Of a stretch of DNA of 62,748 bases, positions 1 to 62,748 are shown piece after piece; within the stretch, counting starts at the first letter, position 1, and each line of letters opens with the position of its first letter. The DNA comes from Sphingobacteriia bacterium (GTDB lineage: Bacteria; Bacteroidota; Bacteroidia; B-17B0; Aurantibacillaceae). Position numbers and translations under genes: made by a program. Location: the NCBI GenBank assembly GCA_009927275.1, contig RFNG01000077.1:1-62748 (forward strand), given 5' to 3'. The notes beneath the pieces were generated by a model. It had not been told where the DNA came from and did no database searches. It saw only the letters and a program-made list of their open reading frames with translations.

Positions 1-357
1 GAAGAAAAAGCAAGCAGTGAAGCTATGAATATTACCGACTTGTGTATCAATTTAATTAAAGAAATTCATGCAGATATGAGTTATAATTATACGCATAGTT
101 ACATCGGCATTGATAAAAAAGGCAAGCCAAATAATTTTGTTGTATTCCTACCAAAACAATCATTTATTAGAGCAGAAATATTAATTTCAGATACAGCACG
201 ATGGACAGAAGAACTTTCAAAGAGTGGTTTCAAAGTAAATTCTATTGGCAAAAGAAGTGGTCGTTTAAAATTTAGGATAGACAAAGACAACATCAGCTTT
301 CATAAAGAGAAACTGAAGGAGTTATTTAAATTGGCAATGAAAGAATGGAAGGAGTAA
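1..357 (+). CDS. C-terminal part of an unrecognised protein, cut by the window edge
   Basis: The frame is open from base 1 with no stop before the ATG at 25, so this is probably the tail of a longer protein rather than a complete 110-residue one. The visible part is soluble, mixed alpha/beta and rich in Lys and Glu, with a strand-like core (NNFVVFLPKQ) and a final helix. It vaguely resembles the small C-terminal domains found on some nuclease-like or DUF5655-type proteins, but I do not recognise a family and assign no function. It lies beside a recombinase remnant and the tmRNA gene, so it may belong to an integrated element. Confidence 0.55.
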   Translation, partial: EEKASSEAMNITDLCINLIKEIHADMSYNYTHSYIGIDKKGKPNNFVVFLPKQSFIRAEILISDTARWTEELSKSGFKVNSIGKRSGRLKFRIDKDNISFHKEKLKELFKLAMKEWKE

Positions 358-358
358 G

Positions 359-502
359 TTATTTCTTGTTCTCCTTAATTTTAATTTTTGGCCAGTACTC
401 TTCACTCACCTTTTGGTATCCCTTGTAGATGAGGAAAACACCTACACCAATGTCAACAAAATGCCAGGGTTTCCATTTAAATGGTAAGTTAGGTTTAGGC
501 AT
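359..502 (-). CDS. Small 47-residue hypothetical protein with one hydrophobic segment
   Basis: An ATG at 502 opens a 47-codon frame that stops just after the convergent upstream ORF ends at 357. The product begins MPKPNLPFKWKPWHF, has a short hydrophobic stretch (VDIGVGVFLIY, about residues 16-26) and ends in a strongly basic tail (KIKIKENKK), as expected for a tiny single-pass membrane protein. There is no recognisable family. Support is only the sensible composition and the tight fit between neighbours, so it could still be a chance ORF. Confidence 0.4.
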   Translation of the reverse strand: MPKPNLPFKWKPWHFVDIGVGVFLIYKGYQKVSEEYWPKIKIKENKK

Positions 503-551
503 AGTGTTTTATGGTGCGCCAAATTGTTCGGTTATTTGCGTGTAGAAATCC

Positions 552-941
552 ATGCGTATTGAGATAGAAGAACGCATTACACAACTTACCTGTCAGCTAA
601 GTAATGTTAGCTCCGGCATGCAGAATATTGAACAAAAAGTGGTCAAGGCCACCGACATTATTTCGAACCTCGGAAAGGCCTATTTACAGAGTGAAACAGC
701 CCATAAAAGAAGGATAGCGAGTTCGGTTTTTCCTAAAGGGTTGATTTTTGACGATCGGAAAGTTCGAACTCTCCAAATAAATAAAGTGATAGCCCGAGTT
801 CTCAATATTTACAAGGGTTTCGGAGGTTCTAAAAAAAGAAAGCACACCAAATTTGGTGTACTTTCCCTCAGAGTGGATCCGGAGAGATTCGAACTCTCGT
901 CCAAATATGGATTAAAAAAGCTTTCTACACGTTTAGGATAA
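552..941 (+). pseudogene. Serine-recombinase C-terminal remnant
   Basis: Residues 1 to about 100 look like the C-terminal tail of large serine recombinases of Bacteroidota: a coiled-coil stretch (EERITQLTCQL), then NLGKAYLQSETAHKRRI, SSVFPKGLIF and a final helix before a GF motif (LNIYKGFGG). The catalytic resolvase domain is absent. An in-frame TAG lies three codons before the ATG, so the 5' part has been lost. The frame then runs by chance through the tmRNA terminator and into the tmRNA 3' end (antisense), so its last 30-40 residues are not real protein. It is best read as debris of an integrated element next to ssrA. Confidence 0.6.
831..865 (-). terminator. Rho-independent terminator of ssrA
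   Basis: The inverted repeat GAAAG-c-ACACCAAATTTGGTGT-a-CTTTC (838-865) is followed, on the minus strand, by a run of seven T (831-837). It starts nine bases after the mature tmRNA 3' end and is correctly oriented to end that transcript. Confidence 0.85.
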
Positions 942-1234
942 ATTTGTTGTCGGCACGGGCCAGGTATTTACCCTAACCAAACCTGTGCGTAGTTGCTAGT
1001 ATTAAACTAATATGCAACAGCATTAGTTTAAGTTGTACCTTTTCGGTGCATCTATGAGCAGCGCTGTACAACAGAGCTCTGCCCGATGCAATGGTTGGTT
1101 AATCCTAGATTAAGCAGCCATGGCGTAGTTAGACTCGCCAGATAATTGTTGAAGGTTCTGATTAAAGAGTGTTTCCAACAAAACTCTACGTGCTTACCGA
1201 TCTAACGCGCATACTGTCAAAACCGGTCGGACCC
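874..1234 (-). ncRNA. ssrA: Transfer-messenger RNA (tmRNA)
   Basis: Read on the minus strand. The 5' end GGGTCCG (1234-1228) pairs with CGGATCC (881-875) to give a seven-pair acceptor stem whose third pair is G-U, the alanine identity element; base 874 is the A discriminator. CCA is not encoded. The T arm is GAGAG-TTCGAAT-CTCTC (about 898-882) and the 5' domain carries the conserved GGTTTTGAC-like stretch. The tag reading frame (1139-1110) encodes GESNYAMAA followed by TAA, close to the GENNYALAA type of this phylum but with Met in place of Leu. At 361 nt the size is normal. It works with SmpB to rescue stalled ribosomes. The gene lies 30 bases downstream of the S41 protease gene on the same strand. 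Confidence 0.95.
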
Positions 1235-1264
1235 AAATGTCAAATAACTATTCAAAATTAAACA

Positions 1265-2620
1265 TTAAAAAGGCAGCTGCAAGGCCTTTTCGGTTTCTTT
1301 GTCCTTTTTTAACAGCAAATCATCTAAACTGTAGTTACATTCTATATCAGGTATTATACCGTGTCCCAGCTTATTTTGTTTTGGATGTTGCACTATACGG
1401 TACAAAGGCAATCGGTAATACATAGGTAAATGTTTAAAACTGTAGGTATAAAATACACCCGCATTGCAACCTTCGGCCGTTCCGCCAGTTTCAGTACCTA
1501 TAAAGCGGGTTTGGTTGCGCCACTGCAATGCAGAAGCCAATAATACTGCTGCTGAAAACGTACCATTATTAATTAAAACCGAAACTTTACCCCGGTAGGC
1601 AAAACGTGATTGGGGTTTTACCATATATTTAAAACACAGGGTATCCGTTTTAATTATTTTTTTTGCATGCAGTTTAAAATACAAATCTGATAGGCGCAAC
1701 AAACAATTTAAAACTAAAGGTTTATCTGCCTTTGAATTATAGCGATACACTTCAAAACAATAAGAAGAATCTATTAAATAGCGCATACATGCCAATGCAT
1801 GTGAAATACGTCCGCCCGGATTTTGTCGCACATCAATTAGTAAATGTTCGGGCTTTGCCTTATCTATTTGTTTCATGCAACGGCGTATTTTAAAAGCTGA
1901 AACACCTTTATTAAAATGATTTAGTTTTAATTTTAATGTCGTTGAATTTATACGCTCTAAATAAATGGCATTTGCCCTAGGCTGCCTAAACTTTTTAAAA
2001 TACCATGTAGGTTTTAAATTTTGTAATGCTTGCTGCATACAGGTTGTGATGGTGTCATGTTGTGCACATACCTTAATGTTCCAGTCAAAATTACGACTTG
2101 TATTATGCTGTAACCAGGTATTCCAGTATAATCCTCGGCTTAAAAAAAAATCTCGCGAGGCTTCTTGAAAACCATCTACCGAAACCCAATTGCGCAAATA
2201 ATGGTAGAGCGAATCGGCAAGGTATTGGTTAATAGAAATTAAAGTAGACCCTTGCGGGCATATACTATCGCCGTTTACTATGTAAAAGCGTCCGTTAAAA
2301 GGAAGAAATCGGTAATTTAATTTTGGCATAGTTTTAGTTTTTATGTACAATTCTGAATGTCCACAGTGCATCTGTCCAACATATGCCTTTAATTGTGCAT
2401 AGGCTTGTGCAAAGGTATCAGGCCGCAATGTTAACATCGCATAAAATGCTGAATCGTATTGTTTAGGGTGTTGATATACGCCATATCCCGGATGTAGTTG
2501 TTGAATTAAAGCATACCACCGGTGTAATTCTTTTTGCCACTGCTGTTGGTTAAAATGCTGCGCCAAACATTTGCTTTTTATGCATAACACCAAAAACAGC
2601 AAGCATAGATATCGAGGCAT
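1265..2620 (-). CDS. S41-family (C-terminal processing-like) serine peptidase, secreted
   Basis: The 451-residue protein starts with a Sec signal peptide (cleavage after CLAQ, about residue 21). The C-terminal half is the S41 tail-specific protease fold: LLIDVRQNPGG near residue 265 is the conserved strand-and-loop, and NNGTFSAA near residues 351-358 holds the probable nucleophile Ser (about 356), followed by the FIGTETGG motif. No PDZ domain is obvious, as in the shorter Bacteroidota members, which probably act on surface or periplasmic peptides. The gene is divergent from the dehydrogenase gene at 2651, with about 30 bp between starts. The family call is solid; the substrate is unknown. Confidence 0.85.
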   Translation of the reverse strand: MPRYLCLLFLVLCIKSKCLAQHFNQQQWQKELHRWYALIQQLHPGYGVYQHPKQYDSAFYAMLTLRPDTFAQAYAQLKAYVGQMHCGHSELYIKTKTMPKLNYRFLPFNGRFYIVNGDSICPQGSTLISINQYLADSLYHYLRNWVSVDGFQEASRDFFLSRGLYWNTWLQHNTSRNFDWNIKVCAQHDTITTCMQQALQNLKPTWYFKKFRQPRANAIYLERINSTTLKLKLNHFNKGVSAFKIRRCMKQIDKAKPEHLLIDVRQNPGGRISHALACMRYLIDSSYCFEVYRYNSKADKPLVLNCLLRLSDLYFKLHAKKIIKTDTLCFKYMVKPQSRFAYRGKVSVLINNGTFSAAVLLASALQWRNQTRFIGTETGGTAEGCNAGVFYTYSFKHLPMYYRLPLYRIVQHPKQNKLGHGIIPDIECNYSLDDLLLKKDKETEKALQLPF

Positions 2621-2626
2621 TGTTTG

Positions 2627-2634
2627 TACTTTTG
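2627..2634 (+). promoter_or_regulatory. Promoter -7 box TACTTTTG
   Basis: Exact match to the Bacteroidota TAnnTTTG element, 16 bases before the ATG at 2651. The expected mRNA leader is only about 10-12 nt. Confidence 0.6.
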
Positions 2635-2650
2635 TAAAAATACAATAAAC

Positions 2651-3859
2651 ATGAACAGGCTAAAACTTGGTGTATTACGTGAAGAAAAACAAAACCCAGA
2701 TAAGCGGGTGCCGCTAACACCGCTAATTTGTGCGGATATAATGCGCCAAAACCCCCAAATTTCAATTGTGGTTCAGCCCAGCCCATTTCGTTGTTACCGT
2801 GACGAAGAATATACTGCGTTTGGGATTCCCTTGCAGGAAAACCTCCATGATTGTGATATTTTAATGGGTGTAAAAGAAATTCCAGAAACCCTGCTAATTC
2901 CTGAAAAAACCTATTTTTTCTTTTCACACACCATAAAACAACAGGCGCACAATCAAAATCTAATGAAAGCCCTTTTAAAAAAGCGCATTCGAATGGTAGA
3001 TTATGAAACGCTAACAGACGCGCAACATAACCGTATTATTGGTTTTGGTCGTTTTGCCGGGATTGTGGGTGCCTATAATGGCCTTTTAGGATATGGGCTT
3101 AAATACGATTTGTATCGTATTAAACCGGCACATGCCTGCAGAGACCGTGCTGAGATGGAAGAGGAATTAAAACGTGTTAAATTACCAAATATTAAAATTG
3201 CACTTACCGGCGGTGGCCGTGTTGCCAACGGAGCCATAGAAACTCTCAGTGCATTGCGCATTCGTAAAGTAACTCCCGAAGAATTTTTAACCTGCCATTT
3301 TCGTGAGCCCGTATACTGCCAGTTAAATCCTCGTGATTATGTAGAACGTCGTGATGATCATAATTTTGATTTAAATGAGTTTTTTTTAAATCCCGAACGT
3401 TATACGTCACGATTTGGTCCTTATACACGCCAGGCGGATATTTATATTTCCGCACATTATTGGGATCCGCGGGCTCCAAAAATGTTTAGCCTTGAAGATT
3501 TAAATTCTAATGGTTTTAAAATTTCTGTTATTGCCGATATTACATGTGATATGAACGGCTCTATACCAACAACGTTGCGTGCTTCAAGTATATCTAATCC
3601 GTTTTACGGATATAATGTTACTGGTTTTTGTGAAGATTTACCCTTTAAAAAAGACAGTATTTGCATAATGGCCGTAGATAATTTGCCCTGCGAATTACCT
3701 CGGGATGCCAGTGATGACTTTGGAAAAGATTTAAGCGACCGGGTATTGCCTTTTGTGTTTGGTGCTGATCCGGATGGTATAATTGAACGTGCTACAATTT
3801 GCAATCAAGGTAAATTAAATTTAAAATTTAATTACCTTGAACAGTATGCCTTAAAATAA
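2651..3859 (+). CDS. Saccharopine dehydrogenase-like (LYS1/alanine dehydrogenase superfamily) oxidoreductase
   Basis: The 402-residue enzyme has the two-domain layout of the alanine dehydrogenase/PNT/LYS1 superfamily: an N-terminal LGVLREEKxxxDxRVPLTP segment (residues 6-24), then a dinucleotide-binding loop TGGGRVANGA (186-195) in place of the usual GxGxxG. Bacteroidota proteins of this type are usually annotated as NAD-dependent, lysine-forming saccharopine dehydrogenases and are thought to act in lysine breakdown. I chose the ATG at 2651 because it gives the family N-terminus and follows a promoter box; a longer frame from 2624 would overlap that promoter. No second lysine-pathway gene is nearby, so the substrate is inferred. 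Confidence 0.8.
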   Translation: MNRLKLGVLREEKQNPDKRVPLTPLICADIMRQNPQISIVVQPSPFRCYRDEEYTAFGIPLQENLHDCDILMGVKEIPETLLIPEKTYFFFSHTIKQQAHNQNLMKALLKKRIRMVDYETLTDAQHNRIIGFGRFAGIVGAYNGLLGYGLKYDLYRIKPAHACRDRAEMEEELKRVKLPNIKIALTGGGRVANGAIETLSALRIRKVTPEEFLTCHFREPVYCQLNPRDYVERRDDHNFDLNEFFLNPERYTSRFGPYTRQADIYISAHYWDPRAPKMFSLEDLNSNGFKISVIADITCDMNGSIPTTLRASSISNPFYGYNVTGFCEDLPFKKDSICIMAVDNLPCELPRDASDDFGKDLSDRVLPFVFGADPDGIIERATICNQGKLNLKFNYLEQYALK

Positions 3860-3906
3860 TTTGTAACCTATCATCATCATTTGCATTACAGGTAAAACAA
3901 CCTGTT

Positions 3907-4794
3907 ATGAAAACCATTCATCTTATAATCTTAGCCGCTGTTATAAACTGCGCCTATGTATCAGCACAAGACATCACAAGTGTATACACTTTACAGGCCA
4001 TTAAAAATTCGGAGTTTAAACCCAAAACCGAAAAGAAAAAACGAATGAGCTTAAGAAAAGCTATAAAAGAACGATTGGTTCGTTTTAAAATGAAAACCAA
4101 TGGCAATAATGAGTTTACTTTAAACGTTTCAAACCAATCTGCAAGCGAATTGGAATTACAAATTGAATCCGGACAAGTATTTAAACCCTCTGGAGCAGAT
4201 TCCAGCGCATATCAAAATGTAATTATACCAACTGAAGTGCAATTTGTTTTAAGCCCCTATGATACAAAAACATTTAACTTGTTTGGGTATTGTTGTAACG
4301 CTTCAAGGAATTGCGCCAAAGCCGAAAAAAATTTTGAATTTTCAACTATGGCTTCGGGCGAACTTTTAAGCCTATGTAGATTTGTAAATACGAATCAAAA
4401 TTTGAGTTTAGGAGAATTAAATTCCGATTTTCAACACGCTGTACATTGCATTACCGATAACAAAAATAATACAACCATTGAAACCAATCCTATTTTAAAA
4501 GGCTATGTAGCCATGCTTCAAAGTAAAGCCGAACCCCATTGTTTTTATTTTAATACCACACACATGCTATACAGTCAACTAGACTATAAAATAGATCAAA
4601 ATTCACATATAAAAGTTGTAGTAAAAAATAATTTAGGTCAGGTATTATACGAAAAAAGTAATCCGTTTGAGGTTAAAAAAGGGAGGTATGTATACAAGTT
4701 AGAGATGTCTCTAAAAAACTGGGATAATGGACAGTATAGTATTTGTATTTTATCTGATTCCGGTGTAATAGCCCAACGTAAATTCACTATTTGA
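3907..4794 (+). CDS. Secreted hypothetical protein, possible T9SS-type C-terminus
   Basis: The 295-residue product has a clear signal peptide (MKTIHLIILAAVINCAYVSAQ). A basic segment follows (KTEKKKRMSLRKAIKERLVRFK, about residues 41-62), then a beta-rich domain with a Cys cluster (YCCNASRNC, near residue 127) that may form disulfides. The last 80 residues (KVVVKNNLGQVLYE ... NGQYSICILSDSGVIAQRKFTI) have the Gly-x-Tyr and terminal KF-x-I pattern of type-A T9SS sorting domains, although the match is loose. I do not recognise the main domain and assign no function. It sits between the dehydrogenase gene and the next secreted protein, all in the same direction. Confidence 0.7.
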   Translation: MKTIHLIILAAVINCAYVSAQDITSVYTLQAIKNSEFKPKTEKKKRMSLRKAIKERLVRFKMKTNGNNEFTLNVSNQSASELELQIESGQVFKPSGADSSAYQNVIIPTEVQFVLSPYDTKTFNLFGYCCNASRNCAKAEKNFEFSTMASGELLSLCRFVNTNQNLSLGELNSDFQHAVHCITDNKNNTTIETNPILKGYVAMLQSKAEPHCFYFNTTHMLYSQLDYKIDQNSHIKVVVKNNLGQVLYEKSNPFEVKKGRYVYKLEMSLKNWDNGQYSICILSDSGVIAQRKFTI

Positions 4795-4931
4795 ATACTT
4801 AAAACATCTTAGTATTTACAATCAAAAATTATTTAAAAAAAATTAATGTCGAAAAATAAAATATCGTGAATCGGTAAAATGAAAATGTGTAAATCGAAAT
4901 TTAATTATTAATTAAACCAAAATCCAAAACA

Positions 4932-5434
4932 ATGAAAAACACGGCTGTAGTATTTATTTTGATAACCACCCTCTCAGCAAATGCTCAGCAGATTAAATCA
5001 AGCCACTTGGATAGTTTAATCTGGCATGAAATTAATAAGTACCGCTTACGTTTAAGTATTGCACCGGTAAAAATATATAACAACGAAAACCTGCGTAAAA
5101 GAAGTTATCAATTAACTTGTTTAAATGCTAACCGTAGTGTTAATGATTTTGACCACACACAAGGTGACAGTGTATTTGTTGGTTACAACACCGAATGCAT
5201 TTTAATTTACAAATTAAAGGAACCTCTGCCAACCAATACACCAGGGATAACATCAATGAAGCACGCTTAAATGAACTTGCAAAAATTGTGGTAAATGCGT
5301 GGATTAAGTCTCCAAACCATAATTACTTAATACGTAGTGCAATGGTAAAGGAATCTACTGTAACTTCCATTATGGAAAGCAATACAAACTATTTCAAATT
5401 AACAGTATCGTATCATGACATTTTAAAAACATAA
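4932..5434 (+). CDS. Secreted CAP/SCP-like protein, one frame break
   Basis: Two overlapping frames join into one protein of about 167 residues with a signal peptide (MKNTAVVFILITTLSANAQ). The first half (HEINKYRLRL ... DFDHTQGD) and the second (VVNAWIKSPNHNYLIRSA) together match the CAP/SCP-PR1 pattern, in which W-x-x-S-P-x-H is the hallmark. The break is at 5200-5203: one extra T in the TTTT run gives ECIFNLQIKGTSANQ and restores the frame, so a missing homopolymer base is likely. It is shorter than usual for CAP domains and the classical active-site His/Glu are only partly visible, so enzymatic activity should not be assumed. Confidence 0.65.
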
Positions 5435-5525
5435 GTAAATGAAACCGTTGTTAATATAATTTAAGTAGTTATTTTACAACCAAATAACCATGTTAAGGCG
5501 TGTTACAAAAATTTTAATGTTTAAA

Positions 5526-7490
5526 TCATTTGGTAATTATACGTCCCATTAATGCATTAACCTCCGATTTTAAAACCGTGAGTTTATGAATTTCATGCAA
5601 CAATAGTTCAGCATCATCAGCTGATACCGTTTTAAGAAGCTCTTGTTTTTCATTTATAATTTGTTGCAATCGTTTTTCTTTATAGCTGTAAAGAATATGT
5701 TCTGCCTGTTTTTTTAAATACAATTGCTCGTCTTGTATTTCTACACCGTAGGTTTTCCATTTATCGCTTAAATCATGTGGTAAAATGATACATTCGGCAA
5801 TAAATGATGCTATATGAGGATTTGCATGTTGCATTAAAGCAACACTTGTTGGAAATCGCTGGTGCTTGGCTTCCATGCTTAAAAATTCTAAAAGTTCTTG
5901 GTGTATGGCATCCATAAACTGCAAATCGTCTTGCCACAATTCAAATAAAATAAATTCAGATAAACTGATATTAAGCGGCACTTCAATACCCTCTTCATTT
6001 TCTGCAGTAGTATCTATACGTTGTGCGCCGTATAGAACCATGAGTCGTAGCATTGCTAATTCCTCTGCAATTCCGGGTGTATATGCAGGCTTTGTTTCGG
6101 CTGGACTTGGCAAAACCGTTGCCTGGGTTTGCAGTTGCTCCATTTCACGCTGTGTACCTGCCTGCTGCCGACGCAGTTTATTTACTTCTTGCTGAATAAC
6201 GGATTCGGCTATGTCTAATGTAATGGCACAACTTTGAACATACAGGGTTCGGGTTATAGTGTCTGGAATACAAGAAATCCATTGCGCCAAAGCCCTTACC
6301 TTTAATGATTTTTGAACCGGATCAGAACTTCCCAATGCCCGGGCTTGCTCTGCGGCTCTGTTTATAACATCCTGTGGCGCATCCTCTAAATACCTGCGAA
6401 ATGCAATTTCCCCATGGGTATGGGCATACGAATCCGGATCATGGGCATCGGGAAACAAAACCTGTTTAACCTGCATGCCCTCCTCTAAAAGCATCGGGAT
6501 GGCACGTTGTGCCGCTTTTTGCCCGGCATCATCACCATCGTAAAGAATAATAACTGTTGATGTAAATCGATGAATGGCCTTAACTTGCTCTGCTGTTAAT
6601 GATGTGCCGCTGGATGCCACAACATTTTGAATACCGCTGCGATGCATACTTATAACATCCATATACCCTTCTACCAAATAACAACTATCTTGCTGCTGTA
6701 TATGCTTTTTTCCCTGAAACAAGCCGTATAAAATTTTACTTTTTTTATACACCGGTGATTCTGGACTATTGATGTATTTGGCTGTTTTAGTTGCATTACC
6801 TAAAATACGGCCACCAAATGCAACAACCCGGCCTGCTTCATCATGAACGGGAAACATAACCCGACCTGCAAAACGATCAATTGCGGCCTCAGCTGTTATT
6901 ACAGTATCGGCATCTAAACCAGGTATTAAACACATACCCGATTCAATAATATAATTAATAGTAAAACCCTGCTTTAAGGCAGCCTGAGCAAATGCCCGGC
7001 GGTTGTTTGGACTATATCCCAATTCAAATCGCTCAATAAGTTCTAAGTCTAAACCTCGCTCGGTTAAATACCCTAAACCTATAGATCGTCCCTCGTCATC
7101 GGTATGCATAAACGATTTAAAAAAATCTTTTGCAAAACTTAATACAACACTTATACTTTCGCGGGCCTGCTGCTGTTCTTTTTCAGCATCCGTAAGCACC
7201 CGTTCTTCAATAGCTATACCATATTTTGAGGCAAGCCATTTTAAAGCCTCAGGATAACTAAGCTTTAAATGCTCCATGATAAAGTTTACCGTATTACCTG
7301 CCTTACCACAGCCGAAGCATTTATAAATTCCTTTAACAGCAGAAACTGTAAATGAAGGTGTTTTTTCACCATGAAATGGACATAAGCCAAGAAGATTGGT
7401 GCCGCGTTTTTTTAACGTAATAAAATCTGATACTACATCCTCTATACGAGCAGTTTCTATAATGGCATCTACAGTTTCACGGGGTATCAT
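5526..7490 (-). CDS. dnaG: DNA primase DnaG
   Basis: The 654-residue protein makes RNA primers at the replication fork. The N-terminal zinc-binding domain is complete (C37, H40, C58, C61 in CPFHGEKTPSF and CFGCG). The catalytic core contains ERFELGYSP (153-161), and the TOPRIM metal-binding motifs are VEGYMDVI (273-280) and YDGDDAG (317-323). The C-terminal 200 residues are the divergent helicase-binding region. The ATG at 7490 overlaps the TGA of the threonine aldolase gene (ATGA), implying translational coupling. It ends a minus-strand run that begins with rpsU, partly recalling the rpsU-dnaG-rpoD operon of other bacteria. Confidence 0.97.
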   Translation of the reverse strand: MIPRETVDAIIETARIEDVVSDFITLKKRGTNLLGLCPFHGEKTPSFTVSAVKGIYKCFGCGKAGNTVNFIMEHLKLSYPEALKWLASKYGIAIEERVLTDAEKEQQQARESISVVLSFAKDFFKSFMHTDDEGRSIGLGYLTERGLDLELIERFELGYSPNNRRAFAQAALKQGFTINYIIESGMCLIPGLDADTVITAEAAIDRFAGRVMFPVHDEAGRVVAFGGRILGNATKTAKYINSPESPVYKKSKILYGLFQGKKHIQQQDSCYLVEGYMDVISMHRSGIQNVVASSGTSLTAEQVKAIHRFTSTVIILYDGDDAGQKAAQRAIPMLLEEGMQVKQVLFPDAHDPDSYAHTHGEIAFRRYLEDAPQDVINRAAEQARALGSSDPVQKSLKVRALAQWISCIPDTITRTLYVQSCAITLDIAESVIQQEVNKLRRQQAGTQREMEQLQTQATVLPSPAETKPAYTPGIAEELAMLRLMVLYGAQRIDTTAENEEGIEVPLNISLSEFILFELWQDDLQFMDAIHQELLEFLSMEAKHQRFPTSVALMQHANPHIASFIAECIILPHDLSDKWKTYGVEIQDEQLYLKKQAEHILYSYKEKRLQQIINEKQELLKTVSADDAELLLHEIHKLTVLKSEVNALMGRIITK

Positions 7491-8506
7491 GTCAAATGCA
7501 TTAAGATATCGCAGGTTGTATTAACCATGGCATCGGTAATATCTAGGTGACTTACCATACGAACCGTATTTGACCCAAAGGCTGATACACGAATTTTATG
7601 CTCAGCTAATTTTTTTTCAAATTGAACTGAATTGCATAAATCTGAATTTAAATTAAACAAAACTATATTGGTATACACCGGAAACACATCTTCAACATAA
7701 GCCACCTGCTGCAATACAGAAGCCAGCGTTTTGATTTTTATATGATCGTCTTTAAGGCGTGGGATATGATGTTGCAGTGCATATAAACCCGCAGCTGCTA
7801 AAAATCCCGCCTGTCGCATACCCCCACCCCATTGCTTACGTTTTTTTCGAGCCTTTTTAATAAGTTCAGCAGAGCCTAATAATAAAGAGCCTACCGGAGC
7901 TCCCAAACCTTTAGACAAACAAACAGATATAGAATCGGCCAATGCGCCCCAAGATTTTGGATCTTCACCGGTTTCGGTTAATGCATTAAATATACGTGCA
8001 CCGTCAATATGTAATTTTAAATGATGTGTGTTGCAAAATGTACGCAGCGCCTGAGCTTCTTGTAATGTATAATAGGTGCCTCCAGCACGGTTAACTGTGT
8101 TTTCAATACACACCATTTGGGTACGGGTTAGCCAGTCGTGTTCTGCATGAATGTGCGGTTGTAACATTTCAGGATTTAAACGTCCCGCATCACCTTGCAA
8201 AATGTGTGCCTGAACTCCGGAATGCACAGCAAGCCCACCGGTTTCATATAAAAAAATATGCGACTGCCGATCACATAATATTTCGTCGCCCGGTTGCGTT
8301 TGCACATTTATTGCAAGTTGATTACTCATGGTTCCGCTGCTACAAAACAATGCTGCTTCCATTCCAAATAAATCAGCTGCGTAGGCCTCTAATGCATTTA
8401 CACTGGGATCTTCTTTAAACACATCATCACCTACAGCTGCCTGCATCATACAGGCCAACATTTCTGGTACGGGTCGGGTAACTGTATCGCTTCTCCAATC
8501 TATCAT
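7487..8506 (-). CDS. ltaE: Low-specificity L-threonine aldolase
   Basis: A PLP-dependent fold-type I enzyme of 339 residues that cleaves L-threonine or allo-threonine to glycine and acetaldehyde. The N-terminus (IDWRSDTVTRPVPEM) and the SSGTMSNQLA segment (56-65) are typical. HIDGAR (166-171) carries the Asp that binds the PLP ring nitrogen, and the Schiff-base Lys is K199 in VCLSKGLGAP. Its length is normal. The start lies two bases after the E1 gene stop and the end overlaps the dnaG start, so it is embedded in an operon. Confidence 0.93.
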   Translation of the reverse strand: MIDWRSDTVTRPVPEMLACMMQAAVGDDVFKEDPSVNALEAYAADLFGMEAALFCSSGTMSNQLAINVQTQPGDEILCDRQSHIFLYETGGLAVHSGVQAHILQGDAGRLNPEMLQPHIHAEHDWLTRTQMVCIENTVNRAGGTYYTLQEAQALRTFCNTHHLKLHIDGARIFNALTETGEDPKSWGALADSISVCLSKGLGAPVGSLLLGSAELIKKARKKRKQWGGGMRQAGFLAAAGLYALQHHIPRLKDDHIKIKTLASVLQQVAYVEDVFPVYTNIVLFNLNSDLCNSVQFEKKLAEHKIRVSAFGSNTVRMVSHLDITDAMVNTTCDILMHLT

Positions 8507-8507
8507 A

Positions 8508-10501
8508 TCAATATGAAATTAAATCGTGCAGGGTTTGATGTAAACGGCTTTTAGCTAAAAACTGATCTTCGAGATCTTTGTTCATTGGAACAGGGGTGTC
8601 TAAACTGCCCAGACGTGCAACGGGTGCATCTAAATATTCAAAGCACTGTTCTGCTATACGGGAAGCAAGTTCTGCTCCAATTCCGCCGGTTACAGTGTCT
8701 TCATGCAAAATAAGTACTCTTCCTGTTTTTTGAACCGAATTAAAAACCATTTCCCAATCTAATGGTGCGAGCGTTCTTAAATCAATAAGATCCGCATCAC
8801 AGGGATGTGCAGTCAGTTCTTCGATAGCCCAGTGAACGCCTAAACCATATGTTATAATTGAAACCTGCGATCCACTGGTAATGCGTTTTGCTTTTCCAAA
8901 GGGTATCGCATACGAAGATTCAGGCACTAAACCTGTAATACTGCGATATAAAGCCTTATGTTCAAAAAACATAACCGGATTGGGGTCTTTAAAGGCCGTT
9001 ATCAATAAGCCCTTGGCATCATCCGGAAAGGCCGGATATGCAATTTTTAAACCCGGGGTTTTAAAAAACCAGGCTTCATTGCTTTGGCTATGAAATGGAC
9101 CAGCAGCAACAGCCGCACCGGTAGGCATACGCACCACAACATCTGCAGCATGCCCCCAGCGGTAATGACTTTTAGCAAAATTATTTATAATTTGGGTCAT
9201 GCCTTCACTTACAAAATCTGCAAACTGCATTTCAACCATTGCCTTTGCGCCATTTATAGACAAGCCAAAGCCGGCACCCAAAATGGCACTTTCACAAAGC
9301 GGCGTATTTCGTACACGGTTTTTTCCAAAAGCGTCAACAAATCCTTCGGTAATTTTAAATACCCCACCATATTCTGCAATATCCTGTCCCATAAGTACAA
9401 GTTGGGGATGTTCTTGCATGGCTTGCCATAATCCTTCTTTAATTGCGTCTATAAAACGTATCTCACGTGTTGTTGGTGGCGGGTCTGCAGTTATTAAATC
9501 AAAAGGTTTGTAAACGTCTGCACATTCTTGCTTTGTGTTGGCAACCGGATTAGGCTCAGCAAATGTTATTGTAAACTTGAATCTATTTCTTGTTTGATAC
9601 GCGTTATGGCATCATCACTATATTCTTGCGTTAATACACCTTCTTGAATTAAAAACCGTTCAAAATTTTTAACCGGATCTTTAACTGCCCATTGTGCCAG
9701 GAGGTCTTCGGGAACGTATTTTATACCGCTTGCTTCTTCGTGTCCGCGCATACGAAATGTAACACATTCCAATAATACAGGCCGTGGATTTTGACGCATG
9801 GATTCTGCCAATTGACGTACCGTATCGTATACTTTTAATACATTATTACCATCCACGCTATGCCCTTCAATGCCATATCCCAAAGCTTTATCGGCAAAGG
9901 ATGCACAACGAAACTGTTCGTTGGATGGTGTACTTAAACCGTAGCCGTTATTTTCAACAATAAAAAGAACTGGTAAATCCCAAACTGCAGCCGTATTTAT
10001 ACTTTCATGAAAATCACCTTCACTGGCACCGCCATCACCTGTAAATACCGCAGTAATACAATGCTCACGGCGTAAGCGGTGCGCTAATGCAATACCATCT
10101 GCTACACCCATTTGAGGTCCCAAATGTGATATCATGCCAATTATTTTATAGTCTTGTGAACCAAAATGAAATGAGCGGTCACGCCCGTTTGTAAAGCCCC
10201 CAATTTTACCCTGAAACTGTGAAAACAAACGCTGCAATGGGATGTTTCGCGTTGTAAATACTCCTAAATTGCGATGCATCGGTAAAATATATTCCTCTGC
10301 ATTCATAGCCATGGTAACTCCAACCGATATAGCTTCTTGCCCAATTCCACTAAACCACTTTGCTATTTTTCCCTGCCGAAGCAATACCAACATTTTTTCT
10401 TCTATTAAACGGGGTTTACTCAGCGCTGTGTACATCTGTAGCAACAGGTCGTCCCGGTAACGTTTTCGGTCAAATACAAGTGGAGTTTCAGCAGTAATCA
10501 T
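8508..10501 (-). CDS. Fused alpha-beta E1 component of a branched-chain-type 2-oxoacid dehydrogenase, one frame break
   Basis: The alpha half (from 10501) has the thiamine diphosphate motif GDGGASEGDFHES (155-167) and a HRNLG loop. The beta half has the MGQDIAEYGGVF, LCESAILGAGFG and EMQFADF motifs. Bacteroidota commonly encode these as one chain of about 660-690 residues. Here the two frames meet in the linker at 9566-9571: one added A in caataa reads SSLQITFAEPN and continues through TREIRFIDAIKEGLWQA into the beta half, giving 664 residues. The linker is therefore still coding, so this is a single gene with an indel, not two subunit genes. It probably feeds acyl-CoA from leucine, isoleucine and valine breakdown. 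E2 and E3 are not in the window. Confidence 0.88.
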
Positions 10502-10522
10502 AAGGGTTAAATTTACATAATC

Positions 10523-11410
10523 TTACTGGCCTGAGCGCGGATGTGCCTGCGCATAGATTTTTTTTAACTCTGAAATAGAATTGTGTGTGTAAATTTGAGT
10601 TGCTGCCAAACTTTGATGTCCTAAAAGCTCTTTAACGGCATTAATGTCTGCGCCGGCATTTAGCATATGCGTTGCAAAACTATGACGCAACACATGAGGG
10701 CTTTTTTTATGAACTGTGGTTACCTCTGTTAATATTCGTTGAACCAAACGTTGAACAAATACAGGGTATAAAGGAGCCCCCTGGTTGGTAAGAAAAAAAT
10801 GTGGGTGATGAAATCCGTATTTAGACTTTTCTGTTATGTACAACTCAAATTGGCGGGCTAAATGCATTCCAAACGGTATAATGCGTTCTTTGGAACGTTT
10901 TCCCATTACCTTTAATTGCAAGCCGTGCATATCTACATTTTCATGCTGTAAACCTATAATTTCAGCCCTACGCATACCAGTTTGGTATAGTGTATCCATG
11001 AGCGTTTTATCACGAATGCCTGAAAATCCAAGTGGGTACGTTACGGCATCAAACATACCTTGTAACTGTTCTTCGGATATAAAAACAGGTAAGCGTTTGG
11101 CTTTTTTGGGCCCCGAAAGAGTGCGTGCTGGATGACTTGAAACAATACCCTCTAGCACCAAAAACCTATAAAAAGACTTTACCACACTTAAGCGACGGTT
11201 AACGGTTGAAGCGTTTAAACCCTGTTGCATCGAATGGGCTATAAAAGCTCTAATTTGCTTACGATTACAAGCGTTTGGGGCTATGTCAAAATGCTGTTTA
11301 ATATACGTTTCAAAAAGCAAGAGGTCATTTTGATACGATTGTACCGTTAATTTACTATACCTGCGCTGCAATGCGAGGTAATTTAAAAACTTTAAAATGT
11401 GAGTGTTCAC
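10523..11410 (-). CDS. xerC: Tyrosine recombinase XerC/XerD-like
   Basis: A 295-residue site-specific recombinase for resolving chromosome dimers with a partner Xer protein. The N-terminal SAM-like core-binding domain covers residues 1-100. The catalytic set is complete: R147 (TGMRR), K171, H239 and R242 ([12 protein letters not shown]), H265 (LLGHQ) and Y274 (TQIYTH). I take the GTG at 11410 as the start; a TTG at 11425 would add five residues. The position directly after rpsU is a familiar arrangement in this phylum and favours the housekeeping Xer enzyme over a phage or transposon integrase. No dif site is visible. Confidence 0.88.
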
Positions 11411-11459
11411 CTTAGTATATACCAAGGTATTAAATATTTGACGTACTTAACGTAAGCCT

Positions 11460-11657
11460 TTATTTTTCGATGGCTCCAATTTGAAGCTTTAAACGATAGG
11501 CGGCGCGGATGATCGTTTCACGACGACGTACAGAAGGTTTGGTAAATTTTGTACGTTCACGTAGTTGTTTCACTACGCCCGTTTTTTCAAACTTCTTCTT
11601 ATACTTTTTTAAAGCTTTTTCTATATTATCGCCTTCTTTTAATTGTACAATTAACAT
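11460..11657 (-). CDS. rpsU: 30S ribosomal protein S21
   Basis: A 65-residue basic protein that starts MLIVQLKEGDNIEKALKKYK and continues with the conserved KFEKTGVVKQLRER and RRRETIIRAAYR segments. It binds the small subunit near the anti-Shine-Dalgarno region of 16S rRNA. A TATATTTG promoter box lies 21 bases before the ATG. It is the first gene of a minus-strand run with xerC, E1, ltaE and dnaG. Confidence 0.96.
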   Translation of the reverse strand: MLIVQLKEGDNIEKALKKYKKKFEKTGVVKQLRERTKFTKPSVRRRETIIRAAYRLKLQIGAIEK

Positions 11658-11678
11658 GCTTTTTTATAAATAAGGCTG

Positions 11679-11686
11679 CAAATATA
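11679..11686 (-). promoter_or_regulatory. Promoter -7 box TATATTTG for rpsU
   Basis: Consensus TAnnTTTG on the minus strand with a gap of 21 bases to the rpsU ATG. The same gap is seen at rpsT, so both ribosomal genes have a short but real leader, unlike many neighbours. Confidence 0.65.
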
Positions 11687-11740
11687 GCTATTTATATCTA
11701 ATAAAACCTGTTTTACTGAAAAAAACACGGGTTTATAAGG

Positions 11741-11748
11741 TATCTTTG
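11741..11748 (+). promoter_or_regulatory. Promoter -7 box TATCTTTG, near-leaderless
   Basis: Consensus TAnnTTTG box with only four bases (CGTT) before the ATG at 11753. Transcription would begin at or beside the start codon. Confidence 0.6.
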
Positions 11749-11752
11749 CGTT

Positions 11753-12766
11753 ATGCAACAGATTTCTAGGGCAAGGTTAATACGTTGTTTGAGCCAAGCC
11801 AAGCAGGTGGTATTAATATCACATGCCAATCCCGATGGTGATGCCTTGGGCAGCAGTTTGGGACTTTACCATTGGATTAAAGAATATGGTTTTACTAATA
11901 CATCTTGCTCCGTAATTGTTCCCAATGCCTACCCCGAATTTTTAAGTGGTTTACCCTCCTGTTCAAAAGTATTAATTGCGCAGCACAATCCCGAATTGGC
12001 CTCACGTAAAATTGATGCTGCTGACGTTATCATTTTACTTGATTTTAATGCCCTTAAACGTATTGATGCCTTGGGTGCTCATGTTGCAAAAAGTAAGGCT
12101 ATAAAAGTATTAATTGATCATCATCAACAACCTGAGCCTTGTGCTGATTTTTATTTTCATGATGTAAAAGCCTGCAGTACCTCCGAACTGGTTTTTGAAT
12201 TAACCATGCCTACAGTGCAAACGCAAAAATATTTAACTAAAGCAATGGCAACCTGTATTTATACCGGTATAATGACCGATACTGGTAATTTTAGGTTTCC
12301 AAGCGTTAGATCTAAAACGCATACAATAGTTTCCCATTTACTACGGGCTGGAATTGCACATTACCGTATACACGAAATGGTATATGATGCCTATACCCTT
12401 GAACGTATGCAATTATTAGGCTTTGGATTAACTCAAAAATTAGAATGTCTTAAAAATATACCTGTAGCATTTTTTAGTTTTTCATACCAGGAATTGCAAG
12501 CGTATAAGTACGCCAAAGGCGACTTGGAAGGTGTTGTAAATTATGGACTTTCCATAAAAGGGATTCAAATATGTGCATTATTTAATGAGCAAGAAGACGG
12601 CACTGTTAGAATTTCGTTTCGTAGCAAAGGCAAAGCAGATGTTAACCGTTTTGCACGACGGTATTTTAATGGTGGAGGCCACATTAATGCCGCCGGTGGA
12701 CGCAGCATGCATTCTTTGTCAAAAACCTTAGATTTGTTTAAAACGCACATTAAAGAACTATTTTAA
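11753..12766 (+). CDS. DHH-family phosphoesterase, NrnA/RecJ-like (nanoRNase or cyclic dinucleotide hydrolase)
   Basis: The 337-residue protein has both halves of the DHH-DHHA1 family. The catalytic metal site shows SHANPDGD (23-30), ILLDFNA (94-100) and the diagnostic DHH (122-124), and the substrate-binding DHHA1 domain ends with GGGHINAAGG (307-316). Family members hydrolyse short RNA oligonucleotides, pAp or linear dinucleotides from c-di-AMP/c-di-GMP; the sequence alone does not say which. The stop TAA overlaps the A of the next ATG, so it is coupled to the carboxylase gene. Confidence 0.9.
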   Translation: MQQISRARLIRCLSQAKQVVLISHANPDGDALGSSLGLYHWIKEYGFTNTSCSVIVPNAYPEFLSGLPSCSKVLIAQHNPELASRKIDAADVIILLDFNALKRIDALGAHVAKSKAIKVLIDHHQQPEPCADFYFHDVKACSTSELVFELTMPTVQTQKYLTKAMATCIYTGIMTDTGNFRFPSVRSKTHTIVSHLLRAGIAHYRIHEMVYDAYTLERMQLLGFGLTQKLECLKNIPVAFFSFSYQELQAYKYAKGDLEGVVNYGLSIKGIQICALFNEQEDGTVRISFRSKGKADVNRFARRYFNGGGHINAAGGRSMHSLSKTLDLFKTHIKELF

Positions 12767-14412
12767 TGGATTCTATGAATTTAACCTTTAATACCAACGA
12801 TGACATAAATCGGCGACTTTGGAGCCAGGTGCAGCAAAAACTTAATTCTATTTATTTAGGAGGCGGAAAATCGCGCATAGAAAAACAGCATCAACAGGGT
12901 AAAAAAACCGCGCGTGAACGACTTGATTTATTATTTGATGTTAACGCGCAACGTTTTGAAATTGGGGCCTTTGCCGGTTATGACATGTATGAAGCCCATG
13001 GAGGTTGTCCTGCCGGAGGGGTAATTGTTGAGCTTGGATACATTCATGGCAGGCTTTGTATTGTTGTGGCTAATGATGCCACAGTAAAGGCGGGTGCTTG
13101 GTTTCCTATTACCGGTAAAAAAAATTTAAGAGCTCAGGAAATAGCCCTCGAAAACCGCATTCCTATAATTTATCTTGTTGACAGCGCCGGCGTTTATTTA
13201 CCCTTGCAAGATGACATTTTTCCGGATAAAGAACATTTTGGAAGGATATTTAGAAATAATGCCCGACTAAGCAGTGCAGGTATATTACAAATTGCTGCTA
13301 TTATGGGTTCATGTGTAGCGGGCGGAGCGTACCTACCCATTATGAGTGATGAGGCTTTAATCGTTGATAAAACCGGATCTATTTTTTTAGCAGGAAGTTA
13401 TTTGGTAAATGCTGCTATTGGTGAAACTATAGATAATGAAACGTTAGGGGGCGCCGCTACACATTGTGAAATTAGTGGTGTAACAGATTACAAATGTGCC
13501 GATGACGCCAGTTGTATTTTGCGTATTAGAAGTTTAATTGAAAAAACAGGCACACCGCAAACCGCCGGGTTTAATTGTATACCAGCCATAGAACCAGAAA
13601 TAAAACCCGAACTTGTTTACGGACATCTTCCAGATAGTCGTGATAAGCCATACAACATGTATGATATTTTAAAATGCATAGTAGATAAAGACAGTATGGA
13701 CGAATATAAAGCGGCTTATGGCCAAAGTATAATTTGTAGCTATGCCCGAATAGATGGCTGGGCTGTTGGCATTGTAGCCAACCAACGTAGTGTGGTTAAG
13801 GCTAAAAAAAGCAAAGGACAAGAAATGCAATTTGGAGGGGTTATTTACAGTGACAGCGCAGATAAAGCAGCACGCTTTATAATGAATTGCAACCAGAAAA
13901 AAATACCACTTGTATTTTTTCAAGATGCCACCGGATTTATGGTGGGTTCGCGCAGCGAACACGGCGGTATTATTAAAGATGGGGCTAAAATGGTTAATGC
14001 CATGGCTAATTCAGTAGTGCCAAAATTTACAGTAGTTATTGGTAACAGTTACGGGGCAGCCAATTATGCAATGTGCGGAAAGGCCTACGATCCCCGGCTT
14101 ATCATTGCATGGCCCAGCGCGCAAATAGCAGTTATGGGCGGTGCTCAGGCAGCTAAAGTACTATTGCAAATTGAAATTGCATCTCTTAAAGCACAAGGCA
14201 AAACGCTAAAACCAGAGGATGAACAGGCGCTTTATGAACGTATTAAATCTAACTACGATAAACAGTCAACCGCATATTACGCAGCAGCACGTTTATGGGT
14301 TGATGCCATTATAAACCCCCCTGAAACACGTACGATAATAAGTATGGGTTTACACATGGCTAATCATGCCCCCCTTAACACAGCTTACAATGTTGGTGTT
14401 ATTCAAACTTAA
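12766..14412 (+). CDS. Acyl-CoA carboxylase beta (carboxyltransferase) subunit, methylcrotonyl/propionyl type
   Basis: A 548-residue carboxyltransferase with the crotonase-like N and C halves. The N-terminus has KKTARERLDLLFD, followed by the acyl-CoA oxyanion region (GSCVAGGAYLP). The C half has the biotin-binding side (FFQDATGFMVGS, GNSYGAANYAMCGKAY). The length and the VDSAGVYLPLQDDIFPD segment fit methylcrotonyl-CoA carboxylase beta best, which would suit leucine degradation together with the upstream E1 gene, but propionyl- or geranyl-CoA use cannot be excluded. The biotin carboxylase/BCCP partner is not in the window. A 12-bp hairpin follows. Confidence 0.88.
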   Translation: MDSMNLTFNTNDDINRRLWSQVQQKLNSIYLGGGKSRIEKQHQQGKKTARERLDLLFDVNAQRFEIGAFAGYDMYEAHGGCPAGGVIVELGYIHGRLCIVVANDATVKAGAWFPITGKKNLRAQEIALENRIPIIYLVDSAGVYLPLQDDIFPDKEHFGRIFRNNARLSSAGILQIAAIMGSCVAGGAYLPIMSDEALIVDKTGSIFLAGSYLVNAAIGETIDNETLGGAATHCEISGVTDYKCADDASCILRIRSLIEKTGTPQTAGFNCIPAIEPEIKPELVYGHLPDSRDKPYNMYDILKCIVDKDSMDEYKAAYGQSIICSYARIDGWAVGIVANQRSVVKAKKSKGQEMQFGGVIYSDSADKAARFIMNCNQKKIPLVFFQDATGFMVGSRSEHGGIIKDGAKMVNAMANSVVPKFTVVIGNSYGAANYAMCGKAYDPRLIIAWPSAQIAVMGGAQAAKVLLQIEIASLKAQGKTLKPEDEQALYERIKSNYDKQSTAYYAAARLWVDAIINPPETRTIISMGLHMANHAPLNTAYNVGVIQT

Positions 14413-14470
14413 GGAAACAATTTAACTAGTTTAACCTTCTATTACGCTTTTGAATTTTTAATTCTGAACC

Positions 14471-14500
14471 TTTAAAATACCCGAATGAGGGTATTTTAAA
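14471..14500. terminator. Perfect 12-bp hairpin, probable terminator after the carboxylase gene
   Basis: TTTAAAATACCC and its perfect complement GGGTATTTTAAA flank a six-base loop (gaatga). The stem sits between the carboxylase stop and the TonB receptor start; no long T tract follows, so it may terminate weakly or act as an mRNA 3' protector. Confidence 0.6.
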
Positions 14501-14527
14501 TTCCTTAATGCCTTACGAATTTTGCGA

Positions 14528-16679
14528 ATGCGCATTGGATTTATTTTATTGTTTATTGTTAGTACTATTACTGCCCAACATACAATTGACTTAGATTCAA
14601 TTGTTATTCAAAGTCAAAAGCCCTTAGCACAAGATTCTTGTCATAACCATTATGGCTTTATTGTAACGGGTACACAAACCTATTCTATAGAACTAAATCA
14701 AATTTCTTATGATGCATCGAACATTCTAAGCCGGCAAGTATTTATAAAAACACCGGCACTGCAAGTAATTGAACATGACGCTTCGGGATCACAAATGGCT
14801 ATAGCATCAAGGGGTTTAAACCCAAATAGAAGCTGGGAAATGAATGTTAAGCAAGATGGTGGCGACATCAGTGCCGATCCTATAGGTTATCCTGAGGCGT
14901 ACTACACGCCTCCGTTACAAAGCATTGAACGTATAGAATTATATCGCGGAGGTGCCGCGCTACAATTTGGCAGTCAATTTGGCGGTCTTGTTAATTTTAT
15001 AAGTAAATCTGTACCTATTCATAAATCTTACACTGCAGAATTAAGTCATGTATTTGGCGCATTTGGCACCCAAAACAGCTACGCCGCAGCAGGTAAAAGA
15101 TTTCGCAAGGGGGTAATATACATTTACTCAAATTTAAAGCGTTCAAAAGGCTGGAGACAGAATGGCTATTTCCAAACCTACAGTACGGGACTGCATTCTG
15201 AATACCAAATAAATTTAAAACAGGACCTGCACTTTAACTATACCATTTATAAAAACACGGTTCAGCAATCGGGAGGTATTTTTGATTCGGATGTAACGAA
15301 TAACGCAGACACATCCTACAGGGCCAGAAATTGGATGATAATTCCCTGGCAACGATTTACATTAGAACATACCGTTAAGCACGAATACGTGCGTTACAAA
15401 ACGTCCTTTTTTGGCAACTACGCAGGCCGCAATAGCGTGGGATATACAGCATCTTTAATTTATCCCGACTCTTTTAATTTAAAAACTCTTGAATATTCGA
15501 AGCGCCAGGTTGATGAAGACCAGTATCGTAATATTGGTATAGAGCACCGTCAAACTTATTCTGTATTTAAAATTAATAAAACACCTACGGATGTTCAGGT
15601 GGGTATGCGTATTTTCAAGAGTATTACAAATAGATTTCAATTAGGCACAGCCGATGCAGGAATGGGCTCAAATTATAATACTATATCTGATTCTTGGAAA
15701 CGGAAAATGGCTTTTAATACGCTTCAAAGCGCTTTTTTTGCAGAACTTTGTTTAAAACCATTTTCAAAATTAACCCTAGTACCAGGTATACGTGCAGAAA
15801 GCATTAAAAGCAGTGCAAATGGATATATCATAGATGTTAATCAAACACGTCAAAGAAAAGTATTGGCTGAAAATAATCGCAGGCTTTGGCTTTTTGGAAT
15901 ACACGGAGCGTATAAATTAACCGCCCAATCTGAAGTATATGGTGGTATTACTCAAAATTACAGACCCTTGCTGTACACAGACCTTTATGCCCAATTACCA
16001 CAAGAAAAAGTGATTTTACCATTACGAGATGCACACGGAGAGCAAAGTGAATTGGGTTTTAAAGGTAACGTTGCATCATGCTTTAGTTTTGATATCAATA
16101 CCTACTTTATTAATTACAAAAATCGTATTGGTTTTGTGTATCGGGCGGATACCATCTATAAAACTGGTATTGGCCATTCAAAAACTTACGGTGTGAGCGG
16201 CTATTTTGAATTTAAACCCAATGTCTTGTTTAAAGTAATAAACTCCAAAATACAATTAACTTTGTTTGGTTCTATTACCTTTAACAATGCCCGATATAGC
16301 AATCTTAATACCGGCATTAAAGATTTTTCAGGTCATTTTTTAGAATATGCGCCTGTTTGGAACGGAAAATCTGGTATAACCATAGCTTATAAAACATTTC
16401 AATTGCAATGGGCTCACTATGCTCAGAGTTTAAGTTTTTCTGATCCCTCAAATGCAAAAACGGCAAATTTAAGCGCTACTATTGGCCCCCGTTCCCGGTT
16501 ATCAAATTCATGACCTTAGTTTAAATTACATTTTTAAAAAAACAATGAAATGTAGCTTAATGGTTTCAAATCTATGTAACTCAAGGTATTATACCCGTCG
16601 GGCAAATGGTTATCCCGGACCTGGGCTTATCCCCGGAATGCCTCGGTATATGTCGTTTACCCTGAGCTATTTCATTTAA
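14528..16679 (+). CDS. TonB-dependent outer-membrane receptor, FecA-like, one frame break
   Basis: After a signal peptide (MRIGFILLFIVSTITAQ) there is a plug domain (IEHDASGSQMAIASRGLNP; SIERIELYRGGAALQFGSQFGGLVNFISK) and a long beta-barrel. The last part, NLCNSRYYTRRANGYPGPGLIPG ... FTLSYF, lies in another frame. At 16486-16490 a CCCCC run reads out of frame; removing one C gives ATIGPVPGYQIHDLSLNYIF and one continuous protein of 716 residues ending in Phe-Ile. The closest overall look is to FecA/iron-chelate receptors, but no siderophore or TonB/ExbBD gene is adjacent, so the ligand is open (metal chelate, cobalamin or other). Confidence 0.85.
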
Positions 16680-16760
16680 TTTTTATTAAAAAAATAAATT
16701 ATAGTGATATTGTAACTTTTTTACACTAAAAGCGTATATCTGAAGTTAATATATTATCGT

Positions 16761-16768
16761 TAACTTTA
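16761..16768 (+). promoter_or_regulatory. Probable promoter -7 box TAACTTTA for rpoD
   Basis: One mismatch (final A) to TAnnTTTG, 12 bases before the ATG at 16781. Confidence 0.4.
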
Positions 16769-16780
16769 CAAAACAAAACT

Positions 16781-17644
16781 ATGAGGCAATTAAAAATTAC
16801 AAAATCCATTACCAATCGTGAAAGTGCGTCATTAGATAAATACTTGCAAGAAATTGGCCGTGAGGAACTTATAACAGCAGAAGAGGAAGTTGTTTTAGCA
16901 AAAAAAATTAAAGACGGCGATCAGCGTGCACTTGAAAAACTAACCCGAGCCAATTTGCGCTTTGTTGTTTCGGTAGCCAAGCAATATCAAAATCAAGGTT
17001 TAAGTTTACCCGATTTAATTAATGAGGGAAATTTAGGATTGATTAAAGCCGCTCGCCGCTTTGACGAAACCCGTGGTTTTAAGTTTATATCCTATGCTGT
17101 TTGGTGGATTCGACAAAGTATTTTACAGGCATTGGCAGAGCAAAGTCGTATTGTTAGGCTCCCCTTAAACCAGGTGGGCTCTCTTAATAAAATCAATAAA
17201 GCATACAGTAAACTCGAACAGCAATACGAACGTGAACCCAGTGCAGAGGAGCTTGCTGAAATTTTAGATTTACCTATAGATAAAGTGAGTGATACTATGA
17301 AGGTAAGCGGACGTCATGTAAGCATGGATGCGCCTTTTGCAAATGGCGAGGAAAGCAGCTTGCTGGACGTATTGGTTAACGCTGACAGTCCTAAGGCTGA
17401 TAATGGCTTAATGAATGAGTCTTTAAGTCGTGAAATTGACCGTGCATTAAGCACTTTAACCGACCGCGAACGCGATGTTGTAAAGTTATTTTTTGGTATA
17501 GGCTTAAATCATGGTTTAACCTTAGAAGAAATTGGAGATAAATTTGATTTAACCCGCGAGCGTGTGCGACAAATCAAAGAAAAAGCTATTCGTCGTTTAC
17601 GTCATAGCAGTCGCAGTAAACTTTTACAACAATACCTGGGTTAA
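16781..17644 (+). CDS. rpoD: Primary sigma factor RpoD/SigA
   Basis: The 287-residue primary sigma factor typical of Bacteroidota is much shorter than E. coli sigma-70 because region 1.1 and the non-conserved region are missing. Region 1.2 is visible at [14 protein letters not shown]. Region 2 contains [13 protein letters not shown] and the core/promoter-melting stretch [35 protein letters not shown]. Region 3 follows and region 4 has [29 protein letters not shown], which reads the -33 element. It directs RNA polymerase to TTG/TAnnTTTG promoters such as those seen here. It is a single-gene unit followed by more than 500 bp of non-coding DNA. Confidence 0.97.
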
Positions 17645-18166
17645 AATTCTTACTGTTTTAGTATAGTATAACTTATAAATTTCAATTTTAATTTTATACG
17701 CTCTCCGTTAATATTTAATTGTATTTCGTAAGTTTTATATGTGTTTTCAATGACACATTTATTTGAATTATTTGTAGCCCTAATTAAAATTCTTAACCAA
17801 CTAACTTATTTCCCTATAATTAAGATCCCTTTAATAAATACTGGTACTAGTAACCTTTTCTTAAGCTTGAAACGGACCACTTCAGCGTTTTGCAATATGC
17901 CATCGGATTTATCTAGAAAGAGATTAAGCTAGCAAACAACAGGATTACATGGTGGCATGATTTTAAATTGATGTAGGTATTTCGTTAGGTCCTACAAGCC
18001 TTAACCCGGTTTTCAAAACTCATAGTAATTAAAGCAAGTGCTTGAGAATAAGACTTATCAATAAATACTACAAATAGTATTTGCAGAAAAGTAAATCGTA
18101 TAGACAAATATGATTTCGTAAAACAAAATTACAATTGTAAAAAAAACTGCTAAAAAATAGTAAAAA
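17645..18166. other. Long AT-rich intergenic region without a supported gene
   Basis: Between the rpoD stop and the end of the minus-strand metal-binding protein gene there are about 520 bases with no good coding frame, no tRNA and no clear terminator. The only open frame (17741-17932) has no family resemblance, no promoter and no plausible composition. Several short A/T runs and small direct repeats are present, but I see no structured element. Confidence 0.6.
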
Positions 18167-18957
18167 TCAAGAAAACATACCTAATAGTTGATCCAGCTCC
18201 TTATGATAGTGGTTCCAATATAATAACCGACTGCCATACCATGAAAACAATTCCCCGTTTACTAGAATTATTTTAGAATGTGGGCATAATTTTTGTAATT
18301 GCATTGCATGCGATTGTTTAAATGGAAATGGCTCAGAGGATAACATAATAACATCCGGTTTTAATTCTTGCAAGCTAGATACTGAAATTTCAGGATAACG
18401 CTGAAAATCTGAAAACACATTAATAAAGCCTAAGTATGCGAGCACGCTTGAATAAAACATGAAGATCCTGCCGCCATCCATGGCTTTTGCCATATAATAT
18501 ATGCAACACGTATATCCTTATAGCGTTTATGTAATGAATGTCCGAGACGCTGTAATCGGTTTAAATGTAATGTGACCGTATTTGCCTTAGCAATAGTGCC
18601 TCGCCACTGATGTAGCATATTAACATAATCGTTAATTGTATTAATGTCTGTAACCCAAACCGGTACCTGCGAAGCTAACGCTACAACATCATCATGTCTG
18701 TTTTCTTCTTTATTGGCGATTATTAAATCCGGTTGCATGTGCAGTATTTTTGAAACCTTTGGTGATTTTGTACCACCAATTTTATGAAGCGTGTTAACAT
18801 TTGGTAGGGGATGTATACAAAATTTAGTGCATGCCAGCATTTGCTTTGAACAGCCGAGGTCAAAAAGTAAATCGGTTAGTGAAGGCACTAATGAAACGAT
18901 ACGTTGTGGCACACTTGTAATGGAGCCTTGCAAATTCTGTTGACCTGAAATAATCAT
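18167..18957 (-). CDS. Helical-backbone metal/cobalamin receptor (BtuF-like), no signal peptide, one frame break
   Basis: Two frames form one protein of about 263 residues of the substrate-binding-protein-like family that binds cobalamin or iron chelates: RIVSLVPSLTDLLFDLG near the start, KIGGTKSPKVSKILHMQPDLI, then VAYIIWQKPWMAAGS and finally LGFINVF ... LKPDVIMLSSEPFPF. The frames meet at about 18435-18445 near gcgtgctcgc; one base must be added. No signal peptide or lipobox precedes the domain, unlike the exported BtuF of E. coli, so it may act in the cytoplasm. A TAATTTTA box lies four bases before the ATG. It diverges from the EamA gene. Confidence 0.75.
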
Positions 18958-19009
18958 GAGATAAAATTAATTTAAAATACATGTCATATGCTTTACCTTT
19001 AGCTTTTAA

Positions 19010-19905
19010 ATGAACATAAACTGGATAGGACATGCAGCCTTGTTTTTTGCACAGGTTATTTATGCATTGAATTACTCAATTGCCAAAGGACTAATGCCAG
19101 AAGCCATGCATCCTTTTACACTTGTACTTTTTAGAATTGCAGGAGCCGGGTGCTTATTTTGGATTAGCAGTTTCTTTTTACCCAAAGAAAAGGTTAGTTA
19201 TAATGATTTAAAACAACTTTTTAAACTCTGCTTTTTTGGGTTGTATTAAATCAGTTTTTTTTTATAACAGGATTATGTTACACAAGCCCCATCAATTCGG
19301 CCATAATAATGATCTGTAGTCCCATTTTAGTGTTTGCGCTTGGCGTTTTACTGCATCGCGATCCCATACGCTGGAATATAATTGTTGGATTAGGCATTGC
19401 GCTTTGTGGAGCATTATGTATGTTGTTATTTAAAGGCCATTTTCAATGGGGCAGTGATACCTTTAAAGGCGATCTTATGACTGTTATAAATGCAACGTCT
19501 TGGGCTATATTTTTAATTTATTCAAAACCCATTTTAACGCGATACCATACCGTAACCACAATGAAATGGTTATTTCTGTTTGGATTTTCATTGGCATTAC
19601 CCATTGGATTGCCATTTGCGTGGACAACACAGTTTGCATCGTTTACATGGTATACTTGGATGGCATTAGCTTTTGTTGTTGTAGCCACAACATTTTTGGC
19701 CTACCTTTTAAATATAATTGGACTTAAACGGTTAAATGCAGTAACAACCGGTGCATATATTTACCTGCAGCCGTTTTTAGCAAGTGTTGTTGCCTACATA
19801 CTTAACAAGGATGAATTAACATTAACCAAAATACTTTCAGGAGTTTGTATAATTTCAGGGTTAAGCCTGATTCATTTTAATACCTTTAAAAAGTCGAAAA
19901 CATGA
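19010..19905 (+). CDS. EamA/DMT-family transporter, one frame break
   Basis: A ten-helix drug/metabolite transporter with two EamA repeats, 298 residues once repaired. The first repeat begins HAALFFAQVIYALNYSIAKGLMPEAMHPF; the second ends TGAYIYLQPFLASVVAYIL. The break is at 19238-19240: a GGG run needs a fourth G, which gives LCFFGVVLNQFFFITGLCYTS, a standard EamA segment. The substrate is unknown; family members export amino acids or metabolites. The stop overlaps the yicC start by four bases (ATGA). Confidence 0.85.
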
Positions 19906-20777
19906 ACCATATTCAATCTATGACCGGTTATGGCGCCGCCAAATTTGAGTTAAAATCAACCGGTTATTTAGTAGAACTTAAGAGCTTAAATAGTAAATCG
20001 CTTGACTTAACATTACGTTTGCCTCAGCAATTTAAATTTTTAGAACATGACATGCGTTTACAAATTGGTAAATGTTGTGAACGGGGTAAAATTGAATTAC
20101 TCGTGCAGCCGCTTCATGCATCTTCTGAAGCGCATCCAGTAATTGATCGAAATGCAGCACAGCATTACTTGATTGAAATTCAAAATTTATGTAAGGATTT
20201 AAATTTAACCTGCAATGATCCTTTGCCCCTGTTATTACGTCAATCGGATTTATGGAATAGCAACGTATTACCTGAGGAAACAGAAATTCGATCTGCTGTA
20301 ATGACAACACTTGAAACAGCAATTGGGCGTTTTATAGAATTTAGACAACGGGAAGGGCTTAAACTTGAACATGCCATCGTTAAACACATTGAAACTATTG
20401 AACTACTTTTAAAAACGATCATAGCGAATGATCCGGTGCGTTTATATGCCATTCGTGATCGCTTGCAAAACTTTTTAAAACGCTTTGAGGCTGATTTAAC
20501 TATTGATGCAGGGCGTTTTGAGCAGGAAGTATTACTGTATCTTGAAAAACTGGATATACATGAAGAACAGGTTAGACTTGATGCGCATGTGCAGTACTTT
20601 AAATCAACTCTATTAGAACCTGCCGCAGGGCGTAAACTGGGCTTTATAACTCAAGAAATGGGCCGTGAAATAAATACTATGGGATCAAAAGCGCAAGATG
20701 CAGGCTTGCAGAAACAGGTTGTTGAGATGAAAGACGCATTAGAAAAAATAAAAGAACAGTGTGCCAATCTTTTATAA
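19902..20777 (+). CDS. YicC-family endoribonuclease
   Basis: The 291-residue protein has the conserved N-terminus SMTGYGAAKFEL, the ELKSLNSKSLDLTLRLP segment with family-conserved Ser and Asn, and the C-terminal DUF1732 block (GRKLGFITQEMGREINTMGSKAQD). YicC proteins are reported to be endoribonucleases involved in stress and small-RNA turnover. It overlaps the EamA stop by four bases and is followed 37 bases later by an amino-acid permease with its own promoter box. Confidence 0.92.
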   Translation: MNHIQSMTGYGAAKFELKSTGYLVELKSLNSKSLDLTLRLPQQFKFLEHDMRLQIGKCCERGKIELLVQPLHASSEAHPVIDRNAAQHYLIEIQNLCKDLNLTCNDPLPLLLRQSDLWNSNVLPEETEIRSAVMTTLETAIGRFIEFRQREGLKLEHAIVKHIETIELLLKTIIANDPVRLYAIRDRLQNFLKRFEADLTIDAGRFEQEVLLYLEKLDIHEEQVRLDAHVQYFKSTLLEPAAGRKLGFITQEMGREINTMGSKAQDAGLQKQVVEMKDALEKIKEQCANLL

Positions 20778-20803
20778 TTCCTCTGGTAATTGCAGGCTTT
20801 AAT

Positions 20804-20811
20804 TATATTTG
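20804..20811 (+). promoter_or_regulatory. Promoter -7 box TATATTTG, near-leaderless
   Basis: Exact TAnnTTTG consensus only three bases before the ATG at 20815, so transcription should start within or at the start codon. Confidence 0.6.
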
Positions 20812-20814
20812 AAT

Positions 20815-22460
20815 ATGAAAAGCGTTTTGCGAAAAAAACCATTTCATGCCTTAAGCCGGTCCGAACACCTGTCAAGACATTTAGGGGTTAGGGATTTAAC
20901 CGCATTGGGCATAGCTGCCATTATTGGGGCTGGGATATTTTCAACAATAGGTAAAGCCAGTGCCTCCGGTGGTCCCGGGTTGTACTGTTGTTTATTTTTG
21001 TTGCCGTTGCCTGTAGCTTTACCGCATTTGCCTATGCCGAATTTGCATCCATGATTCCGGTTAGTGGTAGTGCCTACACCTACAGCTATATGGTATTTGG
21101 CGAACTCTTTGCATGGCTCATTGGCTGGTCCTTAATTATGGAATATGCAATTGGTAATGTTACAGTAGCATTATCATGGAGTGAATATTTTTGTCATTTA
21201 ATAAATCATCAAACACCATTTCATATTCCAGAATGGCTTTGCATAGATTTTTTTTCGGCAAAACATCAATATGCCAATCCACTGAGCTCACATCAATCTG
21301 AGGGATGGCTTGCATATGCACATGCGCCAGAAATTGCTGGGATAAAAATTATATTTGATGCGCCGGCAGTTTTAATAAATGTTTTAATTACAGCCCTGGT
21401 ATACCGTGGTATTCGCGAAAGCCGCAATGTAAGTAATATTATGGTAGTGATTAAAATCATCGTGGTGCTTTTGGTAATTGCCGTAGGTATTGGCTATATC
21501 CAGCAGGATAACTGGAGTCCCTTTTTACCTAATGGTTTTTCTGGACTCACTGGTAGTATCAGTGCTGTTTTTTTTGCGTATATCGGATTTGATGCAATAA
21601 GTACAACTGCAGAAGAATGTCATAATCCACAAAAAGATTTACCGCGTGGAATTTTTTTTGCACTCATGATTTGTACCGTATTATACGTTTTAGTGGCTTT
21701 GGTTTTAACAGGAATGGTTTCGTATACTAAACTAAACGTAGGCGATCCCCTTGCTTATGTGTTTGATACATATCCTGCTTTACAATGGATGGGTGGCATT
21801 ATAGCGGTTAGTGCCGTAGTGGCCATGGCCAGTGTAATGCTGGTGTTTCAAATTGGACAACCCCGTATTTGGTATAGCATGAGCCGTGACGGTTTGTTGC
21901 CAAAAGCTTTTCAGCGTATTCATCCAAAATATAAAACACCATCATTTGCCACATTAATTACAGGTGTATTAGTGGGTTTACCCATTTTTTTTATAGACAT
22001 TACGATGGTAACCGATATTTGTTCAGCCGGTACGTTATTTGCATTTTGTTTGGTTTGTGCGGGAGTTTTAAAATTACAGCACGACCCGCATCGGCCAGAA
22101 GCCAAATTTAAAACACCTTATTTTAATAGCCGCTACGGACTACCTGTACTTTGCATATTAATATTATGCATTACGTACATGATTTCACCTCAACTGTATT
22201 CTAAAATTAATATATGGCCATTACACTGGACTTATATTCCCTCGTATGTGTTTATTTTGGTTACAATTATAATCTTTTATCAAGCCATGCGCTATAGATA
22301 TTCATTAATACCAACGCTTGGATTATTACTTTGTTTTTATATGCTATCTGAATTAGGTTTAAAAAACTGGATGTATTTTACCGCCTGGTTAATTTTAGGA
22401 TTACTTATTTATTTGATTTACGGGTACCATAACAGTCATTTAAAATCTAAAACACTATAA
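20815..22460 (+). CDS. APC-superfamily amino-acid permease, one frame break
   Basis: A 12-helix or longer amino-acid permease of 548 residues after repair, of the cationic amino-acid transporter type. It begins SEHLSRHLGVRDLTALGIAAIIGAGIFSTIG, the substrate-site GAGIF loop. The first frame ends wrongly after GGPG at 20977-20979: adding one G to the GGG run gives GGPGVVLLFIFVAVACSFTAFAYAEFASMIPVSGSAYTYS, exactly the family sequence. Later signatures are FFAYIGFDAISTTAEE and the SRDGLLPK loop. It starts a run with SDR, aminotransferase and RidA genes, suggesting uptake and processing of an amino acid or derivative. Confidence 0.88.
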
Positions 22461-22462
22461 AA

Positions 22463-23224
22463 ATGAAAACCATTTGTATAACCGGAGCCAGTTCTGGCAT
22501 AGGAGAAGCTTGCGCGCATGAATTAGCTGCCCAAGGTCATGCATTAATATTATGCGGACGACGTGCCGATCGGCTTAAAATTTTACGCCAACATTTAGAA
22601 ACAACGTATAACACAAGTGTTTTGGATTTAGAATTAGATGTTAGGTATTATAAATCTTGTCAAGAGGTTGTAAACCGACACGAAGCGCTGTTTTCTAAAA
22701 CTGATATTTTAATAAATAATGCCGGTTTAGCAGCAGGCTTGGCGCCTATACATGAGGGGCAAATTAATCATTGGGATCAAATGATAGATACCAATTTAAA
22801 AGGACTGCTTTACATGAGCCGTTTAATTAGTCCCTACATGGTAAAACGCAAACAGGGTAAAATTATTTTAATTGGATCTGTTGCTGGTAAAGAAACTTAC
22901 CCAAATGGAAATGTGTATTGCGCTACAAAACATGCCGTAGATGCCTTAGCCCGGGGTATGCGCATGGATTTAATTTCGCACGGTGTACAGGTTAGTGCAA
23001 TTCATCCTGGAATGGTAGAAACTGAATTTAGTATGGTACGTTTTGATGGCGACCGTGAGCGGGCAAATGCCGTATATAACAACATGACACCTCTAAAAGG
23101 AATAGATGTGGCTAAAGCTGTAACATGGATGATACACAGTCCAGAACATGTACATATTGCTGATGTGGTAATTTACCCTGCTGTGCAAGCTAGTGCAACA
23201 ATAGTAAATCGGAGCAATAGCTGA
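22463..23224 (+). CDS. Short-chain dehydrogenase/reductase, YdfG-like
   Basis: A 253-residue classical SDR. The cofactor loop TGASSGIG is at 7-14, NNAG at 85-88, and the catalytic set is S139, Y152 and K156 (YCATK). The N-terminal GRRADRL and the PGMVETEF motif place it near YdfG, which oxidises 3-hydroxy acids such as L-allo-threonine and serine with NADP. That would fit the amino-acid genes around it, but SDR substrates are hard to predict. The ATG is two bases after the permease stop. Confidence 0.88.
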   Translation: MKTICITGASSGIGEACAHELAAQGHALILCGRRADRLKILRQHLETTYNTSVLDLELDVRYYKSCQEVVNRHEALFSKTDILINNAGLAAGLAPIHEGQINHWDQMIDTNLKGLLYMSRLISPYMVKRKQGKIILIGSVAGKETYPNGNVYCATKHAVDALARGMRMDLISHGVQVSAIHPGMVETEFSMVRFDGDRERANAVYNNMTPLKGIDVAKAVTWMIHSPEHVHIADVVIYPAVQASATIVNRSNS

Positions 23225-23252
23225 ATTCAAAAATAATTTGTAGCTTAAGTAT

Positions 23253-24566
23253 ATGAAATTTAACCGCAGACATTTTTTATGGACTGGCATTAGTGGAATA
23301 TCTGCTTTAGAGGCCCTTAGTGCTATAAATCCCCATTGGACAAAATCGCTTCAAGGGTATATGAATCGTATAGAATCTGTTCCGCCAGAAGCCTCTGCCA
23401 GCGATGAGGATTTTTGGGCTTGGGTAAAAGCATCTTATACCGTTAGTCCCAATGTGATAAATCTTAATAATGGTGGTGTATCGCCGCAACCTAAAATAGT
23501 ACAAGATGCACAGCAACGGTTTAGCGCATATGCCAATGAGGCTCCATCGTATTATATGTGGCGTATTTTAGATCAAGGGCGCGAGGCCTTAAGACTAAAG
23601 CTTGCAGAATTAGCCGGATGCAGTGCTGATGAAATTGCCATAAATCGAAATGCCACAGAAGGACTTAACAGTATTATTTTTGGATTGCGTTTAAATGCCG
23701 GAGATGAAATTGTTTTAAGTACATACGATTATCCCAACATGATGAATGCTTGGAAGCAACGCGAAAAACGGGATGGTATTGTACTAAAATGGATTCAATT
23801 ACCACAGCCGTTAGCATCAGATTCGCAAGTGGTAGACGCATATATTAATGCCATTACACCAAAAACTAAAATTGTTTATATAACGCATATGATTAACTGG
23901 ACAGGAAATATAGTTCCGGTTAGAAAAATTGCAGATGCCGCGCATCAAAAAGGGTGCGAAGTTATAGTAGATGGGGCTCATTCCTTTGCGCATATACAAT
24001 ATAATATTCCCGATACGGGCGCCGATTATTTTGCAACGTCATTACACAAATGGCTTTCGGCCCCCTTTGGCACGGGATTGATGTACATCCGAAAATCTCA
24101 TGTTAAAAACATATGGGCCTTACTTTCGGCGCCTGAACCGGATGGCAATGATATTCGAAAATTTGAGAATTTAGGAACGCGCTCATTTCCAGCCGAAATG
24201 GCTATTGGCACTGCTGTAGATTTTCATATTGCTATTGGAAGTAAACGTAAAGAAGAACGGTTGCGGTATTTAAAAAATTACTGGATACAACAAATATCTA
24301 AACTTGAACGCATACGATTAAGCACAAATACAGATGCAGAACACTCCTGTGCTATTGCACATATTGGAATTGATGGATGGACCGGCGTTCAAATTGAACA
24401 GTCACTCTTTGAAACCTATAAACTGCATACGGTTGCTATTCAGGTTGAGAAATTAAATGGCATTCGGGTTACACCGCATGTATATACATCAACTCGTGAA
24501 CTAGATCTTTTGATTAAAGGTATTACGGCTTTAAGCGAAAAACATGCTCCCACAGAAAAAAAATAA
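23253..24566 (+). CDS. Class V aminotransferase-fold PLP enzyme with a probable Tat signal
   Basis: The 437-residue protein resembles the isopenicillin-N epimerase/cysteine desulfurase-like group. The PLP Lys is K266 (SLHKWLSAPFGTG), with D240 in VDGAHSF binding the ring nitrogen and RNATEGLN (132-139) in the phosphate-binding area. The N-terminus NRRHFLW followed by a weakly hydrophobic stretch looks like a twin-arginine signal, so the enzyme may be exported folded with PLP bound. Activity could be epimerase, lyase or desulfurase. Its 3' end overlaps the next gene, a RidA with a Sec signal, by 23 bases, which suggests a joint role outside the cytoplasm. Confidence 0.82.
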   Translation: MKFNRRHFLWTGISGISALEALSAINPHWTKSLQGYMNRIESVPPEASASDEDFWAWVKASYTVSPNVINLNNGGVSPQPKIVQDAQQRFSAYANEAPSYYMWRILDQGREALRLKLAELAGCSADEIAINRNATEGLNSIIFGLRLNAGDEIVLSTYDYPNMMNAWKQREKRDGIVLKWIQLPQPLASDSQVVDAYINAITPKTKIVYITHMINWTGNIVPVRKIADAAHQKGCEVIVDGAHSFAHIQYNIPDTGADYFATSLHKWLSAPFGTGLMYIRKSHVKNIWALLSAPEPDGNDIRKFENLGTRSFPAEMAIGTAVDFHIAIGSKRKEERLRYLKNYWIQQISKLERIRLSTNTDAEHSCAIAHIGIDGWTGVQIEQSLFETYKLHTVAIQVEKLNGIRVTPHVYTSTRELDLLIKGITALSEKHAPTEKK

Positions 24567-24981
24567 AATATCCATTTATATACTTGTACTGCATTTAAGT
24601 TGTACGTTTTGTTTTGCGCAGCATGATGTAGTGCAACCCATTGGCCCCTACGCGGGATATACATGTGATGATAATTATATTTTTATTTCGGGACAAATCG
24701 CTTTAAATGCCGAACAAAAAGTAGATACTACATCATTTGAAACAGAATGTAGAATGGTTTTAAATCAAATTAAACGCATTTTACACGACGCCGGCTCAGA
24801 CTGGAATCAAGTTATGAAAACAACTATATATACAACCCGTATGGAATGGTTTAGTCAGATTAACGCCGTATATGAAAGCTATGTAAGCAAACCCTATCCT
24901 GCGCGCGAAACGGTTGGTGTATGCCGGTTGCCAAAACAGGCCCGAATAGAAATTTCGGTTATTGCCAAAAAGCGGCATTAA
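24544..24981 (+). CDS. Exported RidA-family enamine/imine deaminase
   Basis: The 145-residue protein is a complete RidA domain (QPIGPYAGY at 31-39, ISGQIAL at 48-54, RLPKQARIEISVIA at the end) behind a Sec signal peptide (MLPQKKNKISIYILVLHLSCTFCFAQ). The catalytic Arg of the family aligns with R121 (YPARETVGV). RidA proteins hydrolyse reactive enamines and imines released by PLP enzymes. Here it starts inside the end of a gene for an apparently exported PLP enzyme, so the likely partner is next door. The 3' end overlaps the converging murF-alr stop by four bases. A second, cytosolic RidA is at 43765. Confidence 0.85.
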   Translation: MLPQKKNKISIYILVLHLSCTFCFAQHDVVQPIGPYAGYTCDDNYIFISGQIALNAEQKVDTTSFETECRMVLNQIKRILHDAGSDWNQVMKTTIYTTRMEWFSQINAVYESYVSKPYPARETVGVCRLPKQARIEISVIAKKRH

Positions 24982-27386
24982 TCCATAGTATAAACCCGTT
25001 TAACGCGTGATGATACAGATGTTAAAACTTCGTATGGTATGGTATTCATGGCTTTGGAAAGAGCTAATAGTTGAGATGCGTTTTCAAATATTACTACCTG
25101 ATCGCCTTCCTCGCATTGGACTTGTGTAACATCAACCATTATCATATCCATACATACCGAACCTAATATGTTACAAAAAGTATTATGAATAAACACACCG
25201 TGTTTTCCATGTCCTAATAATCTGGACAAACCATCTGCGTATCCTACAGGTAAAGTAGCTACACGTTTAGCAGATGCAAGCGCTTCGGATTTGCCGTAAC
25301 CAATGGTTTCACCCGCCTCAACAATTCGAATTTGAGAAATTTGAGTATACCATTTACAAACCGACTCAAGTGCGCCTTGCTGTGCGATTCCGTATAATCC
25401 TATTCCCAAACGCACCATATCCATATGACTTTGAGGTAAACGTAGTACGGCATTGGTATTAGCCATATGTCGTAGTATAGGATAATTTAATTTATTTTGT
25501 ATAACATTGTACATGTTGGTAAAACGATTTAACTGAACGGTACTCCATCCATCAGCGTGAGGATCGTCTGATGCTGTAAAATGTGAAAATACCGAACCTA
25601 CATGCAATCGCGGATGCCGCATTAACATTTCAAGTAATGGTGGTATATCAGCATCCGTAAAGCCCAGACGATGCATGCCGGTATCGAGTTTGATATGTAT
25701 ATGAATTGAATGTAATGCGCTGTATTCAGCAACTTCAATTAATTTATTTAAAATTTTAAAATTGTAAATTTCAGGTTCTAAATTATTTTTTATTAATTCC
25801 TCAAGGCTGTCCTCTTCAGGATTCATGACCATTATAGGTACAGTTACCTGGGCATTACGCAAAGCAATTCCTTCATCTGTATACGCTACAGCTAAATAGG
25901 CTATGCCGCATTGCTGTAAAAAACGTGCTATTTCAATACCGCCACTACCATAAGCCATGGCCTTTACCATGCCCATTATTTTTACCTGGGGATTTAAATG
26001 CGATTTAAAATAATTTAAATTATCCCGTAAACGGCTTAAATTAACTTCAAAAACAGTAGCATGCGATTGTAGCTGCAATCGACTTGCAAGCCTTTCAAAA
26101 TGATACGAACGGGCCCCCTTAATTAAAATGCGGGCTTCAGACAAATATGGACTAATTTCGTTTAAACTGGAAATCAAGGCATTGGTATCTTTAAATACAC
26201 GATATAAACAATGTAATTGAATTTCTGTGTTTAAAAATAATTCACCAACTAAAAAACAATAATCTAAAGGAAAACGTGCGCAACAACGAGATAATGCACT
26301 CATACGCTGCTGTGCTGTAAGCCCACTCTGCTCTAAATCAGATACAATTAAAATAGAACGTTTACGTGGCGATTGCTGATACATAAATTGCAAGGCAATT
26401 TCTAGTGATTCTATATCGGCATTATAGTAATCATTAATTAAAATACTGTTTGCCCAGGCTTTTTTAACATCAAGTCGTAAGGATATACTTTTTAAATTTA
26501 AAATACGATTTTGAATCTGTTCGGGTGTATAGTGCAAGTGGAATAATACGCCAATACAGGTTACCGCATTACGCACTGAACTTTCATCGTTAAACGGCAT
26601 TTTAAAAAAATGAGTGCGGTTTTCATATGTTATATGAATTCCATCACTTAGTGCACTGTAAGATAGGGATCCGTTTGGACCAATTTCAATCCAGGTTCCT
26701 TGAAATAAATTTGGTTTGGCTACCTGCTGCGCAATCACAACTGAAGCCTGAGATGTTAATTTTAATTTTTCTTGTAATTTTTCAGAGCGGTTGGCAAATG
26801 CTTCATCATGCGGACTGCCCAATGAAGTAAAGACAACCATAGCGGGCTTTATCATCGCTTGTAATGTTTGCATTTCACCGGGCATTGAAATACCCGCTTC
26901 AATTAATGCAAGATTATGATGCGATTCCATGCGCAAAATACTTAACGCAACTCCTAACTGCGAATTAAAACTCCGCGGGCTCCGAAGTATTTGAAAGTCT
27001 GTTTTTAATAGCTGATAAAGCCATTCTTTAACTATGGTTTTTCCCTGACTACCTGTTATGGCAATGGTTAAACCTTTAAACTGGCTGCGTTTCCATGCTG
27101 CCCAAATTTGTAAATGTTGCAGCACTCCCTTTACGCGAATCCACGTGATTGGTTGCGTATTTAATGCATCCAGCACGTAATCGTGTTCAACCATAAAACA
27201 TGTTATTCCATGCGCAATCAGTTGTGGTATATACATGTGACCATCACGGTGTACTGTTTTTAGTGCTAAAAACAGTACCCCTGTTGTACCTGCTATTTGA
27301 CGGCTATCATATGCAATATTTGAAATTTCGGCATCCGGTCCCTCATGGATAGCATTTAAAATATGTATAAGATCTTTACTGCGCAT
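24978..27386 (-). CDS. Bifunctional MurF (UDP-MurNAc-tripeptide:D-Ala-D-Ala ligase)/alanine racemase
   Basis: An 802-residue fusion common in Bacteroidota. Residues 1 to about 440 are MurF, with the ATP loop ITGSQGKT (110-117) and the INDYYNADIESLE segment near 317-329. Residues 445-802 are alanine racemase, with the PLP Lys at K475 in MVKAMAYGSGG, the HIKLDTGMHRLGF strand and CMDMIMVDVT, followed by SSRVKRVY at the end. Together the two domains supply D-Ala and add D-Ala-D-Ala to the peptidoglycan stem. The start overlaps the thymidine kinase stop by 11 bases. In many Mur ligases the ATP loop has GKTT/S; here it is GKTI. Confidence 0.95.
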   Translation of the reverse strand: MRSKDLIHILNAIHEGPDAEISNIAYDSRQIAGTTGVLFLALKTVHRDGHMYIPQLIAHGITCFMVEHDYVLDALNTQPITWIRVKGVLQHLQIWAAWKRSQFKGLTIAITGSQGKTIVKEWLYQLLKTDFQILRSPRSFNSQLGVALSILRMESHHNLALIEAGISMPGEMQTLQAMIKPAMVVFTSLGSPHDEAFANRSEKLQEKLKLTSQASVVIAQQVAKPNLFQGTWIEIGPNGSLSYSALSDGIHITYENRTHFFKMPFNDESSVRNAVTCIGVLFHLHYTPEQIQNRILNLKSISLRLDVKKAWANSILINDYYNADIESLEIALQFMYQQSPRKRSILIVSDLEQSGLTAQQRMSALSRCCARFPLDYCFLVGELFLNTEIQLHCLYRVFKDTNALISSLNEISPYLSEARILIKGARSYHFERLASRLQLQSHATVFEVNLSRLRDNLNYFKSHLNPQVKIMGMVKAMAYGSGGIEIARFLQQCGIAYLAVAYTDEGIALRNAQVTVPIMVMNPEEDSLEELIKNNLEPEIYNFKILNKLIEVAEYSALHSIHIHIKLDTGMHRLGFTDADIPPLLEMLMRHPRLHVGSVFSHFTASDDPHADGWSTVQLNRFTNMYNVIQNKLNYPILRHMANTNAVLRLPQSHMDMVRLGIGLYGIAQQGALESVCKWYTQISQIRIVEAGETIGYGKSEALASAKRVATLPVGYADGLSRLLGHGKHGVFIHNTFCNILGSVCMDMIMVDVTQVQCEEGDQVVIFENASQLLALSKAMNTIPYEVLTSVSSRVKRVYTMD

Positions 27387-27948
27387 CTGATATTGAAAAA
27401 TAACACGATCTACATAATGGTTTGTATTCTTTTTTTTCTCCTAAATACACCAGAGAATCTGATTTGCTAATGCGGTAACTCACATAGGCTAAATCTCCGC
27501 AGTTTGCACAAATGGCTTGAACCTTACTTACCTGATCGGCCACAGCCATTAGTTGCGGAATAGGTCCAAATGGCTGGGCATTTGAATCCATATCCAATCC
27601 GGCAATAATGACACGTTTTCCGGCATTTGCTAAATTTTGACACACCGAAACCAATTCTAAATCAAAAAACTGTGCTTCATCAATAGCCACCACATCTGCA
27701 GCAGAGGCCAGTAATGTTAGGGCCGAACTGCTGGAAACGCTTTGACACGGTAATTCACGACCCATATGACTAACTACAGCGTCTGGTTTATACCGCTGAT
27801 CGGTATCGGGCTTAAACAGTTCAACACGTAGATGCGCTAATACACAACGATGGATACGGCGTAATAACTCTTCTGTTTTTCCTGAAAACATACTACCACA
27901 GATGACTTCAATAGTTCCTTTTGAAGTTTTTTGATGTGTGGCATTCAT
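27376..27948 (-). CDS. tdk: Thymidine kinase
   Basis: A 190-residue type II thymidine kinase of the nucleotide salvage pathway. The P-loop GSMFSGKT is at 18-25, the DEAQFF metal-binding motif is near 95, and the lasso-domain zinc site is CANCG plus CRSC near the C-terminus. A TAATTTTA box lies five bases before the ATG. It heads a two-gene unit with murF-alr and diverges from the small gene at 28008. Confidence 0.95.
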   Translation of the reverse strand: MNATHQKTSKGTIEVICGSMFSGKTEELLRRIHRCVLAHLRVELFKPDTDQRYKPDAVVSHMGRELPCQSVSSSSALTLLASAADVVAIDEAQFFDLELVSVCQNLANAGKRVIIAGLDMDSNAQPFGPIPQLMAVADQVSKVQAICANCGDLAYVSYRISKSDSLVYLGEKKEYKPLCRSCYFSISDAQ

Positions 27949-28007
27949 AATTGTAAAATTAAGCTTTGAAACGTATACATTTTAAAATTTTAGCTATATT
28001 TAAATAA

Positions 28008-28463
28008 ATGAAAAAAGGAATTAGTGCTGTAAGCAAAGTAAAGGTTTTTAGAGAGCTAAGCCAGTTAGAGGAGCGTATTAAGCAAATTAAACTTAAATTA
28101 GAATTGGATGTGCCTTTTGACTCAGCACCTTTATTAAAACAATTACATGCTGCGTATGATATTTTATTGATTTATGAAATACAAAATGTAAAACCACAAC
28201 ACCTTAATACCAATCCTTTAATTTCAACAGACACGATATCCACTCAATTTAATCGTTTTAGCAATGATGTGGAAATTTTTAATGTGCTGTTTAATCAAAA
28301 AGCCGAAGATTTAAAAACGGTTTTACTGGAAATTCATCATTGCAACAGTAAAGAAGAAGCCGATTTATATTTAAACAGTTTATATAAACTATATTCATGG
28401 CATGCACACGAAGCGGTATTTTTAAAATTTAAAAACCATGTTGCGGAATTTTTTGAATCGTAA
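28008..28463 (+). CDS. Hypothetical helical protein
   Basis: The 151-residue product has no signal peptide and is predicted largely helical: FRELSQLEERIKQIKLKLEL near the start suits a coiled coil, and the rest is a hydrophobic-patterned helical bundle. I do not recognise a family. A TATATTTA box lies five bases before the ATG. Its end overlaps the start of the M28 peptidase gene by 26 bases, suggesting co-transcription but no clear shared function. Confidence 0.7.
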   Translation: MKKGISAVSKVKVFRELSQLEERIKQIKLKLELDVPFDSAPLLKQLHAAYDILLIYEIQNVKPQHLNTNPLISTDTISTQFNRFSNDVEIFNVLFNQKAEDLKTVLLEIHHCNSKEEADLYLNSLYKLYSWHAHEAVFLKFKNHVAEFFES

Positions 28464-29616
28464 ATTTTTTATATTATTTTTATCATTACACCACTTTCTT
28501 TTTGCTCAACAACATTTACCCGATAGTTTTTTAGTTTTAAAAAATGCACGTAATACTTTACAGGTGCTGTGCAGTAAGTCGCATTTTGGACGCGGCTATA
28601 CACGAAATGGATTGGAACATAGTCAGCAATTTCTTTTGCAAAAGTTAAAATTTGGATTGCCTTTATTTAATGGATTATATGTACAAGATTTTACACACCC
28701 CGTTAATACTTTTCCAAAGCATAATTTGTATATACTAAATGATAAAGAGTACAGCGCAGGTTATAAACTTTTACCCGATCCGGCCACCGCATCCCTCAAG
28801 GGCACATTTCAGCTCCATATGTTACAAAATGGCATTTGGAAAGACTCCCTACATAACATACAATTAGAATACAGGCGTAAACTTACCCACAGTGTATCTA
28901 CATACAGTGCTTTGCCTTATAAATTTTATACAAATGACAGCACTTTGAAAGCACACACTACCATTAATTTTAAAATAAATCACAACGCGCAAGTAATTTC
29001 ACAATTTAAAAATAAAAATTTAGGTTGTTATGTTAAAGGCAGTTTATATCCTGATTCTTTTATAGTTATCAGCGCGCATTATGATCATTTGGGTGGTATT
29101 GGAAAAAAGGTTTACTATCCCGGTGCCAATGATAATGCAAGCGGTGTGAGCATGCTACTGAATTTATTACATTATTTTTCAAATCATCCTTGCCAAAAAA
29201 GTATTGCATTTGTTTTATTTTCAGCCGAAGAAGCCGGCTTACTTGGATCTCGTTTTTTTACGGAACATCCACCTATTGCTTTGTCGCATATCAATACACT
29301 TATCAATTTGGATTTATTGGGAACCGGTGAGGATGGTATGATGGTAGTTAATGGAAGTATCTATCCTGAGCTTTTTACAACGCTTTTAAAATGTAGTGCG
29401 CCATACAAACATCTATCATCTCAATTAAAAAAACGGGGTAAAGCTGCAAACAGTGATCATTACTGGTTTACCGAAAAGGGTGTAAAATCAGTTTTTTTAT
29501 ATACCATGGGCGGAATTTCTGCCTATCACGATCCCTACGACAAGTCCGAAACTTTGCCATTAACAGCGTATTACGAGATTTTTAGTATGTTGAAAGATGT
29601 AATAGAAAAACTATAA
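28438..29616 (+). CDS. Secreted M28-family zinc aminopeptidase
   Basis: The 392-residue protein has a signal peptide (ending FLFAQ, about residue 24), a long N-terminal region and an M28 di-zinc domain. The ligands are visible: H214 (SAHYDHLG), D232 (GANDNASG), catalytic E264 with E265 (SAEEAG), D292 (NLDLLG) and H364 (AYHDPYD). It would release N-terminal amino acids from peptides in the periplasm or outside. A strong hairpin follows four bases after its stop. Confidence 0.9.
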   Translation: MLRNFLNRKFFILFLSLHHFLFAQQHLPDSFLVLKNARNTLQVLCSKSHFGRGYTRNGLEHSQQFLLQKLKFGLPLFNGLYVQDFTHPVNTFPKHNLYILNDKEYSAGYKLLPDPATASLKGTFQLHMLQNGIWKDSLHNIQLEYRRKLTHSVSTYSALPYKFYTNDSTLKAHTTINFKINHNAQVISQFKNKNLGCYVKGSLYPDSFIVISAHYDHLGGIGKKVYYPGANDNASGVSMLLNLLHYFSNHPCQKSIAFVLFSAEEAGLLGSRFFTEHPPIALSHINTLINLDLLGTGEDGMMVVNGSIYPELFTTLLKCSAPYKHLSSQLKKRGKAANSDHYWFTEKGVKSVFLYTMGGISAYHDPYDKSETLPLTAYYEIFSMLKDVIEKL

Positions 29617-29619
29617 AAC

Positions 29620-29643
29620 AAAGGTGCGGCAAGCCGCACCTTT
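29620..29643 (+). terminator. Strong hairpin, probable terminator after the M28 gene
   Basis: AAAGGTGCGGC pairs perfectly with GCCGCACCTTT around AA. The flanking A and T bases make it usable from both strands; the converging methyltransferase gene ends at 29765. Confidence 0.75.
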
Positions 29644-29646
29644 GGT

Positions 29647-29763
29647 GTCACCGAATAAACCCACCATACCGGTGACTTTGTCCAAAAGAATGGACGCGCA
29701 AATGTATTATACACTAAAATTGAAACGACTACTTTTCGGTAAACGATAAATTAACTTCGGTGA
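29647..29763. other. Structured intergenic segment between converging genes
   Basis: After the terminator there are further pairings: GTCACCG/CGGTGAC (29647-29653 with 29670-29676), GTCC/GGAC (29680-29683 with 29692-29695), and a long-range TCACCGAA/TTCGGTGA pair (29648-29655 with 29756-29763). The first and last compete for the same bases. It may be only terminator DNA or a small RNA. Confidence 0.35.
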
Positions 29764-29764
29764 A

Positions 29765-30559
29765 TTATTTAATATTTATATGATAATGGTAACCGGATCG
29801 GAGATTGTCGTTTTTAATAACAATTCCTAAAATAAAAGCATCTAAAATTAAATGTTGTGAGGCGCTTTGGGTTATAAAATGCCATGCCTTGGTCATTGAT
29901 GGAGACCAATATATATCGTCAAATACAAGAATTTGATTTGAGCGTTGTTGCTTGTTAAAATGTTCATATAGTGCAATTGTTGATTGATAGTCATGTGCAC
30001 CATCAATAAAAATAAAATCGAAATCGGTATTGTTTGTATTTAAAAATGTTTGAAAAGCTGCGTGGTTATAGGTGATGTTAAGATTAGGATGGTATTGTTT
30101 TTGTAAACGTTGTGCAAAATCAATATAAACCTTATTACCATCAACTGTATTTACATCACGAGGAAATTGAGCCATTGCCATATATAAGGTAGTTAATCCC
30201 AAAGACGTACCCAGTTCTAAAACATGATGGGGATTAAAATAGCGAATGAGTTGAAATAAAATCCGAGCCTTGTGGTGGGTTGAAATACCCCATCGTGCAA
30301 TTTTTTTAACTGGCCTGTATTCACTTTTAAAAACCCGTGAACCTGCACCCAAGCCGGCATCCTTCAATATTTGTGAATCTCTTAATATCTTAAAGCGTAA
30401 TGCCTTTAATTGCTGGCATTGGAGTTCTGCATCTGATTTGGTAGCTTTTAATGCATTGCATACATCAAACGCTAAAGGTGAATGCACGCCGTGTCCATTG
30501 GAATGTGCAAGCATAACATGCCGAATAGCATATCCCAATTGATGCAGCGCAAATTGCAT
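29765..30559 (-). CDS. Class I SAM-dependent methyltransferase
   Basis: A 264-residue O-methyltransferase-like protein. Motif I is VLELGTSLGLTTLYMA, followed by VNTVDGN and DFDFIFIDGAHDYQSTIALYE, the usual acidic and post-motif positions. The conserved N-terminus HGVHSPLAFD marks a Bacteroidota-specific group with unknown substrate. I use the ATG at 30559 because it shares its A with the stop of the upstream dehydrogenase gene (TAATG); a GTG at 30586 would overlap that gene further. Confidence 0.85.
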   Translation of the reverse strand: MQFALHQLGYAIRHVMLAHSNGHGVHSPLAFDVCNALKATKSDAELQCQQLKALRFKILRDSQILKDAGLGAGSRVFKSEYRPVKKIARWGISTHHKARILFQLIRYFNPHHVLELGTSLGLTTLYMAMAQFPRDVNTVDGNKVYIDFAQRLQKQYHPNLNITYNHAAFQTFLNTNNTDFDFIFIDGAHDYQSTIALYEHFNKQQRSNQILVFDDIYWSPSMTKAWHFITQSASQHLILDAFILGIVIKNDNLRSGYHYHINIK

Positions 30560-31725
30560 TACAAGGGTGTATTTAAGCGTAAACACGCACGTAACTTGGG
30601 ACTTACGCGATAACGTTCTTCCTGATAGGTGTTGTACAAATCATCTAAAGTTTGTACAACATGTGAAATGCCTAATTGATTACCCCATGCTAATAGCCCT
30701 ATGGGATAATTAACTCCTTTTTTCATGGCAATTTCAATATCTTCTGCTGAAGCAACTCCAAAGTATAAAGCATCGGCGGCTTCATTTATGAGCATAACCA
30801 AAATTCGGTTAAGAATATAATGTCCCAGCTCGGTATTTTTTTGTGGCTCAGGTAAGCTTTGATGTTCTGAATACGAGTAACAGCCTTGACCTGTTTTACG
30901 TCCGTATAATCCGGCTTCAAACCATCGTTTTTGGGTAATGGAGGGTTTAAAACGGGGATCGTAAAACAATTCGGTCCATACACTGCAGGTTACTCTATAA
31001 TTGACATCATGCCCAATTAAATCCATAAGCTCAAAGGGGCCCATTTTAAATTGGCCCAAGGTTTTCATAGCCCAATCAATGGTTGCATAATCTGCTATAC
31101 CTTCTTCTGCAATTCTAAGGGCTTCACTGTAAAAGGGCCGTGCGATACGATTTACAATAAATCCGGGCGTGTCTTTAGCTGTAACCGGTTGTTTTTCCCA
31201 AGTTTGCATGAGTTGTTTTAACAAGTCAGAAATTTGATGGGCTGTACGAATTCCGGGTATAATTTCAACCAACGGCATAAGCGGAGCTGGGTTAAAAAAA
31301 TGCAAGCCAATAAAGCGTTCGGGATTACGAAATGCAGATGAAAGTGCAGCAATAGATAATGAGGACGTATTTGTTGCGATAATACATGATTGCGACACTT
31401 GGGATTCCAATTTTTGAAACAAATTTTGCTTAATTACAAGATCTTCAATAATCGCCTCAATGATTAAATTACATGATTTTAAATCACCTAAATTTGTAGC
31501 AAAACGCAAACGGTCCATACAACTGGTCCATTGCGACTCTGACATCTTTCCTTTTTCAATACGTTTTTTAAATTGTTTATCTATTAAAACGTTAGATGCC
31601 TGACGGGCGTTTTCATTTTCATCAAAAATTATAACGGGATGCCCGTTTTGAAGTGCCACCTGTGCAATGCCTGAACCCATGGCACCGCAACCAATTATGC
31701 CAATAACGTATGTATCCTTATTCAT
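30559..31725 (-). CDS. 3-hydroxyacyl-CoA (3-hydroxybutyryl-CoA) dehydrogenase
   Basis: A 388-residue protein with the NAD-binding loop IGIIGCGAMGSGIAQ near 8-22, ATNTSSLSIAAL, and the GLHFFNPAPLMPLVE active-site segment with the catalytic His, then a C-terminal dimerisation domain (TPGFIVNRIARPFY) and an additional second C-terminal domain, as in PaaH/PaaC-type enzymes. It oxidises 3-hydroxyacyl-CoA in fatty-acid or phenylacetate breakdown. I prefer the ATG at 31725; a longer reading to 31806 would overlap the previous gene heavily. The start overlaps the upstream gene stop by eight bases. Confidence 0.9.
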   Translation of the reverse strand: MNKDTYVIGIIGCGAMGSGIAQVALQNGHPVIIFDENENARQASNVLIDKQFKKRIEKGKMSESQWTSCMDRLRFATNLGDLKSCNLIIEAIIEDLVIKQNLFQKLESQVSQSCIIATNTSSLSIAALSSAFRNPERFIGLHFFNPAPLMPLVEIIPGIRTAHQISDLLKQLMQTWEKQPVTAKDTPGFIVNRIARPFYSEALRIAEEGIADYATIDWAMKTLGQFKMGPFELMDLIGHDVNYRVTCSVWTELFYDPRFKPSITQKRWFEAGLYGRKTGQGCYSYSEHQSLPEPQKNTELGHYILNRILVMLINEAADALYFGVASAEDIEIAMKKGVNYPIGLLAWGNQLGISHVVQTLDDLYNTYQEERYRVSPKLRACLRLNTPL

Positions 31726-33142
31726 TTTTAAAAATTTTAGAATTGTACTGAATGCCCTGCACATACCAATATGCAAAATATATGCCCGGCTTAAGAGATA
31801 GGTCATTTAAATTAAATGCATGCATTTGATTTTCAAAAATACTGCCTAAAAAACACCCCTCAACTCCATAAATGTCTATTTTACGGGGCAATACAGATGA
31901 TTTTATAAATACCTGGTCAATTGTTGGATTTGGATAAATGAATTCTGTTATGGCACTATAATCTGTTATACCAACCGTTCCAACCGGATAAGATACCGAG
32001 CTTGTAAATGCTGCTGAAGGATTTAAAATAAAAATACCATTTTGCATATCCTGAGCTGCTATGCGACCGCTTGGAAAAAAGGGATATGCCCCCCAATTTC
32101 CGGCATAGGCACCGCCGCCATAAAATCCAGTATTAAAACCACCTTGGGGATACGTGTCAAAATAACCTACTTCTCTAATATTGCTTGGCTGACTGATGTC
32201 CAGCACGATTAATCCGTCTTGGTATGAGGCAACAATAGCCCATTGATTGCCTAGCATGTAGGGATTATGTGCCGTTGTTTGCGGACGAATTTTAAAACTT
32301 TGTAATGGCTGCGGGTTGTTTAAATTTTGAACGTCAATCATGTGTAAGGGCAGTGAAGCGGGTGATTCATCGCAAAACAATAAATATTTACCATTTTGAG
32401 TTAAAAAGCTAGAGTGGTTATAACCTGCAAATGGATACGATGCATACGCAGATACCGGCTGAAAAACATTTTGTTGCGGTTTATAAACTAGAATTTGTAA
32501 GCCCTGCCATCCGGCTGATGCATATACCGTATCATTTCTTACATACATATCATGCACCTGATTAATAATACTTGTTGAAATGTCCTGTTCTAAGCGTCTT
32601 AATAACACTGGGGCGGAGGGCGTAGCCAAGCTGAATATGCTCATAGGCGAAGAGCCAACTGAAAAAGTTGTCATTCCAACATATAACTTATTTTGATCTA
32701 TCCACAAGGTATGTCCGCGCTCTATTATGGTATTGCTATTATGTACCACATGAACACTGTCAGGTAAATACTGCATATCTATAATCTGAAACGTATTGGG
32801 TTTTGCATCATCACTGGCTACATAACAATAGTTTTGATAGGTTTTAATTTCCCTCCATGTACACCCTGTTTTACCGCCCACAAAATCACAAACAACCGGT
32901 ACATTTGGATTGGTGATGTCTACAAAATAGGTACCATTGGCAGTACCGGAAATTACATATTCTCGGTTTTTATTGGCCTGAAACCAGCCCCAACAACCCG
33001 AATACCGATTACCCACCGGCGTGGGGTTTACTGAAGTATCTGGATTAATACGTGCCAGCAACTGCATGTTCCAGCTATTATAATTTAAAACTTGTGCCTG
33101 ATATACCTGCAAAAACAAGACTATTACGAAAATTCGAACCAT
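31718..33142 (-). CDS. Secreted choice-of-anchor B / LVIVD-repeat protein
   Basis: The 474-residue protein has a short signal peptide (MVRIFVIVLFLQVYQAQ), then LVIVD-type beta-propeller repeats (YFVDITNPNVPV, FQIIDMQYLPDS, LIVLDISQPSNIREVGYFDTYP). The C-terminus FIYPNPTIDQVFI ... KPGIYFAYWYVQG ... KIF is a type-A T9SS sorting domain. This matches the choice-of-anchor B family, which is exported by T9SS. A TAATTTTA box lies four bases before the ATG. Its downstream gene is an intracellular enzyme, so the cluster is not obviously one pathway. Confidence 0.85.
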   Translation of the reverse strand: MVRIFVIVLFLQVYQAQVLNYNSWNMQLLARINPDTSVNPTPVGNRYSGCWGWFQANKNREYVISGTANGTYFVDITNPNVPVVCDFVGGKTGCTWREIKTYQNYCYVASDDAKPNTFQIIDMQYLPDSVHVVHNSNTIIERGHTLWIDQNKLYVGMTTFSVGSSPMSIFSLATPSAPVLLRRLEQDISTSIINQVHDMYVRNDTVYASAGWQGLQILVYKPQQNVFQPVSAYASYPFAGYNHSSFLTQNGKYLLFCDESPASLPLHMIDVQNLNNPQPLQSFKIRPQTTAHNPYMLGNQWAIVASYQDGLIVLDISQPSNIREVGYFDTYPQGGFNTGFYGGGAYAGNWGAYPFFPSGRIAAQDMQNGIFILNPSAAFTSSVSYPVGTVGITDYSAITEFIYPNPTIDQVFIKSSVLPRKIDIYGVEGCFLGSIFENQMHAFNLNDLSLKPGIYFAYWYVQGIQYNSKIFKNE

Positions 33143-33173
33143 AATTTAAAATTACAAGTTTTAAACTTAATAA

Positions 33174-34730
33174 TTAAAAAACCGTTTTATATCCAACATG
33201 AATTTTAGCAATACTAAAAGCTAATGGCGCATTAAACTGAGATCCTACAGCGTAACATAAATTAATACTCCCTGCATTTAATTTAAATTGCATACCCAAT
33301 CCGACACTGTATGGAACGTCTTGCAAATAGGAAGTAAGTAATTGACGTTGGTAAGCTGCTTGATCGTAAAATGTATACAAAAACGATGCACTGCTTAACA
33401 TCCAACGGTATTCGAGTGTATTTACTGCATAGCTGCTACACCACAGAGATTCTTCATCAAATCCGCGAAGGGTTTTAAACCCACCGATTCTAAACAGTTC
33501 ATTGGCGTAATAGGCACGATTAGAAATTAAGGCACTGCCGTTAAGTTGATACATAATAGCATGATGTTGTGTAAGTGGAATAATGTAACAAAATTTAAAT
33601 TCAGTTAACAACTGAGGCGTATTTTTAAATGCATTTGAATACCGATTACCTGTTTGAAACGTAAAATCACAGCTTATACCATTAGAATACGGAAAAGGCT
33701 TGGAATTAAATTTCCAAAAAGTTGAAATTCCAAAAGCCTCACGAACAAATTGCCCGATAGTATCTGAACTAAAAGTACCTAATGGTGTGGTTTGGTGCTT
33801 GGTATAAAACACATCATAAGACCGTGTAGCAGTAGGTTGGTATTGCATCCCCCATTTTTGCTTAATATCAATAAATGCAGTATCTCTACGGTAAATTTGA
33901 AATTCAATGCGACTACCAATGGGTGTACCCATCCAAAATGGAAATTGAAATCGTAATTGAAAATCTTGTGTTTGAAATTGCAATCGGCGCCATTTTAAAT
34001 CAACAAGCTCGCCATGATGCCATAACTGATGTTTTAATAACAGATTTAAATCTCCTGTAATTACTGGAGATTGGGTTAAGGTTTGGTTTTGAATACCCAA
34101 TAAGCCTTCAAATTGGGATGTAGGTTTAAGTTCTGGATATATATAAAGTTTTGCTTGGCGTGAGGTAAGGTATAATTGCGATGGTTTGGACTCTAATATA
34201 AAATCAGTGCCGGATAATTGCGAACTAATCTTTGAAACATCATAATAGTTAAGCGGAACTGCAGTATTTAACTTAAGACAACCCTTTAAAAAAGATTTTC
34301 GGAATGTATGTTTACTAATACATATTATGGAGTCTAACTTATATTGATGGCGTAGTTGTAAATACCACGACATGTATAGTGTATCTGTAATCATTTCATA
34401 ATCCAAGTGCAATTCAGATGTTATATATCCGTGTTGATCACACCATTTTAAAAATGCATCTGCATCATTATTAATTATGTTTTTAAAATTACTAGAATCG
34501 CATACTTTATAAGGCGAAACCTTTAATTTATAAAATACATCCAAAGGAAGTTTTGTATAATTGATTTTTATTGGGGTGTTTAAAATTTTTAACTGAGGTT
34601 GTATCCATCGCTTAGAATAGTTGTTTTTGTAGTGCGTTAGGGAATCTGATGCCATATTATGCGTTTGGGCCTGCATCGATAAAATTGTAATGCAACCCAT
34701 CATAATAATAAAAATCCTAAACATAGCCAT
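33174..34730 (-). CDS. Outer-membrane beta-barrel (surface antigen / BamA-TamA-like)
   Basis: After a signal peptide (MFRIFIIMMGCITILSMQAQ) the protein has two or more POTRA-like segments (residues about 75-180; WCDQHGYITSELHLD) followed by a C-terminal 16-strand-like barrel with GGFKTLRGFDEESLW, the RGF/Y motif of the Omp85 superfamily, and it ends in Phe (YKTVF). About 518 residues. Probably a TamA/surface-antigen type protein rather than essential BamA, since it is short. I take the ATG at 34730; a longer reading would run over the start of the divergent gene. A TAACTTTG box lies nine bases upstream. Confidence 0.78.
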   Translation of the reverse strand: MAMFRIFIIMMGCITILSMQAQTHNMASDSLTHYKNNYSKRWIQPQLKILNTPIKINYTKLPLDVFYKLKVSPYKVCDSSNFKNIINNDADAFLKWCDQHGYITSELHLDYEMITDTLYMSWYLQLRHQYKLDSIICISKHTFRKSFLKGCLKLNTAVPLNYYDVSKISSQLSGTDFILESKPSQLYLTSRQAKLYIYPELKPTSQFEGLLGIQNQTLTQSPVITGDLNLLLKHQLWHHGELVDLKWRRLQFQTQDFQLRFQFPFWMGTPIGSRIEFQIYRRDTAFIDIKQKWGMQYQPTATRSYDVFYTKHQTTPLGTFSSDTIGQFVREAFGISTFWKFNSKPFPYSNGISCDFTFQTGNRYSNAFKNTPQLLTEFKFCYIIPLTQHHAIMYQLNGSALISNRAYYANELFRIGGFKTLRGFDEESLWCSSYAVNTLEYRWMLSSASFLYTFYDQAAYQRQLLTSYLQDVPYSVGLGMQFKLNAGSINLCYAVGSQFNAPLAFSIAKIHVGYKTVF

Positions 34731-34739
34731 ATAACGCTG

Positions 34740-34747
34740 CAAAGTTA
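34740..34747 (-). promoter_or_regulatory. Promoter -7 box TAACTTTG
   Basis: Consensus TAnnTTTG on the minus strand, nine bases before the ATG at 34730. It supports that start rather than one near 34793. Confidence 0.55.
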
Positions 34748-34765
34748 TTTTTATTAACTTCAGGC

Positions 34766-35878
34766 ATGAAAAATTTAATTTGCCTAACAGCATTTATTGC
34801 GAACCTATCAAGTATGTTTGCGCAAAACCCCATTGTTTTAACTAATGCAAATATGCCCACGGCAAACGACACCCTGAGATATACTAATGTAAATTTAAAT
34901 AGTATTGGAAATTACAGCCTAACCGGAACCAATTACACTTGGAATTTTAAAAATGTAATATCAACTACAGAAGGTCGCAGAGATTTTAAAGCCGCTTTGA
35001 ATACCCCATATGGTTTTTTCTTTTTAGCTCCAGGCGAATATGGTGAAAAAATTGCTGACACCCTAATTGCCGGAACTGGTACAATAACCATTACAAAATT
35101 TTACAACTATTACAGAAAAACAACAACTCCTTTAAATGCTTTCATAGCCGATGGTGTGGGATTAAGCATAAATAATATACCCGTACCCTGCTATTACACC
35201 GACAAAGATGAATTGTATATTTTTCCTTTAAGTTATCCTAAATTGGACAGTACCACATTTAAATTTTCAACGCCTACAACTTCATTACTTCCCATAAGTT
35301 ATTCTAAGGCGGGCTACAGAACCACACGTGTTGACGGCTGGGGAACTGTTATAACACCATACGGAACTGAAAATGTAATACGATTGGTTAGTACGCAATA
35401 TTCAAAAGATACCATAAAATTAAATTTGCCCATACCTAATTTGCCTCCCATTAAAATTGGCCTGCAAAATAATCAACGCAGTTATCAGTGGCTTAGCTTA
35501 AACAGTAAAATACCTTTTTTTGAAATTTCAGGCACTTTAAATGGACCATTGTTTACACCAAACACTGCTCGGTATAGAGGCTTTGATGTAAGTAAAAACC
35601 CAATTGATCTTACTGCTTTAAAGCCTGAATCCACACAACCCGTATTTAACTATTCCAAATTGAAACATCAAATTGAATTTAATGCCCCCGAAAGCATTCA
35701 GTCATTTATTTTAGTAAACACTTCGGGGGCTCAAGTGGTAGTTAAAGATGCGCAGTATTTTAAAACACATAACTACATTGATTTGCCAAAACCGCTTCCC
35801 TCTGGTATATATTACCCTATTATTATTGGGGCCAATAAAATAAATAATAGTGCACTATTTATATACGCACATGACTAA
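34766..35878 (+). CDS. Secreted hypothetical protein with T9SS-like C-terminus
   Basis: The 370-residue product starts with a signal peptide (MKNLICLTAFIANLSSMFAQ). The body is beta-rich, with Tyr/Asn/Thr-rich strands (NYSLTGTNYTWNFKNV, KTTTPLNAFIADGVGLSINN) and no catalytic motif I can identify. The last 75 residues (SFILVNTSGAQVVVKD ... LPSGIYYPIIIG) fit a type-A T9SS sorting domain. It is followed by an overlapping gene and begins only 35 bases from the divergent surface-antigen gene. Confidence 0.72.
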   Translation: MKNLICLTAFIANLSSMFAQNPIVLTNANMPTANDTLRYTNVNLNSIGNYSLTGTNYTWNFKNVISTTEGRRDFKAALNTPYGFFFLAPGEYGEKIADTLIAGTGTITITKFYNYYRKTTTPLNAFIADGVGLSINNIPVPCYYTDKDELYIFPLSYPKLDSTTFKFSTPTTSLLPISYSKAGYRTTRVDGWGTVITPYGTENVIRLVSTQYSKDTIKLNLPIPNLPPIKIGLQNNQRSYQWLSLNSKIPFFEISGTLNGPLFTPNTARYRGFDVSKNPIDLTALKPESTQPVFNYSKLKHQIEFNAPESIQSFILVNTSGAQVVVKDAQYFKTHNYIDLPKPLPSGIYYPIIIGANKINNSALFIYAHD

Positions 35879-37064
35879 TTTTAAAAATACATTAATTGCC
35901 AGTGTTTTTTTAGCAATTGTAATATTTTCTCTTGACCCCCTTTTAAATAACAATAATGCGTCTTTTAAAAATTCTAAAAAAAGTATTCATAAGTTTAATA
36001 TAAAGCCTAATAACAAGCAAATTAGGTTATCTACGCTCAAAATTAACGATACAATTTCTGAACTTAGCGCTTTATTAAGTGGTAATACAGCATACACATA
36101 TAAAATCTTTAAGGCATACATCAAAGATTCAAATTATATAAAAGTTTCTCAAAATTTTTTAAAAGATTGGGAGCTTTTAGAGGAAAACCGACTCAAACAT
36201 GTTCGTGCGTTTAGCTCAACCCATCTACATTCTAAAATTAAACCTATACACATACTATATCCGTTTTCAGGTCCTGACCTTTTGTTTGCTCATCATTTTT
36301 TTAATACGGCCAAATCGTTTTTTTTAATTGGACTTGAGCCCTGTGGCACAATTCCCGTTTTTTTAAGAGCAAACAATCCTGATTTTTCAAAACTACATTC
36401 ATACATGCGTCAACTTTATGTTTCAGTTGAGGATATTGTTCATTTTAGTTTTTTTAGGACTTTGGACATGAATGCTGAGCTAAAGCAAAATACACTTGAT
36501 GGCACTTTACATGTTTTATTATTTTTTCTTGGAAAACTGAAATGTACACCCCTACAATTACGTTATTTTGAAATTAATAATTTGGGGGCTTTAGCATACA
36601 GTACCATACCTAATAACGGTGTGGAAATTACATTTATAAATACCTTTAAAGATACTTGTTACGTTCGATATTTATCTGCAAATCTTGACAATCAATATTT
36701 TAATGATCAATCGCAACTATTTACACACATAAATTCATCTAATTACGATATTGCCTATATAAAAGGGGCGTCCTATTTGCTTCATAATGATGGGTTTTCA
36801 AATATTAGATATCTATTATTAAAACGATTACCTGCAATATTGCAAGATGATACGGGGATTCCATTTCATTATTTTCAAGCATCAAACTGGGAATTTAATT
36901 TATATGGAAATTACACCAAACCGATACGATTATTTAAAAACCGTTATCAAAATGATTTGGATTCATTTTATAAAAAATCTAATCCAACACCCTTGGGATT
37001 TGGACTGGGATATAATTTTAAAAACCAAAACAGCGCTTTAATTTTTGCGCAAAAAAAACATTAA
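35871..37064 (+). CDS. Hypothetical protein with N-terminal membrane anchor
   Basis: The 397-residue protein has one hydrophobic N-terminal segment (TLIASVFLAIVIFSLDPLL, about residues 6-24), either an uncleaved anchor or a signal peptide. The conserved-looking core is IHILYPFSGPDLLFAHHFFNTAKSF and LIGLEPCGTIPVF near 130-165. I do not recognise a family; this region could be a fold of its own. The ATG at 35871 overlaps the previous stop by eight bases, supporting this start over 35850. It converges with nadK, overlapping by four bases. Confidence 0.7.
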   Translation: MTNFKNTLIASVFLAIVIFSLDPLLNNNNASFKNSKKSIHKFNIKPNNKQIRLSTLKINDTISELSALLSGNTAYTYKIFKAYIKDSNYIKVSQNFLKDWELLEENRLKHVRAFSSTHLHSKIKPIHILYPFSGPDLLFAHHFFNTAKSFFLIGLEPCGTIPVFLRANNPDFSKLHSYMRQLYVSVEDIVHFSFFRTLDMNAELKQNTLDGTLHVLLFFLGKLKCTPLQLRYFEINNLGALAYSTIPNNGVEITFINTFKDTCYVRYLSANLDNQYFNDQSQLFTHINSSNYDIAYIKGASYLLHNDGFSNIRYLLLKRLPAILQDDTGIPFHYFQASNWEFNLYGNYTKPIRLFKNRYQNDLDSFYKKSNPTPLGFGLGYNFKNQNSALIFAQKKH

Positions 37065-37939
37065 AAACGTTTGTCTGCGCCCCACATTAATTTATTACGT
37101 AATGTGTTAAAAAAATGATGCCCTTCCAGATTAATTAAATTTAGTTTAAAATCTGCTTTTTTTATTCTCAGGGTTTGATGAATATCAAATTTTACAGTTC
37201 GGTTATCAAGGGTAATATTGTATGCATTCGTGCGCCCCTCAACCTGAAAGCGTAATTCGTGATGATTAGAAATTACCAAGGGCCGCATAGCTAAATTATG
37301 AGGTGCTACTGGGGTAATAATAAAATTGTCTGAATCGGGCATTATGATGGGCCCGCCGCAACTTAGTGAATATGCAGTTGAGCCGGTAGATGTTGAAATT
37401 ATTATTCCATCTGCAAAATACGTATTAAGATATACATCATCTACAAATGTATCAATATGTATCATTGCACTACGATCATGCTTATGAATGGTGCATTCGT
37501 TTAAAGCATAATTTAAATCATCAAAATCACTTTTATACCCGTCTATTTGTAACAATTCACGCTTATCGAGCGTATACTGCTCATGTATTACAGCCTTTAC
37601 GGCCCGCTGTAAATCATCTTTATGAACAGAAGATAAAAATCCTAAACGACCGGTATTGATACCCAGTACCGGTATACCAGAAGTACGCACATAGGTGAGT
37701 GCTTCCAGCATGGTTCCGTCGCCTCCAAAACATATCAGATAGTCGGCTTTTGAAATTAATTGTGCCGCCGTTGCAAACGTATGTATTTCGAGGCTTAAAT
37801 GGTGTTGCGTTTTTAAATATATATAGTACGTTTCGTGTAAAATCAACTCGACATGTTCCTGTGCCAATAAAGCATGTAAGTCTGTAATGTACGATACATG
37901 ATTATCGGCACTGGGTCGGGCATAAACCGCAATTGTCAT
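37061..37939 (-). CDS. nadK: NAD kinase
   Basis: A 292-residue ATP-NAD kinase that makes NADP. The diagnostic GGDGT is at 72-76, NTGRLGFLS follows near 94-102, then NE (near 147) and the STSTGSTAYSLSCGGPI motif near 182-198. It is the last gene of a minus-strand run beginning at 43672 and lies 17 bases after the selD stop. Confidence 0.95.
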   Translation of the reverse strand: MTIAVYARPSADNHVSYITDLHALLAQEHVELILHETYYIYLKTQHHLSLEIHTFATAAQLISKADYLICFGGDGTMLEALTYVRTSGIPVLGINTGRLGFLSSVHKDDLQRAVKAVIHEQYTLDKRELLQIDGYKSDFDDLNYALNECTIHKHDRSAMIHIDTFVDDVYLNTYFADGIIISTSTGSTAYSLSCGGPIIMPDSDNFIITPVAPHNLAMRPLVISNHHELRFQVEGRTNAYNITLDNRTVKFDIHQTLRIKKADFKLNLINLEGHHFFNTLRNKLMWGADKRF

Positions 37940-37956
37940 GTAACAAAGGTATTAAA

Positions 37957-39009
37957 TTAGTCGGTGATTTCGATTTGAACGGTATCCGAGGCAAATATCC
38001 TGCCCAGCTTCCACACCTGTTGATCTTCATTTTTGCAACAATTAATAAATAACTGTTCATTATCAGGTGTTACAGTGCATAATAATCCACCGTTTGTTTG
38101 TGGATCTGCAAAAAGGCTAAAAGCCTTGTTTTTATGATTGGTAGTGGCATCATTTATAAAAGGCGCTATCGCATTCCAATTTTTAAATAACGCGTCTGGA
38201 TATCCTGAAATAGCAGCATATTGAAATACATCAGGCAAAACAGGAACGGCGGAAAGATTAATGTGTGCCGAAAATGTACCCGGCTTAAGCATTTCTAAAA
38301 GATGTCCTCCTAAACCAAAGCCAGTTACATCGGTAATTGCATTTACTAACCCTTGACTTACTAAAATACTACCGATACGGTTTAACTTTACAAGTTGTGC
38401 AATCCATAATTTATAATGTTCTTCAGCCAATTTTTCATGTTTAAAAGCTTTGGCATAAATACCTGTTCCAATAGGTTTGGTAATAAAAACTAAATCTCCA
38501 TCGCAGAGTGAATTATTACTGCACATTGCATTTCGCTTAACTCTTCCATTTACGGTTAATCCAAAAAAAGGTTCAGATGTTTCAATACTATGCCCTCCTG
38601 CCAATACAATGCCGGCGGTTTTGCAGCTATGTTGTGCACCGCGTAAAACCTCTTGTGCAGAGTCGGTTCCCAAGCGCTCAACGGGCCAACCCAAAACCGA
38701 TAATGCTACCAAAGGATTTGCACCCATTGCATAAATATCACTTAGTGCGTTGGCTGCAGCTATTTGCCCAAATGTAAATGCATCGTCAACAATTGGCGTA
38801 AAAAAATCTGTAGTACAAACTAAGGCCTCTGTATCATTAAGTGCATAAACGACTGCGTCATCCGAATGCTCAGATCCAATTAATAAATTAATATCATCCG
38901 ATTGGTGTATTTTAATATCCTTAATTATTTGATGTAAATACTTTGGTTCAATTTTACAGCCACAGCCTGATGCCTTTGACCATTGGGTTAATCTTTTAGG
39001 ATCTATCAT
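37957..39009 (-). CDS. selD: Selenide, water dikinase (selenophosphate synthetase)
   Basis: The 350-residue enzyme converts selenide and ATP to selenophosphate. The active-site loop is SGCGCK, with Cys at 16 and 18 and Lys at 19, so it uses cysteine rather than selenocysteine. The metal-binding Asp residues are in HSDDAVVY and TTDFFTPIVDD, and the glycine-rich AGGHSIE and TDVTGFGLGGHL are present. The start overlaps mnmH by 14 bases. With mnmH as direct neighbour and no selA, selB or selC in view, selenium here is most likely for tRNA 2-selenouridine. Confidence 0.95.
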   Translation of the reverse strand: MIDPKRLTQWSKASGCGCKIEPKYLHQIIKDIKIHQSDDINLLIGSEHSDDAVVYALNDTEALVCTTDFFTPIVDDAFTFGQIAAANALSDIYAMGANPLVALSVLGWPVERLGTDSAQEVLRGAQHSCKTAGIVLAGGHSIETSEPFFGLTVNGRVKRNAMCSNNSLCDGDLVFITKPIGTGIYAKAFKHEKLAEEHYKLWIAQLVKLNRIGSILVSQGLVNAITDVTGFGLGGHLLEMLKPGTFSAHINLSAVPVLPDVFQYAAISGYPDALFKNWNAIAPFINDATTNHKNKAFSLFADPQTNGGLLCTVTPDNEQLFINCCKNEDQQVWKLGRIFASDTVQIEITD

Positions 39010-40072
39010 TTACGAGAAGTTTTATAGATTTATATATAACTGAAAATTGCATTTCTGATGATTCGTATACCCAAACCATTCGTTTGTTATCCATGTCAGC
39101 ACGTCGTGATTTTAAATACCAGCGGTCGTAGTAGTTTAATAAAATTGAAAACGCAGCATGTATATTTGATTGATTTAAATATGTAATTACGCGCTGGGTA
39201 TCCAATCCGCCTAATCGTTTTGACATTCGTCTTACGGCCTGTTCTAACTGTAACTGCGTAAACGAACCGTATTCGCTGATAATTCTATTTAAACGCACAT
39301 CAAAGGGGCGAATCCAATTAACCAATGGTGCGGACACCATATTGTTAAAAAAAATTTGAGGTAGATTTATAGATCCTATACGCTGGCTTTCAGACTCCAG
39401 CCAAATATACGGCAGTTCGTTTTGATTTAATGAATTAAACATAGTATCGTATGCTGATAATTGTATGGCCAATTCGTTTTCAAATTGTTGTTGCGTAGGC
39501 TGTGGCAAATAATTTAAATTACCAAATGCTGAACCCTTATGCTGAGCAAGGTCTTCTAAATCAATTATAAATGCCCCACATGTCTTCATATATTGAAGCA
39601 ATGCGGTTTTACCTGAACCGGTAAATCCAGCTAACACCCTATAAGGCCTTGGTAATTCTAAAACCTGCAACACTTGCTGGCGAAATTGCTTGTAGCCCCC
39701 TTTTATACGATACACAGCATATCCACAAACAGAAAATAACCAAGCCATAATAGCGCTTCGCAGTCCGCCCCTCCAACAGTATAACATTATAATTTTAGTG
39801 TGCATTGGTTTTAATTTATGTAAAGCCTCTATTTTATTCGGCATTTGTGGGCCTAATAGCTTTAAACCTCTGCGAATTGCAATATCTCTTCCCTGTTGTT
39901 TATAAAGTGTGCCTATTTCAGCACGCTCTTCATTACTTAAAATCGGTAAACAGACGGCACCCGGAAAATGACCTAAATCAAATTCATGGGGACTTCTGAC
40001 ATCTATTACACAATACCGTTCGTTTAGGGTATTAATAGCATGCCATTCTAATTCGCGAATTTCTGGTTCCAT
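38996..40072 (-). CDS. mnmH: tRNA 2-selenouridine synthase
   Basis: The 358-residue protein has an N-terminal rhodanese domain with catalytic C99 (LYCWRGGLRSA) and a C-terminal P-loop domain (GFTGSGKT, 149-156). It replaces the sulfur of wobble 2-thiouridine with selenium via a geranylated intermediate, using selenophosphate from SelD. The first base of the ATG is the last base of the preceding stop (TAATG), and the end overlaps selD by 14 bases, giving tight coupling. Confidence 0.94.
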   Translation of the reverse strand: MEPEIRELEWHAINTLNERYCVIDVRSPHEFDLGHFPGAVCLPILSNEERAEIGTLYKQQGRDIAIRRGLKLLGPQMPNKIEALHKLKPMHTKIIMLYCWRGGLRSAIMAWLFSVCGYAVYRIKGGYKQFRQQVLQVLELPRPYRVLAGFTGSGKTALLQYMKTCGAFIIDLEDLAQHKGSAFGNLNYLPQPTQQQFENELAIQLSAYDTMFNSLNQNELPYIWLESESQRIGSINLPQIFFNNMVSAPLVNWIRPFDVRLNRIISEYGSFTQLQLEQAVRRMSKRLGGLDTQRVITYLNQSNIHAAFSILLNYYDRWYLKSRRADMDNKRMVWVYESSEMQFSVIYKSIKLLVNDRS

Positions 40073-41514
40073 TAGGGTTTAATACTAATAAAATACGGAT
40101 CCACGCTTAATTCCACGCGCTTGGTTTCTGGGATAAATCGGTTTAAATCAACCGCATTTAAAAAGCCATTACGCCCTGAACATTGTGCACTGTGGTGCGG
40201 CAGAGGGCCTGTTGCATCTAAATTGCGTGAAACAACCCAAAGCATGTTATTTTCATCATCGGCTATAATGCCATGAGGCTGGTAACCAATATATAATTTA
40301 CGTTGAAAAAAAGTACGTGCATCTATTTTAACTACAGAACCTAACATGTTTGAACCCGGATACGGATCCTGGGTACAAGACACGTAAAATGCATTTTGAA
40401 CTTTTGAAAAACACAGCTCTTGCGGGTAGATTCCAACCTGAACCTTTGACTTTAAATTCCAAGCTGGCCACTCGTATACACGTACTTCATTACTGTGTTG
40501 ACACGAAATCCAAATATCGTTATTATCGGGATGGCATTGTATATCATGCGGATCAAGACGAAATGAAATACTAGAATCTAAAACGATAGAGCGATAATTT
40601 ACCAGTGCTGTATCCATTTCATAAATTAAATTTCCCGTTTGACATGTTATAAGCAATTGGCTTTCATCCGGTGAAAGACAAATACCATGCGGTTGGTATA
40701 AACCACTGGTAAAATGAAGTAAGTTTCGGGATTTTAAATCTACGGCAGCAATTTTTCCGTTATTGGACCAGGATACCGCATAGGCACGATTTCCTGCTTC
40801 ATTAATTACCAAAGTATTCCAGTCTATAACTGTATTTTGCGAAGGGCATAAAGGTATTTCAGCCACTAATGAATTATTTACCGCATCAAATTGTTGTAAA
40901 ATAGAATTGTTTAAAAACACTACATACCAAAATTTACCGTCGGGACTTACTTTTACCTGATGTGGAATATCCGGACCGGGTTTATTTCCAACCTCAACAT
41001 ACCTTATGGGTAAACCACTCTTACGATCTATTACGGTTACTACATCACAGCCCTGGTTTACAACATAGGCATAGGATTGAAACGGATCTGAAAATGCAAT
41101 TTGACCTTTAATATCCGGAGCACCTTGATCTATCCATGTTTTAATAACATTTACTTCCTTAAACGACAGCGGGCTTTGATTTAAAGGCATTACCGGAGTT
41201 GCTGTAGCACCTAAAGCCGAATACGTATTAACAAAATAACATAAGGATGAAAATTTAGAGGAAAAAGGTATTACCGCACTACCCGATTTTGAACCTTTAA
41301 ATAATCCCTGCCATGTAGAAAGATCTAATCCAGAGGCTGCATCCGCACTTTGAGTATTATGACAACCCCCTTGCGCACATTTTAATACCATTATTTCACC
41401 TATGGCATCAGGGTAATTTCCATAATTGGGTTTTATGCTATCTACACTGCATGCTGTACACAAGAAGCACACAACAACATAGCTCATCCAAATTACTTTA
41501 TGCATTTTAACCAT
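40072..41514 (-). CDS. Lipoprotein with CX4CH heme-like site and YncE-type beta-propeller
   Basis: A lipobox (FLCTAC, lipid-bearing C22) anchors this 480-residue protein outside the inner membrane. Residues 30-145 resemble the cytochrome-c-like domains that precede propellers in Bacteroidota: ALGATATPVMP could provide the Met ligand, and the heme-like motif is CAQGGCH (46-52), with four residues between the cysteines. The rest is a seven-bladed YncE/lactonase-like propeller (YAYVVNQGCDVVTVID, NGKIAAVDL, PHGICLSPDESQLLIT). The start overlaps the end of the FG-GAP gene by 22 bases; a second ATG at 41505 is also plausible. Function unknown. Confidence 0.78.
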   Translation of the reverse strand: MVKMHKVIWMSYVVVCFLCTACSVDSIKPNYGNYPDAIGEIMVLKCAQGGCHNTQSADAASGLDLSTWQGLFKGSKSGSAVIPFSSKFSSLCYFVNTYSALGATATPVMPLNQSPLSFKEVNVIKTWIDQGAPDIKGQIAFSDPFQSYAYVVNQGCDVVTVIDRKSGLPIRYVEVGNKPGPDIPHQVKVSPDGKFWYVVFLNNSILQQFDAVNNSLVAEIPLCPSQNTVIDWNTLVINEAGNRAYAVSWSNNGKIAAVDLKSRNLLHFTSGLYQPHGICLSPDESQLLITCQTGNLIYEMDTALVNYRSIVLDSSISFRLDPHDIQCHPDNNDIWISCQHSNEVRVYEWPAWNLKSKVQVGIYPQELCFSKVQNAFYVSCTQDPYPGSNMLGSVVKIDARTFFQRKLYIGYQPHGIIADDENNMLWVVSRNLDATGPLPHHSAQCSGRNGFLNAVDLNRFIPETKRVELSVDPYFISIKP

Positions 41515-43672
41515 TGCATAGGTTTATCAAAGGCTTTCCAAGCAATAACATACAAGCCCTTAGGCCATTGTTCGGTTTGTAATAACGGCACATCCAACTG
41601 GTATTTAAAGTGTTGCGAGCCGTCTGGTAAATACACGTAAACTTCATAGGGGGGTATACCTATGTTTCCTTTAAGGTATAAAAAATTTTCTGCCGGTTGG
41701 GGAAACAATGTAAGTTTTGATTCGGCTATTTGTGAATTTACACCAACCTGAGGTGAAGCGCTCGAAAAAAACATACAACCGCCAGCGGCATTACCTAACA
41801 TAAAATCCAAACGGCCATCGGCATTTATATCTTTTGCTGCAATTGTGCTCTGCGGGCCTTCATTCCAAAAATTAACATGATCATTAATTAGCGTTGCAGT
41901 TGCCGCAGGGTTTTGTGGCATTGTATAATTAAAAATATGCCCCGAAGCCGAGCCCACCAATAATTGAGTTTGACCAGAATAAAAAACAAGTTCTGGCGAG
42001 GCATAGGCGTCAAGTCCGTATCGTGAGGTTTCAATACGAACATCAATGCCAGCCCAGTTACTTGAGTATAAGCTAAAACCGGGCACACCTACATTGCCAG
42101 TATTTATATACAATGCCAGCTTACCATTTCGCATACCTACAATCAAATCCGGTTTTTGATCTTTATTAACATCGTATACAAGCGGTGCCGCAGATCCAAA
42201 CGGAACCGTTATTGCAAAGGGATTTAATTTGAATACTGTAAATTGAGCAGCCTGATTAATGGATGCTGTATTTTCAAACCAATGGATTTGGCCACTGGCC
42301 GTGCCTAAAATTAAATCTACATCCCCATCAGCGTCAATATCGCCTAAACATGCTGTTAACCCTTGAAGCATATAAGTGCTTAAATTAAGCCAGTCTGCAG
42401 ACATACGGGTGTATTTTGGAATTTGAGCAGTTCCTGTATTTTGATAATAGGCTATGCGTGAGGATAAATACCCGTTTGTAAATTGTCCCTGTGTTACAAC
42501 TAATAAATCTGTGAGACCGTCAGCATTTATATCGAATAAAAGCGGTTTAGAACCCTGACCGTAATCAATCATTTCAGACTGTAAAAAATCAGAGGCTACA
42601 AATTGAAATTGTGCCGGACCCGTACCTGCAACATTTCGATAATACCATAAACTTTTGGCGTTTTCGCTGTTTGCGGTTTGCGGAGATGCCAATAAATCTT
42701 GTTTTCCGTCGGCATCGACATCAGCAATAAATGCACACGGAAAGTGTTGAAGGCGTAAAACCTGGGTATTTCCCTTTTGGGATAATTTGGAAAGTTACGA
42801 GTTGTATCGCTTATTAATGCAGAAGCCGCAGTACCGTTATTGTAAGCAAATTGAATATCAGTACAGCCAACATCGCCTATTAACAAATCTTGGTCACCGT
42901 CGTTTTCAATATCTAAACACGTTAAACATGCACCGGCATGCTGTTCTTTAAATTCCGATTTTGATTGGCATTGATTTAAACCCACCTGGCAATTCGACTC
43001 AGCACATTTTCCCCAGCAATCGCTTGCAAGTTCAAAAACTAAACTGTCTTTATGTCCGAATTTTTCGATACTTAAATTTTTATGCCATTCTATAAATACC
43101 CCTTGTGATGAAAACGTTAAAATATCAAGATCTCCATCACCATCAATATCTTTTATGCCGGGCGCACCAATGGGACTGGCATATATATTTGTATACAATG
43201 GCTGCAGGGCTCCGGGATTGTAGTTTGACATAAGAACATTTACATACGGGCTGAATTTTAACCGGTTTTGTGGCGTGCTAATATTTTTATATACCTGAAT
43301 ACCCAGTGGGCTTGAACAAAAGAGATCCGCCTTTTGATCGCCATTAAAATCTAATAATAAAGCCCAGTTTGAAACTTCAGGAAAAAAATAGGGCAAATCA
43401 GCATCCGGCTTATAACGGGTTTGTCCCGTTCCATCTTTAATAAAACACTTAAAAAGCCCCGATCCAATAGCATTGCAACGGTCGTAGCATACTAAATCTT
43501 GTATGCCATCAAAATTTAAGTCTGCATTTGAAACACAGAGGTAATTTAATCCGCCCGCAAATGGAAACTGAAGTGTTTGGGAACCATGTACAACGGTTAG
43601 CGTATCTCGCGCTACAGCAAATTGCGCCTTTGCCATAGTAGTTATTAAAACACATACCAGTAAAATGCGCAT
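41493..43672 (-). CDS. Secreted FG-GAP/VCBS-repeat protein with T9SS tail, one frame break
   Basis: The 726-residue product (after repair) has a signal peptide (MRILLVCVLITTMAKAQ) and at least nine Asp-rich calcium-type loops (DLNFDGIQD, DFNGDQKAD, DIDGDGDLD, DIENDGDQD, DVDADGKQD, DINADGLTD, DIDADGDVD, DVNKDQKPD, DINADGRLD) spaced like blades of an integrin-type propeller. The C-terminus (LTLFPQPAENFLYLKG ... LYVIAWKAF) is a T9SS sorting domain. The frames meet at 42786-42788: one extra A gives NFPKLSQKGNTQVLRLQHFP and restores the missing DVDADGKQD blade. A TAATTTAG box lies three bases before the ATG. Confidence 0.85.
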
Positions 43673-43764
43673 ACTCTAAATTACATCAAAATGACATAAC
43701 AAATTACTGCACAAAGTTTTGATTTAAATCCAAAACGTTTGTATTTGTATTACTGGAAAATTAA

Positions 43765-44145
43765 TTACGGCAACACGGCTTCTACACTGATTTCAACATG
43801 GGCGTCTTTGGGGAGCTTTGCCGCCTGTATTGTAGCTCGGGCTGGATAATGCGATTTAAAATACCCAGCATAAACCTCATTTACCTGAATAAAATGATTC
43901 ATATCGTTTAAAAATATGGTGGCTTTAACCACATTGTCAAACGAACAACCGGCCGCTTTTAATATTTCACCAATGTACTCCATTACGATTCGGGTTTCTT
44001 CTTTAATACTGGTTTGTATAAGCTGCTTGCTTTGTAAATCCATGGCTATAGTTCCACTAACAAACACTAATTGTCCTGCAATTACAGCTTGGTTATAGGG
44101 ACCAATAGGTGCCGGAGCCAAATCTGTTTGAATGATACGTTTCAT
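43765..44145 (-). CDS. Cytosolic RidA-family enamine/imine deaminase
   Basis: A 126-residue canonical RidA: PAPIGPYNQAV (11-21), FVSGTIAMD (28-36) and PARATIQAAKLPKDAHVEISVEAV, with catalytic R103. It has no signal peptide and should act in the cytoplasm on 2-aminoacrylate and similar imines from PLP enzymes. Its start is two bases from the paaZ stop, so the two are almost certainly co-transcribed; whether it handles a PaaZ-related metabolite is not evident. Confidence 0.92.
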   Translation of the reverse strand: MKRIIQTDLAPAPIGPYNQAVIAGQLVFVSGTIAMDLQSKQLIQTSIKEETRIVMEYIGEILKAAGCSFDNVVKATIFLNDMNHFIQVNEVYAGYFKSHYPARATIQAAKLPKDAHVEISVEAVLP

Positions 44146-44147
44146 AT

Positions 44148-46192
44148 TTAATGTTGATTACGTTTTTTTATCATAGTTAAAATTGTAGCTAAAGCTACAG
44201 TATCGCCCTGATCATCATAAACATCTACTTGCCATTTAACAATCCCTTTGGCCACATCTTCAGGTGTTTTTTGTTCTTGTTCTATTTTTTCTTTACAAGT
44301 AAAACGCACACCAATAGTAGTGCCCATATATACAGGTTTTAAAAATTTACATTCTTCAATTCCATAATTTAAGAGCACTGGTCCTTTTCTGCCATCAACA
44401 AACAGGCCGGCAGCCTTGCTTAATAAATAATAACCATGTGCCACACGCCCTGTAAATAAGGTGCCTTCAAGGCTTGTAACATCAACATGCGCGTAAAAAT
44501 GATCCCCGCTCACATTTGCAAATTGCACCACATCGGCATCGGTTACCGTATGTTTTGCTGTTATTAGGGTTTCACCCAATTCCAAATCTTCAAAATACTG
44601 TTGAAAGGGATGAATGGTTTTTTCTTGCATTTTACCACCATATTGGTATTGATTTAAAACCACACTTAAAGTTGTTGGACTTCCCTGAACCGCAGTACGT
44701 TGCAAGTAATGCATTACACCACGCTTTCCTCCCATTTCCTCGCCTCCGCCTGCACGTCCGGGGCCACCATGTACCAACATGGGCATAGGGGAACCGTGAC
44801 CAGTAGATTCACCTGCACAATCACGGTTTAAAATTAATATCCTGCCATGCATACATGCTGCACCTATAGCAAACTGTCGTGCATGTTGATTGTTATATGT
44901 TACTATACTGCTTACCAATGAACCTTTTCCCATTTTACAAAGCTGAATGGCATCGGCTAAGGTTTTATAAGGCATGAGTGTACTTACCGGGCCAAAGGCC
45001 TCTACTGCATGGCATAGTTGTTGTTCAAAGGGCTTGGCATTATACATCAATGTGGGCGCCATAAATGCATTCGGTTTTACTTGGGTTCCCAAAAGTTCAA
45101 AATTTATATTTTCGTAAATTACTTCTTGTTCCGTTTGTAATTCCTTTATTTTTAAAATTACTTCGTTATGCTGTGTAACGCCGGCTAATGACCCCATACG
45201 TACCTCCTTTAAGCGAGGATCGCCCATGCTCGTTGTTTTAAGGCGTGCCACGAGGGCATCTTTTACAGATTCAATTCGATTTTCAGGCACAATTATACGT
45301 CGCACCGCTGTACATTTTTGTCCAGCTTTAGTAGTCATTTCACGTACTACTTCTTTAATAAAAAGTGTAAACTCGGCATCAGCCGGCTCTACATCCGGTC
45401 CTAAAACACAAGCATTTAATGAGTCGGCTTCCATGTTAAACGGAATACTCTCTTGAAGTATACGCGGATGGGCTTTTAACAATTTACCTGTAGACGCAGA
45501 ACCCGTAAACGTTACCACATCTTGGTTTTCAAGATGATTTAGTAAATCGCCTGCAGAGCCACATATTAACTGTAACGCGCCTTCGGGTAAAAATCCGGAA
45601 CGTATACAATCGCGAACCACGGCCTCCGTTAAATAACAAGTTACTGTTGCAGGTTTAACAATTGCCGGCACACCAGCCAACCAGTTAACAGCTATTTTTT
45701 CCAGCATGCCCCAAACGGGAAAATTAAACGCATTAATATGTACGGCTACACCTTCTTTAGGTACACAAATATGATGCCCCATAAACGTGTTTAATTTGGA
45801 TAATTTTACGGGTTCTCCATCATAACAATAGGTTTCATTCGGAAATTGTCGCCTAAGCGAAGCGTACGCAAATAGATTTCCAATTCCCCCCTCAATATCC
45901 ACCCAACTATCAGCACGTGTGGCGCCGGTAGCCCAGCTTAATGCATAATAATGTTCTTTTTGTTCTAAAAGATACATGGCCAGGCTTTTAGCATACGGCC
46001 GCGTTCATGAAAGGTCATGGCGCGCAATGCGGGCCCTCCACGTTCACGTGCAAATGTGCACATGGCTTTAAAATCAATTCCATCAGAGCCGGCAAATCCA
46101 AGTGATTCGCCGGTTACTGCATTAAAAAGTTCATGTGCCGATTGGGTACCTGAAATCCACTGGCCTAAGGCATAATTTTGAAACTTATTCAT
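44148..46192 (-). CDS. paaZ: Bifunctional PaaZ-type aldehyde dehydrogenase/MaoC hydratase, one frame break
   Basis: After repair it has 681 residues, matching the usual length of PaaZ. The first 530 residues are an aldehyde dehydrogenase with VTFTGSASTGK and catalytic Cys in GQKCTAVRR. The last 130 are a MaoC hot-dog domain (HTVTDADVVQFANVSGDHFYAHVD). PaaZ opens the oxepin-CoA ring and oxidises the aldehyde in phenylacetate breakdown. The frames meet at 45983-45985: one extra C in gcctgg gives RMLKALAMYLLEQKEHYY. No other paa genes are adjacent, but a PaaH-like dehydrogenase lies at 30559. Confidence 0.9.
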
Positions 46193-46215
46193 GTTGTATA
46201 CACTTCAAAGAAAAT

Positions 46216-46248
46216 AAAAAAACCCGAACATTCGTGTTCGGGTTTTTT
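46216..46248. terminator. Bidirectional rho-independent terminator after rpsT
   Basis: An A-tract, CCCGAACA, a short loop and TGTTCGGG with a T-tract form a perfect stem with T runs on both strands. It ends rpsT transcription, and paaZ begins 24 bases further on. Confidence 0.9.
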
Positions 46249-46267
46249 AGTATAAATAGCAATAGTT

Positions 46268-46522
46268 TTATTTAGTGCGTAAAACGCGTTTGGCTAACTT
46301 TGATTTTAAATTTCGGGCCTTATTTTTATGTATTACCCCTTTTTTAGCCAATTTATCAATCATAGAGCTTACTTTGGGTAAAAGTGTTTTTTGTTCAGCA
46401 GAGTCATCTGATTTTTTAATGGTTTTAATTGCTGTACGGGTAGATTTTGCATAATAACGGTTATCAACGCGTTTAGCATCGTTTGACCGAATGCGCTTAA
46501 TAGCGGACTTATGATTAGCCAT
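46268..46522 (-). CDS. rpsT: 30S ribosomal protein S20
   Basis: An 84-residue basic protein with the family N-terminus MANHKSAIKRIRSNDAKR and the helical KKGVIHKNKARNLKSKLAKRV end. It binds 16S rRNA early in small-subunit assembly. A TATATTTG box (46544-46551) lies 21 bases before the ATG. It is a single-gene unit closed by a strong terminator. Confidence 0.97.
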   Translation of the reverse strand: MANHKSAIKRIRSNDAKRVDNRYYAKSTRTAIKTIKKSDDSAEQKTLLPKVSSMIDKLAKKGVIHKNKARNLKSKLAKRVLRTK

Positions 46523-46543
46523 GTTTTAAATTGAATTAGGGGG

Positions 46544-46551
46544 CAAATATA
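46544..46551 (-). promoter_or_regulatory. Promoter -7 box TATATTTG for rpsT
   Basis: Consensus TAnnTTTG with a 21-base gap to the start codon, the same spacing as at rpsU. Confidence 0.65.
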
Positions 46552-46583
46552 CAATTATTCCTTTAATTAATATATTCGCCTAC

Positions 46584-47580
46584 GTGAATCAAGTAAAAAT
46601 CAAATTTGTGCTTCTTGTTTTAACCTTACTTGCTTTAAACAGCCGTGGGTCGTCTCAAAATTACGTTCCCAATTGGAGTTTTGAGCAGTATATGCGAAAC
46701 GGTGCTTTAATTCGGCATGCCAAACCCTGGCAAAGCATTGAAGAAGGTGATTTTTATCACGAGCGGCTAAAGGGCGACACTTCACAATTTGCAGGGGCAT
46801 TTGAGGGTACCTCTTATATTGGTTTACGATTTAGAAAAAAACACCGTGAATACATTCAAGTAAAACTTACTGATGTATTAGTAAAAGATCGTTTTTACAA
46901 ATTGTCTTTTTATTGGCGTAAAGCTTATTGGAGTACAGCTAAATTAGGCCATCTCGGCGTTTATGTTGGCACTAAGGCCTATCGTAAAAACCAAAGGGTA
47001 ATTGCCTTAGATACTGCCGATGATTTTGGATTAGACGGCGCACAGGCCTGGATTAAAAGCAGCTTTATTGTGCAATCAAAAGGTCGTGAACGGTATCTGT
47101 GTATTGGTAATTTCAGTGAAAATTTCCGTAAAGACATCATTAAAGATCATGCCTTACGTATGTTTGGCGTAGAAGCCTATTATTTTATTGATGCCATTCG
47201 GCTTGAGCCACTTGCGTATAGCATCCCGCCCATATCGCCTGAAACCAGGCCCCATCATTACAAAATCTACGTGGACATCTAAATTTAGCATTGCATGGAA
47301 CGATTCCTTGTTAGATACCAATCCCAACAATTTGAGCTTAGCCGGAACTGACACCCTTAAACAATGGTCCGCTGCATTTCCCCAAAAACGCCTTTTAATA
47401 AGTATTTCACACCAGTCCTACCCCTGGTATATCAATGCAGATGAGCAACTTGATCGCATTCACAATTACATAACCGAACTGTTGCAATTTTTACAAATAA
47501 AAAACCCCATTTACATTCGACAACATATTTTAAGCAAGTTTGATAATTCAAAAAATAATATCGAATTTGAAATGGATTAA
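46584..47580 (+). CDS. Secreted protein, N-terminal NPSFE-like domain and degenerate OmpA-like C-terminus, one frame break
   Basis: The GTG at 46584 starts a signal peptide (VKIKFVLLVLTLLALNSRGSSQ). YVPNWSFEQYMR resembles the NPSFE opening of Bacteroidota carbohydrate-binding-like domains, and the following beta-sandwich (GTSYIGLRF, YKLSFYWRKAYWS) fits. The frames meet at 47250-47253: removing one C from CCCC gives ETRPIITKSTWTSKFSIAWNDS, followed by a region (WNDSLLDTNPNNLS ... RLLISISHQ ... NYITELLQFLQ) with the length and strand-helix pattern of an OmpA-like peptidoglycan-binding domain, but without its usual conserved Asp/Arg. About 331 residues after repair. A TATATTCG box lies five bases upstream. 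Confidence 0.65.
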
Positions 47581-47586
47581 CAGACT

Positions 47587-48909
47587 ATGAAATCATCTGC
47601 TTCACGCATTGTTAGGGCCTGGGTTTTTTACGATTGGGCCAATTCGGTTTACCCCTTAATAATTAGCTCCGCCATTTTTCCTGTGGTTTACGAAAATGCC
47701 ACCAGTATAAAAATTAATGGTAAAACCGTTTACGATAACATTAGTTTTTTTGGGCATCTTTTTAAAAACACTGAATTTTATGCCTACTTGGTTTGTGTAT
47801 CCTACCTAGTAGTTGCATTACTTACACCGCTGCTTTCAGGCATTGCCGATGCCGGCGGCAAACGCAAGGGCTTTATGCAATTTTTTTGTTTTTTAGGCGC
47901 TGTATCGAGCGGTTTATTATATTTTTTTCCAACAAAAAACCCGGGAATTCAAGGTCAGGTAATGGAACTGGGATGGTCTATAATTCCATTGTTTTTTGGC
48001 AGTATTGGTTTTTGGGGCAGCTTGGTATATTACAATTCATATTTGCCGGAAATTGCAAGCCCCGAAGCGCAAGATAAAGTTAGTGCCCGTGGATTTACTA
48101 TGGGCTATTTGGGAAGTTCGATTTTACTTATTACCATCCTTATTGTTTTTGTTTTTCAAAAAATTGCACCTATTTCTTGGGCATTTCCACTGGTAAGTAT
48201 TTGGTGGATTGGATTTGCCCTGTATTCCTTTTATCATTTACCTAAAACACCTTCAAAACATTACACATCATTAACCGGATTATGCACTGCCGGATTTAAA
48301 GAAATATCAAAAGTATTTTATGAAATACGTACGCAACACCTGCCTTTAAAACGTTTTTTATACAGTTATTTTATGTTTAATATGGCGGTTCAAACCATTA
48401 TGGTAATGGCTGTTTCATTTGCCAGTAAAGAAATTATTGGCATTAAACCCGCCGATTTAATAACCAGTATTTTACTTATACAATTTTTAGGCGTAGCCGG
48501 CGCCTTTTTAATGGCCCTTATTTCAAAAAAAATAGGAAATATTAAAACGCTTATGCTGTCAATAATGATTTGGATTGCCATTTGTGTATATGTATATCAA
48601 TTTGTTTACAAACCTTGGCAATTTTACATAGCAGCAGCATTTGTTGGATTGGTGATGGGTGGCATACAATCCAATGCCCGCTCCACCTATTCAAAACTAT
48701 TGCCACAAACACAAGATCCAACATCCTATTTTAGTTTTTTTGATTTAGCTGAAAAAATCGGTTTAGCCATTGGCACCTTTTCGTTTGGCTTAATTGAAGG
48801 ATTTCTGAATATACGAAGCTCTATATTAGCATTAATTGTATTTTTTGTACTCGGTCTTTTGCTGTTACTACGCGTGCCAAAATCTGAAAAATTATCAGCC
48901 ATTAAATAA
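47587..48909 (+). CDS. UMF1-family MFS transporter
   Basis: A 440-residue polytopic protein of the UMF1/Atg22-like major-facilitator group. The family opening AWVFYDWANSVYPLIISSAIFP is clear, as is the loop LLSGIADAGGKRKGFM between helices 2 and 3. There are about 11-12 hydrophobic segments, and QSNARSTYSKLLP lies before the last helices. Substrates are not known with confidence; fungal homologues export vacuolar amino acids. It begins six bases after the preceding gene. Confidence 0.88.
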   Translation: MKSSASRIVRAWVFYDWANSVYPLIISSAIFPVVYENATSIKINGKTVYDNISFFGHLFKNTEFYAYLVCVSYLVVALLTPLLSGIADAGGKRKGFMQFFCFLGAVSSGLLYFFPTKNPGIQGQVMELGWSIIPLFFGSIGFWGSLVYYNSYLPEIASPEAQDKVSARGFTMGYLGSSILLITILIVFVFQKIAPISWAFPLVSIWWIGFALYSFYHLPKTPSKHYTSLTGLCTAGFKEISKVFYEIRTQHLPLKRFLYSYFMFNMAVQTIMVMAVSFASKEIIGIKPADLITSILLIQFLGVAGAFLMALISKKIGNIKTLMLSIMIWIAICVYVYQFVYKPWQFYIAAAFVGLVMGGIQSNARSTYSKLLPQTQDPTSYFSFFDLAEKIGLAIGTFSFGLIEGFLNIRSSILALIVFFVLGLLLLLRVPKSEKLSAIK

Positions 48910-49048
48910 ATACGTTTATTAAACACCAGGCTATGTCTGATCAATTAATTATAATTAGCAATCAATTACATTGGGTACCATATAAAATCCTAATGGTTAA
49001 TTTAAGTTATTAATTTTTAAAAATTATTTCGGGTATAAAACATACATT

Positions 49049-49056
49049 TACTTTTG
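49049..49056 (+). promoter_or_regulatory. Promoter -7 box TACTTTTG for trxB
   Basis: Consensus TAnnTTTG six bases before the ATG at 49063, predicting a leaderless or nearly leaderless mRNA. Confidence 0.6.
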
Positions 49057-49062
49057 CATGCT

Positions 49063-50007
49063 ATGACAACACCCGAACACCACGCCTGTATTATTATAGG
49101 CTCTGGACCTGCAGGCTACACAGCAGCCATTTATGCAGCCCGTGCCGATTTAAAACCTGTATTATATACCGGCTTAACACCCGGTGGACAGCTTACGGAA
49201 ACCACTGAGGTTGATAATTTTCCCGGATATCCCAAAGGTGTAAAAGGTCCTGAACTAATGGAAGATTTAAAGCAACAGGCCGAACGCTTTGGTACTCAAG
49301 TTCGTTTTGGCATGGTTACCAAAGCCGATTTGCAAACTACACCCAAGCGTATTTGGATTGATGAACAAACTGAGCTAACTGCCGATACGATCATTGTATC
49401 AACCGGTGCCAGTGCAAAATGGCTGGGACTTGAAAACGAAACCCGTTTACGGATGAATGCAGGTGGTGTAAGTGCTTGTGCCGTTTGCGACGGATTCTTT
49501 TTTAAAGGTCAAACCGTTGCCATTGTTGGAGCTGGTGATACGGCCTGCGAAGAAGCCTCGTATTTGGCAAAATTATGTACCAAGGTATACATGATTGTTC
49601 GAAAGTCAGAAATGCGGGCCAGTAAAGCCATGCAAAATCGGGTTAAAAGTATTGCCAATATTGAAATTTTATGGGACTCTGAAACCATTGATATATTAGG
49701 TCAGCAAACAGTAGAAGGCATAATAGTGAAAAACAATTCTACACAAACGCAACAAACACTTGCTGTTACTGGTTTTTTTGTAGCCATTGGTCATGAACCC
49801 AATACCCGCATTTTTAAAAACCAATTGGAAATGGATGAACAGGGATACTTAAAAGTGCAAGCCGGTTCAAGCAAAACCAACATTGATGGGGTTTTTGCTG
49901 TAGGTGATTGTGCTGATAAAGTATACAGACAGGCGGTTACTGCTGCAGGCAGCGGTTGCATGGGTGCTTTAGATGCTGAACGGTATTTGGCTGCACAGCT
50001 ACATTAA
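49063..50007 (+). CDS. trxB: Thioredoxin reductase
   Basis: A 314-residue flavoprotein that transfers electrons from NADPH to thioredoxin. The FAD loop is GSGPAGYTAAIYAARA (14-29), the redox-active disulfide is CAVC (139-142, followed by DG), the NADPH loop is GAGDTACEEASYLA, and the C-terminal FAD motif is GVFAVGDCAD. The ATG at 49063 is preferred to a TTG nine bases upstream because the promoter box would otherwise overlap the gene. Confidence 0.96.
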   Translation: MTTPEHHACIIIGSGPAGYTAAIYAARADLKPVLYTGLTPGGQLTETTEVDNFPGYPKGVKGPELMEDLKQQAERFGTQVRFGMVTKADLQTTPKRIWIDEQTELTADTIIVSTGASAKWLGLENETRLRMNAGGVSACAVCDGFFFKGQTVAIVGAGDTACEEASYLAKLCTKVYMIVRKSEMRASKAMQNRVKSIANIEILWDSETIDILGQQTVEGIIVKNNSTQTQQTLAVTGFFVAIGHEPNTRIFKNQLEMDEQGYLKVQAGSSKTNIDGVFAVGDCADKVYRQAVTAAGSGCMGALDAERYLAAQLH

Positions 50008-50026
50008 TTTCATTACAGAGAAATAC

Positions 50027-50034
50027 TATATTTG
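50027..50034 (+). promoter_or_regulatory. Promoter -7 box TATATTTG for the MoxR-type ATPase gene
   Basis: Consensus TAnnTTTG only three bases before the ATG at 50038, although the gene lies just 30 bases after trxB. Confidence 0.55.
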
Positions 50035-50037
50035 ATA

Positions 50038-51003
50038 ATGCAAGATCAGCAGTATTTAAAATGGTTTAATACCTTTCAAGATCAAAACAAGGTATTAAAG
50101 TCTGAATTATCAAAAGTAATTATTGGGCAAGACGATATTATAAGCAATGTTTTAATTTCAATTTTTTCAAAAGGACATTGCCTACTGGTTGGTGTTCCCG
50201 GATTAGCTAAAACCTTACTGGTACAAACCTTGGCTAAAGCCTTGGGCTTGCAGTTTAACCGGATTCAATTTACGCCGGATGTTATGCCTGCAGATATTAC
50301 CGGAAGTGAAATTTTTAATGCCCAACGTGAGTTTGAATTTATTAAAGGACCTTTGTTTGCGCAAGTTGTACTGGCCGATGAAATAAATCGCACACCGCCT
50401 AAAACACAATCCGCATTACTAGAAGCCATGCAAGAACGGCAAGTTACTGCACTGGGAAAAAAATATAAATTACCTGATCCCTTTTTTGTTTTAGCAACCC
50501 AAAACCCCATTGAACAAGAGGGAACCTATCCCCTGCCAGAGGCGCAATTGGATCGGTTTATGTTTCAGCTCAATTTAGATTATCCGAGTTTTGAAGAAGA
50601 GTTTAAAATAATAAATGGCACCACCGGCAATATTCAGCAAGAGGTTTCAGCGGTTTTAGATGCTCAGCAGATTTTAAATTTTCAAGAATTGGTAAGGGCC
50701 ATTCCCGTACCCGAAAATGTTATACATTATGCCATTAAACTGGTTCAAAAAACCCGTATTCGAACTTCGGCTGCAGATCCCTTAGCAATTAAATACCTTG
50801 AATGGGGTGCAGGCCCAAGAGCCTCTCAAAATTTAATTTTAGGTGCCAAATGCCATGCCCTCATGCATGGTAAATTTAGTCCGGATATTGAAGATGTTAT
50901 GGCCGTGGCTAAACCGGTAATGCGTCATCGAATCATTATTAATTACAAAGCCGAGTCTGAAGGCTTTACAACCGATCGATTAATTGAAGAATGGACCCGC
51001 TAA
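50038..51003 (+). CDS. MoxR-type AAA+ ATPase
   Basis: The 321-residue chaperone-like ATPase has Walker A GVPGLAKT (52-59), the RIQFTPDVMPADITG segment, Walker B with LADEINR near 118, and sensor I ATQNPIEQEGTYPLPEAQLDRF. MoxR proteins usually work with DUF58 and VWA partners encoded downstream to insert cofactors or assemble envelope complexes. Here those partners are absent; a 166-residue unknown gene overlaps the 3' end by 13 bases instead. Confidence 0.93.
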   Translation: MQDQQYLKWFNTFQDQNKVLKSELSKVIIGQDDIISNVLISIFSKGHCLLVGVPGLAKTLLVQTLAKALGLQFNRIQFTPDVMPADITGSEIFNAQREFEFIKGPLFAQVVLADEINRTPPKTQSALLEAMQERQVTALGKKYKLPDPFFVLATQNPIEQEGTYPLPEAQLDRFMFQLNLDYPSFEEEFKIINGTTGNIQQEVSAVLDAQQILNFQELVRAIPVPENVIHYAIKLVQKTRIRTSAADPLAIKYLEWGAGPRASQNLILGAKCHALMHGKFSPDIEDVMAVAKPVMRHRIIINYKAESEGFTTDRLIEEWTR

Positions 51004-51491
51004 AACCCAATCAGGAGCCTCAAGATATAAAAAAGTATTTTGATCCTAAATCCTACACAACTGTTTTTGTAGATTCAACAGGTTTTAAAACCCAACACCA
51101 TGAATTGGTTGAACATATTGAAACTTTAAAATCCATTAAAGTAAATTCTGAAGATTATCACGCAATATTACAACAGTTAAAACAACAGTATACCATTGAT
51201 GACTTTTATACACTTTGCGAACAATCGAGCTCAGATGCGTATACAGCTCATGTATTACGTATAATTTGGGAATGCAACTGCGACAGTTCCTCTAAGGCTG
51301 AAGCGTTATTGCCTTATGTGTGTTCCAAAGTGTTTGTTGTAGCGTTTGAAGCCCTCACGGTATTTCAGGAGGCTATGCCTGAATTACAGCCTGCACAACT
51401 TGAAAACCTTAAAGTGCTATATAAAACCCTTGAGCATTCCGGAATTGAAAGTATAGAAACAGATTTTAAAACCTGGCTTCAAAACATTTAA
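50991..51491 (+). CDS. Hypothetical helical protein downstream of MoxR
   Basis: A 166-residue soluble protein without signal peptide; mostly helical with short repeat-like helical pairs (LVEHIETLKSIK, YHAILQQLKQQY, LENLKVLYKTLEHS) and a few Cys (CNCDSS). The pattern could be an armadillo- or HEAT-like scaffold, but I do not recognise a family. It overlaps the moxR end by 13 bases and ends one base before the next ATG, so it is translationally linked to both neighbours. Function not assigned. Confidence 0.72.
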   Translation: MDPLKPNQEPQDIKKYFDPKSYTTVFVDSTGFKTQHHELVEHIETLKSIKVNSEDYHAILQQLKQQYTIDDFYTLCEQSSSDAYTAHVLRIIWECNCDSSSKAEALLPYVCSKVFVVAFEALTVFQEAMPELQPAQLENLKVLYKTLEHSGIESIETDFKTWLQNI

Positions 51492-51492
51492 T

Positions 51493-52728
51493 ATGAAAAG
51501 TTGGATTTCTTACCCTTCAGATTGCGATTTTAGCATACACAATATTCCTTTTGGTGTTATTGCTTTTAACAATCAAATAGTATTAGCCTCTGCAATAGGT
51601 GGCTATGCTGTAAATCTATATGAATTATGCATGTCTGAATTAATTGAAGGAAGTCCTGACTTGTATAAGACACACACCTTAAATTCATTTATTGCCAAAG
51701 GCAAGCCATTTACTACTGGGGTTCGGCTTCAAATTCAACAATTATTTTCGGATAATCAATCCCCATTAGCGCTTTCTGAATCACTTCAAAAACGGGTACT
51801 TATTCCAATAGAAAAAGTAAAAATGCAGTTACCCTTAGATATTGGAGATTATACAGATTTTTACAGCAGTATTGATCACGCTACCAATATTGGAAAAATG
51901 ATTCGTGATCCACAAAATGCATTACTACCCAATTGGAAGCATTTACCTGTAGCATATCATGGCCGTGCCAGTAGTATTGGCATTAGCGGACATACCTTTC
52001 ACCGCCCGAAGGGACAGCGTAAGCCGCCTGACCAAGATCAGCCGGTTTTTGGACCAACTAAAGCCTTAGATATAGAATTAGAAATGGCTTTTGTTATAGG
52101 TAAATCCACAGATATGGGGCAATCCATAAGTACATCAGAAGCAAATTCCTATATTTTTGGCATGACGCTTTTTAATGATTGGAGTGCCCGTGATATTCAA
52201 ACCTGGGAATATATGCCCTTAGGGCCGTTTTTGGCAAAAAACTTTGCCAGCACCATGTCGCCGTGGATTGTAACACTTGAAGCGCTTGAACCTTTTCGGG
52301 TAAAGGGCTATGATCAAAACCCTCCTGTTTTACCTTATTTGCAATACACAGGAAATCAAAATCTTGATATTGAACTTCAGGTTCGTATTACACCTCAAAA
52401 CACTATATCATCATTAATCTGCCACTCTAATTACAAATTTATGTACTGGACAATGGCACAACAGCTGGCGCACCATACGGTTAATGGTTGCCCCGTACGT
52501 GTTGGTGATCTTATGGCCAGCGGTACCATCAGTGGTCCCGAGCCAAGTTCGTTTGGATCATTAATGGAATTAAGCTGGAAAGGTACAAAGCCATTAACAT
52601 TGCAAGATGGCTCACAGCGTACTTACATTGAAGATTTTGATACGGTTACAATTACAGGATTTTGCACGTCTGGCGACGTTCGTATAGGATTTGGCTCCTG
52701 CATGGCCAAAGTTTTACCCGCTCTGTAA
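51493..52728 (+). CDS. Fumarylacetoacetase
   Basis: The 411-residue enzyme carries out the last step of tyrosine breakdown, splitting fumarylacetoacetate into fumarate and acetoacetate. The N-terminal SH3-like part begins SWISYPSDCDFSIHNIPFGV. The catalytic domain has YTDFYSSIDHATNIGKM, the LPVAYHGRASS loop, the metal-ligand strand ALDIELEMAFVIG and NDWSARDIQTWEY. Length and motifs are typical. No other tyrosine-catabolism gene is adjacent. Confidence 0.94.
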   Translation: MKSWISYPSDCDFSIHNIPFGVIAFNNQIVLASAIGGYAVNLYELCMSELIEGSPDLYKTHTLNSFIAKGKPFTTGVRLQIQQLFSDNQSPLALSESLQKRVLIPIEKVKMQLPLDIGDYTDFYSSIDHATNIGKMIRDPQNALLPNWKHLPVAYHGRASSIGISGHTFHRPKGQRKPPDQDQPVFGPTKALDIELEMAFVIGKSTDMGQSISTSEANSYIFGMTLFNDWSARDIQTWEYMPLGPFLAKNFASTMSPWIVTLEALEPFRVKGYDQNPPVLPYLQYTGNQNLDIELQVRITPQNTISSLICHSNYKFMYWTMAQQLAHHTVNGCPVRVGDLMASGTISGPEPSSFGSLMELSWKGTKPLTLQDGSQRTYIEDFDTVTITGFCTSGDVRIGFGSCMAKVLPAL

Positions 52729-53137
52729 TTTCAATGAAATTATTTTAAAAGCCTAGGCGTTTTAACCTTGCTTTGCATGATTTTACTACGCGGTGAAACA
52801 GCCCCCCCCCTTATTTGCCTAACGCGGTATTTCTATAAATAATTTAATGGACTTTTTAATTTTATAATTTAGACGATACATAGCTATTTTTTTATTGCTT
52901 TTTCTATTGTCAAACTGATTTTATAAGTAACATTCCATTATTTAATTTTAAAGCAATTCCCATTATATATGATTTAGCAATTTTGTGCCTTATAAAACAC
53001 CCATTTTTGTAATTTGATTTTGGTTTCATCACTTAATCTATAAATGAATTTATAGCTAAAAATTCAGTTATTTTTAAAAAAATTTGTATAAACTAATTAT
53101 TTTAGTACTTTCACGAAATAAAATATATATTTTACCC
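52729..53137. other. Long intergenic leader region with a C9 tract
   Basis: About 400 bases without a gene. Bases 52802-52810 are nine consecutive C in an AT-rich setting, flanked by two copies of ACGCGGT about 35 bases apart. AAAAGCC-TA-GGCGTTTT at 52747-52763 may be a weak terminator for the gene before it. The rest is AT-rich and ends just before the RRM gene, whose TACTTTCA box (about 53106-53113) is 24 bases before the ATG. Confidence 0.5.
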
Positions 53138-53413
53138 ATGAATATTTTTGTCAGCAACATCAGTTTCAAAGTTCGTGAACAATCGCTAAAAGACTTGTTT
53201 TCACAGTATGGCGAGGTTTCAAATGTGCGAATTATCCGAGATAAAGAAAGTCGTCGCAGCAAAGGTTATGGCTTTATTGAAATGCCCGATGATAAACAAG
53301 GTGAAACCGCTATTGAGGCACTAAATGGATTTGAACATTTTGAACGAAAATTGGTAGTGGCAGAAGCCAAAGGTAAACGCGATGAATCGGCTCCGGCAAC
53401 CGATGCGGATTGA
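53138..53413 (+). CDS. Single-RRM RNA-binding protein
   Basis: A 91-residue protein made of one RNA-recognition motif: RNP2 IFVSNI (3-8) and RNP1 KGYGFIEM (42-49), with a short charged tail. Such proteins are common in Bacteroidota, where some (such as RbpB in Bacteroides thetaiotaomicron) influence gene expression post-transcriptionally. The ATG at 53138 is chosen because it gives the exact family start; a frame from 53084 adds an unrelated segment. Long upstream non-coding DNA would allow autoregulation. Confidence 0.9.
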   Translation: MNIFVSNISFKVREQSLKDLFSQYGEVSNVRIIRDKESRRSKGYGFIEMPDDKQGETAIEALNGFEHFERKLVVAEAKGKRDESAPATDAD

Positions 53414-53481
53414 TACAAGCGCCTATTACATTTTTTAATAACTCAGTGGTTTTTGTGAATTACGGTTTGCCCTGCATGTGA

Positions 53482-53489
53482 TATCTTTG
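53482..53489 (+). promoter_or_regulatory. Promoter -7 box TATCTTTG for carB
   Basis: Consensus TAnnTTTG four bases before the carB ATG; near-leaderless architecture. Confidence 0.6.
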
Positions 53490-53493
53490 GTCT

Positions 53494-56310
53494 ATGCCCA
53501 AACTTACCGAAATTAAATCAGTGCTTATTATTGGTTCAGGTCCTATTGTTATTGGACAAGCTTGTGAATTTGATTATTCAGGCTCACAGGCTGCGCGAAG
53601 TTTACGCGAAGAAGGCATTGAAGTTAGTTTAATAAATTCAAATCCGGCTACCATAATGACCGACCCGGTTACAGCCGATCATGTTTACTTATTACCCCTT
53701 GAGGTAAAATCCATCATTCAAATATTAGAAGAACGTGCTATAAATGCAGTATTGCCCACTATGGGCGGACAAACGGCACTAAATTTAGCCATGAAGTGTG
53801 AGGAACTGGGTATTTGGAAAAAATATAACGTAGCGATGATTGGTGTTGATGTTCAGGCAATAAAAGTTACCGAAGACCGTGATTTGTTTCGCGAACGTAT
53901 GGCATCCATTAATATACCAATGGCTCCCAGTAAAATTGCTAAATCATTTTTAGAAGGTAAACGTATTGCACAAGAGTTTGGGTTTCCGCTGGTAATACGC
54001 CCTTCCTTTACGCTGGGGGGGAGCGGCGGTTCTGTTGTTTATGAAAAAGAACATTTTGACAGTCTTTTAAATCGCGGATTGCAAACCTCACCCATTCATG
54101 AAGTGCTTATAGATAAAGCTGTATTGGGGTGGAAAGAATTTGAATTGGAATTGTTACGCGATCATGCCGATAATGTGGCCATTATTTGCTCTATTGAAAA
54201 CATGGATCCAATGGGCGTTCATACGGGCGATAGCATCACCGTAGCACCCGCTATGACCCTCAGTGATAAAACGTATCAAAAAATGCGAAGTATGGCCATT
54301 ACAATGATGCGAAGTATTGGGAATTTTGCGGGTGGTTGTAATGTTCAATTTGCAGTTAGTAACGATGCACATGAAGATATTATTGCCATTGAAATTAATC
54401 CGCGCGTATCAAGATCTTCGGCTTTGGCCAGTAAAGCTACCGGATACCCCATTGCACGCATCGCATCAAAGTTAGCTATAGGCTACCGATTGGACGAATT
54501 AATTAATCAAATTACCAAATCAACTTCTGCTTATTTTGAACCCACGTTAGATTATGTGATTGTAAAGATTCCACGCTGGAATTTTGATAAGTTTAAAGGT
54601 TGTAACCGCGAATTAGGATTTCAGATGAAATCGGTTGGTGAGGTTATGGGTATTGGCCGCAGCTTTCAAGAAGCATTACAAAAAGCGTGTCAAAGTTTAG
54701 AAATAAAGCGAAATGGCTTAGGTGCAGACGGTAAAGAAATTACCAATCAGCAGGAATTATTACTTGCGTTGGAACGCCCCAGCTGGAACCGGCTTTTTAT
54801 GATATACGATGCCATGAAATTGGGGATTTCACTTAAAACTATACAAAAGTTAACCCGAATTGATTTTTGGTTTTTGCATCAAATAGAAGAATTAATAGCC
54901 TTAGAACGCGAGATAGAAACCTATACACTCGAACGCATACCCAAATCGTTATTATTTGAAGCCAAACAAAAAGGTTATGCTGACCGCCAAATTGCACATT
55001 TGCTGAGATGTCTTGAAAGCGAAGTTTATCAAGCACGTATAACCATGGGTATTCAGCGCGTATATAAATTAGTTGATACCTGTGCTGCTGAATTTGAAGC
55101 CAAAACACCCTATTATTATTCAACCTTTGAAACTGAAAATGAAAGCCAGGTAAGTGCACAAAAAAAGGTTGTTATTTTAGGTTCTGGTCCCAATCGCATA
55201 GGTCAAGGTATTGAATTTGATTACAGTTGCGTGCATGGTGTTTATGCAGCCAAAGCCAATGGGTATCAAACCATAATGATAAATTGTAATCCCGAAACGG
55301 TAAGCACCGATTTTAGCACTGCCGATAAATTATATTTTGAACCCGTTTTTTGGGAACATATTTATGATATAATCAGGCATGAAAATCCGGTTGGTGTAAT
55401 TGTTCAGCTGGGTGGACAAACCGCACTAAAACTTGCTGAAAAATTAAACCGCTACGGTATACCCATTTTAGGTACTACCTTTGATTCATTAGATTTAGCC
55501 GAAGACCGGGGACGTTTTTCAAATCTATTAAAAGACCATCAAATTCCGTATCCTAAATTTGGAGTTATTCAGGATGCCGAAGCTGCTATTCAATTAAGCC
55601 GTGAACTGGGCTTTCCGCTACTGGTAAGGCCAAGCTATGTATTAGGTGGTCAAAGCATGAAAATTGTAATTAATGAACAAGAGCTGGAACAGCATGTTGT
55701 AAAACTTTTACACGATTTACCCGATAATAAAGTACTACTCGATCATTTTTTACAAGGCGCCATTGAAGCCGAAGCGGATGCAATATGTGACGGTACGGAT
55801 GTATATATTATTGGGATAATGGAACATATTGAGCCGGCAGGTATACACAGCGGTGATAGTTATGCTGTTTTACCTCCTTTTGATTTACCAGAAGACATTA
55901 TTCGCCAAATTGAAATCCATACAAATACAATTGCCCGTGCATTAAAAACAATTGGTCTTATTAATATACAATTTGCTATTAAAGAGGGCATTGTTTATGT
56001 TATTGAGGCCAATCCACGCGCTTCAAGAACGGTACCCTTTATTGCAAAAGCCTATCAAGAACCTTATGTTCACTACGCCACAGAACTTATGCTGGGATGC
56101 AAAACATTAAAAGATTATGCGTTTAAACCGGTTAAAAATGGCTATGCAATAAAGATTCCTGTTTTTAGTTATGAGAAATTTCCTGAAATACAAAAAGAAC
56201 TGGGTCCTGAAATGAAAAGCACCGGAGAAGCAATTTATTTTATAAAGGATTTACACGATGAGTATTTTCAAAATATTTACAGCGAACGTAATTTATACTT
56301 ATCCAAATAA
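53494..56310 (+). CDS. carB: Carbamoyl-phosphate synthase large subunit, lacking the C-terminal regulatory domain
   Basis: A 938-residue protein with the two homologous ATP-grasp halves: KSVLIIGSGPIVIGQACEFDYSG at the start and KVVILGSGPNRIGQGIEFDYS near residue 560, each followed by ATP-binding and metal-site motifs (NPRVSRSSALASKATG; NPRASRTVPFIAKAY). It makes carbamoyl phosphate for pyrimidines and arginine. The E. coli enzyme has a further C-terminal MGS-like allosteric domain (about 135 residues); here the chain ends with SERNLYLSK, so this domain is absent. carA is not adjacent. Confidence 0.95.
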   Translation: MPKLTEIKSVLIIGSGPIVIGQACEFDYSGSQAARSLREEGIEVSLINSNPATIMTDPVTADHVYLLPLEVKSIIQILEERAINAVLPTMGGQTALNLAMKCEELGIWKKYNVAMIGVDVQAIKVTEDRDLFRERMASINIPMAPSKIAKSFLEGKRIAQEFGFPLVIRPSFTLGGSGGSVVYEKEHFDSLLNRGLQTSPIHEVLIDKAVLGWKEFELELLRDHADNVAIICSIENMDPMGVHTGDSITVAPAMTLSDKTYQKMRSMAITMMRSIGNFAGGCNVQFAVSNDAHEDIIAIEINPRVSRSSALASKATGYPIARIASKLAIGYRLDELINQITKSTSAYFEPTLDYVIVKIPRWNFDKFKGCNRELGFQMKSVGEVMGIGRSFQEALQKACQSLEIKRNGLGADGKEITNQQELLLALERPSWNRLFMIYDAMKLGISLKTIQKLTRIDFWFLHQIEELIALEREIETYTLERIPKSLLFEAKQKGYADRQIAHLLRCLESEVYQARITMGIQRVYKLVDTCAAEFEAKTPYYYSTFETENESQVSAQKKVVILGSGPNRIGQGIEFDYSCVHGVYAAKANGYQTIMINCNPETVSTDFSTADKLYFEPVFWEHIYDIIRHENPVGVIVQLGGQTALKLAEKLNRYGIPILGTTFDSLDLAEDRGRFSNLLKDHQIPYPKFGVIQDAEAAIQLSRELGFPLLVRPSYVLGGQSMKIVINEQELEQHVVKLLHDLPDNKVLLDHFLQGAIEAEADAICDGTDVYIIGIMEHIEPAGIHSGDSYAVLPPFDLPEDIIRQIEIHTNTIARALKTIGLINIQFAIKEGIVYVIEANPRASRTVPFIAKAYQEPYVHYATELMLGCKTLKDYAFKPVKNGYAIKIPVFSYEKFPEIQKELGPEMKSTGEAIYFIKDLHDEYFQNIYSERNLYLSK

Positions 56311-56311
56311 C

Positions 56312-56680
56312 ATGAATATTAAATACTTTTTTTTAAGCACTATCCTAATTTGTTTATTTGAATCCTGTAAGTTAAACCCTCAAAGCCAATCAACCACTCA
56401 AACGGTACATCCGGCACTCTACCCAATTGATGCAGGCACAAAAGGTGTTGCGGCTAGCCGCTGGCCCGAAACACCGGTTGCAGATCTGGTTAAAGGACAA
56501 TCCATTTATTATGCTAACTGTTCTAAATGTCATGAACTCCCTAAAATTGAACAATTTTCTGAGCGTAAATGGATTCATGAAATTGACGAAATGGCACCCA
56601 AAGCAGAATTAAGTAGCAGTGAAAAGGATTTGTTAAGTAAGTATGTTTTAAGCTTTAGAGATGCGCATTCAACGCACTAA
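56312..56680 (+). CDS. Small c-type cytochrome lipoprotein
   Basis: A 122-residue protein with a lipobox (FESC, lipid-bearing C19) and one CXXCH heme site (C70-S-K-C73-H74), in a short mono-heme domain (GQSIYYANCSKCHELP ... EMAPKAELSSSEKDLLSKYVLSF), where M94 may be the axial ligand. It probably carries electrons at the periplasmic face of a membrane. I choose the ATG at 56312, one base after the carB stop; a longer reading inside carB lacks the signal. It converges with the large adhesin-like gene, overlapping by 12 bases. Confidence 0.85.
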   Translation: MNIKYFFLSTILICLFESCKLNPQSQSTTQTVHPALYPIDAGTKGVAASRWPETPVADLVKGQSIYYANCSKCHELPKIEQFSERKWIHEIDEMAPKAELSSSEKDLLSKYVLSFRDAHSTH

Positions 56681-59600
56681 TGTGAGCGTGCCATTAAACG
56701 CATGCACTCTATTGTCATACCCTATAGCATTTAATGAAATAAAGTATACGCCATCAGGTACGGGCTCTCCGTTTCGGGTACCATCCCAAACAATTTGCAT
56801 TCCAGAATCTGAATTGGTGTAAAATACCTTTACGCCCCAACGGTTTGTAATTGTAAGCGCCATGTTTTTAATACCGGCATTAGGTATAAGAAATATGTCA
56901 TTTATGCCATCATTATTGGGAGTAAATATATTTGGTATTTGCAGTTCAGAAGCCTGATCAACTATAATAATTAATTGTTTTGACTCTATACAGGTTCCGC
57001 GCTGTGTATGTAACTGAACCGTATATGTACCCGGATGTTGATATTGAATTTTTGGAGTAAGGGTTGATGTTTCGGTAACCGAATATGAACCATTACCAAA
57101 ATTCCAGGTGCTGTTGAGACTTAAAATATTTGATGATGAACGCGATAAGTTAGTAAAATCTACAGGTAATGGTGCAAAACCGCGTATTGGATTGGCTTTG
57201 AAATCTGCAGTAAGTGTACCGTTGATTACTTGCATTTCTGATGTACTAATACATCCATTTAAAATATTAGAAACCACAATACGGTATACTCCGGGTGCAT
57301 CACTAATAAGTACTGATTTTGTGGGATCTGATGTAGCAGCTCCAAGTGGTGCCAGCCATTGAAACTTAAGCAAGGCCAAATCGGTTTTATAGTCAGGTAT
57401 AATACGTACGGTATCCGAACCACAATCTAAAACAAAGGGACCTGGAATTGTGGGCGTATTTACAGATGGAAGTTGAACATCTTCAGCTAAATAAAATTCA
57501 ACACTACTTTTACAACCGTTATTTAAATCTGTAACATATAAAGTATAGGTGCCAGGATAACTGGCCTTATAGGTTGAAGAATTTGCCAAACTCGCCTGTG
57601 GAGGGGGGCCCATCCAAGTTTGCGCAATTACTGGTAAGGAGGTGGTATAGCCCGAATTTTGAGGTATACCGGTACTGCTATTATTGGTAAGGGTTAATGT
57701 TTTATTTAAACATGTTAAAGATCCTGTGCCTGCAATGAGCGCCTTGGGTGGAAATAAATTTTGAAATATTGGTACAATTGTAAATTGTTCACAGAGATTG
57801 CTGTTATCTTTCACATTAAATGTATAATTGGCTATATAAATATTGGTTGGAGCTGTAAAATTTGCTGCAACTGAAATACTGTTTCCTTGCACGGTATTTA
57901 AAATATTAAATGACCATTGCGATGTAATGTTGGGAGTTGAAGAAAAGCCAATGAGCGTGGTTTGGGGCACTGCACAATTCAAAACTTTTTGTGGCACACG
58001 AATTGAATCTATTGATGGCGGAAATGCATTATTTAATACCGTAAAGGGTATGCGTGTAATACAACCACTGGGGCCAATATCTTTTACTACAGCTGTCCAG
58101 GTTCCAGCACTTGTTAGTGTATATACATTTACAGTAGATAAATTTGCAGAAAGTATAGAACTGGTTGGTGGGCCCAGTAATGTATAACTTACTGGACCGC
58201 CGGTAGGCACCTGTAATGAGGTGGTAGGATTTACCGAAGTGGTTTGTGCATTTAAAATTTGTAAGGTTACAACACTTTTGCTTGCGCAGCCCAGCGTAAA
58301 GTTTTGTGGACTCCCCAGGGTAAAGGTTGGAAATCCTTGACTTGAAACTAGAGTAAATTGTTTAGCAACAGTACAACCATTAAGCATATTTTTTGTTATT
58401 ACCGTATAAATGCCTGGTATTCCGGGGCTATATGCTGTATTGGCATTGGTACTTATTAAACTGCTGTTATTAGGGCTAAGAATACAATGCTGAACATTAA
58501 CCAGCGGACTAATAGCATTTACAGTAGTTTGTAGCGGGTTTAAATTTGTACAGTTAATTTGCTGAAACGTTGGCTGAACAATGCTTTGTGGAGCAATGGT
58601 ATTATGCACCACCATAAAGGTTTGTGCGCTTGTGCAGAGCGAAACCGGATGTTTCGCCTGTACGGTCCAAGTGCCCACTTGATTTAAGGTAAAATTGGCT
58701 ATTGCACCAGTTTGTGCAGGCTGATTGGTTTGCGACCATGTGTAATTTAAAGCCGGATTTAATGCCTGAACCGTTACAACAGGTTGCGCGCACGTTATTG
58801 AAAATACTGTACCCGCAGGACTTATTAAAAACGCTGCAGGTGCCGGGCTAGATGCAATTGTAAATACTGAACTTACTGCACAACCTCCATTTGCTGTAAC
58901 TGTATAAGCGTAAACTCCCGGAGCTGTTGACCCTGAAAATGCTGTTTGGGTATTTGAAGTTATTGGTGCTGGTTGCGGACTCCATTGAACGGAATATCCA
59001 GAATTTGCGGGTGTACCTGTAAAACCTAAATTCATTTGAAATGCTGTTAATGTATTTATACAAGTAGCTTGTGTTAATGTAGGCGCAATAGTGGGCTGTA
59101 TCCCAACTACTACATTGCTTATGGCCGATTGCGTAACAACAGCACTTTGTGTATTTAAACCACTTGCAAAAACAGTATAATTAGTAGTGCTTAGAGGATT
59201 TACAACAAATGTAGGGTTTGCGGATGTTACGCCTCCAGGTTGTAAAGAATAATTAATATTTGCCAGTGCCCCGGAGGCTGCTGCTATAATTGTGGCAGAC
59301 TGGCCCGCACAAATACTGGGATTGTTTACAGATAAACAATTGGGATTACATGATAAACTGGCGCTTCCAATAGATTGAAAACTAACCAGGGTGTTTACTC
59401 CACTATAATTAGAAATGCATATTATATACTGCTGACATGGCAACACAGCCAAAGGAGGTTCATAATTTCCAGAAGCACCCCCTACTGGGATATTTGAAGC
59501 TGAAGCAATACCGGTTCCGCCACTCATAGAGGCATTCCAGTTGCAACGTATAGGTGCCAATTGATTGTTTTGAATGGCAGCACATGTAGTAGGAGAATAC

Positions 59601-59950
59601 GGCCACATGGCCCAATCATAAAATCCTACTTGCGGATGCGGACTATTTCCTGCACCAAAAACAAATTCTAAAAAACCTGCATTTCCAATTGTTATTATTA
59701 GCCATTGAGGCTTTAGCTCTCCAGAATGTAAACAGCCCGAATTATTAGATGCCGGATTTGTTGAGGGGTTACTGATATTACTATTTGCAGGTATATCCGC
59801 CACATTACCCACGCCCGATGTTGAATTAAACGTAAAACTGGGATTGGAACATAAAGGAATTGCATTAATACAATCTGCATTAATGTTTGACTGTGCATGT
59901 GCTGTAATGCAGCAACTTAACCATACACCAATCAGAACAATGATCTTCAT
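56669..59950 (-). CDS. Large secreted protein with gliding-motility-type (CHU_C) C-terminal domain
   Basis: A 1093-residue surface or secreted protein. A signal peptide (MKIIVLIGVWLSCCITAHAQ) is followed by a CUB-like/jelly-roll region (residues 20-200), many Ig-like beta-repeats of 80-100 residues with NGC-type cysteines (ANGGCAVSSVFTI, LNNGCKSSVEFYL, LNGCISTSEM), a PKD domain (RGFAPLPVDFTNLS ... STWNFGNGS) and a C-terminal CHU_C domain (IPNIFTPNNDGINDIFLI ... ITNRWGVKVFYT ... DGVYFISL) that directs T9SS type-B export. Likely an adhesin or matrix component. Its start overlaps the previous gene by four bases. Confidence 0.9.
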   Translation of the reverse strand: MKIIVLIGVWLSCCITAHAQSNINADCINAIPLCSNPSFTFNSTSGVGNVADIPANSNISNPSTNPASNNSGCLHSGELKPQWLIITIGNAGFLEFVFGAGNSPHPQVGFYDWAMWPYSPTTCAAIQNNQLAPIRCNWNASMSGGTGIASASNIPVGGASGNYEPPLAVLPCQQYIICISNYSGVNTLVSFQSIGSASLSCNPNCLSVNNPSICAGQSATIIAAASGALANINYSLQPGGVTSANPTFVVNPLSTTNYTVFASGLNTQSAVVTQSAISNVVVGIQPTIAPTLTQATCINTLTAFQMNLGFTGTPANSGYSVQWSPQPAPITSNTQTAFSGSTAPGVYAYTVTANGGCAVSSVFTIASSPAPAAFLISPAGTVFSITCAQPVVTVQALNPALNYTWSQTNQPAQTGAIANFTLNQVGTWTVQAKHPVSLCTSAQTFMVVHNTIAPQSIVQPTFQQINCTNLNPLQTTVNAISPLVNVQHCILSPNNSSLISTNANTAYSPGIPGIYTVITKNMLNGCTVAKQFTLVSSQGFPTFTLGSPQNFTLGCASKSVVTLQILNAQTTSVNPTTSLQVPTGGPVSYTLLGPPTSSILSANLSTVNVYTLTSAGTWTAVVKDIGPSGCITRIPFTVLNNAFPPSIDSIRVPQKVLNCAVPQTTLIGFSSTPNITSQWSFNILNTVQGNSISVAANFTAPTNIYIANYTFNVKDNSNLCEQFTIVPIFQNLFPPKALIAGTGSLTCLNKTLTLTNNSSTGIPQNSGYTTSLPVIAQTWMGPPPQASLANSSTYKASYPGTYTLYVTDLNNGCKSSVEFYLAEDVQLPSVNTPTIPGPFVLDCGSDTVRIIPDYKTDLALLKFQWLAPLGAATSDPTKSVLISDAPGVYRIVVSNILNGCISTSEMQVINGTLTADFKANPIRGFAPLPVDFTNLSRSSSNILSLNSTWNFGNGSYSVTETSTLTPKIQYQHPGTYTVQLHTQRGTCIESKQLIIIVDQASELQIPNIFTPNNDGINDIFLIPNAGIKNMALTITNRWGVKVFYTNSDSGMQIVWDGTRNGEPVPDGVYFISLNAIGYDNRVHAFNGTLTLVR

Positions 59951-60339
59951 CGTTTTATTTGCGCGTGTAAATAATCAAACAGTTCTGTGTACATTACCTT
60001 ATTTACTTTACCATCATGCATAACAGTACATGTACCTGAATCATCTGTTAATATATCTAAAGACTCAGGAACTATATGCGTGTAAGCATGCCTGTTTAAA
60101 TACACATATAAATTAACGTATTCAGATGCTGCGGTTGATATCGTAATTTTAACGCCCTTGCATTGAGGACCAAAACGGGCATTCATAAAGGTAAAGGCAG
60201 CTTGCTGCGCAGATTTTAAAATTAGTGTATCGTTTTGAGAGATCGTCTTTACTGTACAATTTACAAGAATAGACTGGGCCTTACTAAAATTGAAACTGTA
60301 TGTGCCTATTGCAAAACCTATAACATACATCCATTTCAT
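59947..60339 (-). CDS. Small secreted hypothetical protein
   Basis: A 130-residue product with a signal peptide (MKWMYVIGFAIGTYSFNFSKAQ) and a compact domain of about 105 residues with three Cys (VNCTV, GPQCKGV, GTCTV). I do not recognise a family. The ATG at 60339 is used because it begins a clean signal peptide; a longer frame would overlap ispG. It overlaps the start of the adhesin gene (ATGA) and may be a dedicated partner of it. Confidence 0.68.
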   Translation of the reverse strand: MKWMYVIGFAIGTYSFNFSKAQSILVNCTVKTISQNDTLILKSAQQAAFTFMNARFGPQCKGVKITISTAASEYVNLYVYLNRHAYTHIVPESLDILTDDSGTCTVMHDGKVNKVMYTELFDYLHAQIKR

Positions 60340-60385
60340 TGCAATAACTAATGTACTAAAAAAATATTTGTATTTTACACTTGCA

Positions 60386-62327
60386 TTATACTGTTTGGGG
60401 GGGCTCAACCCAATCTCCATGCTGTTGAATCAATTCTATTAATGCATCTACAGCCGTTTGTGCATGTATATTCTTTTTTACAAGTTCTTGTCCTTTATAC
60501 AAAGAGATTTTATCTGTACCCGTACCAACATAACCGTAATCGGCATCGGCCATTTCACCAGGACCATTTACAATACAGCCCATAATGCCAATTTTAATGC
60601 CTTTTAAATGATGGGTTCGGGCTCTTATTTTTTGTGTAGTTTCCTGTAAATCAAAAAGCGTTCTTCCACAACTTGGACACGAAATATACTCAGTTTTACT
60701 AATTCGGGTGCGGGTAGCTTGTAAAATTCCAAAACTGATACTACAACGTTCGGCTAATGCAATGCTAGGGGCCGAAATCCAAATGCCATCACCAAACCCG
60801 TCTAATAATAGCGCTCCCAAATCAACAGCCGCATTTATTGAAAGCAACTCTGAATTAGATTCTGTATATGTTTTTTTTAAAAATAACACTTGGCATTTCA
60901 GAATTTTTTTCCATTTCAAAAATCATCTGCCGCCAAAAGTACACCGATGCCTGCTCACTGCTTTCTAAAACAGCCACAAACGATTTATGATGCTTTTTTA
61001 GTTTTAAAAATACCATCCAATCTTCCAAACTTTTACATACTACAAAACCGATTTGTAAAGCATCTAAGGCTTTATATTCTAAAAATTGTTTTAGTGAAAA
61101 TAAGGGGTAAAAACGTTCACGATTGGCATTTTTAATCCATTGGGTAAAATTTTGAATAATTCCAAGTGTGCCAGGTATTTCAAAATTAAAATTTGCATTT
61201 CCTATATAAATAAAATCTGCTGCCTGATCAGCTATATGCCACTTATCAGACTGTATAGAATAAGAATATCCTGCAGTATAAAAATTGGCAGGTTTAATTT
61301 CTTTATTTTCTGATAGCTCTGTAATTACAATAGGAGGCTGGTTTGATCCAATATGCTGAATTTTGCAACTCGGCTGGCGTTCATAAGCAAACGGATTATA
61401 ATTTAAATCCTTATTATATGTTGAATTTATAGTACTGCTTCTTTCTGTTGCATATCGGTTTATCAAAGCACGTGCTACCGGAATTTCAAATTCAGGATCC
61501 TCAGTAAGTGATACCCGAACCGTATCTCCTATGCCATCTTCTAATAATGCGCCAATACCAACAGCCGATTTAATACGACCATCCTCACCATCGCCAGCCT
61601 CCGTTACACCCAGATGTAATGGATAGGATCTTTCCGTTTTACGCATTTCGGCCACAAGCAACCTATAAGCTTGAACCATTACCTGCGTATTACTGGCTTT
61701 CATAGATATTACAATATTATAATACTGCTCTGCTTCACAAATTCTTATAAATTCTAAAGCACTTTCAACCATACCTTTTGGGGTATCGCCGTAGCGGCTT
61801 AATATACGATCGCTCAATGAACCATGATTAGTGCCAATACGCATGGCTGTTCCATATGTTTTACAAATTTTTACAAGTGGTAAAAAGCGTTCGTAGATAC
61901 GTTCTAATTCGGCATTGTATGTTAAATCAGTATATTCAATTTGTTCGAATTTTTTTTTATCCGCATAATTTCCCGGATTTACACGTACCTTTTCAACAAT
62001 GCGTGCAGCAAATTCTGCAGCATTAGGTGTAAAATGTATATCGGCACAAATTGGAGTATTATAGCCCATTGAGCGTAATTTAGCTTTAATACGCTCTAAA
62101 TTTTTAGCTTCATTTATACTAGGGGCTGTTATACGCACTAACTCACAACCTGCTTCTATCATTCGAATGCTTTGCGCAACAGTAGCATCGGTGTCCATGG
62201 TATCTGTGGTGGTCATACTTTGTACCCTTATTGGATACTGTGCCCCCATCAGCAAATCACCTATTTGTACCTCATGGGTTTTTAACCTCTTATATGCTAA
62301 GGGATTATCTATGTACGTATACACCAT
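60386..62327 (-). CDS. ispG: 4-hydroxy-3-methylbut-2-enyl-diphosphate synthase IspG (long form), one frame break
   Basis: An iron-sulfur enzyme of the MEP isoprenoid pathway. The TIM-barrel half starts VQIGDLLMGAQYPIRVQSMTTTDTMDT. An extra central domain of about 250 residues, as in Bacteroidota, Chlamydia and plants, precedes the C-terminal half with the [4Fe-4S] ligands in SCPSCGRTLF and MGCIVNGPGE. The frames meet in an eight-A run (60871-60878, T on the plus strand): with seven A the protein reads SVIFKKTYTESNSELL and is 646 residues long. As an essential gene it cannot really be broken. A TATTTTTG box (62335-62342) lies seven bases before the ATG. Confidence 0.93.
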
Positions 62328-62334
62328 TATATTA

Positions 62335-62342
62335 CAAAAATA
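62335..62342 (-). promoter_or_regulatory. Promoter -7 box TATTTTTG for ispG
   Basis: Consensus TAnnTTTG on the minus strand, seven bases before the ATG; near-leaderless. Confidence 0.55.
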
Positions 62343-62553
62343 GCTCTATTTTGTTGTATTTAATGAATGTCCTAATTCTAAACACTTGTATTGATAAACC
62401 TTGTTAATTTTTAAAATAGCTTTAATATTACATAGTTGCCAAAGGTGGATTTAATAGTTTTAAATCTATCGTAACCTTATCGCTTTTTTGATTGAGTGTA
62501 TCTTATTATGTTGTAAGGCGATGTCTTAAGTTGTAGTTGTGTATATAATTTAG
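62343..62553. other. AT-rich intergenic DNA without a gene
   Basis: About 210 bases upstream of ispG with no plausible reading frame. A GGCGATGtCTT motif at about 62517 recurs as GGCGATGCCTT at 62554, at the edge of the GC-rich element. Confidence 0.5.
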
Positions 62554-62748
62554 GCGATGCCTTCGGCCCAGGCTACTCCGGGCTCGCTTTCGCTCGGTTG
62601 CCTTTGGCGAACCAAGCCCTACGTATCCCTATCGCGTTTTTTTAGTTGAATTATTTTTAGTGCGATGCTTTGTAATTAGTTTTTTTATTTAGATTATTTG
62701 GGCGCGTCCCTTCGGGTCGGGCTTCTTCGGATTTCGCTGCTCGCTTCG
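62554..62748. repeat. GC-rich repeat-like intergenic element, running off the window
   Basis: Two GC-rich blocks (62554-62636 and 62699-62748) stand out from the AT-rich chromosome. The first holds GGCTCGCTTTCGCTCGG and ends ACGTATCCCTATCGCG; the second has CGCGTCCCTTCGGGTCGGGC and TTCGCTGCTCGCTTCG. Such TTCGGG/TCGGGC and CGCTCG-rich palindromic strings are, from memory, frequent as dispersed intergenic repeats in Bacteroidota. No ORF or transposase is visible. A copy elsewhere in the genome would confirm it as a repeat. Confidence 0.45.

Follow-up and report, generated by a model that had tools for sequence, protein, structure and literature searches.

A predicted Tat-exported class-V PLP enzyme and a predicted exported RidA encoded by overlapping genes in Bacteroidota

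Within the window, a 62,748-nucleotide stretch of Bacteroidota DNA analysed here, we found two overlapping genes encoding a class-V PLP enzyme and a RidA-family protein, both of which are almost certainly exported to judge from their N-termini, and which probably act together in view of their conserved association. It is reasonably likely that PLP chemistry in the cell envelope releases an enamine or imine that is hydrolysed by the exported RidA, the reaction and the substrate being those that we infer below. The first-pass annotation of this DNA had proposed that an exported pair implies enamine or imine chemistry in the periplasm; conserved export signals, pairing beyond the genus and co-occurrence even of unlinked genes have strengthened that proposal, whereas the chemistry itself is still deduced. 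Whether the two proteins form a dedicated extracytoplasmic system in Bacteroidota and their relatives, in which a PLP lyase or oxidase exported by Tat forms a reactive product and an exported RidA removes it, we regard as evenly balanced. The features concerned are as follows.

23253..24566, plus strand: Tat-type exported class-V (fold type I) PLP enzyme, PvdN/C-DES-like, 437 aa (open reading frame, PF00266, structural model, orthologues).
23253..23342, plus strand: twin-arginine signal region MKFNRRHFLWTGISGISALEALSAINPHWT (RRxF kept amid variable flanks; low model confidence for residues 1-25).
24048..24050, plus strand: codon of Lys266, the PLP Schiff-base lysine, in SLHKW (invariant in 21 orthologues; aligned with the lysine of PvdN and SufS).
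24544..24981, plus strand: exported RidA-family protein, 145 aa (open reading frame; PF01042 and TIGR00004 above cut-off).
24544..24618, plus strand: Sec/SPase I signal peptide of 25 aa, MLPQKKNKISIYILVLHLSCTFCFA, with predicted cleavage between CFA and QHD (sequence; extension before IGPY; single start).
24904..24906, plus strand: codon of Arg121, counterpart of the imine-hydrolysing Arg of RidA (invariant in the RidA alignment).

The PLP enzyme matched the Pfam family Aminotran_5 (PF00266) with 142 bits (cut-off 21.5). Its best curated relatives were SufS and PvdN, and it remained far below the cut-offs of both families (129.9 versus 475.1 bits for SufS; 128.8 versus 650 bits for the PvdN family NF051467). 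The AlphaFold model of the enzyme (pLDDT 85, with residues 1-25 disordered) was closest in fold to PvdN (Z 46.0, rmsd 1.9 Å, 20% identity), followed by C-DES (1elq and 1n2t; Z 43.6, 2.0 Å, 21% identity), and the SufS-type desulfurases ranked third (Z 41-43). Comparison of 21 orthologues revealed that Lys266, Asp240 and Arg405 are invariant, the last of these occupying the alpha-carboxylate-binding position of relatives. Thr393 aligns with the catalytic Cys of desulfurases, and the orthologues carry T, V or S at this position (one C in 21), indicating that the enzyme is not a standard persulfide-forming desulfurase; the missing Cys together with the low family scores rules out a cysteine desulfurase. 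Identity with the C-S lyase EgtE was likewise ruled out (TIGR04343, 59.1 bits versus a cut-off of 400). The same genome encodes a second exported-type paralogue (G000:C104:4222-5391, L079; 41% identity), which has no neighbouring RidA gene.

Export signals were judged by hydrophobicity, motifs and conservation. In the N-terminus of the PLP enzyme, MKFNRRHFLWTGIS, R5 and F8 do not vary among the 21 orthologues and R6 shows 95% conservation, while residues 9-45 have a mean conservation of 43% with no position reaching 85%, against a mean of 73% for the mature part. Nearly constant RRxF residues ahead of a variable stretch (residues 9-45) point to a Tat signal and not to a conserved domain. Among orthologues and close paralogues, 120 distinct sequences in all, 107 carried the RRxF motif and most of the remainder had KRxF or RKxF. 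The source genome encodes TatC and two TatA-like genes, so that the N-terminal twin-arginine motif and the Tat translocase genes characteristic of a Tat substrate are found together; the presence of TatC is in itself weak evidence of export, since 113 of the 120 relatives have TatC anyway. In the clade of the window enzyme the h-region of the signal is weak and mildly hydrophobic, contains one Glu and is followed by no clear cleavage site. The mild hydrophobicity and the acidic residue make cleavage uncertain, and the enzyme of this clade might remain tethered to the membrane. With RRxF conserved and K266 invariant, the initial description of an exported PLP enzyme with a twin-arginine-like N-terminus and an intact PLP lysine was upheld.

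The RidA gene overlaps the end of the PLP enzyme gene by 23 nt on the same strand, and its product scored 100.2 bits against PF01042 (cut-off 27.3) and 108.4 against TIGR00004 (cut-off 106.25). It begins 32 aa before the IGPY motif, compared with about 13 aa in canonical RidAs. Gln at +1 is usual for substrates of Bacteroidetes signal peptidase I, the Q-rule (PMC5837995), and the +1 residue of the window RidA is consistent with it. We ruled out a cytosolic RidA with a mis-called start, because only a single start is possible and the N-terminal extension recurs in all linked homologues. Residues Y36, G50, N107, R121 and E136 are all present, with R121, Y36, G50 and E136 invariant in the RidA alignment and the catalytic Arg, Tyr and Glu invariant across the exported RidA set. 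The window protein is divergent in that about six residues directly before IGPY, present in relatives, are missing. The overlap, the cleavage site after CFA and R121 confirmed what had been read from this gene, namely a RidA overlapping the enzyme gene and bearing a Sec signal and the catalytic Arg. The window also encodes a canonical cytosolic RidA at 43765-44145, and the genome has a third RidA-like gene on another contig.

The lack of a conserved neighbourhood in related genomes had been named as grounds for abandoning the pair; the pairing was instead found to be kept beyond the genus, and 33 of 119 distinct PLP-enzyme orthologues are followed immediately by a RidA gene in the same orientation. 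The intergenic gaps of these 33 pairs range from -35 to +37 nt; several families of Bacteroidota have such a pair, as do Ignavibacteriota. Mapping the linkage state on the orthologue tree required 11 changes, at least 7 of which are forced by well supported branches. RidA was the gene most often tightly linked to the enzyme (41 loci, duplicates included), the runner-up being found at 8 loci of a single clade, and the flanks of the pair are otherwise unrelated, comprising permease/SDR, aroA/aroB, peptidases, a sigma factor and others.

All 33 linked RidAs possess a hydrophobic N-terminal export segment, while the other RidAs of the same relatives mostly have about 13 residues before IGPY and no hydrophobic segment. 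Three types of export signal were recognized on RidA: an SPase I signal with Gln at +1, an N-terminal anchor and a lipobox. At L261, L262 and L264, from members of the phylum that are further removed, the linked RidA carries the last type (LSAC) and is, to judge from its sequence, a lipoprotein; a lipobox is also present on the RidAs of L259 and L265. Variation of the signal type among linked RidAs indicates that the predicted extracytoplasmic location is kept while the signal changes. At L080 (4418-7245) and L081, a relative of the PLP enzyme and the RidA encoded after it both lack a signal, suggesting that enzyme and RidA match in compartment. At both loci an exported paralogue of the PLP enzyme adjoins the signal-less relative, which represents a cytosolic version of the pairing.

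The other 86 of the 119 orthologues have no adjacent RidA gene, and several of the unlinked genomes showed cytosolic RidAs only, which indicates that the PLP enzyme works without an exported RidA; so RidA appears to be a frequent helper of the enzyme, not an obligate partner. Its frequent absence fits a product that would also hydrolyse by itself, RidA being helpful but dispensable.

Genome-wide co-occurrence was evaluated in a phylum sample of 395 genomes, 105 of which contain the PLP enzyme or a close paralogue at E <= 1e-80. Exported RidAs were recognized from the N-termini of the best matches to a search profile built from linked RidAs. At least 13 genomes of the sample have an exported RidA, and the PLP enzyme was present in all 13 of those found (hypergeometric 2e-8 against the baseline of 105/395, a value ignoring shared ancestry). 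The RidA and enzyme genes lie apart in 8 of the 13, and the enzyme is present in 8/8 of these (hypergeometric 1.5e-5, again ignoring shared ancestry). Outside the sample, an exported RidA occurs in genome G085, which lacks an orthologue of the PLP enzyme, and most genomes with the PLP enzyme had no exported RidA among the matches listed. Exported RidAs situated away from the PLP enzyme, beside unrelated genes, were observed at L208/L272 (G085), L222 (G074), L265, L266 and L267.

Upstream of the pair, two further genes were delimited.

22463..23224, plus strand: YdfG-like SDR, a neighbour in the clade of the window only (profile matches; neighbourhoods of relatives).
20809..22460, plus strand: amino-acid permease with the frame broken near 20980-20990, a neighbour in the same clade only (two tblastn pieces in different frames).

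The earlier statement that a permease and a YdfG-like SDR precede the pair therefore holds within this clade and fails in the wider family. Since the two genes are linked in that clade only, a single functional unit of permease, SDR, enzyme and RidA was ruled out. The two permease pieces match one permease of 574-580 aa in relatives, and the split frame is either an assembly error or a broken gene. Neighbours such as aroA/aroB, peptidases, an FAD enzyme and a sulfatase, among others, are clade-specific and were ruled out as clues to the substrate. On the opposite strand, an 802-aa gene (24978-27386, minus) converges on the RidA gene with a 4-nt overlap; by eye its product has a MurF-like N-terminal part and an alanine racemase C-terminal part, and it clusters with similar genes close to the pair in several relatives. 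Alanine racemase is a target of 2-aminoacrylate. In most members of the clade an exported protein of 244-246 aa without a Pfam match (cluster c3; L039:7355-8086, L044 and L048) is encoded between the SDR and the PLP enzyme; it is absent from the window and looks like an outer-membrane beta-barrel.

In the mechanism that we propose, the PLP enzyme would fold with its cofactor in the cytoplasm, be exported by Tat and have as its periplasmic substrate a compound carrying an alpha-carboxylate, which Arg405 would bind. An enamine or imine would be its product or leaving intermediate, and we lean slightly towards such a release. The first candidate for the reaction is a beta-elimination of the C-S lyase type giving 2-aminoacrylate, although this specific assignment, made by analogy with C-DES, is tentative. 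RidA would reach the envelope independently of the enzyme, through Sec, as a lipoprotein or with a membrane anchor, depending on the lineage; there it would hydrolyse the enamine or imine to a 2-oxoacid and ammonia, which would remove the product and shield the PLP of the partner enzyme.

By analogy, the main rival to beta-elimination is O2-dependent chemistry: like PvdN or CcbF, the PLP enzyme might serve as an oxidase or a tailoring enzyme whose target, an exported peptide or a product resembling a siderophore, is either decarboxylated or oxidized to an imine; RidA would then either hydrolyse that imine or do no more than protect the cofactor. Such an activity would suit the position of PvdN, which is the closest solved structure by both Z and rmsd and, of the curated-family relatives with a role in the periplasm, the best; PvdN and CcbF are among the fold-type-I PLP enzymes that use O2 (PMC7497351). 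We nevertheless consider it unlikely, given a score (128.8 bits) far under the PvdN family cut-off of 650 and otherwise unrelated flanks with no common biosynthetic neighbours.

The remaining alternatives concern RidA and the linkage. An exported RidA could destroy enamines and imines whatever their origin, in the envelope or the environment, and its linkage would then reflect protection of the enzyme's PLP from outside damage; some exported RidAs are indeed distant from the enzyme and beside unrelated genes, and 2-aminoacrylate attacks the PLP of many enzymes (PMC4433059). However, exported RidA is nearly confined to enzyme-bearing genomes among the matches listed, which is unexpected for a general role and renders this explanation rather improbable. 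Roles other than deamination are also known for RidA-fold proteins, and the exported RidA is perhaps a chaperone or binding protein whose gene hitch-hikes by inheritance with an unrelated one. This would agree with the partly vertical inheritance of the pairs and with the 86/119 unlinked orthologues, yet we hold it to be very improbable in the face of the changes of linkage state forced by well supported branches (at least 7), the unrelated flanks, the repeated re-creation of export signals, the co-occurrence even of unlinked genes and the invariance of the catalytic Arg, Tyr and Glu in the exported RidA set.

RidA is understood to guard cytosolic PLP enzymes against 2-aminoacrylate, and PLP enzymes are few in the cell envelope. 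The preferred reading, a joint action of PLP enzyme and RidA in the envelope, suggests that the enamine and imine chemistry policed by RidA inside cells also runs outside the inner membrane. If this is true, a RidA would for the first time be known to act beyond the cytoplasm, its export having been invented anew in secreted, lipoprotein and anchored forms. The pair offers a direct route to the substrate, since the product of the enzyme should be a RidA substrate, and a large orthologue group known only as 'class V aminotransferase-fold' proteins gains a probable partner and location.

Among known systems, C-DES is a cytosolic, beta-eliminating class-V PLP enzyme, an L-cysteine/cystine C-S lyase; the window enzyme shares its fold but carries an export signal. 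SufS and CsdA have the fold and the PLP residues in common with the window enzyme, but not the catalytic Cys (T393). PvdN and PtaA of Pseudomonas are Tat-exported periplasmic PLP enzymes (PMC6206403, PMC6085387); PvdN travels through Tat with PLP bound (PMC6206403), and its experimentally validated signal is MNDRRTFLKQ (PMC6085387). The window enzyme resembles PvdN in being a fold type I class-V PLP enzyme with an RRxFL twin-arginine signal and differs in its pairing with an exported RidA, none being reported for PvdN in these two papers; no pyoverdine-type genes were found among the PLP-enzyme neighbours examined. RidA genes are known to cluster with PLP enzymes releasing 2-aminoacrylate (PMC4433059). 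The window RidA is like those in its catalytic residues and its gene position beside a PLP enzyme and unlike them in its export signal, neither 'signal peptide' nor 'periplasm' occurring in the text of PMC4433059. In OngC/OngD of a chitin oxidation operon, genes of a PLP-type deaminase and a RidA protein also stand together, but the PLP enzyme is a different one, the pathway is intracytoplasmic and the role of RidA was left open there (PMC9537276). Open-access titles and abstracts yielded neither an exported RidA nor the periplasm as a site of RidA or 2-aminoacrylate, and the first-pass view that an exported PLP enzyme with an exported RidA had not been described accords with the open-access literature, in which we found no such system. 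Both halves, Tat-exported PLP enzymes and RidA-PLP gene clusters, are thus already known, and going by the descriptions found, it is their exported combination that appears to be new.
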